Source: Heterotrichella gracilis (Eukaryota > Sar > Xanthophyceae > Tribonematales > Xanthonemataceae). From it: DNA of 64,000 bases. The notes beneath the pieces are model-generated. The model searched no databases. It saw only the letters and a program-made list of their open reading frames with translations, and was not told the origin of the DNA. The DNA is taken from assembly GCA_032358255.1 (NCBI GenBank), contig JAULBX010021076.1, positions 62,001 to 126,000 on the forward strand, written 5' to 3'. This document shows, piece by piece, positions 1-64,000 of the stretch; the first letter of the stretch is position 1, and each line of letters starts with the position of its first letter. The position numbers were made by a program, and so were the translations under genes.

Positions 1-3000
1 ATGCTCGATCCCACGGTGGGCGACGCAATCGTGAGCGCAGCCACTGAGGTCGCCGATGGCGCCCTGATGGACCATTTCCCGCTGGTGATATGGCAGACTG
101 GCAGCGGCACGCAGAGCAACATGAACGCCAACGAGGTCATCGCCAACCGGGCGGTGGAGCTGCTGGGGGGCAAGCTGGGGGACAAGGGGTCGGTGCACCC
201 AAATGACCATGTCAACAAGGGTCAGAGCTCCAATGACACCTTCCCAACGGTAAGTATTGTACTTTAAATGCGCATTTAATGTTTGAGCATTGCTATAAAA
301 GCAATAACAAACTTGGGAGGTTACTTTAGACTCCCTTTATTCTAATGTAGGCTGCAGCACTTGTGCGGTGTCGGGGACACTCCATGCATGCATCATGGCG
401 TTGACTTGTCAAAAATTGTGTCGAGGCGGCATGTGATTGCACCACCTCTGCAGCTGCGGGGTGCCAACGACACGTCATGCAGCATGGCATGGTGCCCGAC
501 CCTGCTTAGCATGGCTGCATGCCTGTCTACCTACATATCACCTTGGCGATGGCTCATCGATGCAAATAAGTTGTCATCTGATTGATGCATGTGGCCTTCT
601 GATCGTCATCTGATTGATGCATGTGGCCTTCTGATCGTCATCTGATTGATGCATGTGGCCTTCTGATCAATTTGCACTCATCATGCAGGTCATGCACATT
701 GCGGCGGTGACAGAGATCCAAGAGCGGCTGCTGCCAGGCCTCCACCATCTGCTGGTGAGTATCATGCGCACACCCTGGCCAGCATTTCCGCGAAACTGAC
801 TGTCCCCGCCTTTCATGTGGCTGGCCCCACGTGGTCGTACTCCTATGCCTGTCGCCATGTGCCTACACCAGGGGTATATATTTTCCCCCCTCTTCACTAA
901 CATACACTATAGTAACATACTAGTATACTAAGGTACGGTAGTGCTTTCTTTGATTAGTACACCCCATGCCTGCGCGTTTGTGCCCACCTTGCCTGCCCCA
1001 GGGTAATACTAATAATACTAACTAGTTAGTATTATTAGTATACCCCTGCCTGCCCCCCATAGGCCTGCGCCCATGTGCCTAGCAAACATGTGGCTGTGCC
1101 ATGTGGCCTTGCTTACATGCTGCACCCATGACCGGCTGCCAGAAATGTGAGCTGCTGTGCTGCGCCCTGCATTGCCTGAACAACCACACAATGCACCTGG
1201 CTGTGAAATCATCACTGTGAGCGGTGACCGCACGGGTCATGTCGTGGATGCGACGTGCATGCTGCTGCTGCACAGGATGCCCTCAGCGCCAAGAGTGAGG
1301 AGTTCAATTCCATCATCAAGATTGGGCGCACACACACCATGGATGCCACGCCGCTCACACTGGGTCAGGAGTTCAGCGGATACGCCACGCAGGTGGGTGC
1401 GCATCCTTGACAACCATGTGGGTTAATTGAATCAACTCATCCATGTGGGGGCCATCGTCAGGAGATTTGGGCCCATTTTGACCCTTTTTGTGACCTATGT
1501 TGTTTGAGCACATTCTACACTTTGCCAATTTTTATTACAGATTCTGAAAGGTCACTACTTGCTCAACTTTTCTGTGGTGCCACATTTTTGCGGAAAGATG
1601 TAGGTTTAAATGGTATTTACATCCAAACCTCCAGAGTGTGGAGAGTGAAGCACGCTTGCTATACGCTGGGTGCGACCCAGAAATGTGGTCACCTTGCTGC
1701 CCAGGTCAAATACGGCATCGACCGGGTCCAAGCCACCCTCCCCCGCCTCTACTACCTGGCCCAGGGCGGCACCGCTGTGGGCACCGGGCTCAACACCAAG
1801 ATCGGATACGCAGAGGCGGTGGCTGAAAGGGTTGCCAAGGATACCGGCTACCCCTTTGTCACCGCGCCCAACAAGTTTGAGGCCCTGGCTGCACACGACG
1901 CCATGGTGGAGGCCAGCGGCGCGCTCAACACCGTGGCTGTGTCGCTCATGAAGGTGGCAAATGACATCAGGTACGGCGCAATGGGGCATGCCACCATGGC
2001 TGATTATCAGATGTGCAGGGATGTGGCGCATAGGATCATGCAGTACTGAGCTCGATGGACCCTAGTGCAAGCACTTGCGCTAGGATTATTGGGGGTATTA
2101 ATGTACTGCAACTGACTGAGAAGTTGTACGATGCGTAGCAAGCCGGACAATGCAATTTTGATGAAACTTGCTTGTCCAGTTTGCACTTGACAGATTCTGG
2201 GGGCTCATATTCTTCCCGTGCTTCCCCAGGTTTTTGGGCAGCGGTCCCCGGTGTGGGCTGGGTGAGCTGCTCCTGCCCGAGAATGAGCCCGGCAGCAGCA
2301 TCATGCCCGGCAAGGTCAACCCCACACAGTGTGAGGCCATGACCATGGTGTGCGCACAGGTATGGTGGGCAGGTCCTCTTCTGGAGGACAAAGGGCCCTT
2401 GTCTCTAATCCTTGTTACCGTAATCAACACGGCTGTCCCAGGACAGGTTGCAACGTCCATAACTCATTATTTGAATTTATACATCCAATTGAGTGTTTTT
2501 CATGAATTTTTGTGCGCACAGGTCATGGGCAACAACACAGGCATCTCAGTGGCTGGCTCCAACGGCCACTTTGAGCTAAATGTGTTCAAGCCAATGATGA
2601 TCTCATCCCTGCTCCAGGTATGATCCTCTTGTTTATAATGCATCCCACCAACTTGGAAGTTTAATGACAGAAAAGGCGCACTTTTTAGAATTGATAGATA
2701 CGCCTTTTTATATCTATCATATGACCTATGGAATTGCATGGGTGCATGCATTTGAGTGTTCAGGCGGTGTATGGTGGCTTATCATTAAAGTGTCCCATCT
2801 GGAATGGGGACACTGTCTCTGCTCCAGTCATCTGCGCATTGCGCGCACTGCATCAGTGTCATCATCATCGGCATCACATGCATTTGACCCATATGCACGC
2901 TGCGCACCAGCATGCTTTCTCTGCAGAAACCCCCAGCCAGCCTCTGCCCCGTGCCACTGACCAGCGCCCCTTTGCCTGCAGTCCATCCGCCTCATCGCCG

Positions 3001-3263
3001 ATGCATCGGTGTCCTTCACAGACAACTGCGTGGTGGGCATCCAACCCAACAGGAAGCGGATCGACCAGCTGCTGCACGAGTCCCTCATGCTGGTCACGGC
3101 CCTCAACAACAAGATCGGGTATGACAACGCGGCTGCTGCTGCCAAGAAGGCTCACAAGGAGAACACCACGCTGAAGAAAGCTGCTGTGGCGCTGGGGCTG
3201 GTGTCGCCAGAGCAGTTTGACGAGTGGGTGCGGCCAGAGGATATGATTGGGCCAAAGCCATGA
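1..3263 (+). CDS. Class II fumarate hydratase (fumarase), 5'-truncated by window edge
   Basis: Class II fumarase interconverts fumarate and L-malate as a homotetramer in the TCA cycle, in mitochondrion or cytosol. Exons: 1..249, 689..754, 1276..1392, 1705..1970, 2230..2359, 2522..2617, 2982..3263; all introns are GT-AG and phase closes, giving 401 codons plus stop. Seen directly: the substrate-site motif GSGTQSNMN near the start, the second-site segment [14 protein letters not shown], the catalytic-histidine motif [15 protein letters not shown], and the family signature [11 protein letters not shown]. About 60-70 N-terminal residues, including any targeting peptide, lie upstream of base 1, so localisation cannot be told. 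A possible algal polyadenylation word TGTAA lies at 3320..3324. Family assignment is essentially certain. Confidence 0.96.
573..668. repeat. Three perfect 32-bp tandem copies in fumarase intron 1
   Basis: Copies at 573..604, 605..636 and 637..668 begin GTCATCTGATTG and end CTTCTGATC with no spacer. The array ends 20 bases before the next exon and so overlaps the zone where branch point and polypyrimidine tract are expected. Perfect identity suggests a recent expansion. Confidence 0.95.
1004..1042. repeat. AT-rich palindrome in fumarase intron 2
   Basis: A perfect inverted repeat with 17-base arms centred on ACTAGT (about 1022..1027), flanked by GGG on the left and CCC on the right. It is built from TACTAA/TTAGTA words and could form a cruciform in DNA or a hairpin in the pre-mRNA. 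Related TACTA words lie at 901..935. Confidence 0.85.
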
Positions 3264-3876
3264 GCGGATCCCTGGTTGCGTGTGTGTGGGGGGGTGGCGT
3301 GTGTTGTCATCATGGAATCTGTAATTTTGGCATGATGAGTGCGCGGCAAATAATAACAAATATTTGGCAAGATAAATCTGCTGGGACAACTGGGTCCAAG
3401 CTGGCATATTGTGCAGTAGGTGGACGGCAGGGTGCTGTTGTTCACAACAGTGTGCAGCTTGCAAGCACTGTCAAACAATTTCCTCAAGGGCAACAATCCC
3501 ATGGTTTGGCTGGATGCGGTGGTTGGCATGGGTAGGGAAGATTGAATGCTTGGCAAGCTTGTTGTCTATGAAATAGAAATAGAACCTTGTTGTGCATGCA
3601 GCCTGATTGTCTGTGGGTGTGAATGGTGGGATCAGTTGGTCAAGTAAACGCTGCATCAGTGGGCTTCTGGGGTGTTGGGGACGCGCCAAAAAATGGAGTG
3701 ATTTTGTACACCACTGCCATGTCACCTGGTTGTATTACTTTTCCCATCCCGCCAAAACTGAGATGCGTCGGAACTTTTGGTAGAAGCGCACGAGATGCGC
3801 TGTTAAACCTGTTCGTAGCGTTTCTGTCGACTTCTAAACAGGTGTTGCTGCGCCAACCTCGTCCAATATATATAAA
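3264..3876 (+). other. Fumarase 3' UTR and intergenic DNA
   Basis: No coding exon recognised. Apart from the TGTAA word at 3320..3324 nothing stands out before the TATA-like box of the next gene. Confidence 0.6.
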
Positions 3877-3886
3877 CCTTGAAGCC
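3877..3886 (+). promoter_or_regulatory. TATA-like box upstream of the dioxygenase gene
   Basis: TATATATAAA about 30 bases before the probable start of an untranslated leader. The leader has no ATG before a good donor (GTAAGTGA at 3973) and a matching acceptor ends at 4492, so a 5'UTR intron of about 520 bases is likely. The start codon follows at 4549. Inferred from motifs only. Confidence 0.55.
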
Positions 3887-4548
3887 CACTTCTGTTCTAT
3901 CCTACGTTCACAAACCACGCTTTGCGTCGTTGCGGAGTCTCGAACCACATCAGCCAACCAGTGCTGCTCTTGGTAAGTGACACGCTCAAGGGAATTCCAA
4001 CCTCCTGCAATCTAGATCGTTTGCTTTCTTGCGGTTGGTGTAGTCTGTGAAGCATGCAGCTTGGGCTGGGTCCAACGCCTTGTGCACAGTTGGACCGTGA
4101 ACCGCATATTGCTGGACCCAGTGTGGCTCATCGAGACAAACCCAAACTTGCTGTGCCCTTGGGTAAGCTGCTGCGTATTCTAGTCTCAAAACGATTGCCT
4201 GCAGATGTTTATGTGGAATTAGGCGGTTAGGAGCCTCCAGAGCACTTTGGAATTCACTCTCGGCATGCACTTCTTCCTAGTCCTCAAGGCAAAATGGCAG
4301 CACTGTGGCACTTGTCCCATCGCACTAGCTTGACAGCCCCTTTCTTGGAGCATGTGCTGTTGCTGTTGCGCTGCTGCACCCCAATGTGCTCAAGGGGCGC
4401 TGTTTGAGCTCAGTCCACGTCGGCACACGTGTAGGCGTCCACCCTGTTCCCAACCCCCACGAAAAAACACCGTTTCCCACTTGGCCTCGCAGGCAGCTTC
4501 AAATTCAAGGACAGGAACGCTACCCAGGTCAAACACAGGAGCGCCACA

Positions 4549-6722
4549 ATGACTGGAGCCACCAACGTGCTGTCTCCCGCTGAGCAGCTATCACCAGCGT
4601 TCAGGGCTGAGCTGTCGCCCACCACCCCCAGCAATGTCTCAAGGTAAACTGCAATTGGCAAACGAACGGTTTTGCAGCAAGCAGTGTTCTTCAACCACTG
4701 TCTGTGTCTTGTCTCTGTGTTCCTTCATGGCCACACCTTGTAGTGTGCACCTGCAATTTGCCGATTCTTTGCCTGACCCCCACTTCTGCTTTTTTCTGCA
4801 GGCAGGGCAACGTTATTCCCTTCTCGATCATCGAGGGACCTGATGCCTGGGTTGCCTCAGACTACAAGGACAACACCGACTGGATCTATACCCTCACCCC
4901 TGAGGACATCCTGGAGCTGGATGCGGCAGTGAACCACGCAGAGTCCACTGGCAAGCCCATCCACGTACGTTGGCACTCTCTTATAGCCCCAGTGCAGCAG
5001 CAAAATTTGCTGACAGCTCCAATTTGTGGATAGTGCTGTTGTTACCTGTTCACTAGCTCTGCAGCGACAGGTCTTACCCACATAAGTGTTTTGGCATCTG
5101 CTGGCATGTGAGGTTTATGCCTGCAACCCGAACATCTAATCTGACTTTGGCGCCTTGCAATTGCAGGAACTCACCAAAGAGGATCTTCCATTCCCAACTC
5201 TGGCTGACAAGCTGGTGCAGTGGAGGGAAGAGGCTAGGATTGGGCGAGGTTTCCAGGTCATCCGCGGTGTCCCAGTGGATCGCTACACCAGGAAGCAGTC
5301 CGTGATTGCCTACTGGGGCTTTGGCCTGTACTGGGGAAAGACATCATCACAGAACAAGAAGGGGCACCTCATCGGCCACATCAAGGACATCGGGAACGAC
5401 CCCAACAACCCAGTCACCAGGATTTACACCACCAGGGCAGCCCAGCCATACCACAACGATGCGGCTGACCTCGTATGTAAGTTTTTGATACAGGGGAATT
5501 CCTGTTTCGAACCAAATGCAGCCGCATCTGACCTCCTGGTCTTTAGCCTCTGAAAAACTTAGAGCTGCACTTTTTGAACGAAAACTGCAGCAATTTTTGA
5601 CAACCATTGGCTTGGAAATTGACTCCTTGTTTTCCTTCTGTGCAGCCCTGCTGTGCCTCAAGTCAGCCAAGTCGGGAGGGCTGAGCAGCCTCAGCAGCTC
5701 CATCTCTGTCCACAATGAGATTGTCAGGCGTGCCCCAGAGCTTGCCAGGGTGTTTGCAGGGCCATGGTACATGGATCGCAAGAACGAAGTTCCTGAGGGC
5801 AAGCAGGGCTACTTCATGCTCCCCGTTTTCAACTACTACAAGGTACGCTAACTACATCGGCAGCTACCTTCTGTTTGCAAAACGTCTTTTAGTTCATTAT
5901 TGCTGGAATGGTAATGAATGTGTTGTGACTGCAAGTACATTCATTCAGAAGCACAAATCAAGGTGCTGTTTATTTGCCAAACCCTGCTTGGATACGTATC
6001 ACCACCATTTTGGTCAGAATTGGTTTCCTCTTTTACTGATTTCTTCCCCATCTTCTGCTGCAGGGCTACCTCAGCGTCAACTACTCTGACAACTACTACT
6101 TCCTGTCCCAGCGGTGGCCAGAGGTGCCCCGCCTGACCGAGGACCACCTGCGCGCCATCAAGCTGTTCAACGAGCTTGCGTGCAGTGACGAACTGCGCCT
6201 GGACATGCTGCTGCAGCCTGGAGACATCCAGCTGGTCAGCAACCACGTGGCGCTGCACACGCGATCAGCCTTTGAAGACTGGGAGGTGAGCTTGCCCTCC
6301 TGCTGCTGATTTCACCTGCTGCTGTTGTTGCGCATGCATTTCTTGAGCAATATGCTTGCCAATTTGAACACGCAACATGTCATGCTTTGCACCTGTCTTT
6401 ATCGGAGCATGAATCGTGTTACATGCTACTTTGCTGTCCTTAGTTGATTTTATGGCACATATGTGAGATGCAATAAATGAGCAAATACATGGGCAAAGCA
6501 GGAGCAGGCACCTTTCCGCCCAGCAGGCCCTGATTTTTCATTGCCCTTTGGCAGGAGGTTGACCAGAAGCGCCACCTGCTGCGCATGTGGCTGTCACCCG
6601 AGGTGGATCGCCCGCTTGCACCAGAGTATGCAGAGCTGTTTGGCAGCGTGGAGGTTGGCAACCGGGGCGGCATTGTGTGCCCAGGCGTGTCTGCAAACCC
6701 AGTCCCCCTTGAGGCAGAGTGA
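4549..6722 (+). CDS. TauD/TfdA-like Fe(II)/2-oxoglutarate-dependent dioxygenase
   Basis: Predicted non-haem iron oxygenase of the TauD/TfdA (clavaminate synthase-like) fold; such enzymes couple 2-oxoglutarate decarboxylation to substrate hydroxylation. The substrate cannot be inferred. Exons: 4549..4643, 4802..4964, 5167..5476, 5646..5842, 6064..6285, 6555..6722; 384 residues, typical of the family. The start is the first ATG of the first coding exon in a good context (CACAATGA). Iron ligands visible: His-Asn-Asp at residues 182-184 (QPYHNDAADL) and a distal His near 320 (VALHTRSAFED), followed by Arg near 339 (HLLRMW) where the 2-oxoglutarate carboxylate is usually held. No clear signal peptide or membrane segment, so probably cytosolic. 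It follows fumarase on the same strand, with its own promoter candidate. Confidence 0.88.
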
Positions 6723-8099
6723 ACCTGTAGATCTAGAAGAGTGCTGCCAATGGCATGAGATTGTGGTCAATGCAGCAAATTCGTTAATGTCTTTTGAATG
6801 AACCTGGTTGATGATTCATATGGAGAATATAGGGCTTTTTTGTGCATTGCTGTGGATGGCCGACCAGGGAGTATTTATGATGCTGGTTCATGTTTTCGAA
6901 AATGCCTGTTATTGTGCAAGCAGGCATCAAATAAATTGCTGTGCACGAAATGTATGGGCTTTCAAGCTGAATTAGCTATGCAGTTAAATTGTACCTATGG
7001 ACTGCTGTCTTTTTGCTGTGCATTGTGACCACTTTCAGTGGGTTGAGGCAAGTTCTGGCAGCTGGATTCTCACGAATATGGTTAGGTGGCCAATAGAATA
7101 TGCACAGGTGTCAAGACACGGTGTGCATAGGTTTCGTTCACTATTTACAATGCTAACAATTTTGTTAATTCCAGCAGTTCATGGTTTTGCCTGAGGTGTT
7201 GTTCAAATGCAGCCAGATTACCAGTGCGCGGCACAGTGTACACGCTTGTCTGGCAATGCACAGGCAAAGCGCTCTATTGGCGTTGGAAGAGTGTTGAATT
7301 TTGTCAATGACAGGACCTGGTTACATTCCATCGTGTTTTACATGTTCATGTCTGTAGGTGTTGTGACGTGTGAGGCAGTAGCGTGCATGTCATTAAATTT
7401 TATGTTCCCCAGCAGGTCACATACTATGTGGCTATCTAATTGAACTTCTAAGGTACTACTGCCAGTCTGATGGGATCTCAACTGACTACTGTCGCAACAG
7501 CTATGTTTATCCTACCAATCCCCCCCTCAGCCCTCAGGCTGCATAGATAACCAACTTTTGAATGGCATGCAACTATTTCAAGCTGTAACATCACGACTAC
7601 AATATTCAAAAAGAGTCTTCGTATAAATATTTGCCATCTGGCCACCACTATCAATGATGGCCACCCCACCGAGGATGACATCCCTTATGGCATGTATCGT
7701 GGGCAGAACTTGGATGTGATGAAAAATGTGGGCAGTGGAACCTAGTGACATGTCAGGAGTGAGTACAAATACAATCTGCACCCTGTTGAATGCAAAGCTT
7801 GACCTGCAAGTATGGCAAATCCACGTAAAACAAAATAAACATCGGCGCAGGATGGAAGCAGTTGCATCATGATGCGCACCCAAGCACCCAAATATATTAA
7901 ATGGCGCATGATGGCTGATACGTGGCCTATCATTCCAACTCCGCCAACGAGCTGTACCTGTACTACAGCATTTGCCAGCCCCAGCAATCAATGCCACGCA
8001 GTACTCAGTCCAGCAAGAGTGCCGCCTCAGTTGATGTGGTGCAACAGCGTCCCAGCTCAATGAATCATTGTGGGTCACAGCTCAGGACCTGCAGACAGC
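6723..8099. other. Intergenic, convergent 3' ends
   Basis: Lies between the 3' end of the plus-strand dioxygenase gene and the 3' end of the minus-strand glycosyltransferase gene. More AT-rich than the genes. Short open frames are present but show no recognisable protein. Confidence 0.6.
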
Positions 8100-11040
8100 T
8101 CAGTTGCACCGCGTTGCCCAGTCGTAGCCCAGCGCCGGCCCCTCCCAGTCGATTGTGACGTACGATTGGTACAGCTTGCCCACCATGCGCATGTACTCGG
8201 CTGCCACCTCGCGGCTGCGGAAGGTCTGCTCGCGCATGTGGAAGGAGACCTGCAGCCAGGGGGAAGTGACACCATTAACATGTAAAATTCGAGTTACAGT
8301 GGAAGTCAAGTAGGCCACCATCGGCCTATCGTCTGGTGCCTATTTACATGCAAACGCGGCAAGTGCTCAAAATTTCTAATGCACATAGAATGTGGACACC
8401 CGCATGTACATCCACCAGGGGTGGATGGCATGGCATCAAGGAACACCGCCCCACAGTAGCGTGCCTGCGTTTGCTACAGAGGTGCTGGATTTGGATTGGC
8501 GACCTCGCAGTGCAAAGGTACAATGAGTGAGCCCTGGCACAGTCACCTTGTCAACTGAACACCACCCACAAACCCTCCCCCACCTCCCGCCTGCAAAGCC
8601 TCAAAGCCCTCCCCGCATACCTCCCCGCCACCACACACAAAGGAAACCCTTCCCGTTACCCTACCTGCAGGTCGAGCATGCGCTGGCACATCTTGTCGCA
8701 GCAGTCTGTCTTCAGCCCACTGTACAGCCGCTCAAGCAGGCTCCTCCCATCATTGCTATGGGGGTCAAACAAATTGACCCTGGCATCCATGGCGAATCGC
8801 CCGGGGTCCGTCACCGCAAATCCCCCCCACCAGTAGCAAATTGTGGTCATGGAGTCCCCCCCTGGGAGGTAGGCGGGGAGGTAATCTGACCGGATGCACT
8901 CCTCCATCTTCTCAGGGGGGAAGGCCTGGAAAAAGCCCCGGCTGAACACCATCCCCGCGCCGCCGTAGATGAGGTACTCCCAGGCGGACCCCGTATTTAG
9001 GCCCCTGATGGTGGGAGACCCGCAATTGTCGCCATAGATGTCGGGCCGCTTGTCTGTGCCAAGGAGCAATAAAGTCAAGGGGAGGTATTGCATGGATGTG
9101 GAAATCAGAGGATGTGGACCAGCACATGGCGTGGCTGTGATGCGATTGCCCACATGTGCAACCCATGTTACAAAGTGCGTTTTGGTCCTATCCTGTTTGC
9201 ACAGCAGCGCGGTGGTGCATGGCCAGCCACAGGGATGTCAAACGTCAACCCCAGCATGATAATGATTTTGGGTTCAAGGTTTAGGGTTCCAAAGCCCTAC
9301 CTTGTTTGCACAGCAACTCAGTGGTGCAAGGGCAGCCCACCGTGATGTTAAACGTCCACCCCGGCATGATTAGGGTTTAGGTTTAGGGTTTAAAGCTCTA
9401 CCTGCTTTGCACAGCAGCGCGGTGGTGCATGGGCAGCCCACCGGGATGTCAAACGTCACCCCCGGCATGTTGTTGGACTTGTAGTGCCCACACGGCAGGC
9501 ACCGGGGCGCAGCAGTGCTGGGGTGCGTGGTCTCCGAATAGTCCTCGTGGCTAAACCACACGTGGTCCGACAGGATGTAGGGCATGTTGGGGTTCAAGGG
9601 GGTGATCATACGGAACACCCCCTCCAGGAAGAACATGGTGTCCACGTCGCCAAACAGCAGCCAGTCAAAGTCGCCCTTGTAGTGCTGGTAGGCCAGGTGG
9701 GGCGCCATGGCCCACTTGGACTTCCAGGTGTGCGGCCAGTCGTCGCTGTGGAAGTGCTGCCACGTCTCCCGGTGCAGCGCGGCGTCTGCAGGTGCGGGTG
9801 GAAGGGGATGCGCCGTGAGAGCACAGTTGATACCAGGTGACCAAGACGGGTTGGATTTTGTGTGAGGGGAGGGAGGTTGGTGGGGCCTTGTGAAGTCATG
9901 CAATCCAATTCCCATGCAATGAAAATCCAAGCAATTAAAATCCATGCAAATGAATTTTAAATAAATTAAAAATAGCACTGCATGCAGCCAATTCATGCCT
10001 CATAAAACAATGTAGCTCCGCCAAGACAGCTGGAATCAAATGCCTGATAAATTGCCTGATAGAACGCCCCCATGCCAGCTGGAGTCCGCGCCCAACGCCC
10101 AACCACGCCCTACGACTCACTCCTACCCCCACCGCCCCACCCGCTACTCACCCTTCAAGTGCGCCACATCCTTAGTCAGCGTCTCAGAGTCAGTGAGGAA
10201 GAAGCTGGGGATGCCCCTGCGCCACCGCCTGCCCGCCTCCACGAAAAGGGTGTCATCTGCCGCAGTGGCAAACACCACCCGCAGCCCATCGGGTGGGGGA
10301 ACCCCGTGGTCGATGGGGTGCGCGTCCCCCGTGAAATTCCCCCCCTCTGCCTTTTGCTCCTGCTCCCGCCACTGGGCAGCTGCGATGTTGGCTGCCGCGC
10401 CGGAGGCGGCCTGGGCATGGTGGGGTTTTTAGGGTTTAGCCTTAGGGTTTGTGTGGCACACTTGATAAACGCTGAACCCTAATGGCTGCCACGCCGGAGG
10501 CGGCCTGGGCATAGTGATGGTGATGGTGGTGGTGGATGGGTAGAGTGGGTGCGGCTGTGTATGTGGCTGTGCAAGTGTATGGAGGTGCGCGCTGGTGTGA
10601 CTGGTGGGAGGTGGTTGTGCAGGTGGTGGGTGGCTGTGCAATTTGAGCACAGGGGAGTTTGAGTGGTTTGGGACTTCAAGTTCTTTACCCAGCTCCGTAG
10701 ACTGGGTGCAAGGCAAGCCAAGGGTTGCACCCACCCATGCGCACCAACCCAAGTGCACCAACCCATGCTAGGAGCACACACCCGTGCGCACCCCTACCTG
10801 TTTGTTGGCCTGCACCTTGGCCACAATGGTGGAGCGCGTGTTGATGGCGTCGCGCTTCTGCTGCGCGTGCAGGTGGTGCTTGCGCGGGTGGACCACCTTG
10901 CTGGGGACCTTCAGCTGCTTCACCCCCTCCCCACTGGCGGTGGGTGTGTGGTGCGCCACCAGGCATAGCAGGGTCAAGACAGATGCTGCCAGCTTGACCC
11001 GCCAAAGCAAGCATTTCTGGTTGCCAAAGCGCGTTTCCAT
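8100..11040 (-). CDS. Fringe/GT31-like type II membrane glycosyltransferase
   Basis: Probable Golgi glycosyltransferase. Exons in transcript order: 11040..10798, 10410..10152, 9785..9402, 9053..8665, 8249..8100; 474 residues, phase continuous. The ATG at 11040 is followed by a short basic tail and one hydrophobic anchor (about residues 13-31, LAASVLTLLCLVAHH), then a stem rich in Lys, His and Gln: classic type II topology. The catalytic part begins with LRVVFATAADDT and FFLTDSETL, resembling the start of Fringe-type domains. The metal/nucleotide-sugar motif is DVD at residues 214-216 (WLLFGDVDTMFF). Later segments YGGAGMVFSRGFF and SIGMT-like GGDSMTTICYWWGG also fit GT31 relatives. Acceptor and donor sugar are unknown. 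Introns 1 and 3 carry copies of neighbouring exon edges. The next gene upstream is also a glycosyltransferase on this strand. Confidence 0.85.
9192..9475. repeat. Tandem copies of the GT31-like exon 3 3' edge
   Basis: Copies at about 9192..9300 and 9300..9400 precede the true exon edge and donor at 9402..9475. All share the TTTGCACAGCAGC and GATGTCAAACGT-type words. TTTAGGG-like spacers lie between them. The extra copies sit inside intron 3. Confidence 0.88.
10388..10514. repeat. Duplicated exon 2 edge in GT31-like intron 1
   Basis: The edge at 10388..10422 (start of exon 2 plus acceptor) is repeated at 10482..10514 with only a few differences, including the CTGGGCAT acceptor context. Two TTTAGGG-like runs lie between the copies. 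Confidence 0.85.
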
Positions 11041-12557
11041 GGGGGTGTGTGGGATCAGGGGGAGAGGAGGCTGATTGCCAGGGAACCATTGGCATCAGGG
11101 GTCATGGTTGGGGTTGGGATCTGGCTGGTTACCCCCAACAGCGCCTGGAGGGAGGGTTGGGCATTGCTGAAGCCGGCTATTTGTGTCTGAAAGTCATGCG
11201 AGGTGACTCCTTCCAGGCGCCTGCGACAGCTGTGTGCAAATACGGCAACTTAGTAAGGCAGTGCATGCATGCATATGCGTTCGGCAATTGGTTACACCGG
11301 CGAAGCCCAAAAAGGGCCCACAGTGCGAATAGTTGTGCCGTGAAAGAATGCAGGTGGTTTGTCTTGCACGCGTTGCAATGCAAACAGGGGGAGGTGCGAG
11401 AAGTTGATATGGCAGCTAGCCTGCACCTGCTTCAGACCGAACTGGAAAACAAAAAACGGAAACGATGGGCTCCCGAGGGAATTAATAAGCCAAAAGGCAA
11501 CGCTAACACACGACCTACTGGAACAAGGGAGGCAAAGACCAGATCCCACCCTGCGTGTAACCTGGACTGCTGTAGATCGATCAGAGGGGTGCGGTAGCGG
11601 GGATCAGTTCCAACGACCTGTTATCCACAGCCGCAAGGTTTGCTTGAATGCACTGACTGTACGCTGCACAAAGGCTCGTCAGCTTTATGCTTATGGCTCA
11701 AGAGCGGACACGAAGCGAATACGATTGCATTACGTTCTGGAAACAGCTTTGACGTGGCAGGTAAGCAGTTGCAAGTGGGCGCGCGAAGAACAACAAGTAA
11801 ACTCCGGGTCAACACTCCAACTTGAAGCTCTGCGAAGCCTTAAATGTGCTGAAGTGTGGAGATATAGTACGGCCCACGCTGAGATAGGCAGTCACCGTAG
11901 GGTCCACAAAACCCTAATAGGGCACAGCTAGTTTGGCTCCTACCAGGAGTTTTAGCCTCCCTGGTGCCTTTGTGTCCACGCATGGGTGCCGTTGGCCACA
12001 CGCCGGTCCTCTATCCTCGCAGTCAACCCACGGTGCTGCACTTGAAACTCACTGCAGGCTTGGCACAGGGTCCTTCCAGGACACGCCTGATCCCGCTTCC
12101 AACTGCTTGCAAGCAACACAAATTAAACGTTATATTAAAGCGTTTACTGCACTATCCGTTCGTTTTTGGTCACAAGTTATGAGTCCCTGCCCTTGCTGAT
12201 GCCCAAGCAGCTCTTCAACCTTGTCCACCCAACACAGGGTTGCATGCCTGTGCAGCACACGCTTGTCCTCCCCTTCCCATCACTCATGCCCACCTGGCCC
12301 CTCCTAGCACCACTTAGCGCCATGTATAAAAAACGCCACCTCTCCTCGCAACCCCCCTCCCCCATGCAGGCCCCACACCTCACAGGGCCCCCGCCAATCC
12401 TCGCATAAATAGTATTCCTATAAAACACTCCCAATATTTATATCATTACTATGCCCTCTTCATGCAGCACCCGGCGCATCCCTTGCAGTGCGCCGGGCGT
12501 TCCTATCCCTCCCTCCCCGTAACCCTGCACATGGCTCCCCACATTCCCGTATCCCCA
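11041..12557. other. Upstream region of the GT31-like gene
   Basis: Lies between the GT31-like start codon and the stop codon of the GT77-like gene, both minus strand, so it must hold the GT31-like promoter and the GT77-like 3' UTR. No coding exon or clear core promoter motif recognised. Confidence 0.55.
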
Positions 12558-15500
12558 TCATACTACCCCCATATCCCCGCCCCCTGCGTACATCCCCAGC
12601 ATCCGCCGGAGCGCCGCCGGCCGATCCCGCCCGCACCCGCCGCGCATGCCCGCCACATCCCGCAGCCTCTCCCCCTTGGTCCACACATACTGCACGCTAT
12701 CTGTCACCCCCAGGTTGGCGGCGTCCTCCGGGAATCGACAGCACCAATTAGTGAGCAAGGCATCCATACGCTCGTCAAACGACATGGCGGTGTCGCCGCA
12801 TGTGAAACCCTTGAAGGCGTCCTTAGGGTTTGCAAAGCGCAGCAGGCGGTGGTTGGCCTCGTAGGGTTTTAGGGTTTCCCGTAGCTCGTCGTCGGTTTGG
12901 CTTCGGTTGACTTGGATGATGCCTGAGAGGTGGGCTGTGTCTGGTGTGGACACTGCTTGGATGGTCAGCTGCTTGGTCTGCGGGCAGGGGGTGGTGGGGT
13001 TCAGGTGAGGGGTAGGGGGTCGTGGGGTACACATTGAAAGGGAGAAGGGGTGCAGGCAGGGATGGTGCATGGTGCATAGTAAGGGCAAAGTTGTATGCGT
13101 GCAGGGGTGGGGTTGGATGGGTATGACAACAGCTGTCGTGGTAATGGTCCTTGGCGTGAGCAATGTCTGTCTCATGCCCATGCAGGTGCCTGTGCAACAA
13201 TGCGCATGCCACCTGCTGTGATGGGGAGCAGGCAGCGCAGGCGCCCCATGGCTTGCAGGGAGTGGGCTGTGTGTGGCTAAGGTGTGACCTGAGCTGTGAG
13301 GCACCATGGCGGCACAGGGCGTCACGCTAAAAGTAAAACCCTAGCTTAGGGTCTGGAGAGGGTCGATGGTGCACACGAGCATGCATGCGATGGCCCCACC
13401 CCACCACAGTTGTACCCGTGTCTAGGATCCTCACAAAACTGCTGCTACCCACTGCTGCCATAATTGCCCGCGCCCCCATCCCAATCCCAGTATGGTACCC
13501 CATCCCCACCCTCCACTCCACCCACCCCCACCTTTATGCCCTCCACGCGCGGGTTGTCCAGGAATGTGTACTCCCGCACGGGTATGCGCATCCCCGGGCC
13601 CTCCGCGGCAAACGCCGCTGGGTTGAAGATGTAGTCAAAGGGGCAGGCAAAGGGGAACAGGAAGGGCACGGTGAGGTCGGCGTGGTCGGGCATGCGGCAC
13701 TTTTGCACCGCGTGCCAGATCTTCTCGCAGTAGCACCCGACCTGCGGTGCAGGGGAGTTTGCTTTAAGAGTCATGCATAATTCAGGGCGTCCACATTTTT
13801 TGTTTCACCAGGGCGCCAGGAAGCTGTTGACATTGATGAACAAATTGCCACGTTTTCATCGAGAAATGATGACACCTTTTACGTTTAAAATAGAACAGAA
13901 GTGGGACAAGGTCTGTCAAGGTGGCGCTGGATGATGCAAGCAACGGCCCATCGGCCCATATCGGCTGCACTGCTGGCATGTAGCTGATCCACTAGCTTGG
14001 CGGCTGTGCCCACACCTTTGGCATGATGAACACGCGGTTGAGCGCCACCGCGATGGCAAAGCCGTAGTATATCTGCTCCAGCTGGTTCTGCATGGCCTCC
14101 AGGTGGAACAGTATCATGGGCTCGTTCTCGGTCCACCGGTTGAAGGTGGGGGGCAGCTGCGGGGCGGGTAAGACGGTATATAAAAACAATATTACTGACT
14201 GTGACACAAGGAGTGACCAAACACGCAGTGCAGCACGATGGAGTTGCAAGTATCACATTCCATGAAATGCACCTCCATGCAGGGTCCATGTGGACAGGAA
14301 GGCATTTGGAGCAATGCATGCAATGCAACTGTGCGGTACCCGGTGGGATATTTTGACCCTCCCCATTCCTGACCCCTCACCCCACTCCACCCACATCCAC
14401 CCACCGACCAACACCCACCCACCTTTGGCCAGTGCAGGTCTATGGTCACGAAGTCATTCCCCTCAAAGTACTCGGGTGGGTCCGCATACCACGCCGAGCT
14501 GTGTCGCAGCCTGAAGCGCTTGCCGTCATCGCCACCGTAGGACCAGGTGGCGTGCACCACGTAGGGGCTCACCTTCTTTTGCTGCAGGGGGTGGGGGGCG
14601 GGGGTGTTAAGAGGGGGCGCGGCATGCTGGGTGGAGGTGGTGTAGAAATTCATGGTGTGCAACTCATCCATGCAATGTACAATCCATGCATGCAGTGCCC
14701 CCTCCCCCTCCCCTCCACCACCTACTCCTGATGTATGCAGGTACTGACCAAATGTTTGCACGCACGCCGATCCCTAATCTACCATTACCATTACCACCAG
14801 GCACCACCACCACCCACACCTCCCCATCCCCCACCACCCACCTTGTGCAGGTTCTGCACAGTCAGCGTGTGGCCATTCATGAACACCGAGGCAGGCATGA
14901 TGCCAAACCACACGCGCCCCTCGTCCCCCGCCCACACCCGCCGGTCCTGTGGGTGGCTGGTGCCATGCTGCGACCCCCTGCGCAGCACCCGGTACATCTC
15001 GTCCTGGTCGTGCGTGCGGGATTGCTCAAAGGCGGCGGTCCAGTCATCCAGGAACTGCTTGGTGCGCGAGTTGCAGCGCGCCAGGTACACGCCTGCAGGG
15101 GTGGGGCACGCATGCTGACACGGGTACTAGAGTGCTGCCCGAGAGGTCCCAACTCGTAATTGCGTGCATGAACTCTCTAGAGAGGTCCCAAGTTGTGGTT
15201 GCATGCAGATGTGCGGGAGGTGCGGGATTGGGCAAAGGGGGCAATACAATCACCCAACTGCTTGGTGCATAAATTGCAGCGCGCCAGGTACACGCCTGCG
15301 GGGGTGCAGGCGGGGGTGGCAATGTACTCCTTTTCTCTGAGATGAGTATGTATGTTTGAATTTCATTTTTGTTCTCCACCTCACATGCGAGTGGCACATA
15401 CAAACCCCATGCACAGCCCAGCATTCCATGCCAAGCAGCACACCCCATCGTAAGCACCTGTATTGACGTTCCAGCCAGGGCCAGACATCCTGTCAAAGCT

Positions 15501-17126
15501 TTCGTCCCCCTCCTCGTTCCACGACACATATCCATCATGGCCAAAGATGACGTCGGCGTGTGGGTGGGTGTCAAACAGCGGCAGCGGGTCCCGGAACCAC
15601 ACCACATCCACGTCAGAGGTCACGTATCTGAAGCCCAGCGCCAGGATGTCCTTTGACACAAACACCTTGCGCCAGGTGGTCTTCTTCCACTTGTCGCCTC
15701 CCCATTCAATGTCTGTGCAGGCGAATTAAAGTGGGTCATGGTACCACTGGCAATGCAAACTGGGACAATGGATTGTACGGAGCTGATGCTGGATGCGCAT
15801 TGGGCATGACTCCATGTCCATGGATGGCTAGTTATTATTTGATAATGAAGAATGACTAATGCAGAATGGACACCTGGCCTGAAAGAAGCTGCTTCCACCC
15901 ACATGCCCTCCCCGCATGAGTAGCTACATCCACATGACAGCCCAGCACACGCAATCCCAGCACCATGGCGGTACACATGGCGAGGCAAGCGGATTCAGTC
16001 CACACGCCCACATGCGTTCAGGCAGGTGCATCCGCATGCGCCCATGCACTCACGTTGATCATATGTGTACTTCTCCGTGTCCTTGTCGTACAGCTTGAAG
16101 CAGGGCACCTTCTTCTCCACCAGCTTGTCCCCAGTGTCCTTATCCAGGGCACCCACGATGTAGTAGGTGATGTTGCTGCGCTTCAGGGACTCCAGCCAGT
16201 TCTCACCAAAGTCAAAGTGCTTGATGTTGAGCACGCTGAAGAGAATGGTGTTGTGCTTTGCGCGGCTGGCCAACACAGCTGCACTCATCTCAGGGCACTC
16301 GCCTGCAACACCATGGGGCATACATGGTCGCTACATGCACTGTGAGGTATGTTTGCAAGTCCAGGTGGGTTGGTTTCAACTGTCAATCTGCCTACCATTG
16401 GGGAACACAAACTCTGGGGCAGGCTCTTGCTTGGGCGCTACTTGCACCACCTCTAGCTCCAGGTCTTGTGACAGCTTGAGCAGGTCCTCCACTTCCTGGT
16501 GAACAGGCTGGGTGCCGACAGGCTGTTGGGCCTCCTCTACTTGTCGTACAGGCTGGGAGCTGGCAGGCTGTTGCACCTTGAGGAGCTCCTCGACCTCCCT
16601 GTGGTGCACCTCCTCATCAACCTTGGCAACCTTGCTCTGACGCTCAGGTTCCTGAGTGCTGGCCAGCACATCAGGGTCCTTTGCTGGCTGGGTGTCAACT
16701 TGTGAGTGTTGTTCACCCTCCTGTGAGCCCTCGGTGGTGACTTCAGCAGCTGTTGAGGGCTGGGCTGGTACTATATCTGTTTCAATAGTTGACGGCAAAA
16801 AGAAGTGCTGCAACTGGGTTTGCAAGTCCAGTGCGCCGATGGTTGAGGGCTGTGTTATGCCGCTGTTGGGAAGGACCAGGAAATACACTGAGGTTGCAAC
16901 AAAACTCAACAATAAGATCAGGCGGATGCCCCTGCACGGAGATGCAAAGGTATTCACAACGTTCACCAGACAAGAGGAAACCAGAACTCTAGAAGCCCTG
17001 CTTACACAACAGAGCAGTGGGGTGGACAACTTCCAACAAGGCAAAGGCAAGCAGGGCTAAGTACCTGAACACAGGGCGTCCTGGTCTCCTGGCTGTGGGC
17101 AACCTCACAGGAGGCCTCGAGTGCAT
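12558..17126 (-). CDS. GT77-family arabinosyltransferase-like protein (XEG113/RRA type)
   Basis: GT77 enzymes of plants and green algae add arabinose to hydroxyproline-rich cell-wall glycoproteins in the Golgi; this substrate is inferred from the family. Exons in transcript order: 17126..17065, 16931..16396, 16302..16054, 15712..15458, 15092..14842, 14581..14423, 14156..14016, 13741..13532, 12977..12558; 760 residues. A larger open frame over exon 2 lacks an ATG; splicing to the short first exon supplies Met and a basic cytoplasmic tail before the single membrane anchor (residues about 22-42, RLILLLSFVATSVYFLVL). A long Gln/Glu/Val-rich stem (about 45-195) follows. The catalytic signature is SDVDVVWFRDP with DVD at 316-318, then WNVNTG and QDEMYRVLR. 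The stem and last exon are longer than in land-plant relatives. The intron after exon 4 contains a decayed copy of exon 5's edge. Confidence 0.88.
15219..15309 (-). repeat. Decayed copy of an exon edge in a GT77-like intron
   Basis: About 90 bases matching the exon edge at 15015..15105, including the AG acceptor and the peptide GVYLARCN. The copy keeps its reading frame for about 30 codons but has lost several conserved residues. It lies about 200 bases upstream in transcript direction, in the intron before the true exon. Confidence 0.85.
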
Positions 17127-18211
17127 CGTGCTGTATGACTGAAACCGAGTGGTCAAGTCACATGTCAGGTCGTTCCTTGGTTTGGCTGCCTTCAAATTAT
17201 CCCATCTTTTCTATAGGCAACCACAATGCATGCAAACGTTGAGTGAAGCATGCACACTGCTAAAGGCATAGACGCCTGCCGGCAAGCACTACAGGCACCA
17301 AAAATATCAGCCTAGCCCTGTTTGAGCAAAGGGTACAACAGCTGTTGCAGGCTTCGAGCTTGATAGCAGTTGACTACATGACGATAGGGTCTAGACGGGG
17401 CAGCGTGTACGTGCAGCAACAGGGATCCAGGTGTTGTGATACTAGAAAGGGCACTTCCATCGTATAGCGTTGTCTGGCTGGAATGTGCTCTCGACATGAA
17501 CAAACTTTGTTACAAAGGTTCACTCTTTATAGCTCAACAGGGGGATCACAACCTTGGAACGGGGGATGAAGCTTTTTTAGGGTTTCGTGCTGGGATAGGG
17601 CTTTTTTCAGAGTTTGCCTCCACGAGATGTTAACAATTTACACCAAAATCGTAATGGCATGTACGTCTACAGTCTTGCACCAGTGCAGTCCTAGTGGATT
17701 AGCAGCGTGGTTGCCATCCACCAATGGCTGCTGTCCAAGTGGGTTGCTACCACAGCGTACGCCATGACGCCCGGCCTAAACGATAAGAATGATGTGCTGA
17801 TCAATGTGAGCTTAGCCGCACTTGTGCGAGTTTCGCTGCATTTGCAATGTGCAAGTGATGTCTGCTTGCTTGGGCAACCAATCGAAAACAGGATAGGCAG
17901 AAAGCAAACACCTACACCTATGGAATCCACCGAAATTGCAACTAGAACCCTCCCCGCCATTCCATTGCTAGATGAAAATGCAGTAAACAATAGTTCATGT
18001 AAGAATCCCACACCCACACTCACGTACAAAACTAATCGCAGCGCAAAACCTCCATATCTGCATAGCATTGCCCCGGCCCGCGCCACCCTTCTATAGTTGG
18101 TTAAGGCATTCAACCTTCTAGGCGGCTTAAAAAATTTGTAGAAAAAGTACCACACGGCCCTGGAGATGCTTTCCCTCAGGCAAACAGCACCGTAACCATT
18201 TAGTTCCCCAT
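17127..18211. other. Upstream region of the GT77-like gene
   Basis: Contains the GT77-like promoter and the 3' UTR of the next minus-strand gene. No further exon recognised. A segment near 18091 has a passing likeness to a tRNA A-box but no cloverleaf. Confidence 0.55.
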
Positions 18212-21200
18212 TTAATCCTGTGCCGTGGAGACCCTGGTATGGCCAGCATAATGCGTGGGAAGCATTGCCAGCTCACCCACCCCACCCTCCTCCTCCTCCC
18301 CATCCCCCCATCCCTCACCCCCCTCCTCCTCCTCCCCATCCTCCCCCAGCTGTGCATAGCCCCCACCACCCTTTCCCAACCCCAGTTTGCTGGACAGCTT
18401 GCGCCAAAAGGACCCCCCCTGCGTCTGCCCCAGGGGGTCTACAACCATACTGCTCACGCGAGGGAGGCCCGGCTTGGCTGCTTGATCGAGCTCCAGATCA
18501 AGGCTTGCAGGGGATTTGGGATTTGACGAAGACACCAGGACCACCCCCACTGCAATGAGGCCTGCGCCGGACATGCCCAGGATGGAAGGCTGGTCGTGGA
18601 AGAGCAGGATGCCAAATGCGTGGCTGTACGCAACCTGCAGGCGGGGAGGCGGGGGTGGGTAAGAACTTGAGAGCAGGATGTGGTTTGGCAGCGGCAGGGT
18701 TCAGGGTTTTGCAAATAACCCGCCAGACACGGAGGGAGAGGAAGTGAGGGGGGGGGGGTAAGGAGGTAGCAAAGCTGCAGTGGCGCTGCCTGTATGCCTG
18801 GCCCACACTCATACAACCAGTCAATCGGGTACGTGCATTTGGTGTTGGATTCAGAGGTGGTGATGGAGGTGGTGATTGTGGCTGTTGTAGTGCTAGTGCT
18901 GGTGGTGCTGGTGGTGCTGGTGGTGATGGTGATAGCATTGGTGATCGTGATGATGGGGATAATGGTGCATGATGGGGGACATTTGCCTTGCAAAGCTAGG
19001 TCTGACCTGTGAACAATTGATTGCGGATGCCTTTGATGCCAGCTCCAGCTGAAACCCCCTGCTGAGCAGTATTTGGCCCGTGAATGATGTGAGCGCCAAG
19101 GTGAGCATCAGACCCACGTCGTGGAGGGAGGGGAGGACAGGCGGGTGGGGGAGGCCCATGATCAGGAACGGGATCGACGAGGTCGTTGCGATTAGGTGGA
19201 ACCAGAGACCGATGGTGAGTGATGGCTCCCTCCTGTCGAATCAAGAATGAAAATCCTGGTGTCAATAATAATGTATAAGAGTGCATTTGTACTCCTAGTG
19301 GTGTCACTTTTCATAAACGCAGTGGCATTGATTGGCGGTATTATTCACCATCTCGGCAGTAATCATTAGCACCAATCAACACGCTCACATGCAGCATGAA
19401 ATTGACCTAAATGCAATGCCATTGAATTGGTGGTAATCCATCATTTTGGCGATAATCATTAGCATTGATCACCACACCCACATGCGCAGGCACTGGTCCG
19501 GGCACACTGGGGCTGACCAGAGCTGCGAGTATGCACTGTGGTGAGCATAGCTCCTATAGCAAGTGTACCCCTGAAACGCGCGGGTGACTTACTTGCCAAT
19601 GATGCGTATGGATGAGAAGGCCAGGCTGGTGAAGAGCGCTGCCAGCAGGTCAACCAGCGTGCCTGCACAGGACACAACCACGTACGGTCAACAATTCTTG
19701 ATTCCATTGTTTGAGATCATAACAAACTATTGAGTTGCTCTAGCAATTTCATCTGACTGTGTGTTTTGAGTGATGCTCGTTGGCACGAGCATTGAGCCAT
19801 AGCATGCAATTATATCCATTAGAAAATGGCACGGCCTGTGGATGCATTGATATTGATCATTGAACAGAAATCCTGCCTGCAAGAGGATGCAGGTTGGCGC
19901 CCAGCAATGCACCCTAAGGGTGTGTGCATATTGCCTTTTCCAGTAGAAATTGTGCCACCATGACGAGGCTTCGAGCACACAAGGTGGCACACCCGATATT
20001 GTGTGCCGATGATATGAAATGCCGATGCCATTGCCAATGATATGAAATGCCATGGACCCTTCACCTGTGTACTCTGTGCAGATCAGTACCAACTGTGGCC
20101 CAGGACCACCCACCTCTCGTCCGCTGGTGGCTCCACTGGCTGTGCCCCCCAAACAGCATGGGCGGGTGCGTGACCAGTACCACCCCCGTCATGGCCGCCA
20201 CCACCCCCAGGCTGGTCATTACCCCGGGCACCTCCCCCAGGCACAGCCACACCACCAGCACGGTGATGGCGGGGTTGCAGAACAGGATGGTGACCTGCGG
20301 CAGGGACGGGGTTGGGTGGTGTGGTGACAGCCGGTTGACTACTGGCATGGGTGTCTCCTGTGCAGCATGGGCATATGAGCATGTGTGCAGCATATTTAAC
20401 TTGGGACAGAATGGTATTTGGGCATCAGCATGAGCACGAGGATGACACGATGGGTGGCGTGGTGATGATAGGACAGGAGGTGGACTATGCTATGCTATGC
20501 TATCATATACGTGCCTCATGCATTACTCATGCATTGCTCCACACCGCTTCTGCCAGGTAGGTTTAAAGACATACTAAATTTAAATTCATTTTTAAATAAA
20601 TACAAGTGATATCAGATATACTGATTTGTTATGTTAATACCCGTCCGCCAGGGGCAGGTCCTGTATGGCCTGGTAGAATATTTTAATAAGTGAAAATCAA
20701 TCTATCAATATTTAATATATACACGTGAATTTGCGCCTCGCACCGCATCCGCCAGGGGCAGGTCCTGAATGGCCAGGTAAAACAACGTCATCGCCAGCGT
20801 GCCAACCAGGCCCCGCACAGCCAGGAAGGGGTAGTGCTTGCGCTGGCCCATGATGGGGCGCACGCCTCCCTTCAAACCCACAGCTAGGGTGATCAGGGAG
20901 GCAAGGCCGCTGCGGAAGACCTGCGTGGTGGGGCGCGGGTGCTTGTGTTGGTGGGCATGGTGCTGTGCAGATGGTGCGTGTGATCGTGTGCATTCCATAT
21001 GCTGCCGAGCATCGTCATGTGATGACTTTCGTAGTAGATCGCAGCCTGTGTGGTGGTGAGCATGGCGCGGGCATGCAACAGATTCCAACCAAAGCGTGAG
21101 TGACCCGGACAGATGTAATTTCTTGCAGTACTGTGCACCAGGTGCACTACCAGGTGGTTGGTGGGCTTCAACGTACTGCCAATTGGCATGCTTGAACAGG

Positions 21201-22137
21201 TGAAAAGAAGCAATCCTTGCAAACGTAAAAATGCAGTTGTATTGATGCACTCACCACGATCTCGAATACCGGCACTCGATTTCCAATGAGCTTGACAATC
21301 AACGCGCCGCATGCAAAAAATGCAGCGGCCAATGCAATGCACAGCAGTCCCCGTTCCCACAGCCACCTGCATTGGAAAGGAAGCAAGAGTGTAATGCACT
21401 AGTACAGCTGCAGTGTGCGTTAGGAAAAAGAAAGGGGATAAGAGGAAAACATTTAATGCCATGGATGCCCATTTCACGCATGCGGCGCAACTACGCACAG
21501 CGCAGACAAGCAAGGGAGTTCAAGAGTGGATTAGCCTGTGGGGTAGTGGGCACCAGTGGGGATGTGTGGGGGTGCGAGGGCCTGGTGCTATTGCAGGGAG
21601 GTGCCAACAATGGGAATAGACTAAACAATGGGGTCGTGAAGGCCGTAGCGTATGTCTAATGTGGAGGAAGGGGTCCCCGGGTTTGGCGGGGTGGGGTGGT
21701 GCCTGTAGGGGGTGAGGTGGGTACGGTAGTGGGGTGGGAGAGAGGGAAAGGGTGATGTCCACTGCACTCTGGGAACATCTGGTGACAGTACTGCCTTCTG
21801 CTAGATAGTGGAGAGCCGTATTGGAGAACCATTCGTGCAGGAAATGACCTTGGACGAATGCATGCATGCATATGCACCCAACATGTATGTTTCGACAGCC
21901 TTACGCTGCGGCGACGTGCACGACTCCAGGTTTCGCTGTTGGTTCATCTTCAGATATCTCAAGCCCAGCCTGGCCTGGAACCTTGGCGCTCTCTGCAGGT
22001 GGGTGGGTGAATGGGCTGCTCACTTCCGTATATATCTGCCGTAAGCTGATGTCGTCGGTTAGTGGCTCTGCTTCGTCGTCCTCCAGCTGAAACCTTACAT
22101 GATTCTGTTGCCGTACACCACCTGAGGCCGGCCCCAT
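18212..22137 (-). CDS. Drug/metabolite transporter superfamily protein (EamA domains, SLC35G-like)
   Basis: Predicted polytopic membrane transporter with two EamA repeats; substrate unknown. Exons in transcript order: 22137..21905, 21366..21255, 20920..20744, 20294..20114, 19662..19593, 19232..19007, 18634..18212; 473 residues. The start is an ATG opening an acidic cytosolic N-tail (EDDEAEPLTDD). Membrane segments follow: LLCIALAAAFFACGALIV, LVGTLAMTLFYLAI, ITVLVVWLCLGEVPGVM, LGVVAAMTGVVLVT, LHDVGLMLTLALTSFTGQILL and LIAVGVVLVSS. The LFYLAIQDLPLADA segment and the two-fold repeat are typical of EamA proteins. A C-tail of about 90 residues is Gly/Glu-rich. Location next to two Golgi-type glycosyltransferases allows a nucleotide-sugar role, but nothing in the sequence proves it. 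An exon-edge copy lies at 20642..20675. Confidence 0.88.
18843..18960. repeat. GTG/CTG-rich microsatellite in a DMT intron
   Basis: Imperfect array of GTGGTGCTG and GTGATG units. It lies in the intron between the last two exons and is not coding. Confidence 0.8.
20642..20675 (-). repeat. Copy of the DMT exon 3 3' edge in the following intron
   Basis: Matches 20747..20780 with three differences (CCGCCAGGGGCAGGTCCTG shared). It lies downstream of the true donor in transcript direction. Confidence 0.82.
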
Positions 22138-22639
22138 TTTGAGTAATTTAAACTAGTGCATTGTGGGTGACAACAGGCTGAAAATGGCTACAAAGAATAC
22201 GTCAGTTGAACAACGGTGGCAGCTCTCTAGACTGTTGGTGTGCTATGGCACTTGCACCTACTTGGCGTTGACGAAACCTTGTCGGAAATAGCCCATTGAG
22301 ACACAAGCATCCATGACATAACTCTTGTCAAACCATTTCATCCCCGCAGTTCACCAGCCCTCACCCTTGGCGCCAAAACCCCTTGCTTCAAAGCCCCACC
22401 CAGCGTACACTACAGAAGGAAGTCTTGCATAGCCGCGGACCACCTATTACTGTAGCAGGTGTCGTTCTGACATATACAGAGTGTCTCCCTTGATTGGCCA
22501 GGAGCAAGTGAGCAGTTTGCGCATATGCATGCATACATGGTCCTGTATACTTTACCCTGAACGTAATCACAGCGGAAATCTTTCCATAATCTGTCAAAAA
22601 TCATGAAAAGCAACCTCTGTGGATAAGGGTTTACCAGCA
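22138..22639. promoter_or_regulatory. Divergent promoter region between DMT and SNF2 genes
   Basis: The DMT gene starts leftward at 22137 and the SNF2-type gene rightward from about 22640, so both promoters should lie in this 500-base stretch. No TATA box stands out. The division between the two promoters cannot be seen. Confidence 0.5.
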
Positions 22640-25600
22640 ATGGGAGACTGGCAAATCGAGAGGCGACTGCGGAACATAAAAGAAGTGGTGTCGACCACAC
22701 ATGCTGTGCATGCTGTGAGTACAGAACCGCCTGGTGCTGCCACTGGTTCGCTGCCGGCAGTACCTGGTGCATACCTCCCTAGCTATCCGACGTTTGAGAC
22801 AAGAAGACCCAGCGGGGTACGTGAGCACTTGTTGCAGTGCACGTTGTTTACAAAACTAGAGAGTTCAGGTGCCTTACTTGCAGGAACTGAACCTTGTTCG
22901 TGTGACCTACTTGAATGGCGCTGTAAGGCAGTGCCAGGGGTATGGGTACCAGAAGTATTCCACCTGTGTGCTGTTTCCATGCTTGCGCATACCTGCTGTA
23001 CTCCACAGCCAACTATAACCACCTTTGCCAGCAGGGCAGCCTACGAGCCAGGTTCCAGACACCCACAGCGCCGCCGGAAGGAGCCGTCATCACCATTCCC
23101 CCAGCCGCTGGTACCACCACAGCCATTCAGCCACCTCCGGCCACCACCACCTGTCACACCACCACAGTACCCACTGCTCCCAGCGCATACCAGCAGCCAT
23201 GCTTGACCAACACGGTGCCCACTGCACCCAACGCACACCAGCAGCCATGCTTGACCAGCACAGTACCCACTGCTCCCAGCGCACACCAGCAGCCATGCCT
23301 CTCCACCACACTTCCCCCAGCTCTCAGCGCGGACCAGCAACCATGCTTCGCCAACATGGAACCCCCTGCTCCCACCACATATCAGCCGCAACGGGATGCT
23401 GGAGCCTCAGGTTCTGGACAGGGGAGGATTGCAAAGATGATGCAGCAGGCTACTGAAGACTCTGCAGCGTACAAAACCACCCTGAAACAGCTTGAAGCCT
23501 TCCAGAAACCAGATCCTGATGTCCAGAAATCTGGGAAAGCCAGGGCAACAGCCGGGGATGAGATCCAGCCCACTTGGGACCCCAAATTCCGTGCCCTGAG
23601 GGGAATTGGCAGTCTTTTACCAAAGGGAGGAACACGTGTGGAAGATGAGAAGGCAGTATTGGAAGGGCCCCTTGCAAAGCCTGGCGTCGCAGATGCATGG
23701 ATAGCTGCTGTGCTGGCGGGCACAGGCGCTGACACTGTCACAGCAGCTCCAAAGCGTGTTGTGGTCCAAGACAGGTGGGTGGACCTGTGGCTTGGGGACT
23801 GAGTAAGAACATTGGGTGGCATCGATGTAGTCATGCGGGGGTCATGACGAAGTGCACCCTAATTGAGTGGCAAGTGAATATAAGAACCTCTAGTTTCTTA
23901 TTGTTCAATCGACAAGTACTGCATGGCGTCATAAGACATGACATGACATGTGTTTTGATTGGCTACACAACTGTAAGCCCCCATACCCACATGAACCTGC
24001 ATCAGCATTGCATGCACCAATTAACATGCATGCAGTCCCGGTGCATGGGTACTGGCCTGTGTGTGAGCTGCATGCAAGTCAGTCAACGACTGCCACTGAA
24101 AGTTCACTGCTGACAGTATCTGTGTGATTTTGTATGTTTTCTTTCCAGGGATGATGCAGCGCCACCTGGTACTGGGGCCATCCAAGAGAATGACGAGGAT
24201 GCCCTGTGGGACTTTGAATGCCCAACAAAGGGCACGCGGAAACCAGGTAGGTCGAATGGTGTGGGTGTTCGCAAGGAAGTCAATCTGCAGGGGGTTCACT
24301 GAGCACTGGGGTTGGGGTTGGGTGTTCTTGGTGCTTGTGCACATGAGGGAGGTTGCCAGGAGGTTGGATGAGTTGACGGGTGGCTTGAATCTGTGCGCAC
24401 ATTGGCACTCATCGGGTGACACCACATGTTTCCCGCATATTTCAACTGAGATACTGTTGATTCCTGTTGCATCTGACAGCGCGGTGTGTGCCTGTCAGGC
24501 AAGCATAAGGCGGGGGAGGACAGCCAAAGCGGCAACGCACCAGGGGATGATAAGCCCGCCCCCAAGCGCCAGCGCAAGCCCCGGGCGCCAGGTGTCGTCA
24601 GCCTGGATGCCCTGCTGTCGGGTGACATCAGCGATGGCGAGGATGACATCTGCGCAGGGGGTGCGCTGACGTCAGCAACGGGGGCCCCGGTGGCGGAGGA
24701 GGCTGGGGAGGTGGACGATGCGCCTGATTTGAGCAGGCCGTTCCAGGGTGCTAATGTGCCTCTGGTGCTGCTGGCGGATCGACGGGGGAATGTGCTGCTA
24801 AATGACCAAGGTAAGGACTTCTAGACGACAACACAAAACCAGAGATTGATGCTGACGCAGGTGCCAGACAGGCTGACAGGGGCCGTTGAGGTGGCACCAC
24901 AGCAGCAGTGAGCGCATTGTGGATATTTGTAGACATTCCGGAGAGGGTGCAGCTATGATTCCTCCTTGGCACAGGCAGCCACGGTGCTTCAATCAAGGTC
25001 CCTGGCTGGTCCCCTACTTCAGAACCGGCCCCCTGCTGCCGCACCCTCTCCTCCCACCTTCATGCTGCTTCTCCCACCCCCTCCCCTGCCACTTCAACTT
25101 CCTCCCAACACCCACTCACCCCACCCTACTGCAGGTGGCCATTTGGCTCTGCGCATGGAGGTGCCTGCCTCCATCAATCGCTACCTGCGCGAGTACCAGC
25201 GCGAGGGGGTCAAGTTCCTGTTCAGGCAGTACGCAAGGGGCAAAGGGGGGATACTGGCGGACGACATGGGGCTGGGTAGGTCACGCCAGCCCGTGTAAAT
25301 CCTTTACCCTTGTGCATGCCGGTGCATCAAGAGGAAGCTTACCATTGCAAATGCTCAACAGCCAATCACCATCTTTGCTGCAAAGAACAGTAGTTTCTTA
25401 TCTCTTGCGGTGTTAATTGATGGCTTGGAAGTGTGAGTATCCAATTGAACTCAGAATAAGTTGGGCAAGGTGTCACAGACCACAGCATCAATAGCGTCCT
25501 CTATTACAGCATGATGGCCACCCTCCCCCTTGCAGACACCCCTAAACCCTATACCCTTTGCAGACAAAGCCCCAAATCTGAAACCCCCTTTGCAGGCAAA

Positions 25601-28600
25601 ACCGTGCAGACAATCGCCTTCCTGGCAGCTGTACTGGGCAAGAGCGCCCCCCCAGTGCAGGACCCACCGCCCGCCGCCACCACCCCTGCTGCTGCAGATG
25701 GCGGTGACAAGCGCGGCGGCAGCGACGGTGGTGGTGGTGGTGGCGACATCCAGCGCCGCCCCATCCTGATTGTGGCCCCCACCTCGGTGCTGCTGAACTG
25801 GCAGCGTGAGTTTGGCAACTGGGGCAGCTTCAGCGTGGCCATGTGCCATGGGCCTGACAGGGATCTCATACTGGAGGCCACCCGGAGGGGGAACTACGAG
25901 GTGGTGCTCACAAGCTACGATACATTCAGGTGGGTGGGTGGGGTGGGTGGCGGGGGAACTCATGTGGGGGGAGGGGAGTGCTCACAAGCTACGACACATT
26001 CAGGTGGGTGGTTGGGGTGGGTGGCGGCGGCGGTGTCGGTGGGGAGGTGGGTGGGGGGCTGCATTCAACGCAGTGCGCCTTAAAACCGGAATTTCAGCGC
26101 CCATTTGCAGTATAAATGTTGAAGGCACATTATGCACCCCTTTCCCCTTGTCTCCACCATAAACCCTAGAATACTACCCCCATATGCAGGATCAACCTTG
26201 AGGACTTCATCCGCACCCCTTGGCACCTGGCCGTGTATGACGAGGCGCACAAGCTGAAGAACAAGGAGTCACAGAGCTACAAGGCGTGCCTCATGCTGCA
26301 TACCAAGCTGCGATACGGGCTCACAGGTGGGTGGGTGGGGTTGTGCTGGAGGTTGTGTATGTGGCTGCGATTTGCGGTAACTGGTGCAGTGAGTGGTGCA
26401 GTTCTGCTGGGAGGGGGATCATGTGTTTGGGGGAGTGACGTGTGTGGGGTGGTTGACGTATGGGGGGAGACAGGTATGACACGATACCCCATTAATAATC
26501 ATTCCTGTTGTATCCTCCAGGCACCGTCATGTCCAACTGCTACAACGAGCTGTACAACCTGCTCAACTGGGTGGTGCCCGGCAGCCTGGGGGAGTGGAAG
26601 GTGTTCAGGAAGGAGTACTCAAATGTGCTGCAGATGGGCCAGAGGAGCGACGCAACGCCTGCGCAGAGGGAGAAGGTGGGTTGACAGGGGTAGGTGAGGC
26701 GGTGTGTAGGCGCTGCCTTGCCGTCATTGACCCTCAACGCGGCCTGGAGCAATTTAGAATCCGTCTCCGGTAGGTGAAGGGGAATTTTAGTGCAAAATTG
26801 CATCATTTAAAGGAGCGATGGAACACATGCAGAGGGAGAAGGTGAGTGGGGCTAGGGCATGGAGGCTACCTTGGTGCATGGAAGGAGGTATACACCATCC
26901 AATCCATACCTGAACCCGTTCCAGAGCCACCTGATCGCCCTCCGCCCCTTCCCCTGCACTCCCCCACCCACTCTCTTTCACCCGCCCCAGGCCTGCACCG
27001 TCCAGAAGCAGCTGGCCAGACTGCTGCGCCTGTACCTGCTGCGCCGCACCAAGGACAGCACCATACGCGACCAGCTGCCGCGCAAGACAGACAACATCGT
27101 GTTCTGCGAGCTGGCAGACGTGCAGGCAAGGAACTTAAACCTGAACCATAGCCACTACATCGTGGTGCGGGGATTTCAGATGGGCGTGCGCTGCTTTGTG
27201 ACGCACTTGCCAGCGATTTTCACATGTTCAGTATTACAACAGATGCGCTGGCAGTGATATGGCATTTGTCATCATGTGTGTGTGATGCCTTTCATGTAGT
27301 TGTACCAGCATGCGGCCGAAATTAACAAAGCAACATGCGTCGGATAATGTACCATCGATCATGGAAACCCAATTTTTGACCCTAAGATCCTACAATATAC
27401 CGCGAGGGTCTAAAGCTTTACCCTGCCGTTGGCCCTATGCGGGGGTATTTGAGGTGGTACTGCACAACCCTGACCCTACACCGTGAGCGTCAAACCCAAT
27501 CCAGTACCTTAATCCTCAAATCCGACCCTAGACCCTAACACTGTGTTTTGTGCCCCCAGACGCGTGCGTATGAGCGCTGCGCAGCCCTGTACCCTAGTTC
27601 AATTTCATGCGTCCCTTGGAATGATGCATACCCCGCGCCATAGCGACACGCCATGCATTCCTGTATTCTAAAACCCTCTCTCCGTGCCCCCAGACGCGTG
27701 CGTATGAGCGTGTACTGCGCAGCCCTGATTTCCAGCTGCTCATTCGCCACGATGAACCCTGTGAGTGCGGGTCAGGGGCGACCAGGGCAAAGTGCTGCCA
27801 CTGGTGAGTAGGCGGGATGGCAGGGGTTGAGGGTGGTCAAGCTGTAGCAGGCAACAGTTCCCTGATGATGGGCTTGGTGGGACTGGTTCGCATGGTCTGG
27901 CAGCCTTGTGCCGACTTGTGTTTAGGGTTTTAGGGTTTATGTTGAACCCTAGGCTGTGGCCTTGCATGGATATCGCCCTCCCAGGCCTTGAGATTCCCAT
28001 GAGAGAACACGTCCCCTTTGCCTTTGCGCCAACTTGTGTCTACCACCAGAATCTACCCTCGTCTTCTGTTTGCCGCTGCACATGAGAGCAAGTACAATAC
28101 CCCTCCCTTTCTCCCGTCCCTTTTTCCACGAGTGAGAACTCCCCCTCGCACTTGCTCCGCCAGCATCTAACCTCCCCTCTCTGTGTGCACATGTGGGCAC
28201 CTACACCGTATGTACCGTATCCCCCTCAGGAGTGCGCCTGCAGATGAGGGCGGCGTGCTGTGGCCCCTGTACCACTGCTGCGACTGCCCCAACAAGTTTG
28301 AGTTCTCGCACAACCCCAAGGGCTGCAAGTGGCACAAGCCCGACGGCTGCGAGGAGAAGCTGGTGGACTTTGGCGACGGGGACAAGTCCAAGATGAGGTG
28401 CCCATACTGCCTGGTGCTGCCGTGCCTCACCATACTGCAGAAGATCTCAAACCACCTGGAGCTGATCAAAGGTGATCGCAGGGGATGGGGTGCTCATTAT
28501 CTTCTCATGCTGCCATTTAAAGATGTGTGGACAGATGCAAGGGCGCAGGTCAAAGGCTGGTTGCAGACTGTTGCACGCTTTGATCCCGTGGCGATGCATG

Positions 28601-31600
28601 TGATCATAACATGGCCAGGGACCAAAAAGGGGAGGGGGAGGGAGTGATGGGAAGGGGACAGTGTTCAATCAAAAGTAGAAGATGACATGAAAATTTACTG
28701 ATTACTTTGTTGCCCGTGACGCAATTCAGGATGCGGCGCTGAATCCCCCAACTTGAAATTCCTCATTTAAATCCCCACCCCCACAGCCGATCCCGAGGAG
28801 TGCGGCGACGACACCCATCTGCTGTCCCGCCAGCTCACCATTGCGCAGATGTTGCTGGGGGAGGACGCGAGGTCGGTGGGGGGCCTCACCCTTGACCGCA
28901 ACTTCATGTACCTCAGTGACACTGCCACATGTGGAAAGATGGCGGCGCTTGAGAAGCTGCTGGCGCTGTGGTACGAGCAGACACACGAGGGGAACAAGGT
29001 GCGTGGGTCTAGGGTCTAGGGTGTAGGGTGTAGGGTGTAGGGTGTAAAATTTCAGAAAATGTACAATAACCACAAACTATAGTAAAAACAATTATGTGTC
29101 GCTTTGCCAAAGTAATCTAGATCCGCCTGCAGGTGCTCCTGTTTCGCCACAGCAACAATCCTAACCATTACCCTGACCATTACCAATACCCTAAGAGTAC
29201 CCTAACCAGTACCAACATGTACCCTGATCAACCCTCCGCAGGTCCTCCTGTTCAGCCACAGCGTGAAGATGCTCAACGTGATGACGGCACTGGCGGTGCG
29301 CCAGGGCTACCCGCACGTCAGGCTGGATGGCACCACCTCCATCAAAGAGCGCCAGGAGCGGGTGGACGAGTTCAACAACTCCCCCTCACTCTTCCTGTTC
29401 CTCATTTCCACCACCGCGGGGGGGCTGGGCCTCAACCTGACGGCGGCAAACAAGTGGGTGTTGGGTGGTGTAGGGGGGGCCTGGGGTTAAACATGACGGG
29501 GGCATACAAGTGGGTGGGTGGGTGGGGTGGGAAGGCTTCATGTGGGTGGCAAGGTGGAGTGAGGTAAGGACTCTGCTGCAGCGCACATAGGTTGTTGCTG
29601 GTGCCAGAGTAAGTGGTTGTGGACAGGTGGGTAATGAATATATGTAAGGACAATTTTGCCATGTATTTTTGGCACCCTCTTGCAGGGTAGATGGTGGAGG
29701 TCCCTCCTTGTAATCCCAGTCCCACCTTCCCACAAACCCCGCCCAGTTGCAGGGTGATTGTTGTCGTTGTCCCCTACTGTCATCTCACCCCCAATGCCCC
29801 ACCCTCCCCTTGCAGGGTTGTTGTTGTGGACCCCTCCTGGAACCCCTCCCACGACCTCCAGGCACAGGACCGCGCATTCCGCATAGGACAGCGACGCGAC
29901 GTGGGAGTGTACCGCCTGGTAAGTCATGGTAGAGTATCACCAGCATCATTTACATCTTGATTTTGGCCCACAACATCCTGCAACCTGTAACCCTCCAAGC
30001 TTTGTACCCTTCCAAGCTTAATATCACTATATATCATTGCTCAAATAAGAAACGTTCAATGCTTCAGGTGGCCACGGGCACGCTTGAGGAGGCCATCTAC
30101 AGGCGCCAGGTGTACAAGCAGCAGCAGGCAAATGTGGCGGTGGAGGAGGGGCAGGAGAAGAGGTACTTCAAGGGTAAGAACTGTGCCTGGTGATGTAATT
30201 CGCACGGTCGGGGCGCATGTAGGGTAGGGTTGTCAAACTTGCCCTAAACCAATCTCAATCACCCAACCAAGATGCAGCTTGGCACAGCCCACTTGAGTGC
30301 TTGGCATGTAGGGTCAGTGCCATTGCAATGTTCCAATTGCATTGGTGTGCAGGGCTGGATCAACCTCAGCTCAAAACCCTGTTAGGGTTTCACTCTTCTC
30401 ACTCTCCCCGTGTCCCATGTGCAGGTGTGCAGGGCCATAAGACCATAAAGGGCGAGCTGTTTGGCATGCGCAACCTGTTCATGCTCACCCTACCTGGTGT
30501 GCACACACGGGACACGCTGGAAGGGGGGGGCCTGGGTGCCTCACCCCTGCAGAGGCGCCGGCTGGGTGACTACCGAGTGGAGCAGGTGGCCCTCCAAGGG
30601 GAGGCAGAGGGAGGGTTGGATGGGGACGAGGGCCTGCCGCAGGTAGGTGGCTGTGGGTCGGGGGTGGTGTGCTTCATGTGGTGTACGTTTGTTGATGCAG
30701 CAATGCGCCAGGTTGAGGTTTTAAGTACTGCCCACCCTGAGAATAGGTAGGGTCGCTGCAGGTAGGTAGGCATCCAGGGCCACGTGGTCTGACCTGAATT
30801 CTCTTGGGTTGCGCGGGAGGCAACACTAGAACGCATGTATCTAACCAAAAATTGTAATGTATAGTCCCTGGGTAGGATCCAGCAGCAGTCGTCTTCTCTG
30901 GACCTTTCGAGGAACAGTGGCAGCCATGTGCAGCCACCTGCAGCCATGTGCACGCGAGCTTGGCATCGTGCCACCACTTGCAGCCAGCTTTTGCGGTCAA
31001 CCCAGCCTGGTGGCATACCAGCAACCCCCATTGCCGGCCATGCAACAGGTTGAGGGTTGCCTGACCGACCCCCCCTTGCTGCCCCCAGGTGGATGATGCT
31101 GACGTGGCAGATGCGGGCCTGGGCCAGCTGGCACGTGAGTTGGTGCAGCACATGGGCACCGCCTCATCTGCCCCCAAGGCAGCACACCAGGAGGGCGCTG
31201 AACCTCAGATTGAGCTGCTGGAGCTGGAGGTGGGTGGGTGGGGGGCCAGGGGTTGTGACACGAGGTTCGTGGTCGTGGCATGGCATGTTACATGCCGCAT
31301 GCGTGATGTTGCGCCATCGTGTCTTCTATTCTATTAATGCCAAGTAGTCAGCAGTCGCCTTCTGTCACCAGAAAAGCTGGAAAAATAGGTGACCTGTTGG
31401 CATGGCGCCTTGTGGTGTCATGATGTGATGGTGCCTGGGCAAGGCATGCTCCCTCCCCACTCCTATAACTCGCTCTCTACCGCTGTGGTTTGCTCCCTTC
31501 TCACTTCTATGGTTCACTTTCTCCCCCTGTTGTGTGCAGGGCGCAGGCATGCTGGCCACACACGTGCATGACGCAGTGCTGGGGATGGGGTCGCCGCTCA

Positions 31601-31605
31601 AATGA
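22640..31605 (+). CDS. SNF2-family ATPase, ERCC6L2/Switch2-like, with Cys-rich insert
   Basis: Predicted nuclear DNA-dependent ATPase for repair or chromatin remodelling. Exons: 22640..22816, 22884..22922, 23032..23774 (these three tentative), then 24149..24246, 24499..24810, 25135..25275, 25596..25929, 26190..26326, 26521..26675, 26991..27125, 27694..27803, 28230..28471, 28787..28998, 29242..29453, 29816..29918, 30068..30173, 30425..30642, 31089..31229, 31540..31605; about 1226 residues. If translation instead starts at the ATG at 22942, the protein has 1184. Motifs: I DDMGLGKTVQ (split by an intron after the first G of GK), II DEAH ([10 protein letters not shown]), [47 protein letters not shown]. 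Between the two ATPase lobes is a Cys cluster (CECGSG..CC, then HCCDC, CPYC), a feature of this subfamily that probably binds zinc. The N-part is disordered, with 16-residue repeats. One intron has a GC donor. Confidence 0.93.
23167..23400 (+). repeat. 48-bp coding minisatellite (16-residue repeats)
   Basis: Units at 23167, 23215, 23263, 23311 and a partial at 23359 encode variants of [16 protein letters not shown]. They remain in frame and degrade toward the 3' end. They lie in the disordered N-terminal part of the SNF2-type protein, and unit number is likely to vary between strains. Confidence 0.92.
25905..26012 (+). repeat. Copy of an SNF2 exon 3' edge with its donor
   Basis: The end of the exon closing at 25929 (CACAAGCTACGA, then ATTCAGGTGGGTGG) is repeated at 25979..26012 with the donor intact. 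Use of the second donor would retain about 75 bases of intron. Confidence 0.85.
27126..27693 (+). other. GC-AG intron with an internal copy of the next exon's start
   Basis: The donor is CAG|GCAAGG and the acceptor CCCCCAG|ACGCG. Joining across it restores the SNF2 reading frame (ELADVQ then TRAYERVL), and no GT donor nearby does so. At 27551..27592 the acceptor and exon start are repeated, but with a short deletion after TATGAGCG. Confidence 0.8.
29124..29268 (+). repeat. Duplicated acceptor/exon start (SNF2, helicase C lobe)
   Basis: 29124..29156 resembles the true acceptor and exon start at 29236..29268 (CAGGTGCTCCTGTTTCGCCAC versus the VLLFSHS exon). The intervening DNA is built of CCCTAACCATTACC-type words. 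Confidence 0.75.
29420..29520 (+). repeat. Duplicated exon end and donor (SNF2 motif V exon)
   Basis: The exon end coding [10 protein letters not shown] (29420..29463) has a degenerate copy at 29479..29518, ending in the same ACAAGTGGGTG donor context. Confidence 0.78.
29683..29835 (+). repeat. Three-fold acceptor/exon-start array before the motif VI exon
   Basis: TTGCAGGG followed by a GTNGTNGT-type run occurs near 29683, 29751 and 29811. Only the last continues into [10 protein letters not shown]. Confidence 0.72.
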
Positions 31606-32539
31606 AGTGGGGACCACAGGCTGTCTGGGCGGAGGTAAAATGCCAGCTGCTGGGTGGGGTGGGGATTCCAAGTTGGGAATCGGCGGGAATCTGGGCAATG
31701 CAATGCCACCTCACATTGCATACGCCATCCCCTTCATCAAGGGACGGTGATGTATGTGTGACTTTCTTGTTCCACACTGTTGTACTAGTATTTTAGTATG
31801 GGTTTGGCCATTCAATCACGCTTTTTACTGGCAACTTTGCACTGCGTTGGAGTCAGTGCATCCACAATGAATTTGATCTAAGTTTCCTGCCTATGTTTGT
31901 GTATTTTCTGTGCATCTTACATTAGTTTTTTGGTTTTGTTCAGTCCACCTTTGCTATGACGTTTTTGTGCTATCATTCGATGTGGTTGCAATGCCCAGTG
32001 CATGGTTTCCGTCACTGGAAACGCTCCCAAGCGGTGGCCGTTTGGTTCAACATTGCAGCATTTTACTTCCGTTACAGAAGGACTTTACAGTGACTGTTTG
32101 AAAGGGAATTCGCAATTTTAAACGGAGCGTAAAGAGCACACCAGGGCACCCGGCCAAGGTTGCGAATTTGGCAGTAGCACTGGTTATTAGTAATGCATTG
32201 CATTGAACTTCAAAACTGACATCCTTTTTCCTACACCGCATTTAAGAGCTAGGTTGCGCCGCACTGTACAGCTCAGGGCCCCGGGGACCACCAGGTATCA
32301 ACTTTGAGTAAGTACTTAGTAATTTACTATACAATGTCATGACTGTCAACTACAAGTTGTGAATTTATCTGTTTGAACCACAGCAACGCGTTGTGCTGAA
32401 CTGAGTAGCACTCACCTGGCGTCGCACAAGTTGATCTTGACGCTTGATCAAGTTGTGATAGTTATAAATTTACGATCATGATATTAAGGATGCTCTGGTG
32501 GGGGGTAGAAGAAGCATATTTCTATTCAACTTGCCGAAT
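31606..32539 (+). other. Intergenic
   Basis: SNF2 3' UTR and upstream region of the next gene. AT-richer than neighbouring genes. No coding exon recognised. Confidence 0.55.
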
Positions 32540-33658
32540 ATGGTGACCAAGCCTAGTCTGGACCAACCAGAGGCTGTTGGTGTTCCAATGAAAAGGGCAA
32601 CCCTGGAAGTTGGTGACTATGTCATCGCCCATGTAGCATTGGACGAAGGCCGGGTGAAACGCAGGCGCCTTGGTACGTATCCAAGCTGCTGCCCTCATTT
32701 TCCGGGAAATGTATGCCATTTATTTCAAGCTCAAGAGTCCAACCTTGTTCCTGTAGGCGAGGATGGGGCTGCCGCTGTCCCAGATGCCACCGCGGCAAGG
32801 GCCGCTACAGGTATGTTGGACACATTTGAAATAGTTTGCTTGAATTTCTCTGAACACACTGCCTTCTGGTGCTATGGAGTGTGGACTACTCACACCTCAT
32901 TGTTGGTTGTTATGCATGCATACAGTGGTGTGAGCTGCTGCAGACTGACTGGTTTGGGCCCCATGCTGTTGCAGATAACGGGGGCCTCCTGGAGGCTTTC
33001 AAAGCTGAGCTTGATAAATTCAAACAAGAGCTGCACAGCAGACTGGATGCCCAGGAATTCAACCAGAAGGTCCGAATATTCAATTCCAGGATCTTTGATG
33101 GAGAACACAACCTGCGTGTGCTGCAGAGGGAGAAGCTGAGCCAGAATTCGCGGGATCCAGCTATAGGAGCCATGCCAGAGGTATTGAAAAAGAGCTTGCG
33201 CACAAGAATTTCTTGTAAAACCCTAAAATCCTAACCCCTTTGCCCACTGCCCCTGTGTGGGTGCACCACTCCCCACCCCCCACCCCATATTTTGCTGCAA
33301 ACCCTTGGTTGAAGCCAACACTGTCTTGGTACCGTAGGTGCAAGGAACCAAGGACGGGGAGTACCCCAACAACAGGGGCCAGCTGTTCAGCTTGACCAGG
33401 ATTGCCTTGAAGAACCTGGGAGAATTCTATGGCCAAGACTTCAAGCCTGTCGATGCGACTGATGCTGCACTCCTGGCCAAACAACGAGACTTTGCCCTGT
33501 TTATTGGAACACCAACATCTCGTGGGTGGCAAGTAAAAAGGAGGGGGGAAACGCTTTCCGTTTCCTGTCTTATTGATACCCACAAAATGTTGGTGTTCCA
33601 ATGTCCAGGGCAAAGTCTCGTTGCTAGGTCAGAAGTGCTGCGGTGGTCGCATCGGTAG
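32540..33658 (+). CDS. Uncharacterised multi-exon protein, C-terminus running into an inverted repeat
   Basis: No family recognised. Tentative exons 32540..32672, 32757..32810, 32975..33180, 33338..33658 give 237 residues with continuous phase. The start is an in-frame ATG (MVTKPSLDQ). The middle exon is charged and probably helical (ELDKFKQELHSRLDAQEF, then RIFDGEHNLRVLQREK). The last exon codes VQGTKDGEYPNNRGQLFSL, an alanine-rich stretch, and DFALFIGTPTS, then continues through the loop and antisense arm of the 33.39-33.72 kb inverted repeat to a stop at 33656. The last 45 or so residues are therefore probably not ancestral. Either the gene was cut short by the inverted duplication or a splice donor near 33520 leads to a lost exon. 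The downstream broken copy may be the remains of its original 3' half. Confidence 0.42.
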
Positions 33659-33718
33659 CCTTGAAGGCTTGGCCATAGAAATCTCCCAAGCTCTTCAAGG
33701 CAATCCTGTTTGGTGTGG
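33389..33718. repeat. Long inverted repeat (foldback) made from an exon and an inverted diverged copy
   Basis: Arms of about 160 bases centred near 33553-33556. Manual pairing of 33401..33525 with 33704..33580 gives about 20 mismatches in 125 positions. The centre also pairs (GGAAACG at 33547 with CGTTTCC at 33559), leaving almost no loop. The left arm is coding exon sequence. Read in reverse, the right arm encodes a similar peptide (GDFYGQAFKATDATTAALL against GEFYGQDFKPVDATDAALL) with one in-frame TAG, so it is an inverted paralogue rather than a simple mirror copy. A transcript of the upstream gene would fold into a long hairpin. Confidence 0.93.
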
Positions 33719-33721
33719 CTA

Positions 33722-34238
33722 GCAGGCAAGCAAGGCAGCATGAAATGAAATCCTACCAGCAGCACACACGGTTTGACGCAGCCTCCAGCTTGTGGAACAA
33801 CGTGAGAGGTGGTTTTGGGTCTAGGGTTTAGGGTTTGATGACAGCATCCAGCTTGTGGAACAGTGAGTGGTGGTTTAGGGTTTAGGGTTTGACGACAGCC
33901 TCCAGCTTGTGGAACAGCGTGAGAGATGGTTTAGGGTGTAGGGTTTAGGGTTTTGGCAGCGTCCAGCTTGTGGAAAAGCGTGAGGGCTGGCGCAGGGAGG
34001 AGGAGGAAAATCAGGATGGATGTCACCGCGACGGGGCTACAGCCAGAATGTGGTGGATGCCGAGGCCAGGGAGATGGCGCTGGATGCGTGGGTGGAGAGG
34101 TATGGGGGCAGGGCGCAGGCGATGCGCAGGCCTGAGCTGCCTGCGAGCATGCATGAGCGGCTGCCGGGTGCGCGGGGCAATTTCAGTGCCATGCTGGCGG
34201 CGCCATTGGCGGCCCCTCAGGCTGTGGATGGGTGGTGA
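33722..34238 (+). pseudogene. Broken copy of the 3' part of the downstream intronless gene
   Basis: Matches 36850..37165. The last 200 bases (34056..34258 against 36984..37184) are strongly similar and encode AREMALDAWVE..RPELPASMHERLPG against ARVMALDAWVE..RPELPASMRERLPG. At the start, YQQHTRF corresponds to YSEHTRF. A one-base loss near 33775 and a second shift near 34035 break the frame, and a four-fold tandem repeat splits the copy. It could instead be a terminal exon of the upstream gene, but the frameshifts argue against that. Confidence 0.65.
33768..33985 (+). repeat. Four tandem ~60-bp units with TTTAGGG spacers
   Basis: Each unit contains CCAGCTTGTGGAA followed by a GTGAG-type donor context. 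Units start near 33768, 33836, 33890 and 33954. The spacers are runs of TTTAGGG. The unit corresponds to an exon edge in the intronless paralogue (LRLVQKRE), so this looks like the exon-edge amplification seen elsewhere in the window. Confidence 0.88.
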
Positions 34239-34258
34239 TGTGGATGGAGCAGCTGCTG

Positions 34259-36067
34259 GATGGAAAGGGCAATGCCAGCTCCATGGTTCCATGCGAGGCC
34301 GCGGATGGATGATGCGGGTGGCATAGCATACATGGCAAGCCAAATGCTGCGGCTTTATATCCATGCATTTGACAAATTTCCTGGAAGATGATGCAGATGT
34401 TACATGTGATCATGCTGGGGTACAAAAAACCATCTGCAAAAGCATGTCAGTGGCACCAGCCAGGCGCAATGTTACTGAGCAGTCTATGAGGTCATTGTTT
34501 TACAGAATTCAGACACTAGCATTTCTTGAGGAGTTGTTGAGGATGAAAGATAGTATATTTTAAGAAAAAGAAAGGGAACGCGTAAGCATCCCCTGGGCCA
34601 GTACCAGGGAGTACGTCATTGCTGATAGTATAGTGTGCGTTAACCCCATGGAGGTCGAATCATATGGAAATTTTCTATTATGTCAGTCCTAGGATATGCC
34701 CTCCATTGCAGGCTGCCATCCATTGTAGCAATCCCTGGTTGCGTACACTGTAACATGATGTAACCGATGGGGTTTTTACAGCAATTACTACTATTACAGT
34801 TACAGGAAAGACTTGTAGCTTGAAGCTGAACACCGGTAACTACTACTGGCGCTGCGCATGTGCACAATGGCTGTGCTTGATGACCATTTCCATTGTGGTC
34901 GCGAGTGCGCAGTCCCTGGCCGCTCTCCTGGTTTCAAATCCGGTGTCATCAATTGCCACCATTGCCAAAGTTTGGCAACAGGGTTGTCAAGTGCCTGGCA
35001 GCACTTGAATAAACTTGCAAAAAATGTGAAGTGTATTTGGTACCAACGTTGCATGCTGTGCCAACTTGAAGGGAGAAAATTGGAATAGGTGGCGCTCAAG
35101 ACAGGCCCTCCACGGTGGGAGTTGGACTGGGTGGGGCCCCACTTGAGGTGATTGGATAAGGGGAGGACACCATAATATGCAGTCGGGGGGTAAGCCTCGG
35201 AAATCAATGACGTTGCGAGCCACAGCTCTATTTACCTCCTAACGAGCTAGACTTCTAAAAGGTGAAAACAACAACATAAAACTTGCTCAAGGCATACACA
35301 GGGCGAGTTTTGGGCTGCTAATGACACGGGCCAAGTGACCTTGGCTGTACAAGGCGCCCTTCGGCTGCCCGTTCTGCTGCAACTGACCAAGTGGATTCCA
35401 TTCTGTTAAGCGTGCTATGTAAGTAGCACCTTCAAACTCAGTTGAGGCTCAAGACGTCGTTTGTATTACAAAAGTCACTACCGTAGGCTAGTAAAGTTGC
35501 GAAAGGATATCCTTGCCAGGCATTGATGAGTTTTGTTCAAGCTAGCTTTTGTTGCTGACAGCATTGCCCGAGGTCACTGAAAAGTTATCTGAACAACTTG
35601 GCCATGCAGGCCAGCCTGCTAGATGCACACATGGTTTTCTAGACTCAGTGGCTGGCTGCGAATAAACACCCATGTAGAAGACTAGTATTGTGACAGTCAC
35701 TGCTTCAGCAGTCATGTTTCCAAATGCCTTCTTGGCAGATTCAGGACTGTTTGCGTTGACTCAATGAGAAATACATTGTGCAATACGTGATACATTGTAC
35801 ACAAAGAGTACGCCATGCCATGCAGTGCCTTCATGAAGGATCTGGCTAATTAGTTTCATAAGACAAGCATTGTCTTATTATGATTAAGTCACTTGATACA
35901 ACTTGCCATGCTGCTGACTGGCACTAAGGGGCAGCTGCATGAGGTCATTGTGAATTGCAAACTTACCTCCTGGACATTACGAAGTCATTTTCACAACCAA
36001 TTCTGTTCCTTGCAGGAACAAGCTCCTTCCTTGATTGCCAACAAGGTCAACCTCCACATATTCTTCC
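34259..36067. other. Intergenic, no gene recognised
   Basis: AT-richer DNA with short open frames on both strands and nothing recognisable. It includes one copy of a dispersed GAAAGGGAACGC word near 34569. Confidence 0.55.
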
Positions 36068-37165
36068 ATGATGTCATGGCCATCTACAGCCAACTGGAGT
36101 GCACTGCCTGGAACTGCAATAGAGCTCATTGCTGCTGCCCTCGTCAGCCAACCAGATGAATTCTGGACCTTTCAGGACATTGCTCAACAGGCAGCATCTG
36201 TGGCGATTGCTGGACCAACACACTATCTGTGCCAGCAACTTGCTCAACAAATCTGGGGACAGCTTCGAGCCTTGCTGCCACCAGTCCCAGAGTGCCCTGT
36301 ACCACCAGATGTGCAAATCACCGATGACATGACAGTCACACAGCTGAAAGCAATTGCTTATAGCCTACCAGGGCGATTGTCCAAGCAGGGCAAGAAGGCA
36401 GAGCTGGCAGCCAGGCTCAGAGCCCATCTGGCAAAGATGCAGGAGGACCTGCAGCAGTACCTGCACACCTCAACAGTGCACCCCAGCCAGCACAATTTGG
36501 TCAGAGGTGGCCGCAAGGTGCACACTTCACAAGCCAAGGACAGCTTTGGGCTGAGTGACAACGATCTTCGGACTCTGACATGTGAATCAGTCCGATGCTA
36601 CAGGACCACAAAGTATTTCTACAAGCCTGAGGAGGTGAGGCGCCTTGCCAGGGCAAAGCACGGCACGCATGCAGCGTTTCTGGCTGCTGTACTTGCGCGG
36701 CAGGCCGCCAAGCAAGCCCGCAAGGCAGCAAGGCAGGAGCGCCAGGCGCAGCTGATCACAGCCTTTCAGGCCCAGAACTTAGCTCATCCGGCTAGGGCGC
36801 TTCAATCCTGGGCCTGCATCAAGTACATTGAGACTGGGAAGGGTCATCCAGCCAACATTGCAATCCACATGCTTGAGCTGGAATTCTACAGTGAGCACAC
36901 GCGGTTCAGCGACTTCCTGCGCCTTGTGCAAAAGCGCGAGCGTGGCCAGCCTAACGGGGGCTGCAGCTACGCCAAGTTGGAGAAGGAGGCCAGGGTGATG
37001 GCACTGGATGCGTGGGTGGAGGGGTGCGGGTCCAGGGCACAGGCGCTGCTCAGGCCTGAGCTGCCTGCCAGTATGCGCGAGCGGCTGCCAGGTGGGCAGG
37101 GCAATTTCAGCGCCATGCCGGCGCCGTCAGTGGCGGCCCAGGGCCTTCAGACCATGGATGGGTGA
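36068..37165 (+). CDS. Intronless SAP-like-domain protein, lineage-specific
   Basis: A single 365-codon open frame from the tandem ATG at 36068. The same frame extends upstream to 36035 but without an ATG. Residues about 85-130 resemble a SAP motif (DDMTVTQLKAIAYSL, then GKKAELAARLRAHL), usually a DNA- or RNA-binding helix-extended-helix, so a nuclear role is possible. Further on are the Arg/Tyr-rich segment LTCESVRCYRTTKYFYKPEEV, a strongly basic helical run rich in Ala, Arg, Lys and Gln (about 215-245), and a C-terminal block (MALDAWVE..RPELPASMRERLPG) shared with the broken copy at 34.0-34.2 kb. Lack of introns is exceptional here and suggests a retrocopy or mobile origin, but no poly-A tail or target-site duplication is obvious. 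I do not recognise the full-length family. Confidence 0.7.
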   Translation: MMSWPSTANWSALPGTAIELIAAALVSQPDEFWTFQDIAQQAASVAIAGPTHYLCQQLAQQIWGQLRALLPPVPECPVPPDVQITDDMTVTQLKAIAYSLPGRLSKQGKKAELAARLRAHLAKMQEDLQQYLHTSTVHPSQHNLVRGGRKVHTSQAKDSFGLSDNDLRTLTCESVRCYRTTKYFYKPEEVRRLARAKHGTHAAFLAAVLARQAAKQARKAARQERQAQLITAFQAQNLAHPARALQSWACIKYIETGKGHPANIAIHMLELEFYSEHTRFSDFLRLVQKRERGQPNGGCSYAKLEKEARVMALDAWVEGCGSRAQALLRPELPASMRERLPGGQGNFSAMPAPSVAAQGLQTMDG

Positions 37166-38514
37166 TGTGGGTGGAGCAGCCTTCAGCAGTGGGTTGGGCA
37201 GCCTAGCATTGGCAGAGCTTACCTGGTGGTCCACTGAGGCGAGTAACATGCTGCAGCATTGTCAGCCATGCACTGGCTGGCGCATGCTTGGGGAGGATCC
37301 CAGGGACCACCTGGTGCAGAACTGTATGCCATCATGATTCTGCGCCAGATGCCACCAGAAACAGTCTCAGAATCCAAACAGACGCGTGTCGCCTGTTGGA
37401 AACTGCTCACGAGGCAGGTGCAGTAACGGTTCCTTTTGCAATTTCAATATGCGCAATGATTACCATAGGAATTAATATCAAACTTTGTGTCATCAGGCTA
37501 TGTGTGGAGTCCATCAACGCCCCACAGATTCCCATTGTGCATTGTAAGAGTGCATGCCAAATTTGTGTAACATCCTTGGAAGCTACATGCATGTGTATAT
37601 ATGTGTGCATATGTGTGTTCATTTCACGGCCATCATTGCCAATATGCCATGCCATGACACCACACTTTCCATTGATGTAACAAACCATCATGATTACAAG
37701 TTGCTGGCTAGAATGATCCTACCAATAGTTGATCCATGGCCAGTCATGGTAGACTGAATTCCAATCCAGGAGAGGCCTTGCATAACTATCAATATCTGCC
37801 GAGATACACCTTATGACACCCATATGAAGTCAACATGTTGCATATCATTGCGCGCTCTGGCTGGCAGCAGTGCATGGCCATGCCAGACATTGCCTCGATC
37901 ACATTTTCAACCCGTAAAGAGAAAGGAAAAAGGGAACGCGCACAGGGGACAATCCAGGTACTGTACTAATTAAATCGCAATGTTGGCAGCTTTCATATGA
38001 ATAGGCTCGTCATCGTGGCACGGCTAATGACTCCAAACCCATGGCATGCCTATAGTTGTACACCCAACGCCTGTATACATCAACCTTTGCAATGATCAGA
38101 ACAGTACGACTCCAGTCCTCAGTTACCAATGGCCTACAATCGCACCCATTGCACCAGGCTGAAAAAGCCTATTGCGTGAAAAAATGCATCCAACAGAGGG
38201 CCCTGGCTCTTGTTCCAGTGCCACTGAAATTAAATCCGGTGACCAGATACTGTAAATGATGATGGTATTCAGGTTCACGTGGTGTGTGGGTAAATCTGAA
38301 CGGAATGTGCTGACACAGCTGCACAGCTGCATACTACGAGTCCTCTGACTTTTGTAAGTAAACATGGTAAGGCTGCCTCAGTGCGCGGGGGGTAGGTACG
38401 TGCTCCCCTGCTCTGACCACGGGGTCATGAAGTGCGATAAAGGCTATGTTGCGATACAAGCGATATCCTACAGCTGAAGCTCACATCTCCCTGGCATTGC
38501 AAAGCAAGGTTGCC
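37166..38514. other. Intergenic, with a downstream copy of the MATE last exon
   Basis: No coding exon recognised. 38369..38445 repeats the end of the MATE last exon (38510..38580), including the region around its stop codon. A dispersed AAAGGGAACGC word lies near 37931. Confidence 0.65.
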
Positions 38515-38580
38515 TCAGTGCGCGGGGGGTAGGTATGCGCCCCCCTGCTCTGACAGCCGGGTCATGAGGTGCGATATCCG
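38369..38580 (-). repeat. Duplicated 3' end of the MATE last exon
   Basis: 38369..38445 against 38510..38580 share CTCAGTGCGCGGGGGGTAGG and the following CCCCTGCTCTGA segment. The copy lies beyond the stop codon, in the presumed 3' UTR. Confidence 0.88.
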
Positions 38581-41500
38581 AATGGCCTCCGCCTGCCACC
38601 TGAGGAATGACAGAACGCCCACAAAGAACATCCCCTGCACCATCGAGGGAGGGAATATTAGGACGCGGCAGCAAGGTGGGAATGTTAGGATGCACCATGG
38701 CATTTGTGGTGCATTTGTGGTTTTGTGGTGCATATGTGGTTTTGTGGAGGGTGACGCGCAGCCAACTCCGAGCAGTCAATTAGGTCCATGCATTGCATCC
38801 ACCGCACAACAGTACAGCCACGTTGGCAGCCAGCCTTGCACATATGGTGCCACCAGATCTATCCAGGCACTGCCCATACAATCTGTCTGCCTTGCGAGGT
38901 CAGTGGATCAACCTAGCCATGCAATGCCCACCCGGAAACCCACCTCAACCCTCCCCCCAAACCCTCACTTAGCGCCCCATGTGATGAACACTCGCCTCAA
39001 AATTGCTTATGGAGCCGTTAACCCTACCACATAGATAACAACCCTAATGATACCCTTAAAACCCTCACCTGGAACCACGTGATGAACACCAGCCCCACAA
39101 ACTCCCCTGCCACCCCCATGCCCACTTTGAAGGTGAGGATGGCGGCGATGGGGATCCCGAAACACCAGTAGGCCACAATGTTGGTGATGGCGCCAATCTC
39201 CTGTTTGCCGCAACCCCGCAGGGCACCTGCAGAGGGTTGGGTGTTAGGGTTTAGGGAAGGGTTAGGTAGGGTTTATTTGATGGTGCCAATCTCCTGCTTG
39301 CCGCACCCGCTCAGGGCACCTGCAGAGGGTTTAATGTTAGGGTTTAGGGAAGGGTTTAGTAGAGGATTATACAGGGTTTCTTGGATGGCGCCGATCTCCT
39401 GCTTGCCGTACCCACGCAGGGCACCTGCACAGGGTTGGGTTTTAGGGTTTACGGAAGGGTTTAAGAAAGGTTTTGATAAGATTTCTTTGGCGGCCCTACT
39501 CTCCTGCTTGCCACACCCGTGCAATGCACTTGCTGGGACTCTGAGAGGGCTGGGTGTCAGGGTTTAGTGAGGGCTAGTGAGGGTTTCTTTGGCGCAGCGC
39601 CCGATCTCTTGTAACCACATATTCCCAGGTCACGTGCGTGCCAGGTCATCCCCCCCATCCCCACTGGCGGGCCAGGCCAAACCCCCACATCCCAATGGCA
39701 TTACTCATCGCCTCATTTTTCTCTATTCCCCCCGGCCCCCACCCCCCCACCCCCCTGATATCGAGATCCCAATGCTGTTCCCAACCACCGCCTAGGGTCC
39801 AGCCAAGATTTGTTGGGCGGAGTGGCCGAACTCCTGTAGCCACACATTCCCAGGTCACGTGTGGCCAGCTCATCCCCTCATACCCTCCCCACTGGCGGGC
39901 CATGCCAAACCCCCACCCCCTGGGGCTATGTCAGTACCACCCCCTCCCCACCCCCCCACCGCACCTGCAATCGAAATCCCAATGCTGTCCCCTACCACCG
40001 CCAAGGTGGAGTAGGGCAGCACCGCCCCAACTAGGGCAATGACCTCGGGCACGTCTGTGTACACCTTGCCAAAGTGGTGCCGAATGAGGTAAAACCCTAG
40101 GGCAAGCAGGGTTTGGATGCTGCCACCCAGGGCCACACCAGTCCATGCGGCGTGGCGCGCGCGGTTGGGGTGATTGGCGCCCAACTCGTTGGACACTCGG
40201 ATGCTGATGGCGGCTGCAAGAGAGGGGATTAGGGTATTAGGATATTGAAAGAAACGGATCCAGGTCTAGCAAGAAGACACCCAGTGCTGATGCCACCGGG
40301 TGTGGAGGGGAGGAGTATAGCACCTAGGGTCTAGGGTTTATAGTTGGGGTGGTTGGCACCCAGCTTGTTGGACACCCGGATGTTGATGGCGGCTGCAAGG
40401 GATGGGATCGGTGTGTTAGGGTCATGAGGAGAGGGGCTGAACGCCTTGCCGGTAAGAATCTAGCGCTGATGCCGGTGTGGTGTGTGGTGTGGAGGGATAT
40501 ATCCCCTAGGGTTTAGGGTTTAGGTTTGAGTGGTTGGTGCCGGGCTCAACGGAGACCCGAATGCTGATGGCGGCTGCAATGAGGGGTAAAGGTGGGAAAC
40601 AAGAGTAAGTCGCAAGGAATCACACAGGTGGTGCTTGAATGCATTGCGATTGTTGCAACAAGCTTCCGGTGGGTTGCCAGATTGATGAACATATAGAGGC
40701 GTGCTGCGGGCTTGCACGCATCTGCTCTTTTGACTCAACAAGGATTCGATGCAGTTCTCCACCAGAGATGCCTTGATGATCATATAGCAAAACAAAATTA
40801 CAAAAAAGAAAAACATCGGGCATTTTAATGCATCACCCACCTGTAACCAACTGACTACCCTCCTATAACTGACTGATTAACCCACCTGAGATGCCGTTGA
40901 TGATCATGTAGCAGAACTCAGTGATGGAGTACAGGATCCCCACAGCGGCCACCGTCAGGTTTGGGGATGGCAGCAGCCCCGCCATGAATATGAGGGTCTC
41001 AAATGCCCACCACTCCAGGCACACCATGGCGGTTGAGGGGAAGGCAAGCACAAACATCTCGCGGTACCCAGTCAGGCACTCCCGGGACCTGAAAAATGGG
41101 GTGGGGATTAGGATTAAGTATGCAGCGTGAACCCTAGAGGCAAATATAAACATCTTGCGGTACCCAGTCAGGCATTCCCGGGACCTGCAAAAGGGGGTAC
41201 ATGGGTTGCGGGTTTCGGAGCGGTACAATGAACATCTTGCGATTCCCAGTCAGGCATTCGCGTAACCTGCAGGCGGGGTTTGGGACCCTAACCCTATATC
41301 TGAACCGTAAGGTCAAGGAACATCTTGCCGTACCCCTTCAGGCATTTGAAGGACCTGCAGGGTGGGGAGGGGGTTATGGGTCTTGACGGCCTCCCCCCTC
41401 ACCCCCCCACCACCCACCCACCCACAAACGGCGTGCGTCAAATATATCCCATTTACCCTCCTTCCCCCCTTCCATCATCCCCCGCCCCCACCCCCACCAT

Positions 41501-44307
41501 CCATGCCACCCACCCACACCCACATGCACTGAATGACCCCCCACCCCTCTCCGCACCCACCATCCATGCCACGTCTGCTTGGGGGTGCCCCTCTTGGCCA
41601 GCCCGTCCACCCCAAAGATTTAAAATGCCAACATGCACGCCATGGCTATGTGCGCAATGGGCGTCCATCACGATAGCAGCCCATGATTACCGCCCCACAA
41701 TTACACCCACACCACCCTCATTATTCCCCCAAAAAGGCCATCCACCCCCCATCCCCACCCCACCCCCGACCCACCATCCATGCCACGTCTGCTTGGGGGT
41801 GCCCCTCTTGGCCGGCCCATCCACCCCAAAGATGTAGATCGCCAGCATGAGCGCCATGGCCACGTGGGCGACATCCATGGCGATAGCTGCCCCATCCAGT
41901 CCCCACCCCAGGTAGAAAACAAAGTAGTAGTAGTAGATCGGGGAGGTGACGGTGGCTAGGCACAGCACCAGGAGCGCAGGGATGACGTTGCCCTGCGGGG
42001 ATGGATGGGTGGGGATTTTGTAAAGGGAAAATCTCCGGGACGTCAGTGAAATCCACTATGAAACGATTTCTTCGAAATATTTGACGATGGCGCCTACTGG
42101 GCGGCTGCCATCCACATAGTTGGTTTGATGCATACTAGAAGTTGCTTGTGGTTGAAAAGAACTGCAGCAGGTCGCTTCATCATTTACCCGTTATTCTATC
42201 ACATGCATTCTAGCAGGACGCCCAAGGGTGTTCCTCCACCTGTGCCCGCAGGTACTGTTAGGGCTGAGGGTTGCAGCATTTACGGTTTAGAGTCGCCCCT
42301 CATCTTGTGCCCCGAGGGACTGTTTAGGGCTTGGGGTTGCACCTGTATGACTTGGGATCAAGGTGCGTCCCCCCACCTGTGCCATGAGGTATCGCTTGAA
42401 CGACTCCACCACAGCAAAGCACACAGCAGCTGGGCTCATGAGCTGCACATAGCGCGCAGCATCGCGGGCAATGGCGGGGTCCTGGCCTGCGGGGGGGAGG
42501 GGGGGATTAGGGTTTAGGGTTTTGGCCTGCGGGGGGAGCTGGGGTTTTGGGGGTTTGTTTGCCTGTCAGCTGTGCAATACATGCATGTTGACCATCAAAC
42601 TCCTGGAGAGTGGTGTTGCACAGTTTGGCTGGGGAGGATTTCCAATGCACAAATACTCTACAAGCAGCACAGGCATAGAATTTAGGGTTTAGGGATTTGA
42701 TATGGTTTACCAGCGTCTCCCCATTATCATCAGCAGGCTTTCCGCCTTGACCCATACCAGCAGCATGAAGCCACAGCAGCACAGGTTAGGGTTTTGGTAG
42801 AGTTTACCAGGGTTTTCCCCTTACCCATCATCAGCAGCAGGCTCTCCGCCTTGAACCACACAAGCAGCATAAGCCCAAAGGGGAACACGTTAAGAATTAG
42901 GCCCCGCTGCAGGAGGACCCCCAGCAGCCGGTATTGCCCGGAGCCATAGGCCTGCAGGGGGGAATACGATAAAATTTAGACCCCGCAGCAGGGGGAGAAG
43001 GGGGCAGGGACCGAAATGAGTCAGCGCACCAGCTTTGGAGGCAATGGATCCACACAAGATAGGAAAAACTTACGCTGCAAACAATCCCAGAGAATTATAC
43101 ATTTAATGGTATAGTATTAAAAGCTGTATCTCTATCGCTGAGCAGGCGCATTGATGGGAGGGCACCCTCCTGTCCACAGTGTCCCTTGCCATCATCCACC
43201 ACCATCACACCACTCCTCCCTCCAGCACCCATCTCCCTGAAACCCCACAGAGATTGGCACTGCAGTCGAGTTGTACACGCCACCCCAAAGCACCACCACC
43301 ACACCACCATGATTACCACCACCACTCCCACAACCATGGCCACCCACCCCACCACACACTCCTCCACCCCGTCACCCACCTGCCCGCATAGCGTCTCCAG
43401 CCCCCCCGCAAACCCAACAAACATGGCCACCGCTGTCACGTTGTACACGCTGACCGCAAGCACGCTCACTGACAGCTCGTGCTCCCCCAGCCTGCCAATG
43501 AAGGCCACCCCGATCATGCCCATCAGAAACCCTAGGAGGTTTTGGAGGGACAGGGGGATGGCCAGCATGAGCAACCTGCGGGGAGGGGAGGTGGAGGGGA
43601 TTAGGTGGTGGGTGGGTGGAGGTGTGGGGTGGGGTGCTTGCATGGATGTGGTGCCTTGTGAAGAGGTGTGTGTGAGGGGCGTGGTGGGTGATTTGCTAAG
43701 ATGGGTGCGCTCTGTGAACCAACCACTGATAAACCCTACAGAACCCTACCGCCCAGTACCCCGCAAGCGTTATCCACCACCCAAAACCCTTCCCAAACCC
43801 TACCGTTTGACCTCTGCCAGTGCGTGCGCAGGCCTCTCTGCCTCCTCAGAGTCGCTCCTCTTGAGCAGCGCCTGCATTGCATCGGCCTCCTGCGCCTCTG
43901 GCCATGACAGCACAACTTCGGTGCCCGTGGGGGTGTGGTAGTGCTCCGGGGAGTCACCTGCGTGGAAAATAAAGATGTAAACAAATAAGAGATATCGTCT
44001 GTATGGACACATGGCCCAAGGGGTTGCATTTGTGGGGCCTTGAAATAGAGAACCATAGGCAACACGCTGGCACAGGGGCAGCACCCTGCAGCGGCGGCGG
44101 GCCATGAACATGAAAAAATCCATCCCCAGCAGGCGCCAGCCAGTCCCCACCTATCCGCGGCGAATCCCCCACCAGCCTGCCCCCCTCGTACTCCTCCTCC
44201 TCTTCATCGTGCAGGTGGCGCTCAGCATGCAGGAAGCCGCCGGTGGGCAAGCTGCCGCTGTAGGACCCAAAGCTGGCTGCGCGCGTGTAGGTGGTGCTGC
44301 CCAGCAT
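38515..44307 (-). CDS. MATE-family (multidrug and toxic compound extrusion) transporter
   Basis: Twelve-helix cation antiporter of the MATE superfamily, exporting organic compounds across plasma or vacuolar membrane; substrate unknown. Exons in transcript order: 44307..44151, 43957..43804, 43575..43380, 42951..42825, 42486..42377, 41992..41775, 41088..40886, 40213..39965, 39226..39069, 38634..38515; 563 residues, phase continuous. An N-tail of about 105 residues with an acidic run (DEEEEEYEGG) precedes the first helix (LLMLAIPLSLQNLLGFLMG). Family landmarks: GRLGEHELS, LETLCGQAYGSGQY, CLEWWAFETLIFMAG, the signature AAISIRVSNELGAN, and GALRGCGKQEIGAITN followed by AYWCFGIPIAAIL. The C-tail is short. 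Nearly every exon has an edge copy in an adjacent intron, making this the most repeat-laden gene in the window. Confidence 0.94.
39186..39545 (-). repeat. Four-copy array of the MATE exon 9 acceptor and start
   Basis: The true edge (about 39186..39240, peptide GALRGCGKQEIGAIT) is followed upstream in transcript direction by copies at about 39282..39332 (GALSGCGKQEIGTIK), 39383..39433 (GALRGYGKQEIGAIQ) and 39494..39540 (ALHGCGKQESRAAK). The first two copies keep the AG acceptor; the third is more decayed. Spacers are TTTAGGG-like. Confidence 0.92.
39600..40010 (-). repeat. Roughly 200-bp duplication at the MATE exon 8 3' edge
   Basis: 39601..39800 and 39828..40010 share CCCAGGTCACGTG, the CCCCACTGGCGGGCCA segment and the exon-end segment AATCCCAATGCTGTC. 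The intronic copy has lost the exact donor context. Confidence 0.85.
40166..40580 (-). repeat. Three-copy array of the MATE exon 8 acceptor and start
   Basis: The true edge at 40166..40220 (AAISIRVSNELGA) has copies at 40362..40402 and 40541..40580 sharing GCTGATGGCGGCTGCAA-type sequence with the acceptor preserved. Confidence 0.87.
41055..41362 (-). repeat. Four-copy array of the MATE exon 7 acceptor and start
   Basis: The true edge at 41055..41092 codes SRECLTGYREMF. Copies near 41148..41188 (SRECLTGYRKMF), 41228..41270 (LRECLTGNRKMF) and 41318..41360 (SFKCLKGYGKMF) each keep a CAG acceptor and the same phase. Period is about 85-90 bases. Confidence 0.93.
41491..41892 (-). repeat. Large copy of the MATE exon 6 3' half in the intron
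   Basis: 41550..41690 repeats 41763..41890, the exon end coding FGVDGPAKRGTPKQTWHGW plus donor. A shorter third fragment lies near 41491..41520. The 140-base copy is nearly colinear but its frame has been damaged upstream of FGVDG. Confidence 0.92.
42712..42900 (-). repeat. Copy of the MATE exon 4 3' half in the intron
   Basis: 42712..42792 resembles 42814..42900. It encodes LVWVKAESLL in place of LVWFKAESLLLMM and then meets a stop. Only the second is the real exon. Confidence 0.88.
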
Positions 44308-44540
44308 CGTGAAAACCCTGCGTAAGGGTTTTGGTGGGGCGTTGGTAGTTTTTTTTGGGGTGGATGAACCCTACGCAAGGATTTTTGGGGTAAAGGCAGA
44401 GGGAGTGGTTGGTGGTGCCCAGCGTCGGGAAACCCTGCGCAGGGGTTTTGGAGGGTGCTGGTAGGGTTTTGAGGGAGTAAACCCTATGCAGGGGTTTTGG
44501 GTGGATAAAACCCCATGCAAGGGTTTTGAGTGCAAAAGCA
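44290..44540 (-). repeat. Array of AAACCC..GGGTTT palindromes around and upstream of the MATE start codon
   Basis: Five inverted units of the form AACCC(N6-8)GGGTT occur near 44312, 44368, 44431, 44480 and 44508. The segment containing the start codon is itself partly copied near 44415..44450. The array overlaps the expected MATE promoter and leader. Confidence 0.85.
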
Positions 44541-45992
44541 GAGGGTGTCGCTTTGGGAGGTTGTGTGGTGCGGGGGGGGCGGGGGTTTGGAGTGAATGCA
44601 GTGGCAGGACAGGGTTCTATGTGTGGGGGCGGGGGGTTAGGGTTTTGAAGGCTTTGGATGTCGGTGGCAGTTAGGTGCAGTGAAAAGTGACAGGAAGATG
44701 CTCCTGTTGAGGCTGTTTCATGATGGCTGGCTTTCACTGGCTGTTGAGTGATCGCCAGGGTTTCTTGGCTGCACTAGGGTTCCCAAGGTCAAATTGCACG
44801 CGCAAGGGTTAGGGTTATGCAGCTCCAACCGCCACACCCCTAGCAGGAGGCACTTGCAGTCTGCTATAATCCTGCTCATAACTGGCGACGAAAATAAACT
44901 CACCCCAACACCTGATCTGCCCTAGCCCTTCTGTAGGTTTCAGCTGTAGGTTTGCACACCCCACCAGGTGATAAGACACACACAGCACTGGCTGGCAGCA
45001 GTTAACAAGTGCGATGGCACCTCCAATAGGAACCTTTACACAGGGGTAGTTCAGCCCTTCCAGTTCAGCGTGCTTTCATACCCCAGTGCTTCACCGCCCA
45101 ACGAAGTTCCAACCTCAAATCCCCAAATCCCCCCACGTGGATGCCCCCACGTGATGAGCCCACACTGTTCCAATTGCGAACCCAACACACGATATGCGGC
45201 CCTGCACTACAAGGCACCCCATTTGCGGCAGTGTTTGCGGCGCAGGGGTGCAGGGCGGATGTGTTGCATGCGGGGATACTGTTTCCCATGAGTTGCATGC
45301 ACCTGGGCATGCACCGCCGCACCTGATAACGCCTCGAGAAGGTACACGCTGAAAGTCAGACGCTCTTGTGCATAGAAGGCGGTCTGCAGCTGTCTTATGC
45401 ACGCCGCTTGAGCCCCAATGGGCCGAGGATAACCTGCTAGGGTTGGAGTGCGACTAGCTCGTCACACACACAACATGCGCTGCCGCGCCGCGCCGCATAA
45501 GAACCTACCACGCCGCGACTCTACCAGTTGTGCTGTAGGCACTGCCAGTTGGTGTGGTACTCAGCTCAGCCTGTGTAGCTGTCTAAAGTACCTCGGCCCC
45601 GTTGGGCGGACTTAACGACAACGTGGTGGCGCCAGACTCGCCACGGGGAGGTCACCCTACCACCCCTGCAGTTGTTTAAACTCTACCCTTGAAGGGTCTG
45701 GGACAACCCTAGCAAGCCCTTGGGAATCGTTGAGCCACAAGCAAGTGGTTCGAGCCAAAAGGACCCGTCATTCCTTTGTGGAAGAGAAGGGCTGTGGGCC
45801 AGGCGGTACAGGAGTTCGCCCCACACACCCACACTGCCTGACCTGGGTATTGCAAGCTCAGCGCGGAATTACAACCTAAAAACCCCTAAGCAGCCATGCA
45901 TACTCATTTAAGTCGAGGCCGAATGTCAGCAAGGCAAAAACGTAGCTGCGCAAGGAATGTGTGTTCACCGCCTGCTGACCCAACCCTAAACC
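44541..45992. other. Intergenic, no gene recognised
   Basis: Between the MATE 5' end and the 3' end of the LRR-PIN gene. No coding exon recognised. A GGTTCGAGCC word near 45748 resembles a tRNA B-box, but no cloverleaf can be built around it. Confidence 0.55.
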
Positions 45993-48900
45993 CTAGCCTC
46001 CGCTGCCTGCCGTCCATGTCACCACCCTGCTTGGCAGCTGGTGGCTGTTGACCAGGGCTTCCCATGACTGGAGCTGGTGGCGCAGGGCCACAAGGGGCAC
46101 AGGGGCTGCATCAGGGGGTGAGAAGGGGAGGGTAAGGGAACAAGGGGAGGGATGCAGTCAAGTCTGGTGGGTGTGGGGGAGGGGGAGGTTCAGGAAACAC
46201 GAGAGGGATAGGAGAAAGGGTGGGGTGTGGAGGATTGGCGCCAGGGACCAAGGCACGGAATGAAACACAGGTTGTTGTCGTGGTAGTGTTGGGGGGTGCG
46301 ACTTTGAAGCTTTGGTGAAGCTTTGGTGAAGCTTTGGTGAAGCTTTGGTAAAGCTTTGATGAAGCTTTGGCTATGGGTATTTACCCCCCTGGGAAAGAGG
46401 TGGGTGCGAAGTGCTGATTGATATTCTGACAGTGTTGGCCCCACATTGGGGTAAAATGCACATAACACCCACACGCAAATCCATGCATATACAGAACTTG
46501 AGCATAATGGCCCCTTCACCGCACCCCCCGCACCAACAGCCACCCACCTTCTCCACCTCCCTCCCCTCCGGCAGCCACTCCCGCCAGCAGGCGGGCTATC
46601 GCATCCGCCCCCGCCGCCCCACCACCACCACCACCACCACCACCACCCGCAGCCACCAGTTCCACCATCTGCGCCACCATCCCCTCGTGCCTCTCCAGCC
46701 TGTCCAATGTGTGCCTCAGGCATGCCACCGCACCGTCAAACTCCATGTGGAGGGAGCGGCCAGCCTGCCTGCCAAGGCCTGCATAGGGAGTGGGGGGTGA
46801 GTGAGTGAGGTGGCGGTGGGTGGTGGGTGGTGAGGGTGGGTGGTGAGGTGGGTTGACAAACTGTGCATGTAGCTGTCTGCTTAGGCCAAATGGTAGCGGT
46901 GTGTGGGTGGGCGGGCAAAGGATGTTGAGCAACAGGGAAATTCATGTCATATAAATTCGCATCCATGCCATTATAAGTCACTAAACGCCAAACCCTTTTG
47001 CATGCCATGCCTGCGGGCATTGGCTATTTAGGCCTCAAGGCCTATCCTTGACCAGCCGTTCTGGCTGGTGTGGTGCCCTGGTGCGAGCCAGTGGCCCCCA
47101 AACTACGCCTCTGTGCGTTCCCTTTCTTCCTTTCTTTCTTTCTAAGTCATAATTCATAACTCACGCATGGCAGATACCATGGGGTATGACCACTATCGCA
47201 CCCTACCCCCCTCTACCAACCCCTCCATTCCGTCCCCTCTCACGCACCCCTTGCAGCCAGCGGCATGAGCGCCCCCCTGAGGCACGACGCGGTGAGCGGC
47301 CCCCTCTGCCCATGCAGCCGCGCAAGCAGCGGGTCCAGCACCCCCCCCATGTCAGACATGCGCGCAGCAGGCAGGCCATGTGCTCGCGCCAGCTGGAGCT
47401 GTGCGTTGTCACCTGAGGGCAGGGGGAGTAAAAATGCCATGGATTTGGTTTGGTATTGAGTTTGAATGGCGCTGAGCATCTGCGGCGCCAATGAGTGGTT
47501 TCCCTTTTGCCAGCTGCGGCCATGTCCATGCCAGACATGCGCACGGCAGGCAGCCGTGGCTGCAGCTGCGCATCGCACCCGATTTTTTCCCTATATTCCA
47601 GTACCTAGCCCCATCCCAGTCATGCTTGATTCATGTTTAAGCTGGACCATGTGCACTACGTGGACCCTTGCGCATGCTGCAGGTGTGGGGGCACTTTTCA
47701 CCACCCACCTGAAATCAGCAGCACGGGGAAGGCAGCTGGCGCCACATCCACCTCGCCCGATGATCCAGAAGCCTCCTTATCCGCTAGATCTACTGCCTGC
47801 CTTGCTGACGTGGCACTATTGCTTGTCGATCTGGCATTGTCACTGGCTGTGTTGACACCGCCACCTGCTGAGGTCACCAATCCATTCGTGGGTGTAGGCG
47901 CATGCGGTGCTGACGTGGCATCCCCTGGTGCTGATGTAGCGTTGTCTGTTGCAGATATGGACGACGCTGGCGCGGCAGGTGGTGGGGTGGGGATGGCAGG
48001 CTTGGCTGGGGACTGGCAGGAGGTGCCCTTCAACAATGTGAAGAAGGTGAAGTCCTCTCCAGTGTCCTCCTCCACGTCAGCAAATTCCAATGTCTGCTTC
48101 ACACCACTGCTACCACCACCACCGCTGCCAATGTCACCACCGCCTGTATCCTCACCGCCGCTGCCACCACTACCACCACCACCGCCATTGCTTGTCGACC
48201 CACAGCCGGGGAGACCCGTGGCAAGCTCTGCATCCCCATTTTCCACAAGCGCATCCCCAACGTCCGGGATCGAACCCCCAACCTCCGCACTGCTGCATGA
48301 CTCTGCTGCCTGCTGCTGAGGTGCCATGGCGGATGGGGATTGGGCGTGGGGCGAGGCTGGGGGTGTGCGGGCGCTGGTGATCTCCTTTTGGAAAAACAGC
48401 GCCACCTCCACAATCTTGACATCCACCTGGCGCAAGGGAGGTATTTTGTATGAGTATGGACAAGGATAATAATGACGAAGGCATTTTCCCTTTAATTTGC
48501 ATATGATGGCCGATAACTATGATGGCCGATTGAGTAACGTCAGTGGGTAGCAAATCCACTCCCCCCTCCTTCTCCTTGCGCTGCAAACAGAACCATAAAC
48601 CTTACCCCACCTCCTCCACCCTTGCCAAAAAAGAACCACTGCATTGCTTATTCAACCTAGAACCCCCTCTCTCTCCATCTCCAGATCCCCCTCCGCACCT
48701 GCTGCCCCTTCCCGCTTATGTGCGCCCCCCTTGACCCCGCCACGTCAGCATCGCGCGACACCACCAGCCCCTCGCCCTCGTGTGCGCCCAGCAGGGTGAG
48801 GAAATCAAGGCCTGTAATGGGGAGGGAACAAGGGTACATGGGAGTGAGGGAGGAGGGCGCAGTCGCTGAGCGCGCAATGTCCTGTGCACTAATGGCACTT

Positions 48901-51900
48901 GATGCCATCATGATCATCAGGGCGTTGATCCCATAAATGAGGGGTTCCTGGTTTACATCTGTAACACACATGCAATCACAAAGTTGCTGCGTAGATTCTA
49001 AAAAAAATGATGGTTGGTGCAACACCCACCTGCCGGCCCATACAGATCCAGCCCCTTTCCCAAGAATTTGCGCACATCGCGCGAGGCCGAGGGCACATTT
49101 TTGAGCCCATCCAGCTGCTTCATGACAGAGTCGGTGATGACCACAAATGTCTGCTGATGCACGGGCAGGCCCCTCCCAAATAGGCCCTTTTCAGCCAGCT
49201 CCGCCAACTTGTCAAATGTGAGGGGCGTGCCAGATGCCGGCAATGTTGGGGATGGGGCCCTAATCATGGAGAGCACTGCGCTGGTGTCGGGGAAGAGGAG
49301 GAGGGGGCCGGGGGCGTAGGGGGAAATGTCCTGCATTCTCAGGGGTGGATATAAGAAAGATATGAAAATGGCAGAGGAAAATATGGAAGGGGCGAGGGGC
49401 GATTGTAAGATAAATATTGTAAGATAAATATGGGAAGGCACACCGCACAAGATCGGGGCTCCAGGCAAGGCACTACTAACGTGAATGGCTTCTAATCTGA
49501 ACATCTAGGCATTATGTGTCATTTGTGTCGAAATGCGGTGCAATGCCATTTCGCCACTGGGCCCACTCGCAAACATGAAATTGCACTGCTACCGCATTTG
49601 GCTCAACCCGTCCTAATCGCACCTCTGCTACCCCATTCCCCCCACTTGTCCCTCCCCTCCGGGCCTCGGCAGGCGGTTGCCCCCCGGGCATTTTCCACGC
49701 GTTTCTTGCACTCCTGAGCACCAGGGCCTCTGCAGGTGCCTGCCTCTGGCACTGCAGCCAGGGCAGGCGCACGTGGAAGGAGCCCTTGCGCAGCACCAAA
49801 TTCGACTCGTGGCTGGTCCTGCAACATAGAATGCTGCTCTCATCAACCCAAGGGGCCCAATGATCTCAGCAGCAGGGGTTTGGGGTAAGGTCAAGTCACG
49901 GAAATTTTAGGGTTCCATGCAGAGTTTGAGCAAGGCAGAGAGGGGCAATGGCATTTGCAAGCACTTGAAAGTGGCTTTACAAAAATAAAGGTCGACATCC
50001 AGAACAATAGGTCGTGGACCTTAGACCCGCATACACAGAAACCTTAATCCCCCAAACCCCGGCATGCGCGTACCCCCTCCGAGGCCTGTTGACAGTGTTG
50101 GGCACATCCGCCACCAGCCCCCTTGACTCCCCCATTTCATCCAACATTTCCAGCACCCCCTCGTAGGGCACCACGTTCCACTCCAGGCGGAGCCACAGGG
50201 GCCTAATGGTGGCGCCCCGGGAGCGGCCAGATGTGGACGGAATGTGCGCATTTTCCTCCTCGGTGGGTACCGCCTCCAGCAGGGCCCGGGCACCAGCGAG
50301 GCCAATGGAGTTGTGGGATAGGTGGATCTGCAAGGGGGGGGAGGTGGGGGGGGGTTCAAGGTGACAGTATCAGCACTATATAGGCAAGGGCAGTGGTGCA
50401 ATCCACGACAAATCTGGGCATAACACCAAACACTGAGGAAAATAAATCCACTATACAACTTCTGGGCGCCTGCAAGACTCTGGTTTGCAAGCTGCTACCC
50501 TCGCCCCAAACCCTTAGCTAGGGTCCCACCTCCAGCATGTCACTCGAACCCCCACCACATCTATACAACAATTGTGGTTTGAGGGAAGGCCCTACTCCAA
50601 ACCCTTGGCTAGGGTCCCACCTCCAGCATGTCGCTGTGCACCATTGCCGCCACGTGGCGCGCCCCCTGGTCGCCCAGCCTGTTGTCAAACAGCCACAGCT
50701 TACGGATGGTGACCAGGCGGGAGTGGGAGGCGGCCCAGGAGGACAACAGCCCCACCTGAAACAGGGGAGGCAGAGAGGTCGTGGGTGCTGTTGGTGGTGA
50801 GTGGGGGCGCTTGCGTGGGCATTGGTGCAGAGGAATGTAGTGGTGCTTCGTTTATGTGGCTCCTGTCAGAGGATAGCGTTGACTGGCACAAGAGACGCGT
50901 AATGACTGCATTACTTGAAACAATGTAGCCAACTAACTACCTTTGAGTCTGTGTAGCATCCACGTGGTGCATGGAATCTGAGCATGCAGTCATACACACA
51001 CTGTGTGGGTAGCCAGCCACGACCCCTCAATCCAAAACCCTAGCACACAAATGGAAAACCTAAGCAAACCCTTACCTCCACATCGGTCAGCTCCATCCTC
51101 TCCATGCGCACCGAGATGTCGACAGGTGGCAGCTCCCCCGCCTGACCCACGAGCTCTTTGGCCACTCCACTGCCATCTGCACACCCTAGCACAAGGCTCT
51201 GCATACTGGAGGCCAGATCGCCCTCCTCCGCACTTGAATTTGAGTTCAAATTCGAACCCAGGTCCACATCAGGTGCCATAGACGAGCTGGCTGCCACCGA
51301 CGAATGGAATTCAAATTCGAATTTGAACGCTGGGCCTCCACCATGATTCCCCACCATGTGTTGCTCCATGCCAGCTGAATCCACCTCATCCCCCTGGTCT
51401 TGGTCTTCCACCAGATCCATCGCAGATCCTGATCCTCCCTCTGAATTTGATTTCGAAACTGAATTTGAAACTGAATCACACGCGCCTTGGGCAGCCTCAT
51501 CCTTGGCGCCTCCGCCTGACAGAGCCGCCCACAGCGCCTGCTCAGCATTCGAATTTGAATTTAAACTCAAATTTGACGTAGAACCCTGGTCGCCAATCCC
51601 CGCTCCCTGCGCATCCCCACCCAGGGCAGGTGCCAACCCCTGGGATGCACCCTCCCGCGCCTGCTTGTCGCGTTTCCTGCGCCTCACATGCACCTCGCCC
51701 CCTTGCTGCTGAGGCGGCTGCTGCTGACTCTGCGGGGTGGCATGGGATGTGGGCTGTGGCTGTGGCTGAGCTGGGGTTGATTTTGGTGCGGGTTGAGGCT
51801 GTGGGGGTGGCTGCTGGTTGTGGGGGGTGTGGCGGGGTGTGGGTTGGCCCTTGCGTGGGCGCTGCTTTAGCTGTTGCTGGGTGGTCCATGCTGTCAGCCC

Positions 51901-53108
51901 CGTGAGGAAGGCAGTGCAGAACCTGGCGCCATCAGGAGGACCCACCTGGAACCAATTATGTAGAGTACTAAAGGTGGGGTGAAACGTTTTTGAAAGATGC
52001 ATTGATCTGGAATGGAGAGGCCTGGGAGGGCATGCGTGGAGGGTGTCTTGATGCGCTGATATGATGAGACAAAGTGGTATATTTTTTGGCACAAGGCAAG
52101 CACTGTGATGCAATGCCTTCGACACAATAACGTATGCATACACTCATGCAGTGCTACCATTAGGCCACACACTGGAAACCCTTACTGCCCCTTAGGCACC
52201 AGTACCCCATAACTCTACAACCCACTGTCCTACCTTCCATATCCCCTCCTCTCGATCCTCCTCGTATTGCACCGCCCCTGGACCAGAGCCCCACACCTGG
52301 CGGCTGTTGAACGACCCTGGCAGACCACAGTGCAGGGTTTAGGGTGTTGAGGTTTACGATACACGGGCATGCAACAGTGGGTGGGTGCATGTTGGTGCAC
52401 AAAATGCATGGCACGCCATGTGCGCAGGTATCTGTCATGGCATCCATGTGCACAGGCATGCGCTCACTGCAAGCACCCAAGTGATGTCTTCATTACAATG
52501 ACAGGGGAGCTTGACAATGCTGGGAGCCGGAAGCTTGACAATGCACCGTCAGCGGGGACCTCACGCTTTGCAAGTGGGTAGCATGCGTCAAATAGAAGCG
52601 AGCGATATGGTACACTGCCGTGTTCAGATTCAGGTAAATATTTATTTATAATTGTACGTACCCCTCTGCACTGATTTCTCAACTCTGAACCTGGAGCCTG
52701 GGGGGGATGGCTGCTTGAACCCGAGGCCAGGCCTGGTGCCAGGCGTGGCAAGGCCCTGGCTGTAGGGTTTGCTAGGGTTTTGGGCGACAGCATCCTGACT
52801 GGTGGAGGGCCGGGATGGGCGGGCGCTTGTGCCGGGGGTGGATGGCTGCGCAAGGGTTTAGGGTTTGCGGTTAGGGTTTAGGGTTGGCACAAGCCAGAGG
52901 GAAGAGTCGGGGGGGCAAAACTCGACTTCAAAGTATTGGGATAGGCACGTCAAGCATGACCAACACTTCAAAAAGCATGATTGAAATTCGATAGTAGTCG
53001 GCCTACCTGTGCGTTGGTCCGCCAAGCACCGTTACCGCTGCTGCTGCTGGCACCCTGCTTAGGGTTTTGCCCTGGGGTTTTACGGTTGGGCTTGTTGCCC
53101 TTGCCCAT
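45993..53108 (-). CDS. Leucine-rich-repeat-like / PIN-domain-like protein
   Basis: Large probable RNA-metabolism protein of unusual layout. Exons in transcript order: 53108..53007, 52845..52662, 52316..52234, 51945..51076, 50755..50621, 50327..50074, 49818..49623, 49330..49030, 48811..48699, 48580..48539, 48426..47709, 47412..47248, 46778..46548, 46105..45993; 1168 residues with phase closing throughout. The N-terminus is basic and low in complexity. Residues about 95-400 form a long Gln/Pro then Ser/Asn/Asp-rich region. LRR-like segments follow (IRKLWLFDNRLGDQGARHVAAM, then IHLSHNSIGLAGARALLEAV). A PIN-like domain follows: FPDTSAVLSMI with Asp 623, VVITDSVMKQLDGLK, GEGLVVSRDADVAG, VDVKIVEVALFF. 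These acidic residues suggest a metal-dependent nuclease. The C-part has a Gly/Ser-rich linker, a (GGT)n polyglycine tract and helical segments. Donors of exons 7 and 10 are weak; two neighbouring genes could have been merged, but phase argues for one. Confidence 0.72.
46305..46372. repeat. 12-bp tandem repeat (GAAGCTTTGGTG) in the last LRR-PIN intron
   Basis: About six copies, the first four nearly perfect and the last with substitutions. Each contains AAGCTT. Non-coding. Confidence 0.93.
46617..46648 (-). repeat. ACC/GGT trinucleotide microsatellite in coding sequence
   Basis: About ten units encode a polyglycine tract in exon 13 of the LRR-PIN gene. Length is probably polymorphic. Confidence 0.93.
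47345..47575 (-). repeat. Copy of part of LRR-PIN exon 12
   Basis: 47515..47575 resembles the exon segment at 47345..47410 (ATGCCAGACATGCGCAC-type sequence, peptide AARMSDMGG). It lies in the intron upstream in transcript direction. Confidence 0.75.
50500..50650 (-). repeat. Copy of the LRR-PIN exon 5 3' edge with donor
   Basis: 50508..50550 and 50594..50640 share GCTAGGGTCCCACCTCCAGC and the following CATGTC, i.e. exon end HSDMLE plus donor. Confidence 0.86.
51231..51575 (-). repeat. Four AT-rich palindromic patches inside an LRR-PIN coding exon
   Basis: TTCAAATTCGAA/GAATTTGAATT-type patches of 25-40 bases near 51231, 51305, 51441 and 51547 interrupt a GC-rich exon. Three read as Ser/Asn runs (SNLSLNSNSN, NSVSKSNS, NLNSNSS) and one as Phe/Lys/Glu (FKFEFEF), because the same palindromic DNA lies in different frames. 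Confidence 0.88.
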
Positions 53109-54145
53109 ATGGACGCACTGTCGTAGTCACTGCCCACAGATCCCGTGTGTCTTCAACGCACAAAGATGATGCTTGCTGCTTGCTGCAGCACACACACACT
53201 TTTTAAAGCAAGCTCGCCGCGACACCCTTGGGCAATACACGGGGCATTGGCGCTGAAGTGGCAGCAATAATCGAATGGCGGGTTTTAATAGCAACTTAAA
53301 ACTAACTGCAAATTGTGACCGACATCTTGCGGCTGAAGGAGCCACGGTGTTCGATGGCTCAATTACTAATCCTGCCGGGGCAATATGCATGCATATACGA
53401 CTGCAAATAGTATGGTGGACGTTACTACACAGTGTGTTCTTCCAACCTCAACAATCAAAATCAACAAAGGAAACACTTTACCCAGCACCTTTTGTGGCTC
53501 TATTCGTCAAGAAACCGCGCTCATATTGTGCTCGTATCGGCGATCTACATGAATATATTCGTGCGAGCACAATATTTTCTGCCTGTCTGCGGTTCGTGGG
53601 TCGCCCGGCAAAAGGCACAGCAGATGCTCAAAAGGCTTGTTCGCGACAAACAACGCCAGATACAAGGAAAGTTCTTGGTTGAGGATTGGGCTAAAACCTG
53701 TCGCCCCGTGAAATTATGGCCTTGTCCTTCCCTTGCACCCCATGTTTGCAGAAAAAGGTGGTGTTTGAAGGAGGCTTGTCTGTTGCGACCCTCACACTTT
53801 CTGTGTGCGTTCCAAGTTCCTAGTCAGCTACTTGTAAGTATACACAGGCTGTGCAACCCATTTTTAAACCATCGCGTGTTACCATCCCGCAGCCATCGGC
53901 GTCCCTTGATCTCGCACTGTTTCACCTGCAGAACGCTGCCCACCTTAGTAGCCGCTGCCCAAACCCCACAGCCGCGTTGCACGGCCTAGGCACCTTTCTT
54001 GGTTTGTGAGCTACACGGTAGCTGTGCCATACGAGCGCCAGATCTACTCTTGACGTATTACTAAGCTGGTAGCTGCGTGGCCCCACCTTGCCTCGCCTGT
54101 TCCAACTGGTCAATAGCTGAGAGCAAGCGAAGCAGCTGGGGCAGC
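53109..54145. promoter_or_regulatory. Divergent promoter region between LRR-PIN and cytochrome b5 genes
   Basis: About 1 kb separates the two start codons, which point away from each other. An open frame on the plus strand spans roughly 53432..53989 but has no ATG start and no family likeness, so I do not call it a gene. No TATA box stands out. Confidence 0.5.
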
Positions 54146-54943
54146 ATGTCCGAGGTCAAGTCAGAGACCAAGACATACACGCTAGAGGAGGTAGCGAAGC
54201 ATGATCACGAGGACAGCTGCTGGCTGATAGTCAAGGGCAAGGTGTATGACGTGACACAGTTCTTGGACGAACATCCAGGAGGCTATGATATCATTATCCA
54301 GAACACAGGTGGGCAGCAAGGCTCGCAAGGGCCTGTTCGTAGCTGTGTGTATCAGTGCTTGGAGGCCTTGGTATGAGGCTGCTGTGCAAAATTTTTGTTT
54401 TTGAAAATAGTGTGCACATGCGTCTTGCAGGCAAAGATGCCACAGAGGATTTCGAGGAGATTGGGCACAGTACAACTGCCACGGCGATGCTTGAAGAGTA
54501 CTACATCGGGGAATATGCGGTGAGGATTGGGTCCCCTCTGCTTTTACCCACTACTGCCTGCCATGGGCATGTACCCACCATCCTGCAAAGACCCAACCAT
54601 CCTTTAGCACAAATTCCCACTAGGGCGGCCTACAGCCATTTCCCCATTGGTTACCCAACCCACCCATTCCAGTCCTTGCTGCGTGGCTGACCAACCCATA
54701 TTGCCGCAGGCTGGGGACACTTCAGTCTCCAAGAAGGCAGCCAAGGCCAAGTCGGTAGCACCTGCCAAGGTGGAGGCCCCACCAGGGATACTGGGCACCA
54801 TCTTGCGAGCCCTGTTCCCCATCTTCATCATCCTGATTGCAGCTGCCTTCCAGTTTGCCTTCAAGTGGCCCACCGACAAGCCGACTGCGCAAGTACAAGA
54901 GTGCTCTGCAACGCCAGAGGAGTGCGCTGCCACGTCATCATAA
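54146..54943 (+). CDS. Tail-anchored cytochrome b5
   Basis: Small haem protein that passes electrons from NAD(P)H reductases to fatty-acid desaturases and other ER oxygenases. Exons 54146..54308, 54431..54519, 54710..54943; 161 residues. The ATG opens SEVKSETKTYTLEEVAKHD, the normal N-terminus of the haem domain. Axial ligands are His43 in the invariant HPGG motif (DEHPGGYD) and His67 (EEIGHS). A Lys/Ala/Pro linker (about 88-109) leads to one hydrophobic helix at about 119-135 (LFPIFIILIAAAFQFAF) and a lumenal tail with two Cys, giving C-terminal insertion in the ER or outer mitochondrial membrane. Length and order match microsomal cytochrome b5. Confidence 0.96.
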
Positions 54944-55017
54944 CCAGCTGACGTGTAGCACGCATGGGCCAATATTCCTGCTGTCAGCAGCAGTGGCAGG
55001 ACATTGAGGCAGCAGCA

Positions 55018-55160
55018 CACGCAGCGTGTTGCTAAAGGCAGCAGCAGCAGCTGGGCGTTGCCACGCAATACTAGATCCTCGCCAGTACTAGCCACACTCA
55101 GCGTGTTGCTCAAGGCAGCAGCAGCAGGGCGTTGCCACGCAATACTAGCCACACTGCAGC
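55018..55160 (+). repeat. Two ~70-bp direct repeats in the cytochrome b5 3' UTR
   Basis: GCGTGTTGCTNAAGGCAGCA followed by a GGGCGTTGCCACGCAATACT block occurs at about 55022..55073 and 55099..55147, each then running into CTAGCCACACT-like sequence. GCGTTGCCACGC is itself near-palindromic. Confidence 0.9.
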
Positions 55161-55916
55161 AGTAGCCACAAAGCAATATTTAGGCTAGCCATGACAAACG
55201 CCTGGGTTCAGCCAGTAGGGCACTGCGACTCTGGATTCATTCATGGACAGCCGCTGCCAGAGCGCTTTCTTTTTAGTTGCCTTTGCCTCAGAAACACTTG
55301 GAAGCATCAGTTAATGGCGATCAACGCATTCAGTTGATCGTGGGGAGGGGATTTGTACTTGCACAATATACCATTAACTTTAGAGCTTCTGGAGGTGGTA
55401 CAGTACCATATTGTAACGACCATCGGCTTGAGTCATTGGCAGTTACACTGAATAGCCAAAGAAAGGGAACGCCAGGCACAACAATGCATACTGACAGATG
55501 TAAATTGCAAATATTTGACCTATAAGTGAGCCCATTATGGGCATGCCTGGTCCACCGAATAATCACGTGTACAGAGACCTACAGCTGCCCCATGCCATCT
55601 AGTACGGTAGCCTTCTACGACAGGAAATATCCCTGGTGGGTGGGTGGTGGTGTATTTTTTGGTTGAACACATCCACCACCCGGTGCGCTACAAACTGTGT
55701 CGTCACTGAGTGTCTTCACAGACAGTCTGATCTGGGAACATACCTTGCATTAATGTTGCACATACCAAAAAACGACAAAGGAAAAAACACAAGGGAACGC
55801 CCACAGAATACAATCCAGGACCTGGTACAACACAAGATAATGAATAAAGTATCATGACGTAGGGCCTGGCGGCATGCATATGTAGTACTGCAACAAATAC
55901 TGTGCAGCCAGTATTG
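55161..55916. other. Intergenic, convergent 3' ends
   Basis: Lies between the 3' ends of cytochrome b5 and the RNI-like gene. Two copies of a dispersed word, AAAGGGAACGCC near 55464 and AAGGGAACGCCCAC near 55792, occur here. No coding exon recognised. Confidence 0.55.
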
Positions 55917-58174
55917 TCACCGCCGCTCTACGCCAAAGCATGCTGCACGCACAGGGTCTGTTGTGCGCGGCAGCCTCTCCCCCGCCCGCCTGATGGCCGC
56001 GTCCAGTGCTGCAGCAGCCGCCTCCTGGCGCTCAGACAAGCGCTGCGCCTGCGACACAGAGGAGCATGTATGGCCATTGGACCTATGGGGTGGGAGCTGC
56101 CCCAGGGATGGCCATGGCGCTGCCGCAGGCTGAACTTGGAATGAGCACCGCGAATAGTGTGCACCATGCGGGTACCGGGGAAACAGCTGGTGGCACATCA
56201 ACCAGTGGACCAGGTAACCCTAAAAAAATTCCATATAAGAACCATGATAACACTGTCAATGCGATTCCCAATGCCCCATAGTGCCTTGGACATCGCAATC
56301 TATCACTACCACAGCACCAAACTACAGACTGGGTGGAGTGCCATATGGTTCACCCGATCTGACTATATGGGGCAAGCAGGGTCACAATAAGCAAACAGAA
56401 AGTCTCTGACTCTCTGCATTCATTTATGGCTGCACATACTGTGGCGCAAAGGGCACTTGGAGCTAAACACTGCCCATGTGGACGTCAAGGGTGACTCGTA
56501 AACTGCCTCATGGCATCGTACCTTGATCACCTCCTGAATTGGTGGGTGCGTGGGTTTCTCAGGCGGCGGCGGTTGCAGCAGCGTGGGCGCTGTACCAGGG
56601 GGCAAGCCAGGGCAGTAGAGCTTGCAGCTTGACAGGACCTGCACGGCATTCATACGATAGATTGAAACTGTGATCAGCAATTTCCTTTTCTCAACCAGAT
56701 CCTTCTGAGGTCTTATCTCTTTGGTGCCAGCTTGGCAAGGCTGATTGCTGATCTAGCTATGTGCCAGAACGCTTGTATGGATTGATACCAGACCCTAGCC
56801 AAGGGCTATTGCACCACCTGTGCTCACCCTAGCCAAGGGTATTTATACCAACCTCGCTCACCTTGCAGTCCTGCAGGTCCAGCTCCCCTAGGGTTTCGCT
56901 CCACAGCATGAGGGTTTCAAGCTGCGAGCAGCCCCGAAGGGACAGCGAGCTCAGGTGGGGGCAGTGGAGCAGCGCCTACACAGGAAGGGATCTTTGTTTT
57001 TTTGTTTTTGGATTACATGCACTTAGGATTAGTCACAGGGATGTGCCAACGTGTAAGAGTGGGAGGTGGGTGTGCGAGATGTGCGCATGTGGGTTGTGGG
57101 TGTGGGGGAAACATGAAGGTTTGGGATGGGCGTGCTGGGGGTGAGTGTGCCGGAGTGGGTGGGTGAGGAATGGATGTGATTGACGGACAGAATGGTCAAT
57201 TTGCATAATTCTGCGATATCAGCGCCCCTTACCTTGGTCAGGCCAGGGCAGTTGCTGAGGTTGAGGTGCTGCAGGCTGGCCGACTGCACAAACGCATACC
57301 CTAGCTTAGGGCAATTGCTCAGGTCAAGCGTGGTCAAACTGGGGCAGGCCGTGGCTGGAGACAGTGTGAAGGTAGACAGGTTCTGTGCCCCCCGGAAGTC
57401 TATAGCTTGCAGCTCTGGGGGTGATACCAACACTAGCTCTGCGGCGTTTGCATCAGTGACTGATGGTGAGAAGGCTATGCGCACTGCCTTGAGGGCAATG
57501 AGGATGCGGTCCCGCATGGCGCCCCACGTGGGCCAGGCGGCAGGGTCTGTGGGGCAAGGTGTGGTGGAGGTTTGAGGAGGTGTTGCTGTGTTGCAGTTTG
57601 ACGGTGTGGCAGTCATAAGCAGTCCCAGTGTGTGGGTGGTGAGTGTAGTGTACCGCCAGTTGCAAGGGTGTGAACAAGATGTTTTGGTTGTACACTGTGA
57701 GAGTCTACTAGTTGTTGTTGGAAAAGAGAGGTCAATGTTTGTCTTTACCTGGAAGGGCATCGAGTGTGCGTGCCCATATGCCTGAGGAGACAGCCTGTGG
57801 TGCACAGCCAGTGCAGTCAGCAAGCTGTGCAAGGTGGATGGGTGGCTCAAACAGACATATCATGCAGTATAAAGTAGAAGTTTTTAATAAAGTAGAAGTT
57901 TCCACGCAATTGCCTCTGTAGTGTGCACACTCTTGAGACAAATACCAACAGTGAGGGTGTCCAAGGCACTGACTGGCATCTCTCGGAATGTGAGAATGCT
58001 CCGCAAGCACACAGGAGCATACTAGTACCATACAAGCCTGGTTGAAACTCTTGGTAAGTAAAGCATTCGTATGCTTACCCGTTCCCAATATGGATCGTGT
58101 GGGGGCTCCTGGGGTTCCGAGGATGTTGCGCCCTTCTTGCCCTTTTTCCCGCCCTTCTTTGGTTTCGGAGGCAT
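55917..58174 (-). CDS. Leucine-rich-repeat (RNI-like) protein
   Basis: Small LRR protein of unknown role, probably a protein-binding solenoid. Exons in transcript order: 58174..58079, 57794..57749, 57546..57233, 56975..56862, 56638..56522, 56048..55917; 272 residues. The start is ATG with a Lys/Gly-rich head (MPPKPKKGGKKGKKG). A Trp-rich segment follows (PYWERAVSSGIWARTLDALPD then AWPTWGAM). Cysteine-containing LRRs run from about residue 95: LTTLDLSNCPKLG, LQHLNLSNCPGLT, LSSLSLRGCSQLE, LGELDLQDCK. This is the pattern of RNI-like/F-box-type LRRs, but no F-box is visible. A Pro-rich stretch and an Ala-rich helix (QEAAAAALDAAIRRA) end the protein. Family and partners are not identifiable further. 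Confidence 0.78.
56790..56866 (-). repeat. Duplicated intron segment beside RNI-like exon 4
   Basis: CCCTAGCCAAGGG occurs near 56793 and 56828, each followed by a CACC-containing donor-like context. Only the second flanks the true donor at 56861. Confidence 0.7.
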
Positions 58175-59099
58175 CTTGATGAACGGTCTCACGACCCAGT
58201 TCTTTTGCTTGTGGGCACGTTTAAAACGAACTCATATCGCTATATAGCTACATAGTTTGTCACACTACAGCATTATCTGGTCGACAGTGAGCACGCAAGT
58301 GTTAGTGCTAGAAAGGGATAACATGTGGATGGCGAAGACTGTATTGCACAAGTGTACTAAGGTCTCGGTACTCGACACATATACATATGTATGCAGACGT
58401 TGGTTGCTTCTTCGTGCTTACAAAGATGTGTGTGCATTGTGAACTTGGTACCTGATAGTAAGACCTCCCCCTTGCAACCCAGAGTGGCATTGTCCTCCCT
58501 TGCAACACTAGAGCACCACTCACTGGTTGAATAGGCGCATATCTCACTGTGTTATCACTGGCCAGTCAGAACCAGTGGGCATGCTTACAGATTTTGGTGT
58601 GAACCTAGCTTCCATACACGCCATGGTCTGGCACAGAAACACAACATGGCGCAACGCACCCTTCAACGTAAAAGCCTCCCAAAAGCCAGCTGAACCCCTT
58701 TTTCATGCTTTCCCTTGGCATCCATTGACAACCCAGCCACAGGTGCCACGCTTTCCCCAAGATACAATGTGCTGCACACCAAAGGGCTCTTAACCTGCTC
58801 CACAGAGGGGCCTGCCGACGCCTCACTCGCCTAACCCGCATGCCCAAAACCCATCAACTATTCATAACAGTACGAACCACTACCACAACATCCTTCAACT
58901 GCACAAGTCAGCAAAATGTTCACAGTAGTATGCAACCACTCTCAGATAGCCCCCAGACCAGCGGCCACTGACAACCACAATTTCAGGCGATGGTGCAGAC
59001 CGCACCCTCACCGCCACCAGCCCTGCTGCAGTGCGCAGCCCAGCACACCCTGCCCAGCCTGCAGCCCACACCCTCGACAGTGCCAACCTCCTTTGGCGT
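58175..59099. other. Upstream region of the RNI-like gene
   Basis: Contains the RNI-like promoter and the 3' UTR of the KH gene. No coding exon recognised. Confidence 0.55.
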
Positions 59100-61183
59100 T
59101 CACCAGGCACCGCCTCCCATCGGCATACCCATTGGAGCACCCAAGGCCAGGGTGTGGGGGGGCCCACCCGGGCGCTCCTTAGGTGGGTTGATCCGGATCT
59201 GGTGCGACACAAGCTCGGCGGCATGGACCACACGCTCAGCAGCGCCTACTAGCCTGCGGCACAAAAGGGGGGAGGGGTTGGTTAGGAGGTTTCCGGTAGG
59301 TTTGTTGCCAGGAATGGCTCACCGGGGTTGCGAAGGTGAACACCCTAAACCCTAGGTGCACTAGATTTGTTGCTAGTTTGCATTGGGTACACCCGGCAAT
59401 GAATACAGAAATGTGGCCTGAGCTGATTGGTGCAGTAGCAAGGCTCGGGGTGAGAGGGGTTGCAGAGCCAAGCCAAGTTATGTAAACCATGGGCATTGGC
59501 TATGACCCATGGCATAGGAATTGGCTGACACTACAGCAGGCAAGACAAGGGAGCATGGCGCATGGGCTGGCATGGAGTGGGAAGTGTTATCAGGGCGTGG
59601 GCACGACCATGGGCTGGCACAGCCACTGACATTGCAGGGCATGGAGCGGTAAATAATGGAATAACATGGACAGGGCATGGAGTGGCATGGGGCGGTAAAA
59701 GGTTGCGGTTTGGTGCCACGTACTGCACCACCCTGTCGTTGTCCAGTGCGCAAGGGGGCAGGTTCTCTGTGGGCAGCACCCGGATGTGTGCGCCTGACTG
59801 CTTGCGGTACATCTGGATGTGCTCGCCGCCCCTACGCACAAGGGGGTCATTCGTAACAACCCTAATCCCTAAACCCTAAATCCATGTGCACTTGACTGCG
59901 TTAGCAATTACGATGCATTTAAATGTGCTCGCCGCCCCTGCGCACATTAGAGCCATGCACAATAACCATTAAACCCCAATCCCCTGCAGGTTGCGGGTGT
60001 GCAGAGTGATAACACGTGCGGCTTGCGATTGAAGGTTGATGCACATTCCACAACACACCAGAGTCCCCACCATTGGTGAATGCATCCCACATGAGGCAGG
60101 CATGTAATCAAGCAACACCCCAACGTCTCAGGCATACACGGCACACACGCACTTTCCGATGATGCTCCCTGCCTGGGTGGCGCACACCAGGATCTTGACA
60201 GAGAAACCCCGTGGCAACCCCACGCCGTGCTCGCCGCCTGGGTCATCGCCCTCCAGCGCACGGGCGATGGCCAGCTTCAGCGCTTGCTGCACGCACACAG
60301 GAGCAGGCAGTGAAACCCTAGACCCAAAACCCTACTCACAGTCATTTTAGGTGGTTGTTGTGAGCAAATGGTGAATAAGACAGCACACATATCAGGCCCA
60401 CAAGCAAAACCCTACACATTGACCCGTAAACCCTCCAAAATGATCGGCAGTTGCAGTTAACTTTGCTCTTATGTAGCCAGTTGTCTGCTGATAAGATCGA
60501 GCTTTCAGTAGCCAAGCTGGCCTGGCCGGGTGAATGATTCACCTGGGGTAAAAACACGCCTATGCAGCCAAAAAAACAACCTGGCTGACCGCTCCACCCA
60601 CCCTCACCTGTGCCGGGTTGAGGTCGCTCTCATTGGGCGTGTCTGCTCGTGAGGAGATGATGACCACCCTGTCCTCGCACCCAGGGATCTGGTCGATCAC
60701 CTTCACCCGAGCACCCGTCTGGTCCCTGATCTGCTTCACAGCAGTCCCAAAGGACCCCGAAGTCACCTTGCTGCCATGAATCAGGAAGCGGACAACCGTC
60801 TCTGACTGGGGCTGCCCGGGAGCCGGCCGCTTGGTAGCGTACGCGTCTGCACTGGGGTCTGATTGGTGCGGTGCTGGGCGCTTGGCAGCGAAATGGCCTG
60901 GTGGGGGCTGGTCAAAGGCAGAGGCCTTGCGCTTGTGGTGCAGGTCTGGAGGGGTGGCCTGGGCATCGTGGAACCCTGTAGAGGGTTCCGTGGGGTTGTA
61001 GGGCTGCTCCACCGCTGCCTGGGCGCCAGTGGGGGTTTCTGCGCTGGGTTGTTGCTCGGGCTGGTACTGGGTTTCGGCCTGAGGCTCTGACGCAGGGGCA
61101 TCGACTGGAGCTGCAGTGTACGGCTGTTCAAGTTGGTGGCCGTTGGCTGTGAAGTGCTCAGGTGCCTGAGGTTGGTCAGCCAT
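59100..61183 (-). CDS. Two-KH-domain RNA-binding protein
   Basis: Predicted single-stranded RNA-binding protein of the PCBP/HEN4-like KH group. Exons in transcript order: 61183..60608, 60286..60153, 59831..59724, 59253..59100; 323 residues. After the ATG comes a disordered N-part of about 125 residues rich in Pro, Gln, Ala and Glu, with two similar KRPAP segments. KH1 (about 130-208) starts VVRFLIHGSK and has GXXG loop GSFG with TGARVKVI; the loop lacks the usual basic residues. KH2 (about 220-300) starts VKILVCATQAGSIIGKGGEHI with canonical GKGG, then SGAHIRVLP. An intron splits KH2 inside the GKGG codons. The tail is Pro/Met/Gly-rich. A post-transcriptional role is inferred from the family. 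Confidence 0.9.
59818..59945 (-). repeat. Copy of the KH gene exon 3 start
   Basis: TGTGCTCGCCGCCCCT(A/G)CGCACA occurs at 59818..59841 (true exon start plus acceptor) and 59923..59946. A TTTAGGG-like run lies between them. Confidence 0.82.
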
Positions 61184-62264
61184 ACTTGATGGTCTGGTAG
61201 GGGCTTGCCAAGGGTGGACAGGTCGAAACCAACTTGTGGGTTTCAGGCCAGGAGGTGATGGCTGATGGTACCAGTACTGTAGTCAGCAGAAAGCGGATAG
61301 ACAGTTTTTGAGAATTGCAGCCAGGCGTTGGTGCAAGACGATAAGTTGTCCTTACAACTTGTGTGAATCCTTAACTTGGCGGACCATGGTTGTGGGTCAG
61401 GATGTCCCGACAACTGTGCAGCATTAGTGCCGATGCCAAAGCCAAAATGCCACGCAGACGCAATAGCAATAAAGTACAGGTTGGATGGCTTCTTCAACGG
61501 CACTTATGTTGGTGCTTTAAAATGCATGCATGCGCTTCATTAGTGACCTGTGAGCTTGCCCGTTATCTGTTTTGTGATGCACTCCCCTGCTCGCCGCCAG
61601 ACCCACACCCGCCATCCAAGATGGCAGCCACTGATATACTATTTGTAATGCATTTCATAAGCACCACAGTCTAATTCCTTGAACTGCCAGTGAGCCAAGA
61701 TTGGTTGCTTAGGCCAAAGCCCCATGCATTGGAGTATCAGGGCCCGCCATGCCTTATTGCCTAGGCAGACTGGCCTGCAGCACTGTGTGCAGCACATCTA
61801 CAGCTGGCTTGCGCACCATCCTTAGCCATAGCGCAGCGGCCAACAAGCCTGCACAGCACCTGTGCCTCCAAACTCACCAGGCATCGCCAGCCTGGCACAT
61901 CCCGCACAGCGCAACCCACAGTTTGCCCTGCCACCCATCAAGTTGTGACCCGTTATGCATGACAGGCACTTGAAGCATGTCGCCACACACACGGGCCACG
62001 GGCTTTGGTGCATTGTGTACCCTGGCCATTGCGCTACTGGTGCAATGGTATGTTTCGCGGAGAGAGTATGTTACAGCGGGCAGGCGTGTCGCGCCCTCCG
62101 GGTCACGCCACGTGCAGGACCAACGCCTCAACACCAGGCACAGCTCAACACTAGGCCAGCAACCGGTCAAAGGGTTGTTGCAAACCCTAGCAAACCCTCA
62201 TGCTGGTGACCACCTGAGAGCCATAGCAGGCCAGCAAGCTGGTAGGCCAGCGTCTCGCCAGTGC
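61184..62264. other. Upstream region of the KH gene
   Basis: Contains the KH promoter and the eL27 3' UTR. No coding exon recognised. Confidence 0.55.
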
Positions 62265-63854
62265 TCAGAAGCGCAGCTTTGTGAAGAACCACCTGTTCTT
62301 GCCGCTCTTGAACTTCTCCTCCATGCGCTTCTTGGCCTCCTGCGGGGGACCATGGGAAAAATTGTGGTAAAGCATTGGTATATTGCGGTCCGACGTGGGG
62401 CCTGCCTTGGTGTGGGTATCTCACACTGCTGAACCAACTATGAGGCTTTGAAAGATAAAACACCAGCGGTCCGGTGCCACCTGTATGCTGCCATGATGTC
62501 TTGGCACACTGCTGTGGTATCGGTGTGCACCGAGCGGCGCCATAAATTCCCACCGCCCAACTCTCTGCTGCTTGTGCAAGGCCTTGCTGCTGGCGGCGTG
62601 TGGTTCCTGCCAGCCTCCCGTACTGCTGTTGCCCCCCAAAACGCCCAGCAGCTGCTCCCCACACTTGGCCAGCATCCCCCATCCCCCCACCCACCACACC
62701 ACACCCACAGTCACCATCCCAAGCAGACGCCCCCCACCGCCCCATCACCCCCCCTTCCCTTTCCTCACCTTGCGCGCCTCCACCTTCTTGGTTGCGTTCT
62801 CGTTGATGTCCGCGGTGACCACGTCCTTGAGGTCCACGTCAAGGGTGTAGCGGGTGGGCATGAGGTGTTGGTAGTTCACGGTCTTGATGAAGGTCTGCGC
62901 GGTGGAGGTGGGGATGGCGTGAGCAAAATGGCGCACAGAATGAGGTTGGTGCACGCCGTGTTTGCAGGCAGCGCCACAGCACTTGGAAGTGTGTCCATTA
63001 ATGCGCGCTGTGTGAGTGGTGCGAGGAGTGGCTGGTGCGATGGTCTAATGGGAGCGGCGTGGGTGGTGCTGGTGGGTGCTCGGGCGGGGGCTGGCGGCAC
63101 TGTGCACACAGACACTACAGCAGCCACTTTGGGAGATGGAGTGGTGCGAGGAGGCATTTAACAGGCGCATGGCCTGGTGCACGTGCGTGTGTGCCCACCT
63201 TGATGCTCGACCTCTTGGCCTGGGTCTTGAGGGAGGTCTTCTTGGTGACCTGCAGGGGTTGGTCAGATGGGTGTTAGCGGAGACATGTTGAGAACCATAA
63301 ACCAAAGGCCCTGGACCCCTAACTTATTGGTAGTACTGGATTGCCAGCTGCTGCTCAGGTGCTGGATGAGAACGGGCGGTGTGGGTTCACAGGAGAATTG
63401 CAAGGTGAATGGTGCCTGCTGACGGCGTCCACCAGGGGTTGCTGATAGGAGTAAAAAGCCGCAGCACACCCTGCAAACGTGCCACTGCACTAGTTGGCTG
63501 CCATCGGCTGGGCTGCTATTAGGGTTCTGGATGTAATCCAGGCTTTGCTGCTGGCCAGTTGAGTTGGGTTGGGCTGGTACAACCCATCATCCCGTTGCTG
63601 CCACTGCTTCCCCACACACTACTACTACGAGTGCGGCCCCAACGTGTTTCTCATCCTTGCAATAAGCTGTTGCTTTACCGTATTTCCTGCTGCTGTATCT
63701 GATATATGATATGTACCTTGCGGGGCTCCTTTGACAGGCCCACCACCAATGCATGGCCATAGGGTCTGCTGGAGGTGCCATCGTCGTGGTGCTTCACGAT
63801 GACGGCCTTCTTGCCGGCATAGCGGCCGGTGAGGAGGATCACCACCTTGCCGGG
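62265..63854 (-). CDS. 60S ribosomal protein eL27, lacking only its first exon
   Basis: Conserved cytosolic large-subunit ribosomal protein. Exons in transcript order within the window: 63854..63717, 63249..63199, 62894..62769, 62339..62265; 129 codons plus stop. Diagnostic segments: [54 protein letters not shown] and the C-terminus [11 protein letters not shown]. eL27 is usually about 135-136 residues beginning MVKFLK, so the missing first exon should encode only about six residues and lie beyond 64000. All exon joins are in phase 0. High conservation and compact exons suggest strong expression. Confidence 0.97.
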
Positions 63855-64000
63855 CTGCGGGTGGGGAGCAAAACAGCAAGGTGAGAAGACTCATAGACAT
63901 GGGTTCGCAGGTGATGTGGGTTGTGGGGTCCATGCAACCCCGATTGTGAAGCTGATGTTACTGTATCCATTCCAAGAGCAGCAGGCGCAACGTGTAGGGC
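63855..64000 (-). other. First eL27 intron, truncated by the window
   Basis: Begins upstream of the acceptor at 63855 (CCCGCAG before the Pro codon). I could not find a MVKFLK-type exon before the window end. Confidence 0.7.

Follow-up and report, generated by a model that had tools for sequence, protein, structure and literature searches.

The window, by which we mean the whole 64-kb stretch of DNA analysed here, carries a plus-strand gene for which a four-exon model with agreeing phases could be drawn from open reading frames and GT-AG borders. Predicted exon 1 (32540..32672, plus strand), which supplies the ATG start, was placed by its open frame and GT-AG phase only, and predicted exon 2 (32757..32810, plus strand) by open frame and GT-AG borders only; exon 3 (32975..33180, plus strand), with the family-invariant residues N..R..NS, and exon 4 gain further support from three distantly related paralogues, which lie on contigs 178, 360 and 233 of this genome. 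The open frame of exon 4 (33338..33658, plus strand) holds the conserved peptide as far as 33532 and then runs on for 41 codons through the centre of a hairpin into its right arm, where it meets a stop at 33656-33658. The paralogous proteins end 5-6 residues past FALFV; the expected stop, near 33533, is absent from the host-gene frame and present as TAA in the right arm, and in the gapped alignment a single base separates the stop and no-stop states of the two arms.

In a whole-genome protein search the paralogues gave weak matches (E 0.015-0.033, 35-40% over about 50 residues), which rose to E 1e-6 to 1e-7 when the search was limited to the three loci; protein identity over the aligned region is 29-32%. 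All three share with the host gene a C-terminal motif and an intron position (intron borders set by eye), in keeping with the original prediction, which had placed the left arm of the hairpin within an exon. No Pfam family exceeded its cut-off with three exon queries, and the spliced host protein found no match at E <= 0.1 among 402 candidates from the protein collection, exon 1 having no homologue among them. Profile searches of the collection returned one relative at first and then at least five (sources ena/jgi; of 7998 candidates, the second search scored only those sharing most words). Judged by these similarities, the host gene appears to be a member of an unnamed family of small proteins with a conserved C-terminal motif and a shared intron position. 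TGTAA, the green-algal poly(A) signal, is absent from 33215-34748 on the plus strand and is also missing within 3 kb downstream of two of the three paralogues. Further along the window, positions 34062-34253 and 36986-37180 form a direct duplicate (82%), in which the end of a 376-residue open frame (36035-37165, with a sub-threshold SAP match) recurs 2.7 kb upstream. The GC content of the host DNA lies between 0.48 and 0.59.

A foldback hairpin had been predicted at 33389..33718, and an inverted repeat is indeed found there. Aligned without gaps, its left arm (33397..33542, plus strand), within the predicted last exon, and its right arm (33563..33708, minus strand) are each 146 nt long and 82% complementary, with 119 of 146 positions matched, 27 mismatches and 20 nt between them; the earlier estimate of about 84% over 125 positions comes close to the 81.5% measured over 146. 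The centre (33543..33562) includes a 7-base inverted pair, GGAAACG/CGTTTCC, identified by eye, which flanks 5 nt (33547-33565). When gaps are allowed, 33397-33559 pairs with 33547-33708, nearly closing the centre at an identity lower than that of the ungapped arms; since this pairing extends into the 20-nt centre, the locus is a 312-bp quasi-palindrome with almost no loop. Self-BLAST recovers the whole palindrome over 312 columns (79%, E 1.3e-75). Directly outside the right arm lies a minisatellite of telomere-like TTTAGGG units (33770..33990). Among inverted pairs with arms of at least 40 nt lying at most 5 kb apart, the 64-kb window contains only the hairpin and one 43-nt, 72% pair.

As RNA, positions 33380-33725 have a minimum free energy of -220.6 kcal/mol; 100 shuffles averaged -108.5 (sd 5.8), and none of them matched it (z -19.4). 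This is the fold that the original prediction had called for, and it gives the extensive foldback pairing required of a plant-type MIRNA or hairpin siRNA gene. The minus strand folds equally strongly (-223.6). A known RNA family was rejected for the hairpin, Rfam having given no match at the gathering score across 30000-38000, although a new family would not need to have one.

The two arms differ in standing. Similarity to the paralogues continues upstream of the left arm, past 33397, and breaks off mid-exon at the right arm, with none beyond 33708; the left arm therefore belongs to the resident exon, of which the right arm is an inverted, partial copy begun mid-exon. Divergence between the arms amounts to 18.5% of sites (15 transitions and 12 transversions, K80 0.21), and the differences are spread over the codon positions as 10/49, 8/48 and 9/49. 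Of 48 codons 18 differ, 4 synonymously and 12 in the residue encoded, and 2 are stops in the copy, an in-frame TAG within the peptide and a TAA after it, near its expected end. The peptide of the copy had been described as similar, conservatively changed and bearing a single stop: it is still readable, but the stops number two, and several substitutions, such as F to D and R to C, are radical. Among the transitions, 8 preserve a G:U pair in a plus-strand transcript and 7 do not, and selection on pairing was rejected on this count, although the sites are few and the power low. By the same low-powered comparison of few sites, neither protein nor pairing appears visibly conserved between the arms. 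With arms this far apart and no excess of pairing-preserving changes, the hairpin is not young.

The hairpin is also single-copy. Searched as DNA against the 68.5-Mb genome it matched only itself (two matches, self plus and self minus), so that it is not a dispersed element, and a MITE was rejected on this ground; an inverted-read assembly artefact was likewise rejected because of the 18.5% divergence of the arms. For short targets, one 24-mer of the left arm, allowed up to 3 mismatches, had three sites in 68.5 Mb, namely the left arm, the right arm and an antisense site in exon 1 with 2 mismatches, and a control pattern had none. The genome DNA and protein searches, together with this one 24-mer, thus found neither a near-complementary target in trans nor a founder paralogue. 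The original prediction held that small RNAs from the hairpin could silence paralogues of the exon, and proposed a search for other copies of the exon as targets: that search returned nothing but the hairpin at the DNA level, the relatives are three and weak, and the 24-mer occurs only in the hairpin's own gene. As the paralogues are only 29-32% identical in protein and the genome holds no second copy by DNA search, silencing of paralogues is not supported by the sequences compared.

The third site of the 24-mer belongs to a 26-nt antisense match between part of the left arm and predicted exon 1 (32575..32600, minus strand), identical at 24 of 26 positions. Its two differences each affect the third base of a codon in the exon-4 frame, where both are synonymous. 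In 1000 Markov shuffles the best match reached 20/26, and 24/26 was never attained. Inverted matches this strong between segments 100-1500 bases apart number two in the 197 kb surveyed, the other being a pair at 600-656/1166-1222 of locus L030 that is related to the dispersed repeat of locus L013; one more, between segments 1500-5000 bases apart, joins two copies within locus L014. We consider the exon-1 piece more likely to be a further small inverted copy, left as a scar by the process that made the hairpin, than a target site.

Palindromes of this kind recur in the genome. Across 197 kb, made up of 147 kb (the window and nine loci) and 50 kb chosen before its sequence was seen, on contigs already met, we found eight short-spacer palindromes of at least 80 bp (range 80-312 bp). 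The window hairpin (33397-33708) and three palindromes of L014 on contig 178 (3756-3841, 3851-3962 and 4300-4414) come from loci selected for study; the remaining 123 kb holds four, one of them a dispersed repeat. These four are L013 7347-7638 (contig 211:59347-59638, 292 bp), L029 854-1036 (contig 3, 183 bp), L030 4113-4271 and L039 9423-9520. Copy number was examined for five of the eight, leaving out the three in L014, and four proved single-copy (the window hairpin, L029, L030 and L039); the L013 palindrome is dispersed, with at least 53 genome matches (self and both strands counted, 40 of 89 candidates scored), and is perhaps a MITE.

The controls returned far less. A mirror-sequence control gave one match (length 42) in the 147 kb and none in the 50 kb, three Markov shuffles of the 197 kb gave 2, 1 and 2 matches with a longest alignment of 50, and 20 kb of bacterial contig gave no palindromes. 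At a slightly lower threshold, with all sizes admitted, there were 13 palindromes against 2 in the mirror. Five shorter palindromes (window 999-1048, L013 3349-3376, L014 3381-3406, L028 9131-9160 and L038 461-482) and two spaced inverted pairs stand outside the count of eight; that at window 999-1048 is AT-rich, 50 bp long and 92% self-complementary. When 11 palindromes of all sizes (L039 left out) were compared among themselves, no two matched. The class is not uniformly spacerless: 20 nt lie between the ungapped arms of the window hairpin, 27 nt in L013, 63 nt in L029, 25 nt in L030 and about 40 nt in L014 4300-4414.

A one-arm state is visible at one member. L014 contains a tandem duplication (3516-5446 / 7099-9051), of which copy 1 bears the three palindromes. 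At the position of 4300-4414, copy 2 has the left flank, a single arm and the right flank in order, and the arm that it lacks is the one it has in reverse complement; the arms match each other at 34/38, and arm and copy 2 at 30/38. This order and these identities are what one would expect had the inverted copy arisen in situ once the tandem duplication existed, although homogenisation of the arms might likewise increase their likeness. The single-arm state is clear in copy 2 for one of the three L014 palindromes.

The genome probably possesses the machinery for small RNAs, since exons encoding the Piwi domain, on contigs 3 and 388, and a Dicer dimerisation domain, on contig 160, exceed the Pfam cut-offs. 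Of the original reading, an inverted duplication of a coding exon, in a genome that has Argonaute and Dicer domains, is supported, but the silencing of paralogues is not. The Argonaute gene is apparently divided between contigs 3 and 388. The L029 palindrome is flanked by Piwi-domain matches (440-604 and 1242-1406), in what is probably an intron of this gene. RNase III matches on contigs 111 and 442 were discarded as evidence for Dicer because these contigs look bacterial; the loci taken from them (L025 and L026) have long uninterrupted frames, which we take to encode acyl carrier protein, ketoacyl synthase, RNase III and others, perhaps of Bacteroidota, and the assembly seems to include bacterial companions.

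We suggest that the hairpin is probably the decayed remains of a local inverted duplication, made by template switching with little or no spacer. Its right arm is a reverse-complement copy of adjoining resident DNA set off by a short spacer or none, as template-switch duplication requires, and the short spacers together with the one-arm state in L014 point to a strand copied on itself or on its neighbour. While the locus was being replicated or repaired, a strand whose end lay just beyond the stop codon would have folded back (snap-back or intra-strand template switching) and been copied for about 150 bases, which would place an antisense copy of the 3' part of the last exon, with a few bases past the stop, directly downstream; the copy would then have drifted to its present difference. 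For the hairpin locus itself, we infer the one-arm before-state from the paralogues, which are 29-32% identical, and arm homogenisation or later deletion could imitate parts of the palindrome pattern. Two old paralogues in convergent, tail-to-tail arrangement, with the right-hand gene cut short by the flanking minisatellite, would also account for a right arm whose translation remains family-like and stops near the expected end. We regard this as quite unlikely, given a spacer of almost nil, a similarity that stops mid-exon, differences that show no coding constraint by codon position and the failure of the genome protein search to find another close paralogue. That the palindrome is a MITE or an error of assembly is very improbable indeed: the comparable L013 palindrome on the same contig is a dispersed repeat, but the hairpin is single-copy and built from resident exon sequence, and its arm divergence is unlike what an inverted-read artefact leaves.

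Two further explanations give the hairpin a function. In one it is the founder of a microRNA or siRNA locus, derived from inverted duplication of its target gene, transcribed, diced and silencing paralogues in trans. The strong fold, the inverted copy of a coding exon and the Argonaute and Dicer domains agree with this, but we give it little credence, because the 68.5-Mb genome yielded no paralogue near enough in DNA, the diverged arms show no excess of pairing-keeping changes, and the one arm 24-mer has no site beyond its own gene. In the other the hairpin is a cis-acting or self-targeting element under selection, in which a small RNA from the left arm base-pairs to the 26-nt exon-1 site, or the hairpin tunes its own mRNA through Dicer. 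Such pairing would involve one G.A mismatch and one G.U over 26 nt, at the sole match of the 24-mer outside the hairpin, stronger than any found in the shuffles and of a kind rare in the 197 kb, where the other instance is repeat-related; mRNAs with exon stem-loops that respond to a Dicer-like protein are also on record in Chlamydomonas (PMC4817775). Set against this are a pairing that bears no sign of constraint at its few sites, an exon 1 predicted from open frames only and an antisense piece that could be another template-switch insertion, and we think the explanation improbable, if worth keeping in view.

A transcript through both arms, if made, would fold into an imperfect duplex of about 150 bp, and given the existence of Argonaute and Dicer domains, dicing of the host's own mRNA in cis would be possible; the likeliest effect, if there is any, may thus be Dicer cutting the host mRNA rather than silencing paralogues. 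We regard the hairpin as most probably a decayed example of a class that recurs in this genome, inverted duplications with short spacers. More tentatively, and with the balance rather against it, we suggest that snap-back copying is unusually active in this genome, seeding genes and introns with single-copy, short-spacer palindromes 80-312 bp long at tens per megabase, probably including an intron of Argonaute, and so continuously supplying raw hairpins for small-RNA genes. Among the literature matches listed (titles and abstract openings, most subscription journals falling outside the search), none tallied palindromes of this sort in the nuclear genome of a green alga. Taken alone the hairpin is an old mutational scar, and its value lies in what it points to: should short-spacer inverted duplications indeed arise at tens per megabase, the alga would be a natural system for following the birth and decay of hairpins and the origin of small-RNA genes, and would let one ask whether Dicer tolerates hairpins within mRNAs.

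Template-switch mutations can create hairpins (Monttinen and Loytynoja, 2022; PMC8794818), and as in the template switches described in that work and in great apes (PMC7954356), a one-step reverse-complement copy of neighbouring DNA would here have produced a stem. The great-ape tracts, as summarised in the latter source, have a median of 12 and a maximum of 128 nt, whereas the arms described here are about 150 bp, longer than that maximum, and strongly decayed, and their mechanism is one we infer. Plant microRNA genes, for which an origin by inverted duplication is described (PMC5511227), share with the hairpin a foldback derived from an inverted duplicate of coding sequence; in contrast to them, the present hairpin, known from its DNA, is not young, and our searches found no near-identical target in trans. 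In the mitochondria of Nematomorpha, inverted repeats of up to 284 bp likewise overlap coding sequence, but those palindromes (PMC6649704) are perfect with both arms coding, whereas here the copy arm has decayed and lies in no recognised organelle genome. A further comparison is with the stem-loop mRNAs of Chlamydomonas, in which DCL3 lowers the level of such transcripts and the authors conclude that cleavage is direct: 47 DCL3-sensitive mRNAs have stem-loops in exons, classes summed, with siRNA precursors lying in the 3' UTR of 21 and in the coding sequence of 3 (PMC4817775). What these mRNAs have in common with our locus is a 3'-terminal hairpin in a protein-coding gene and a genome that bears Dicer, the difference being that Dicer sensitivity is reported there, whereas the hairpin described here is known from its DNA sequence.
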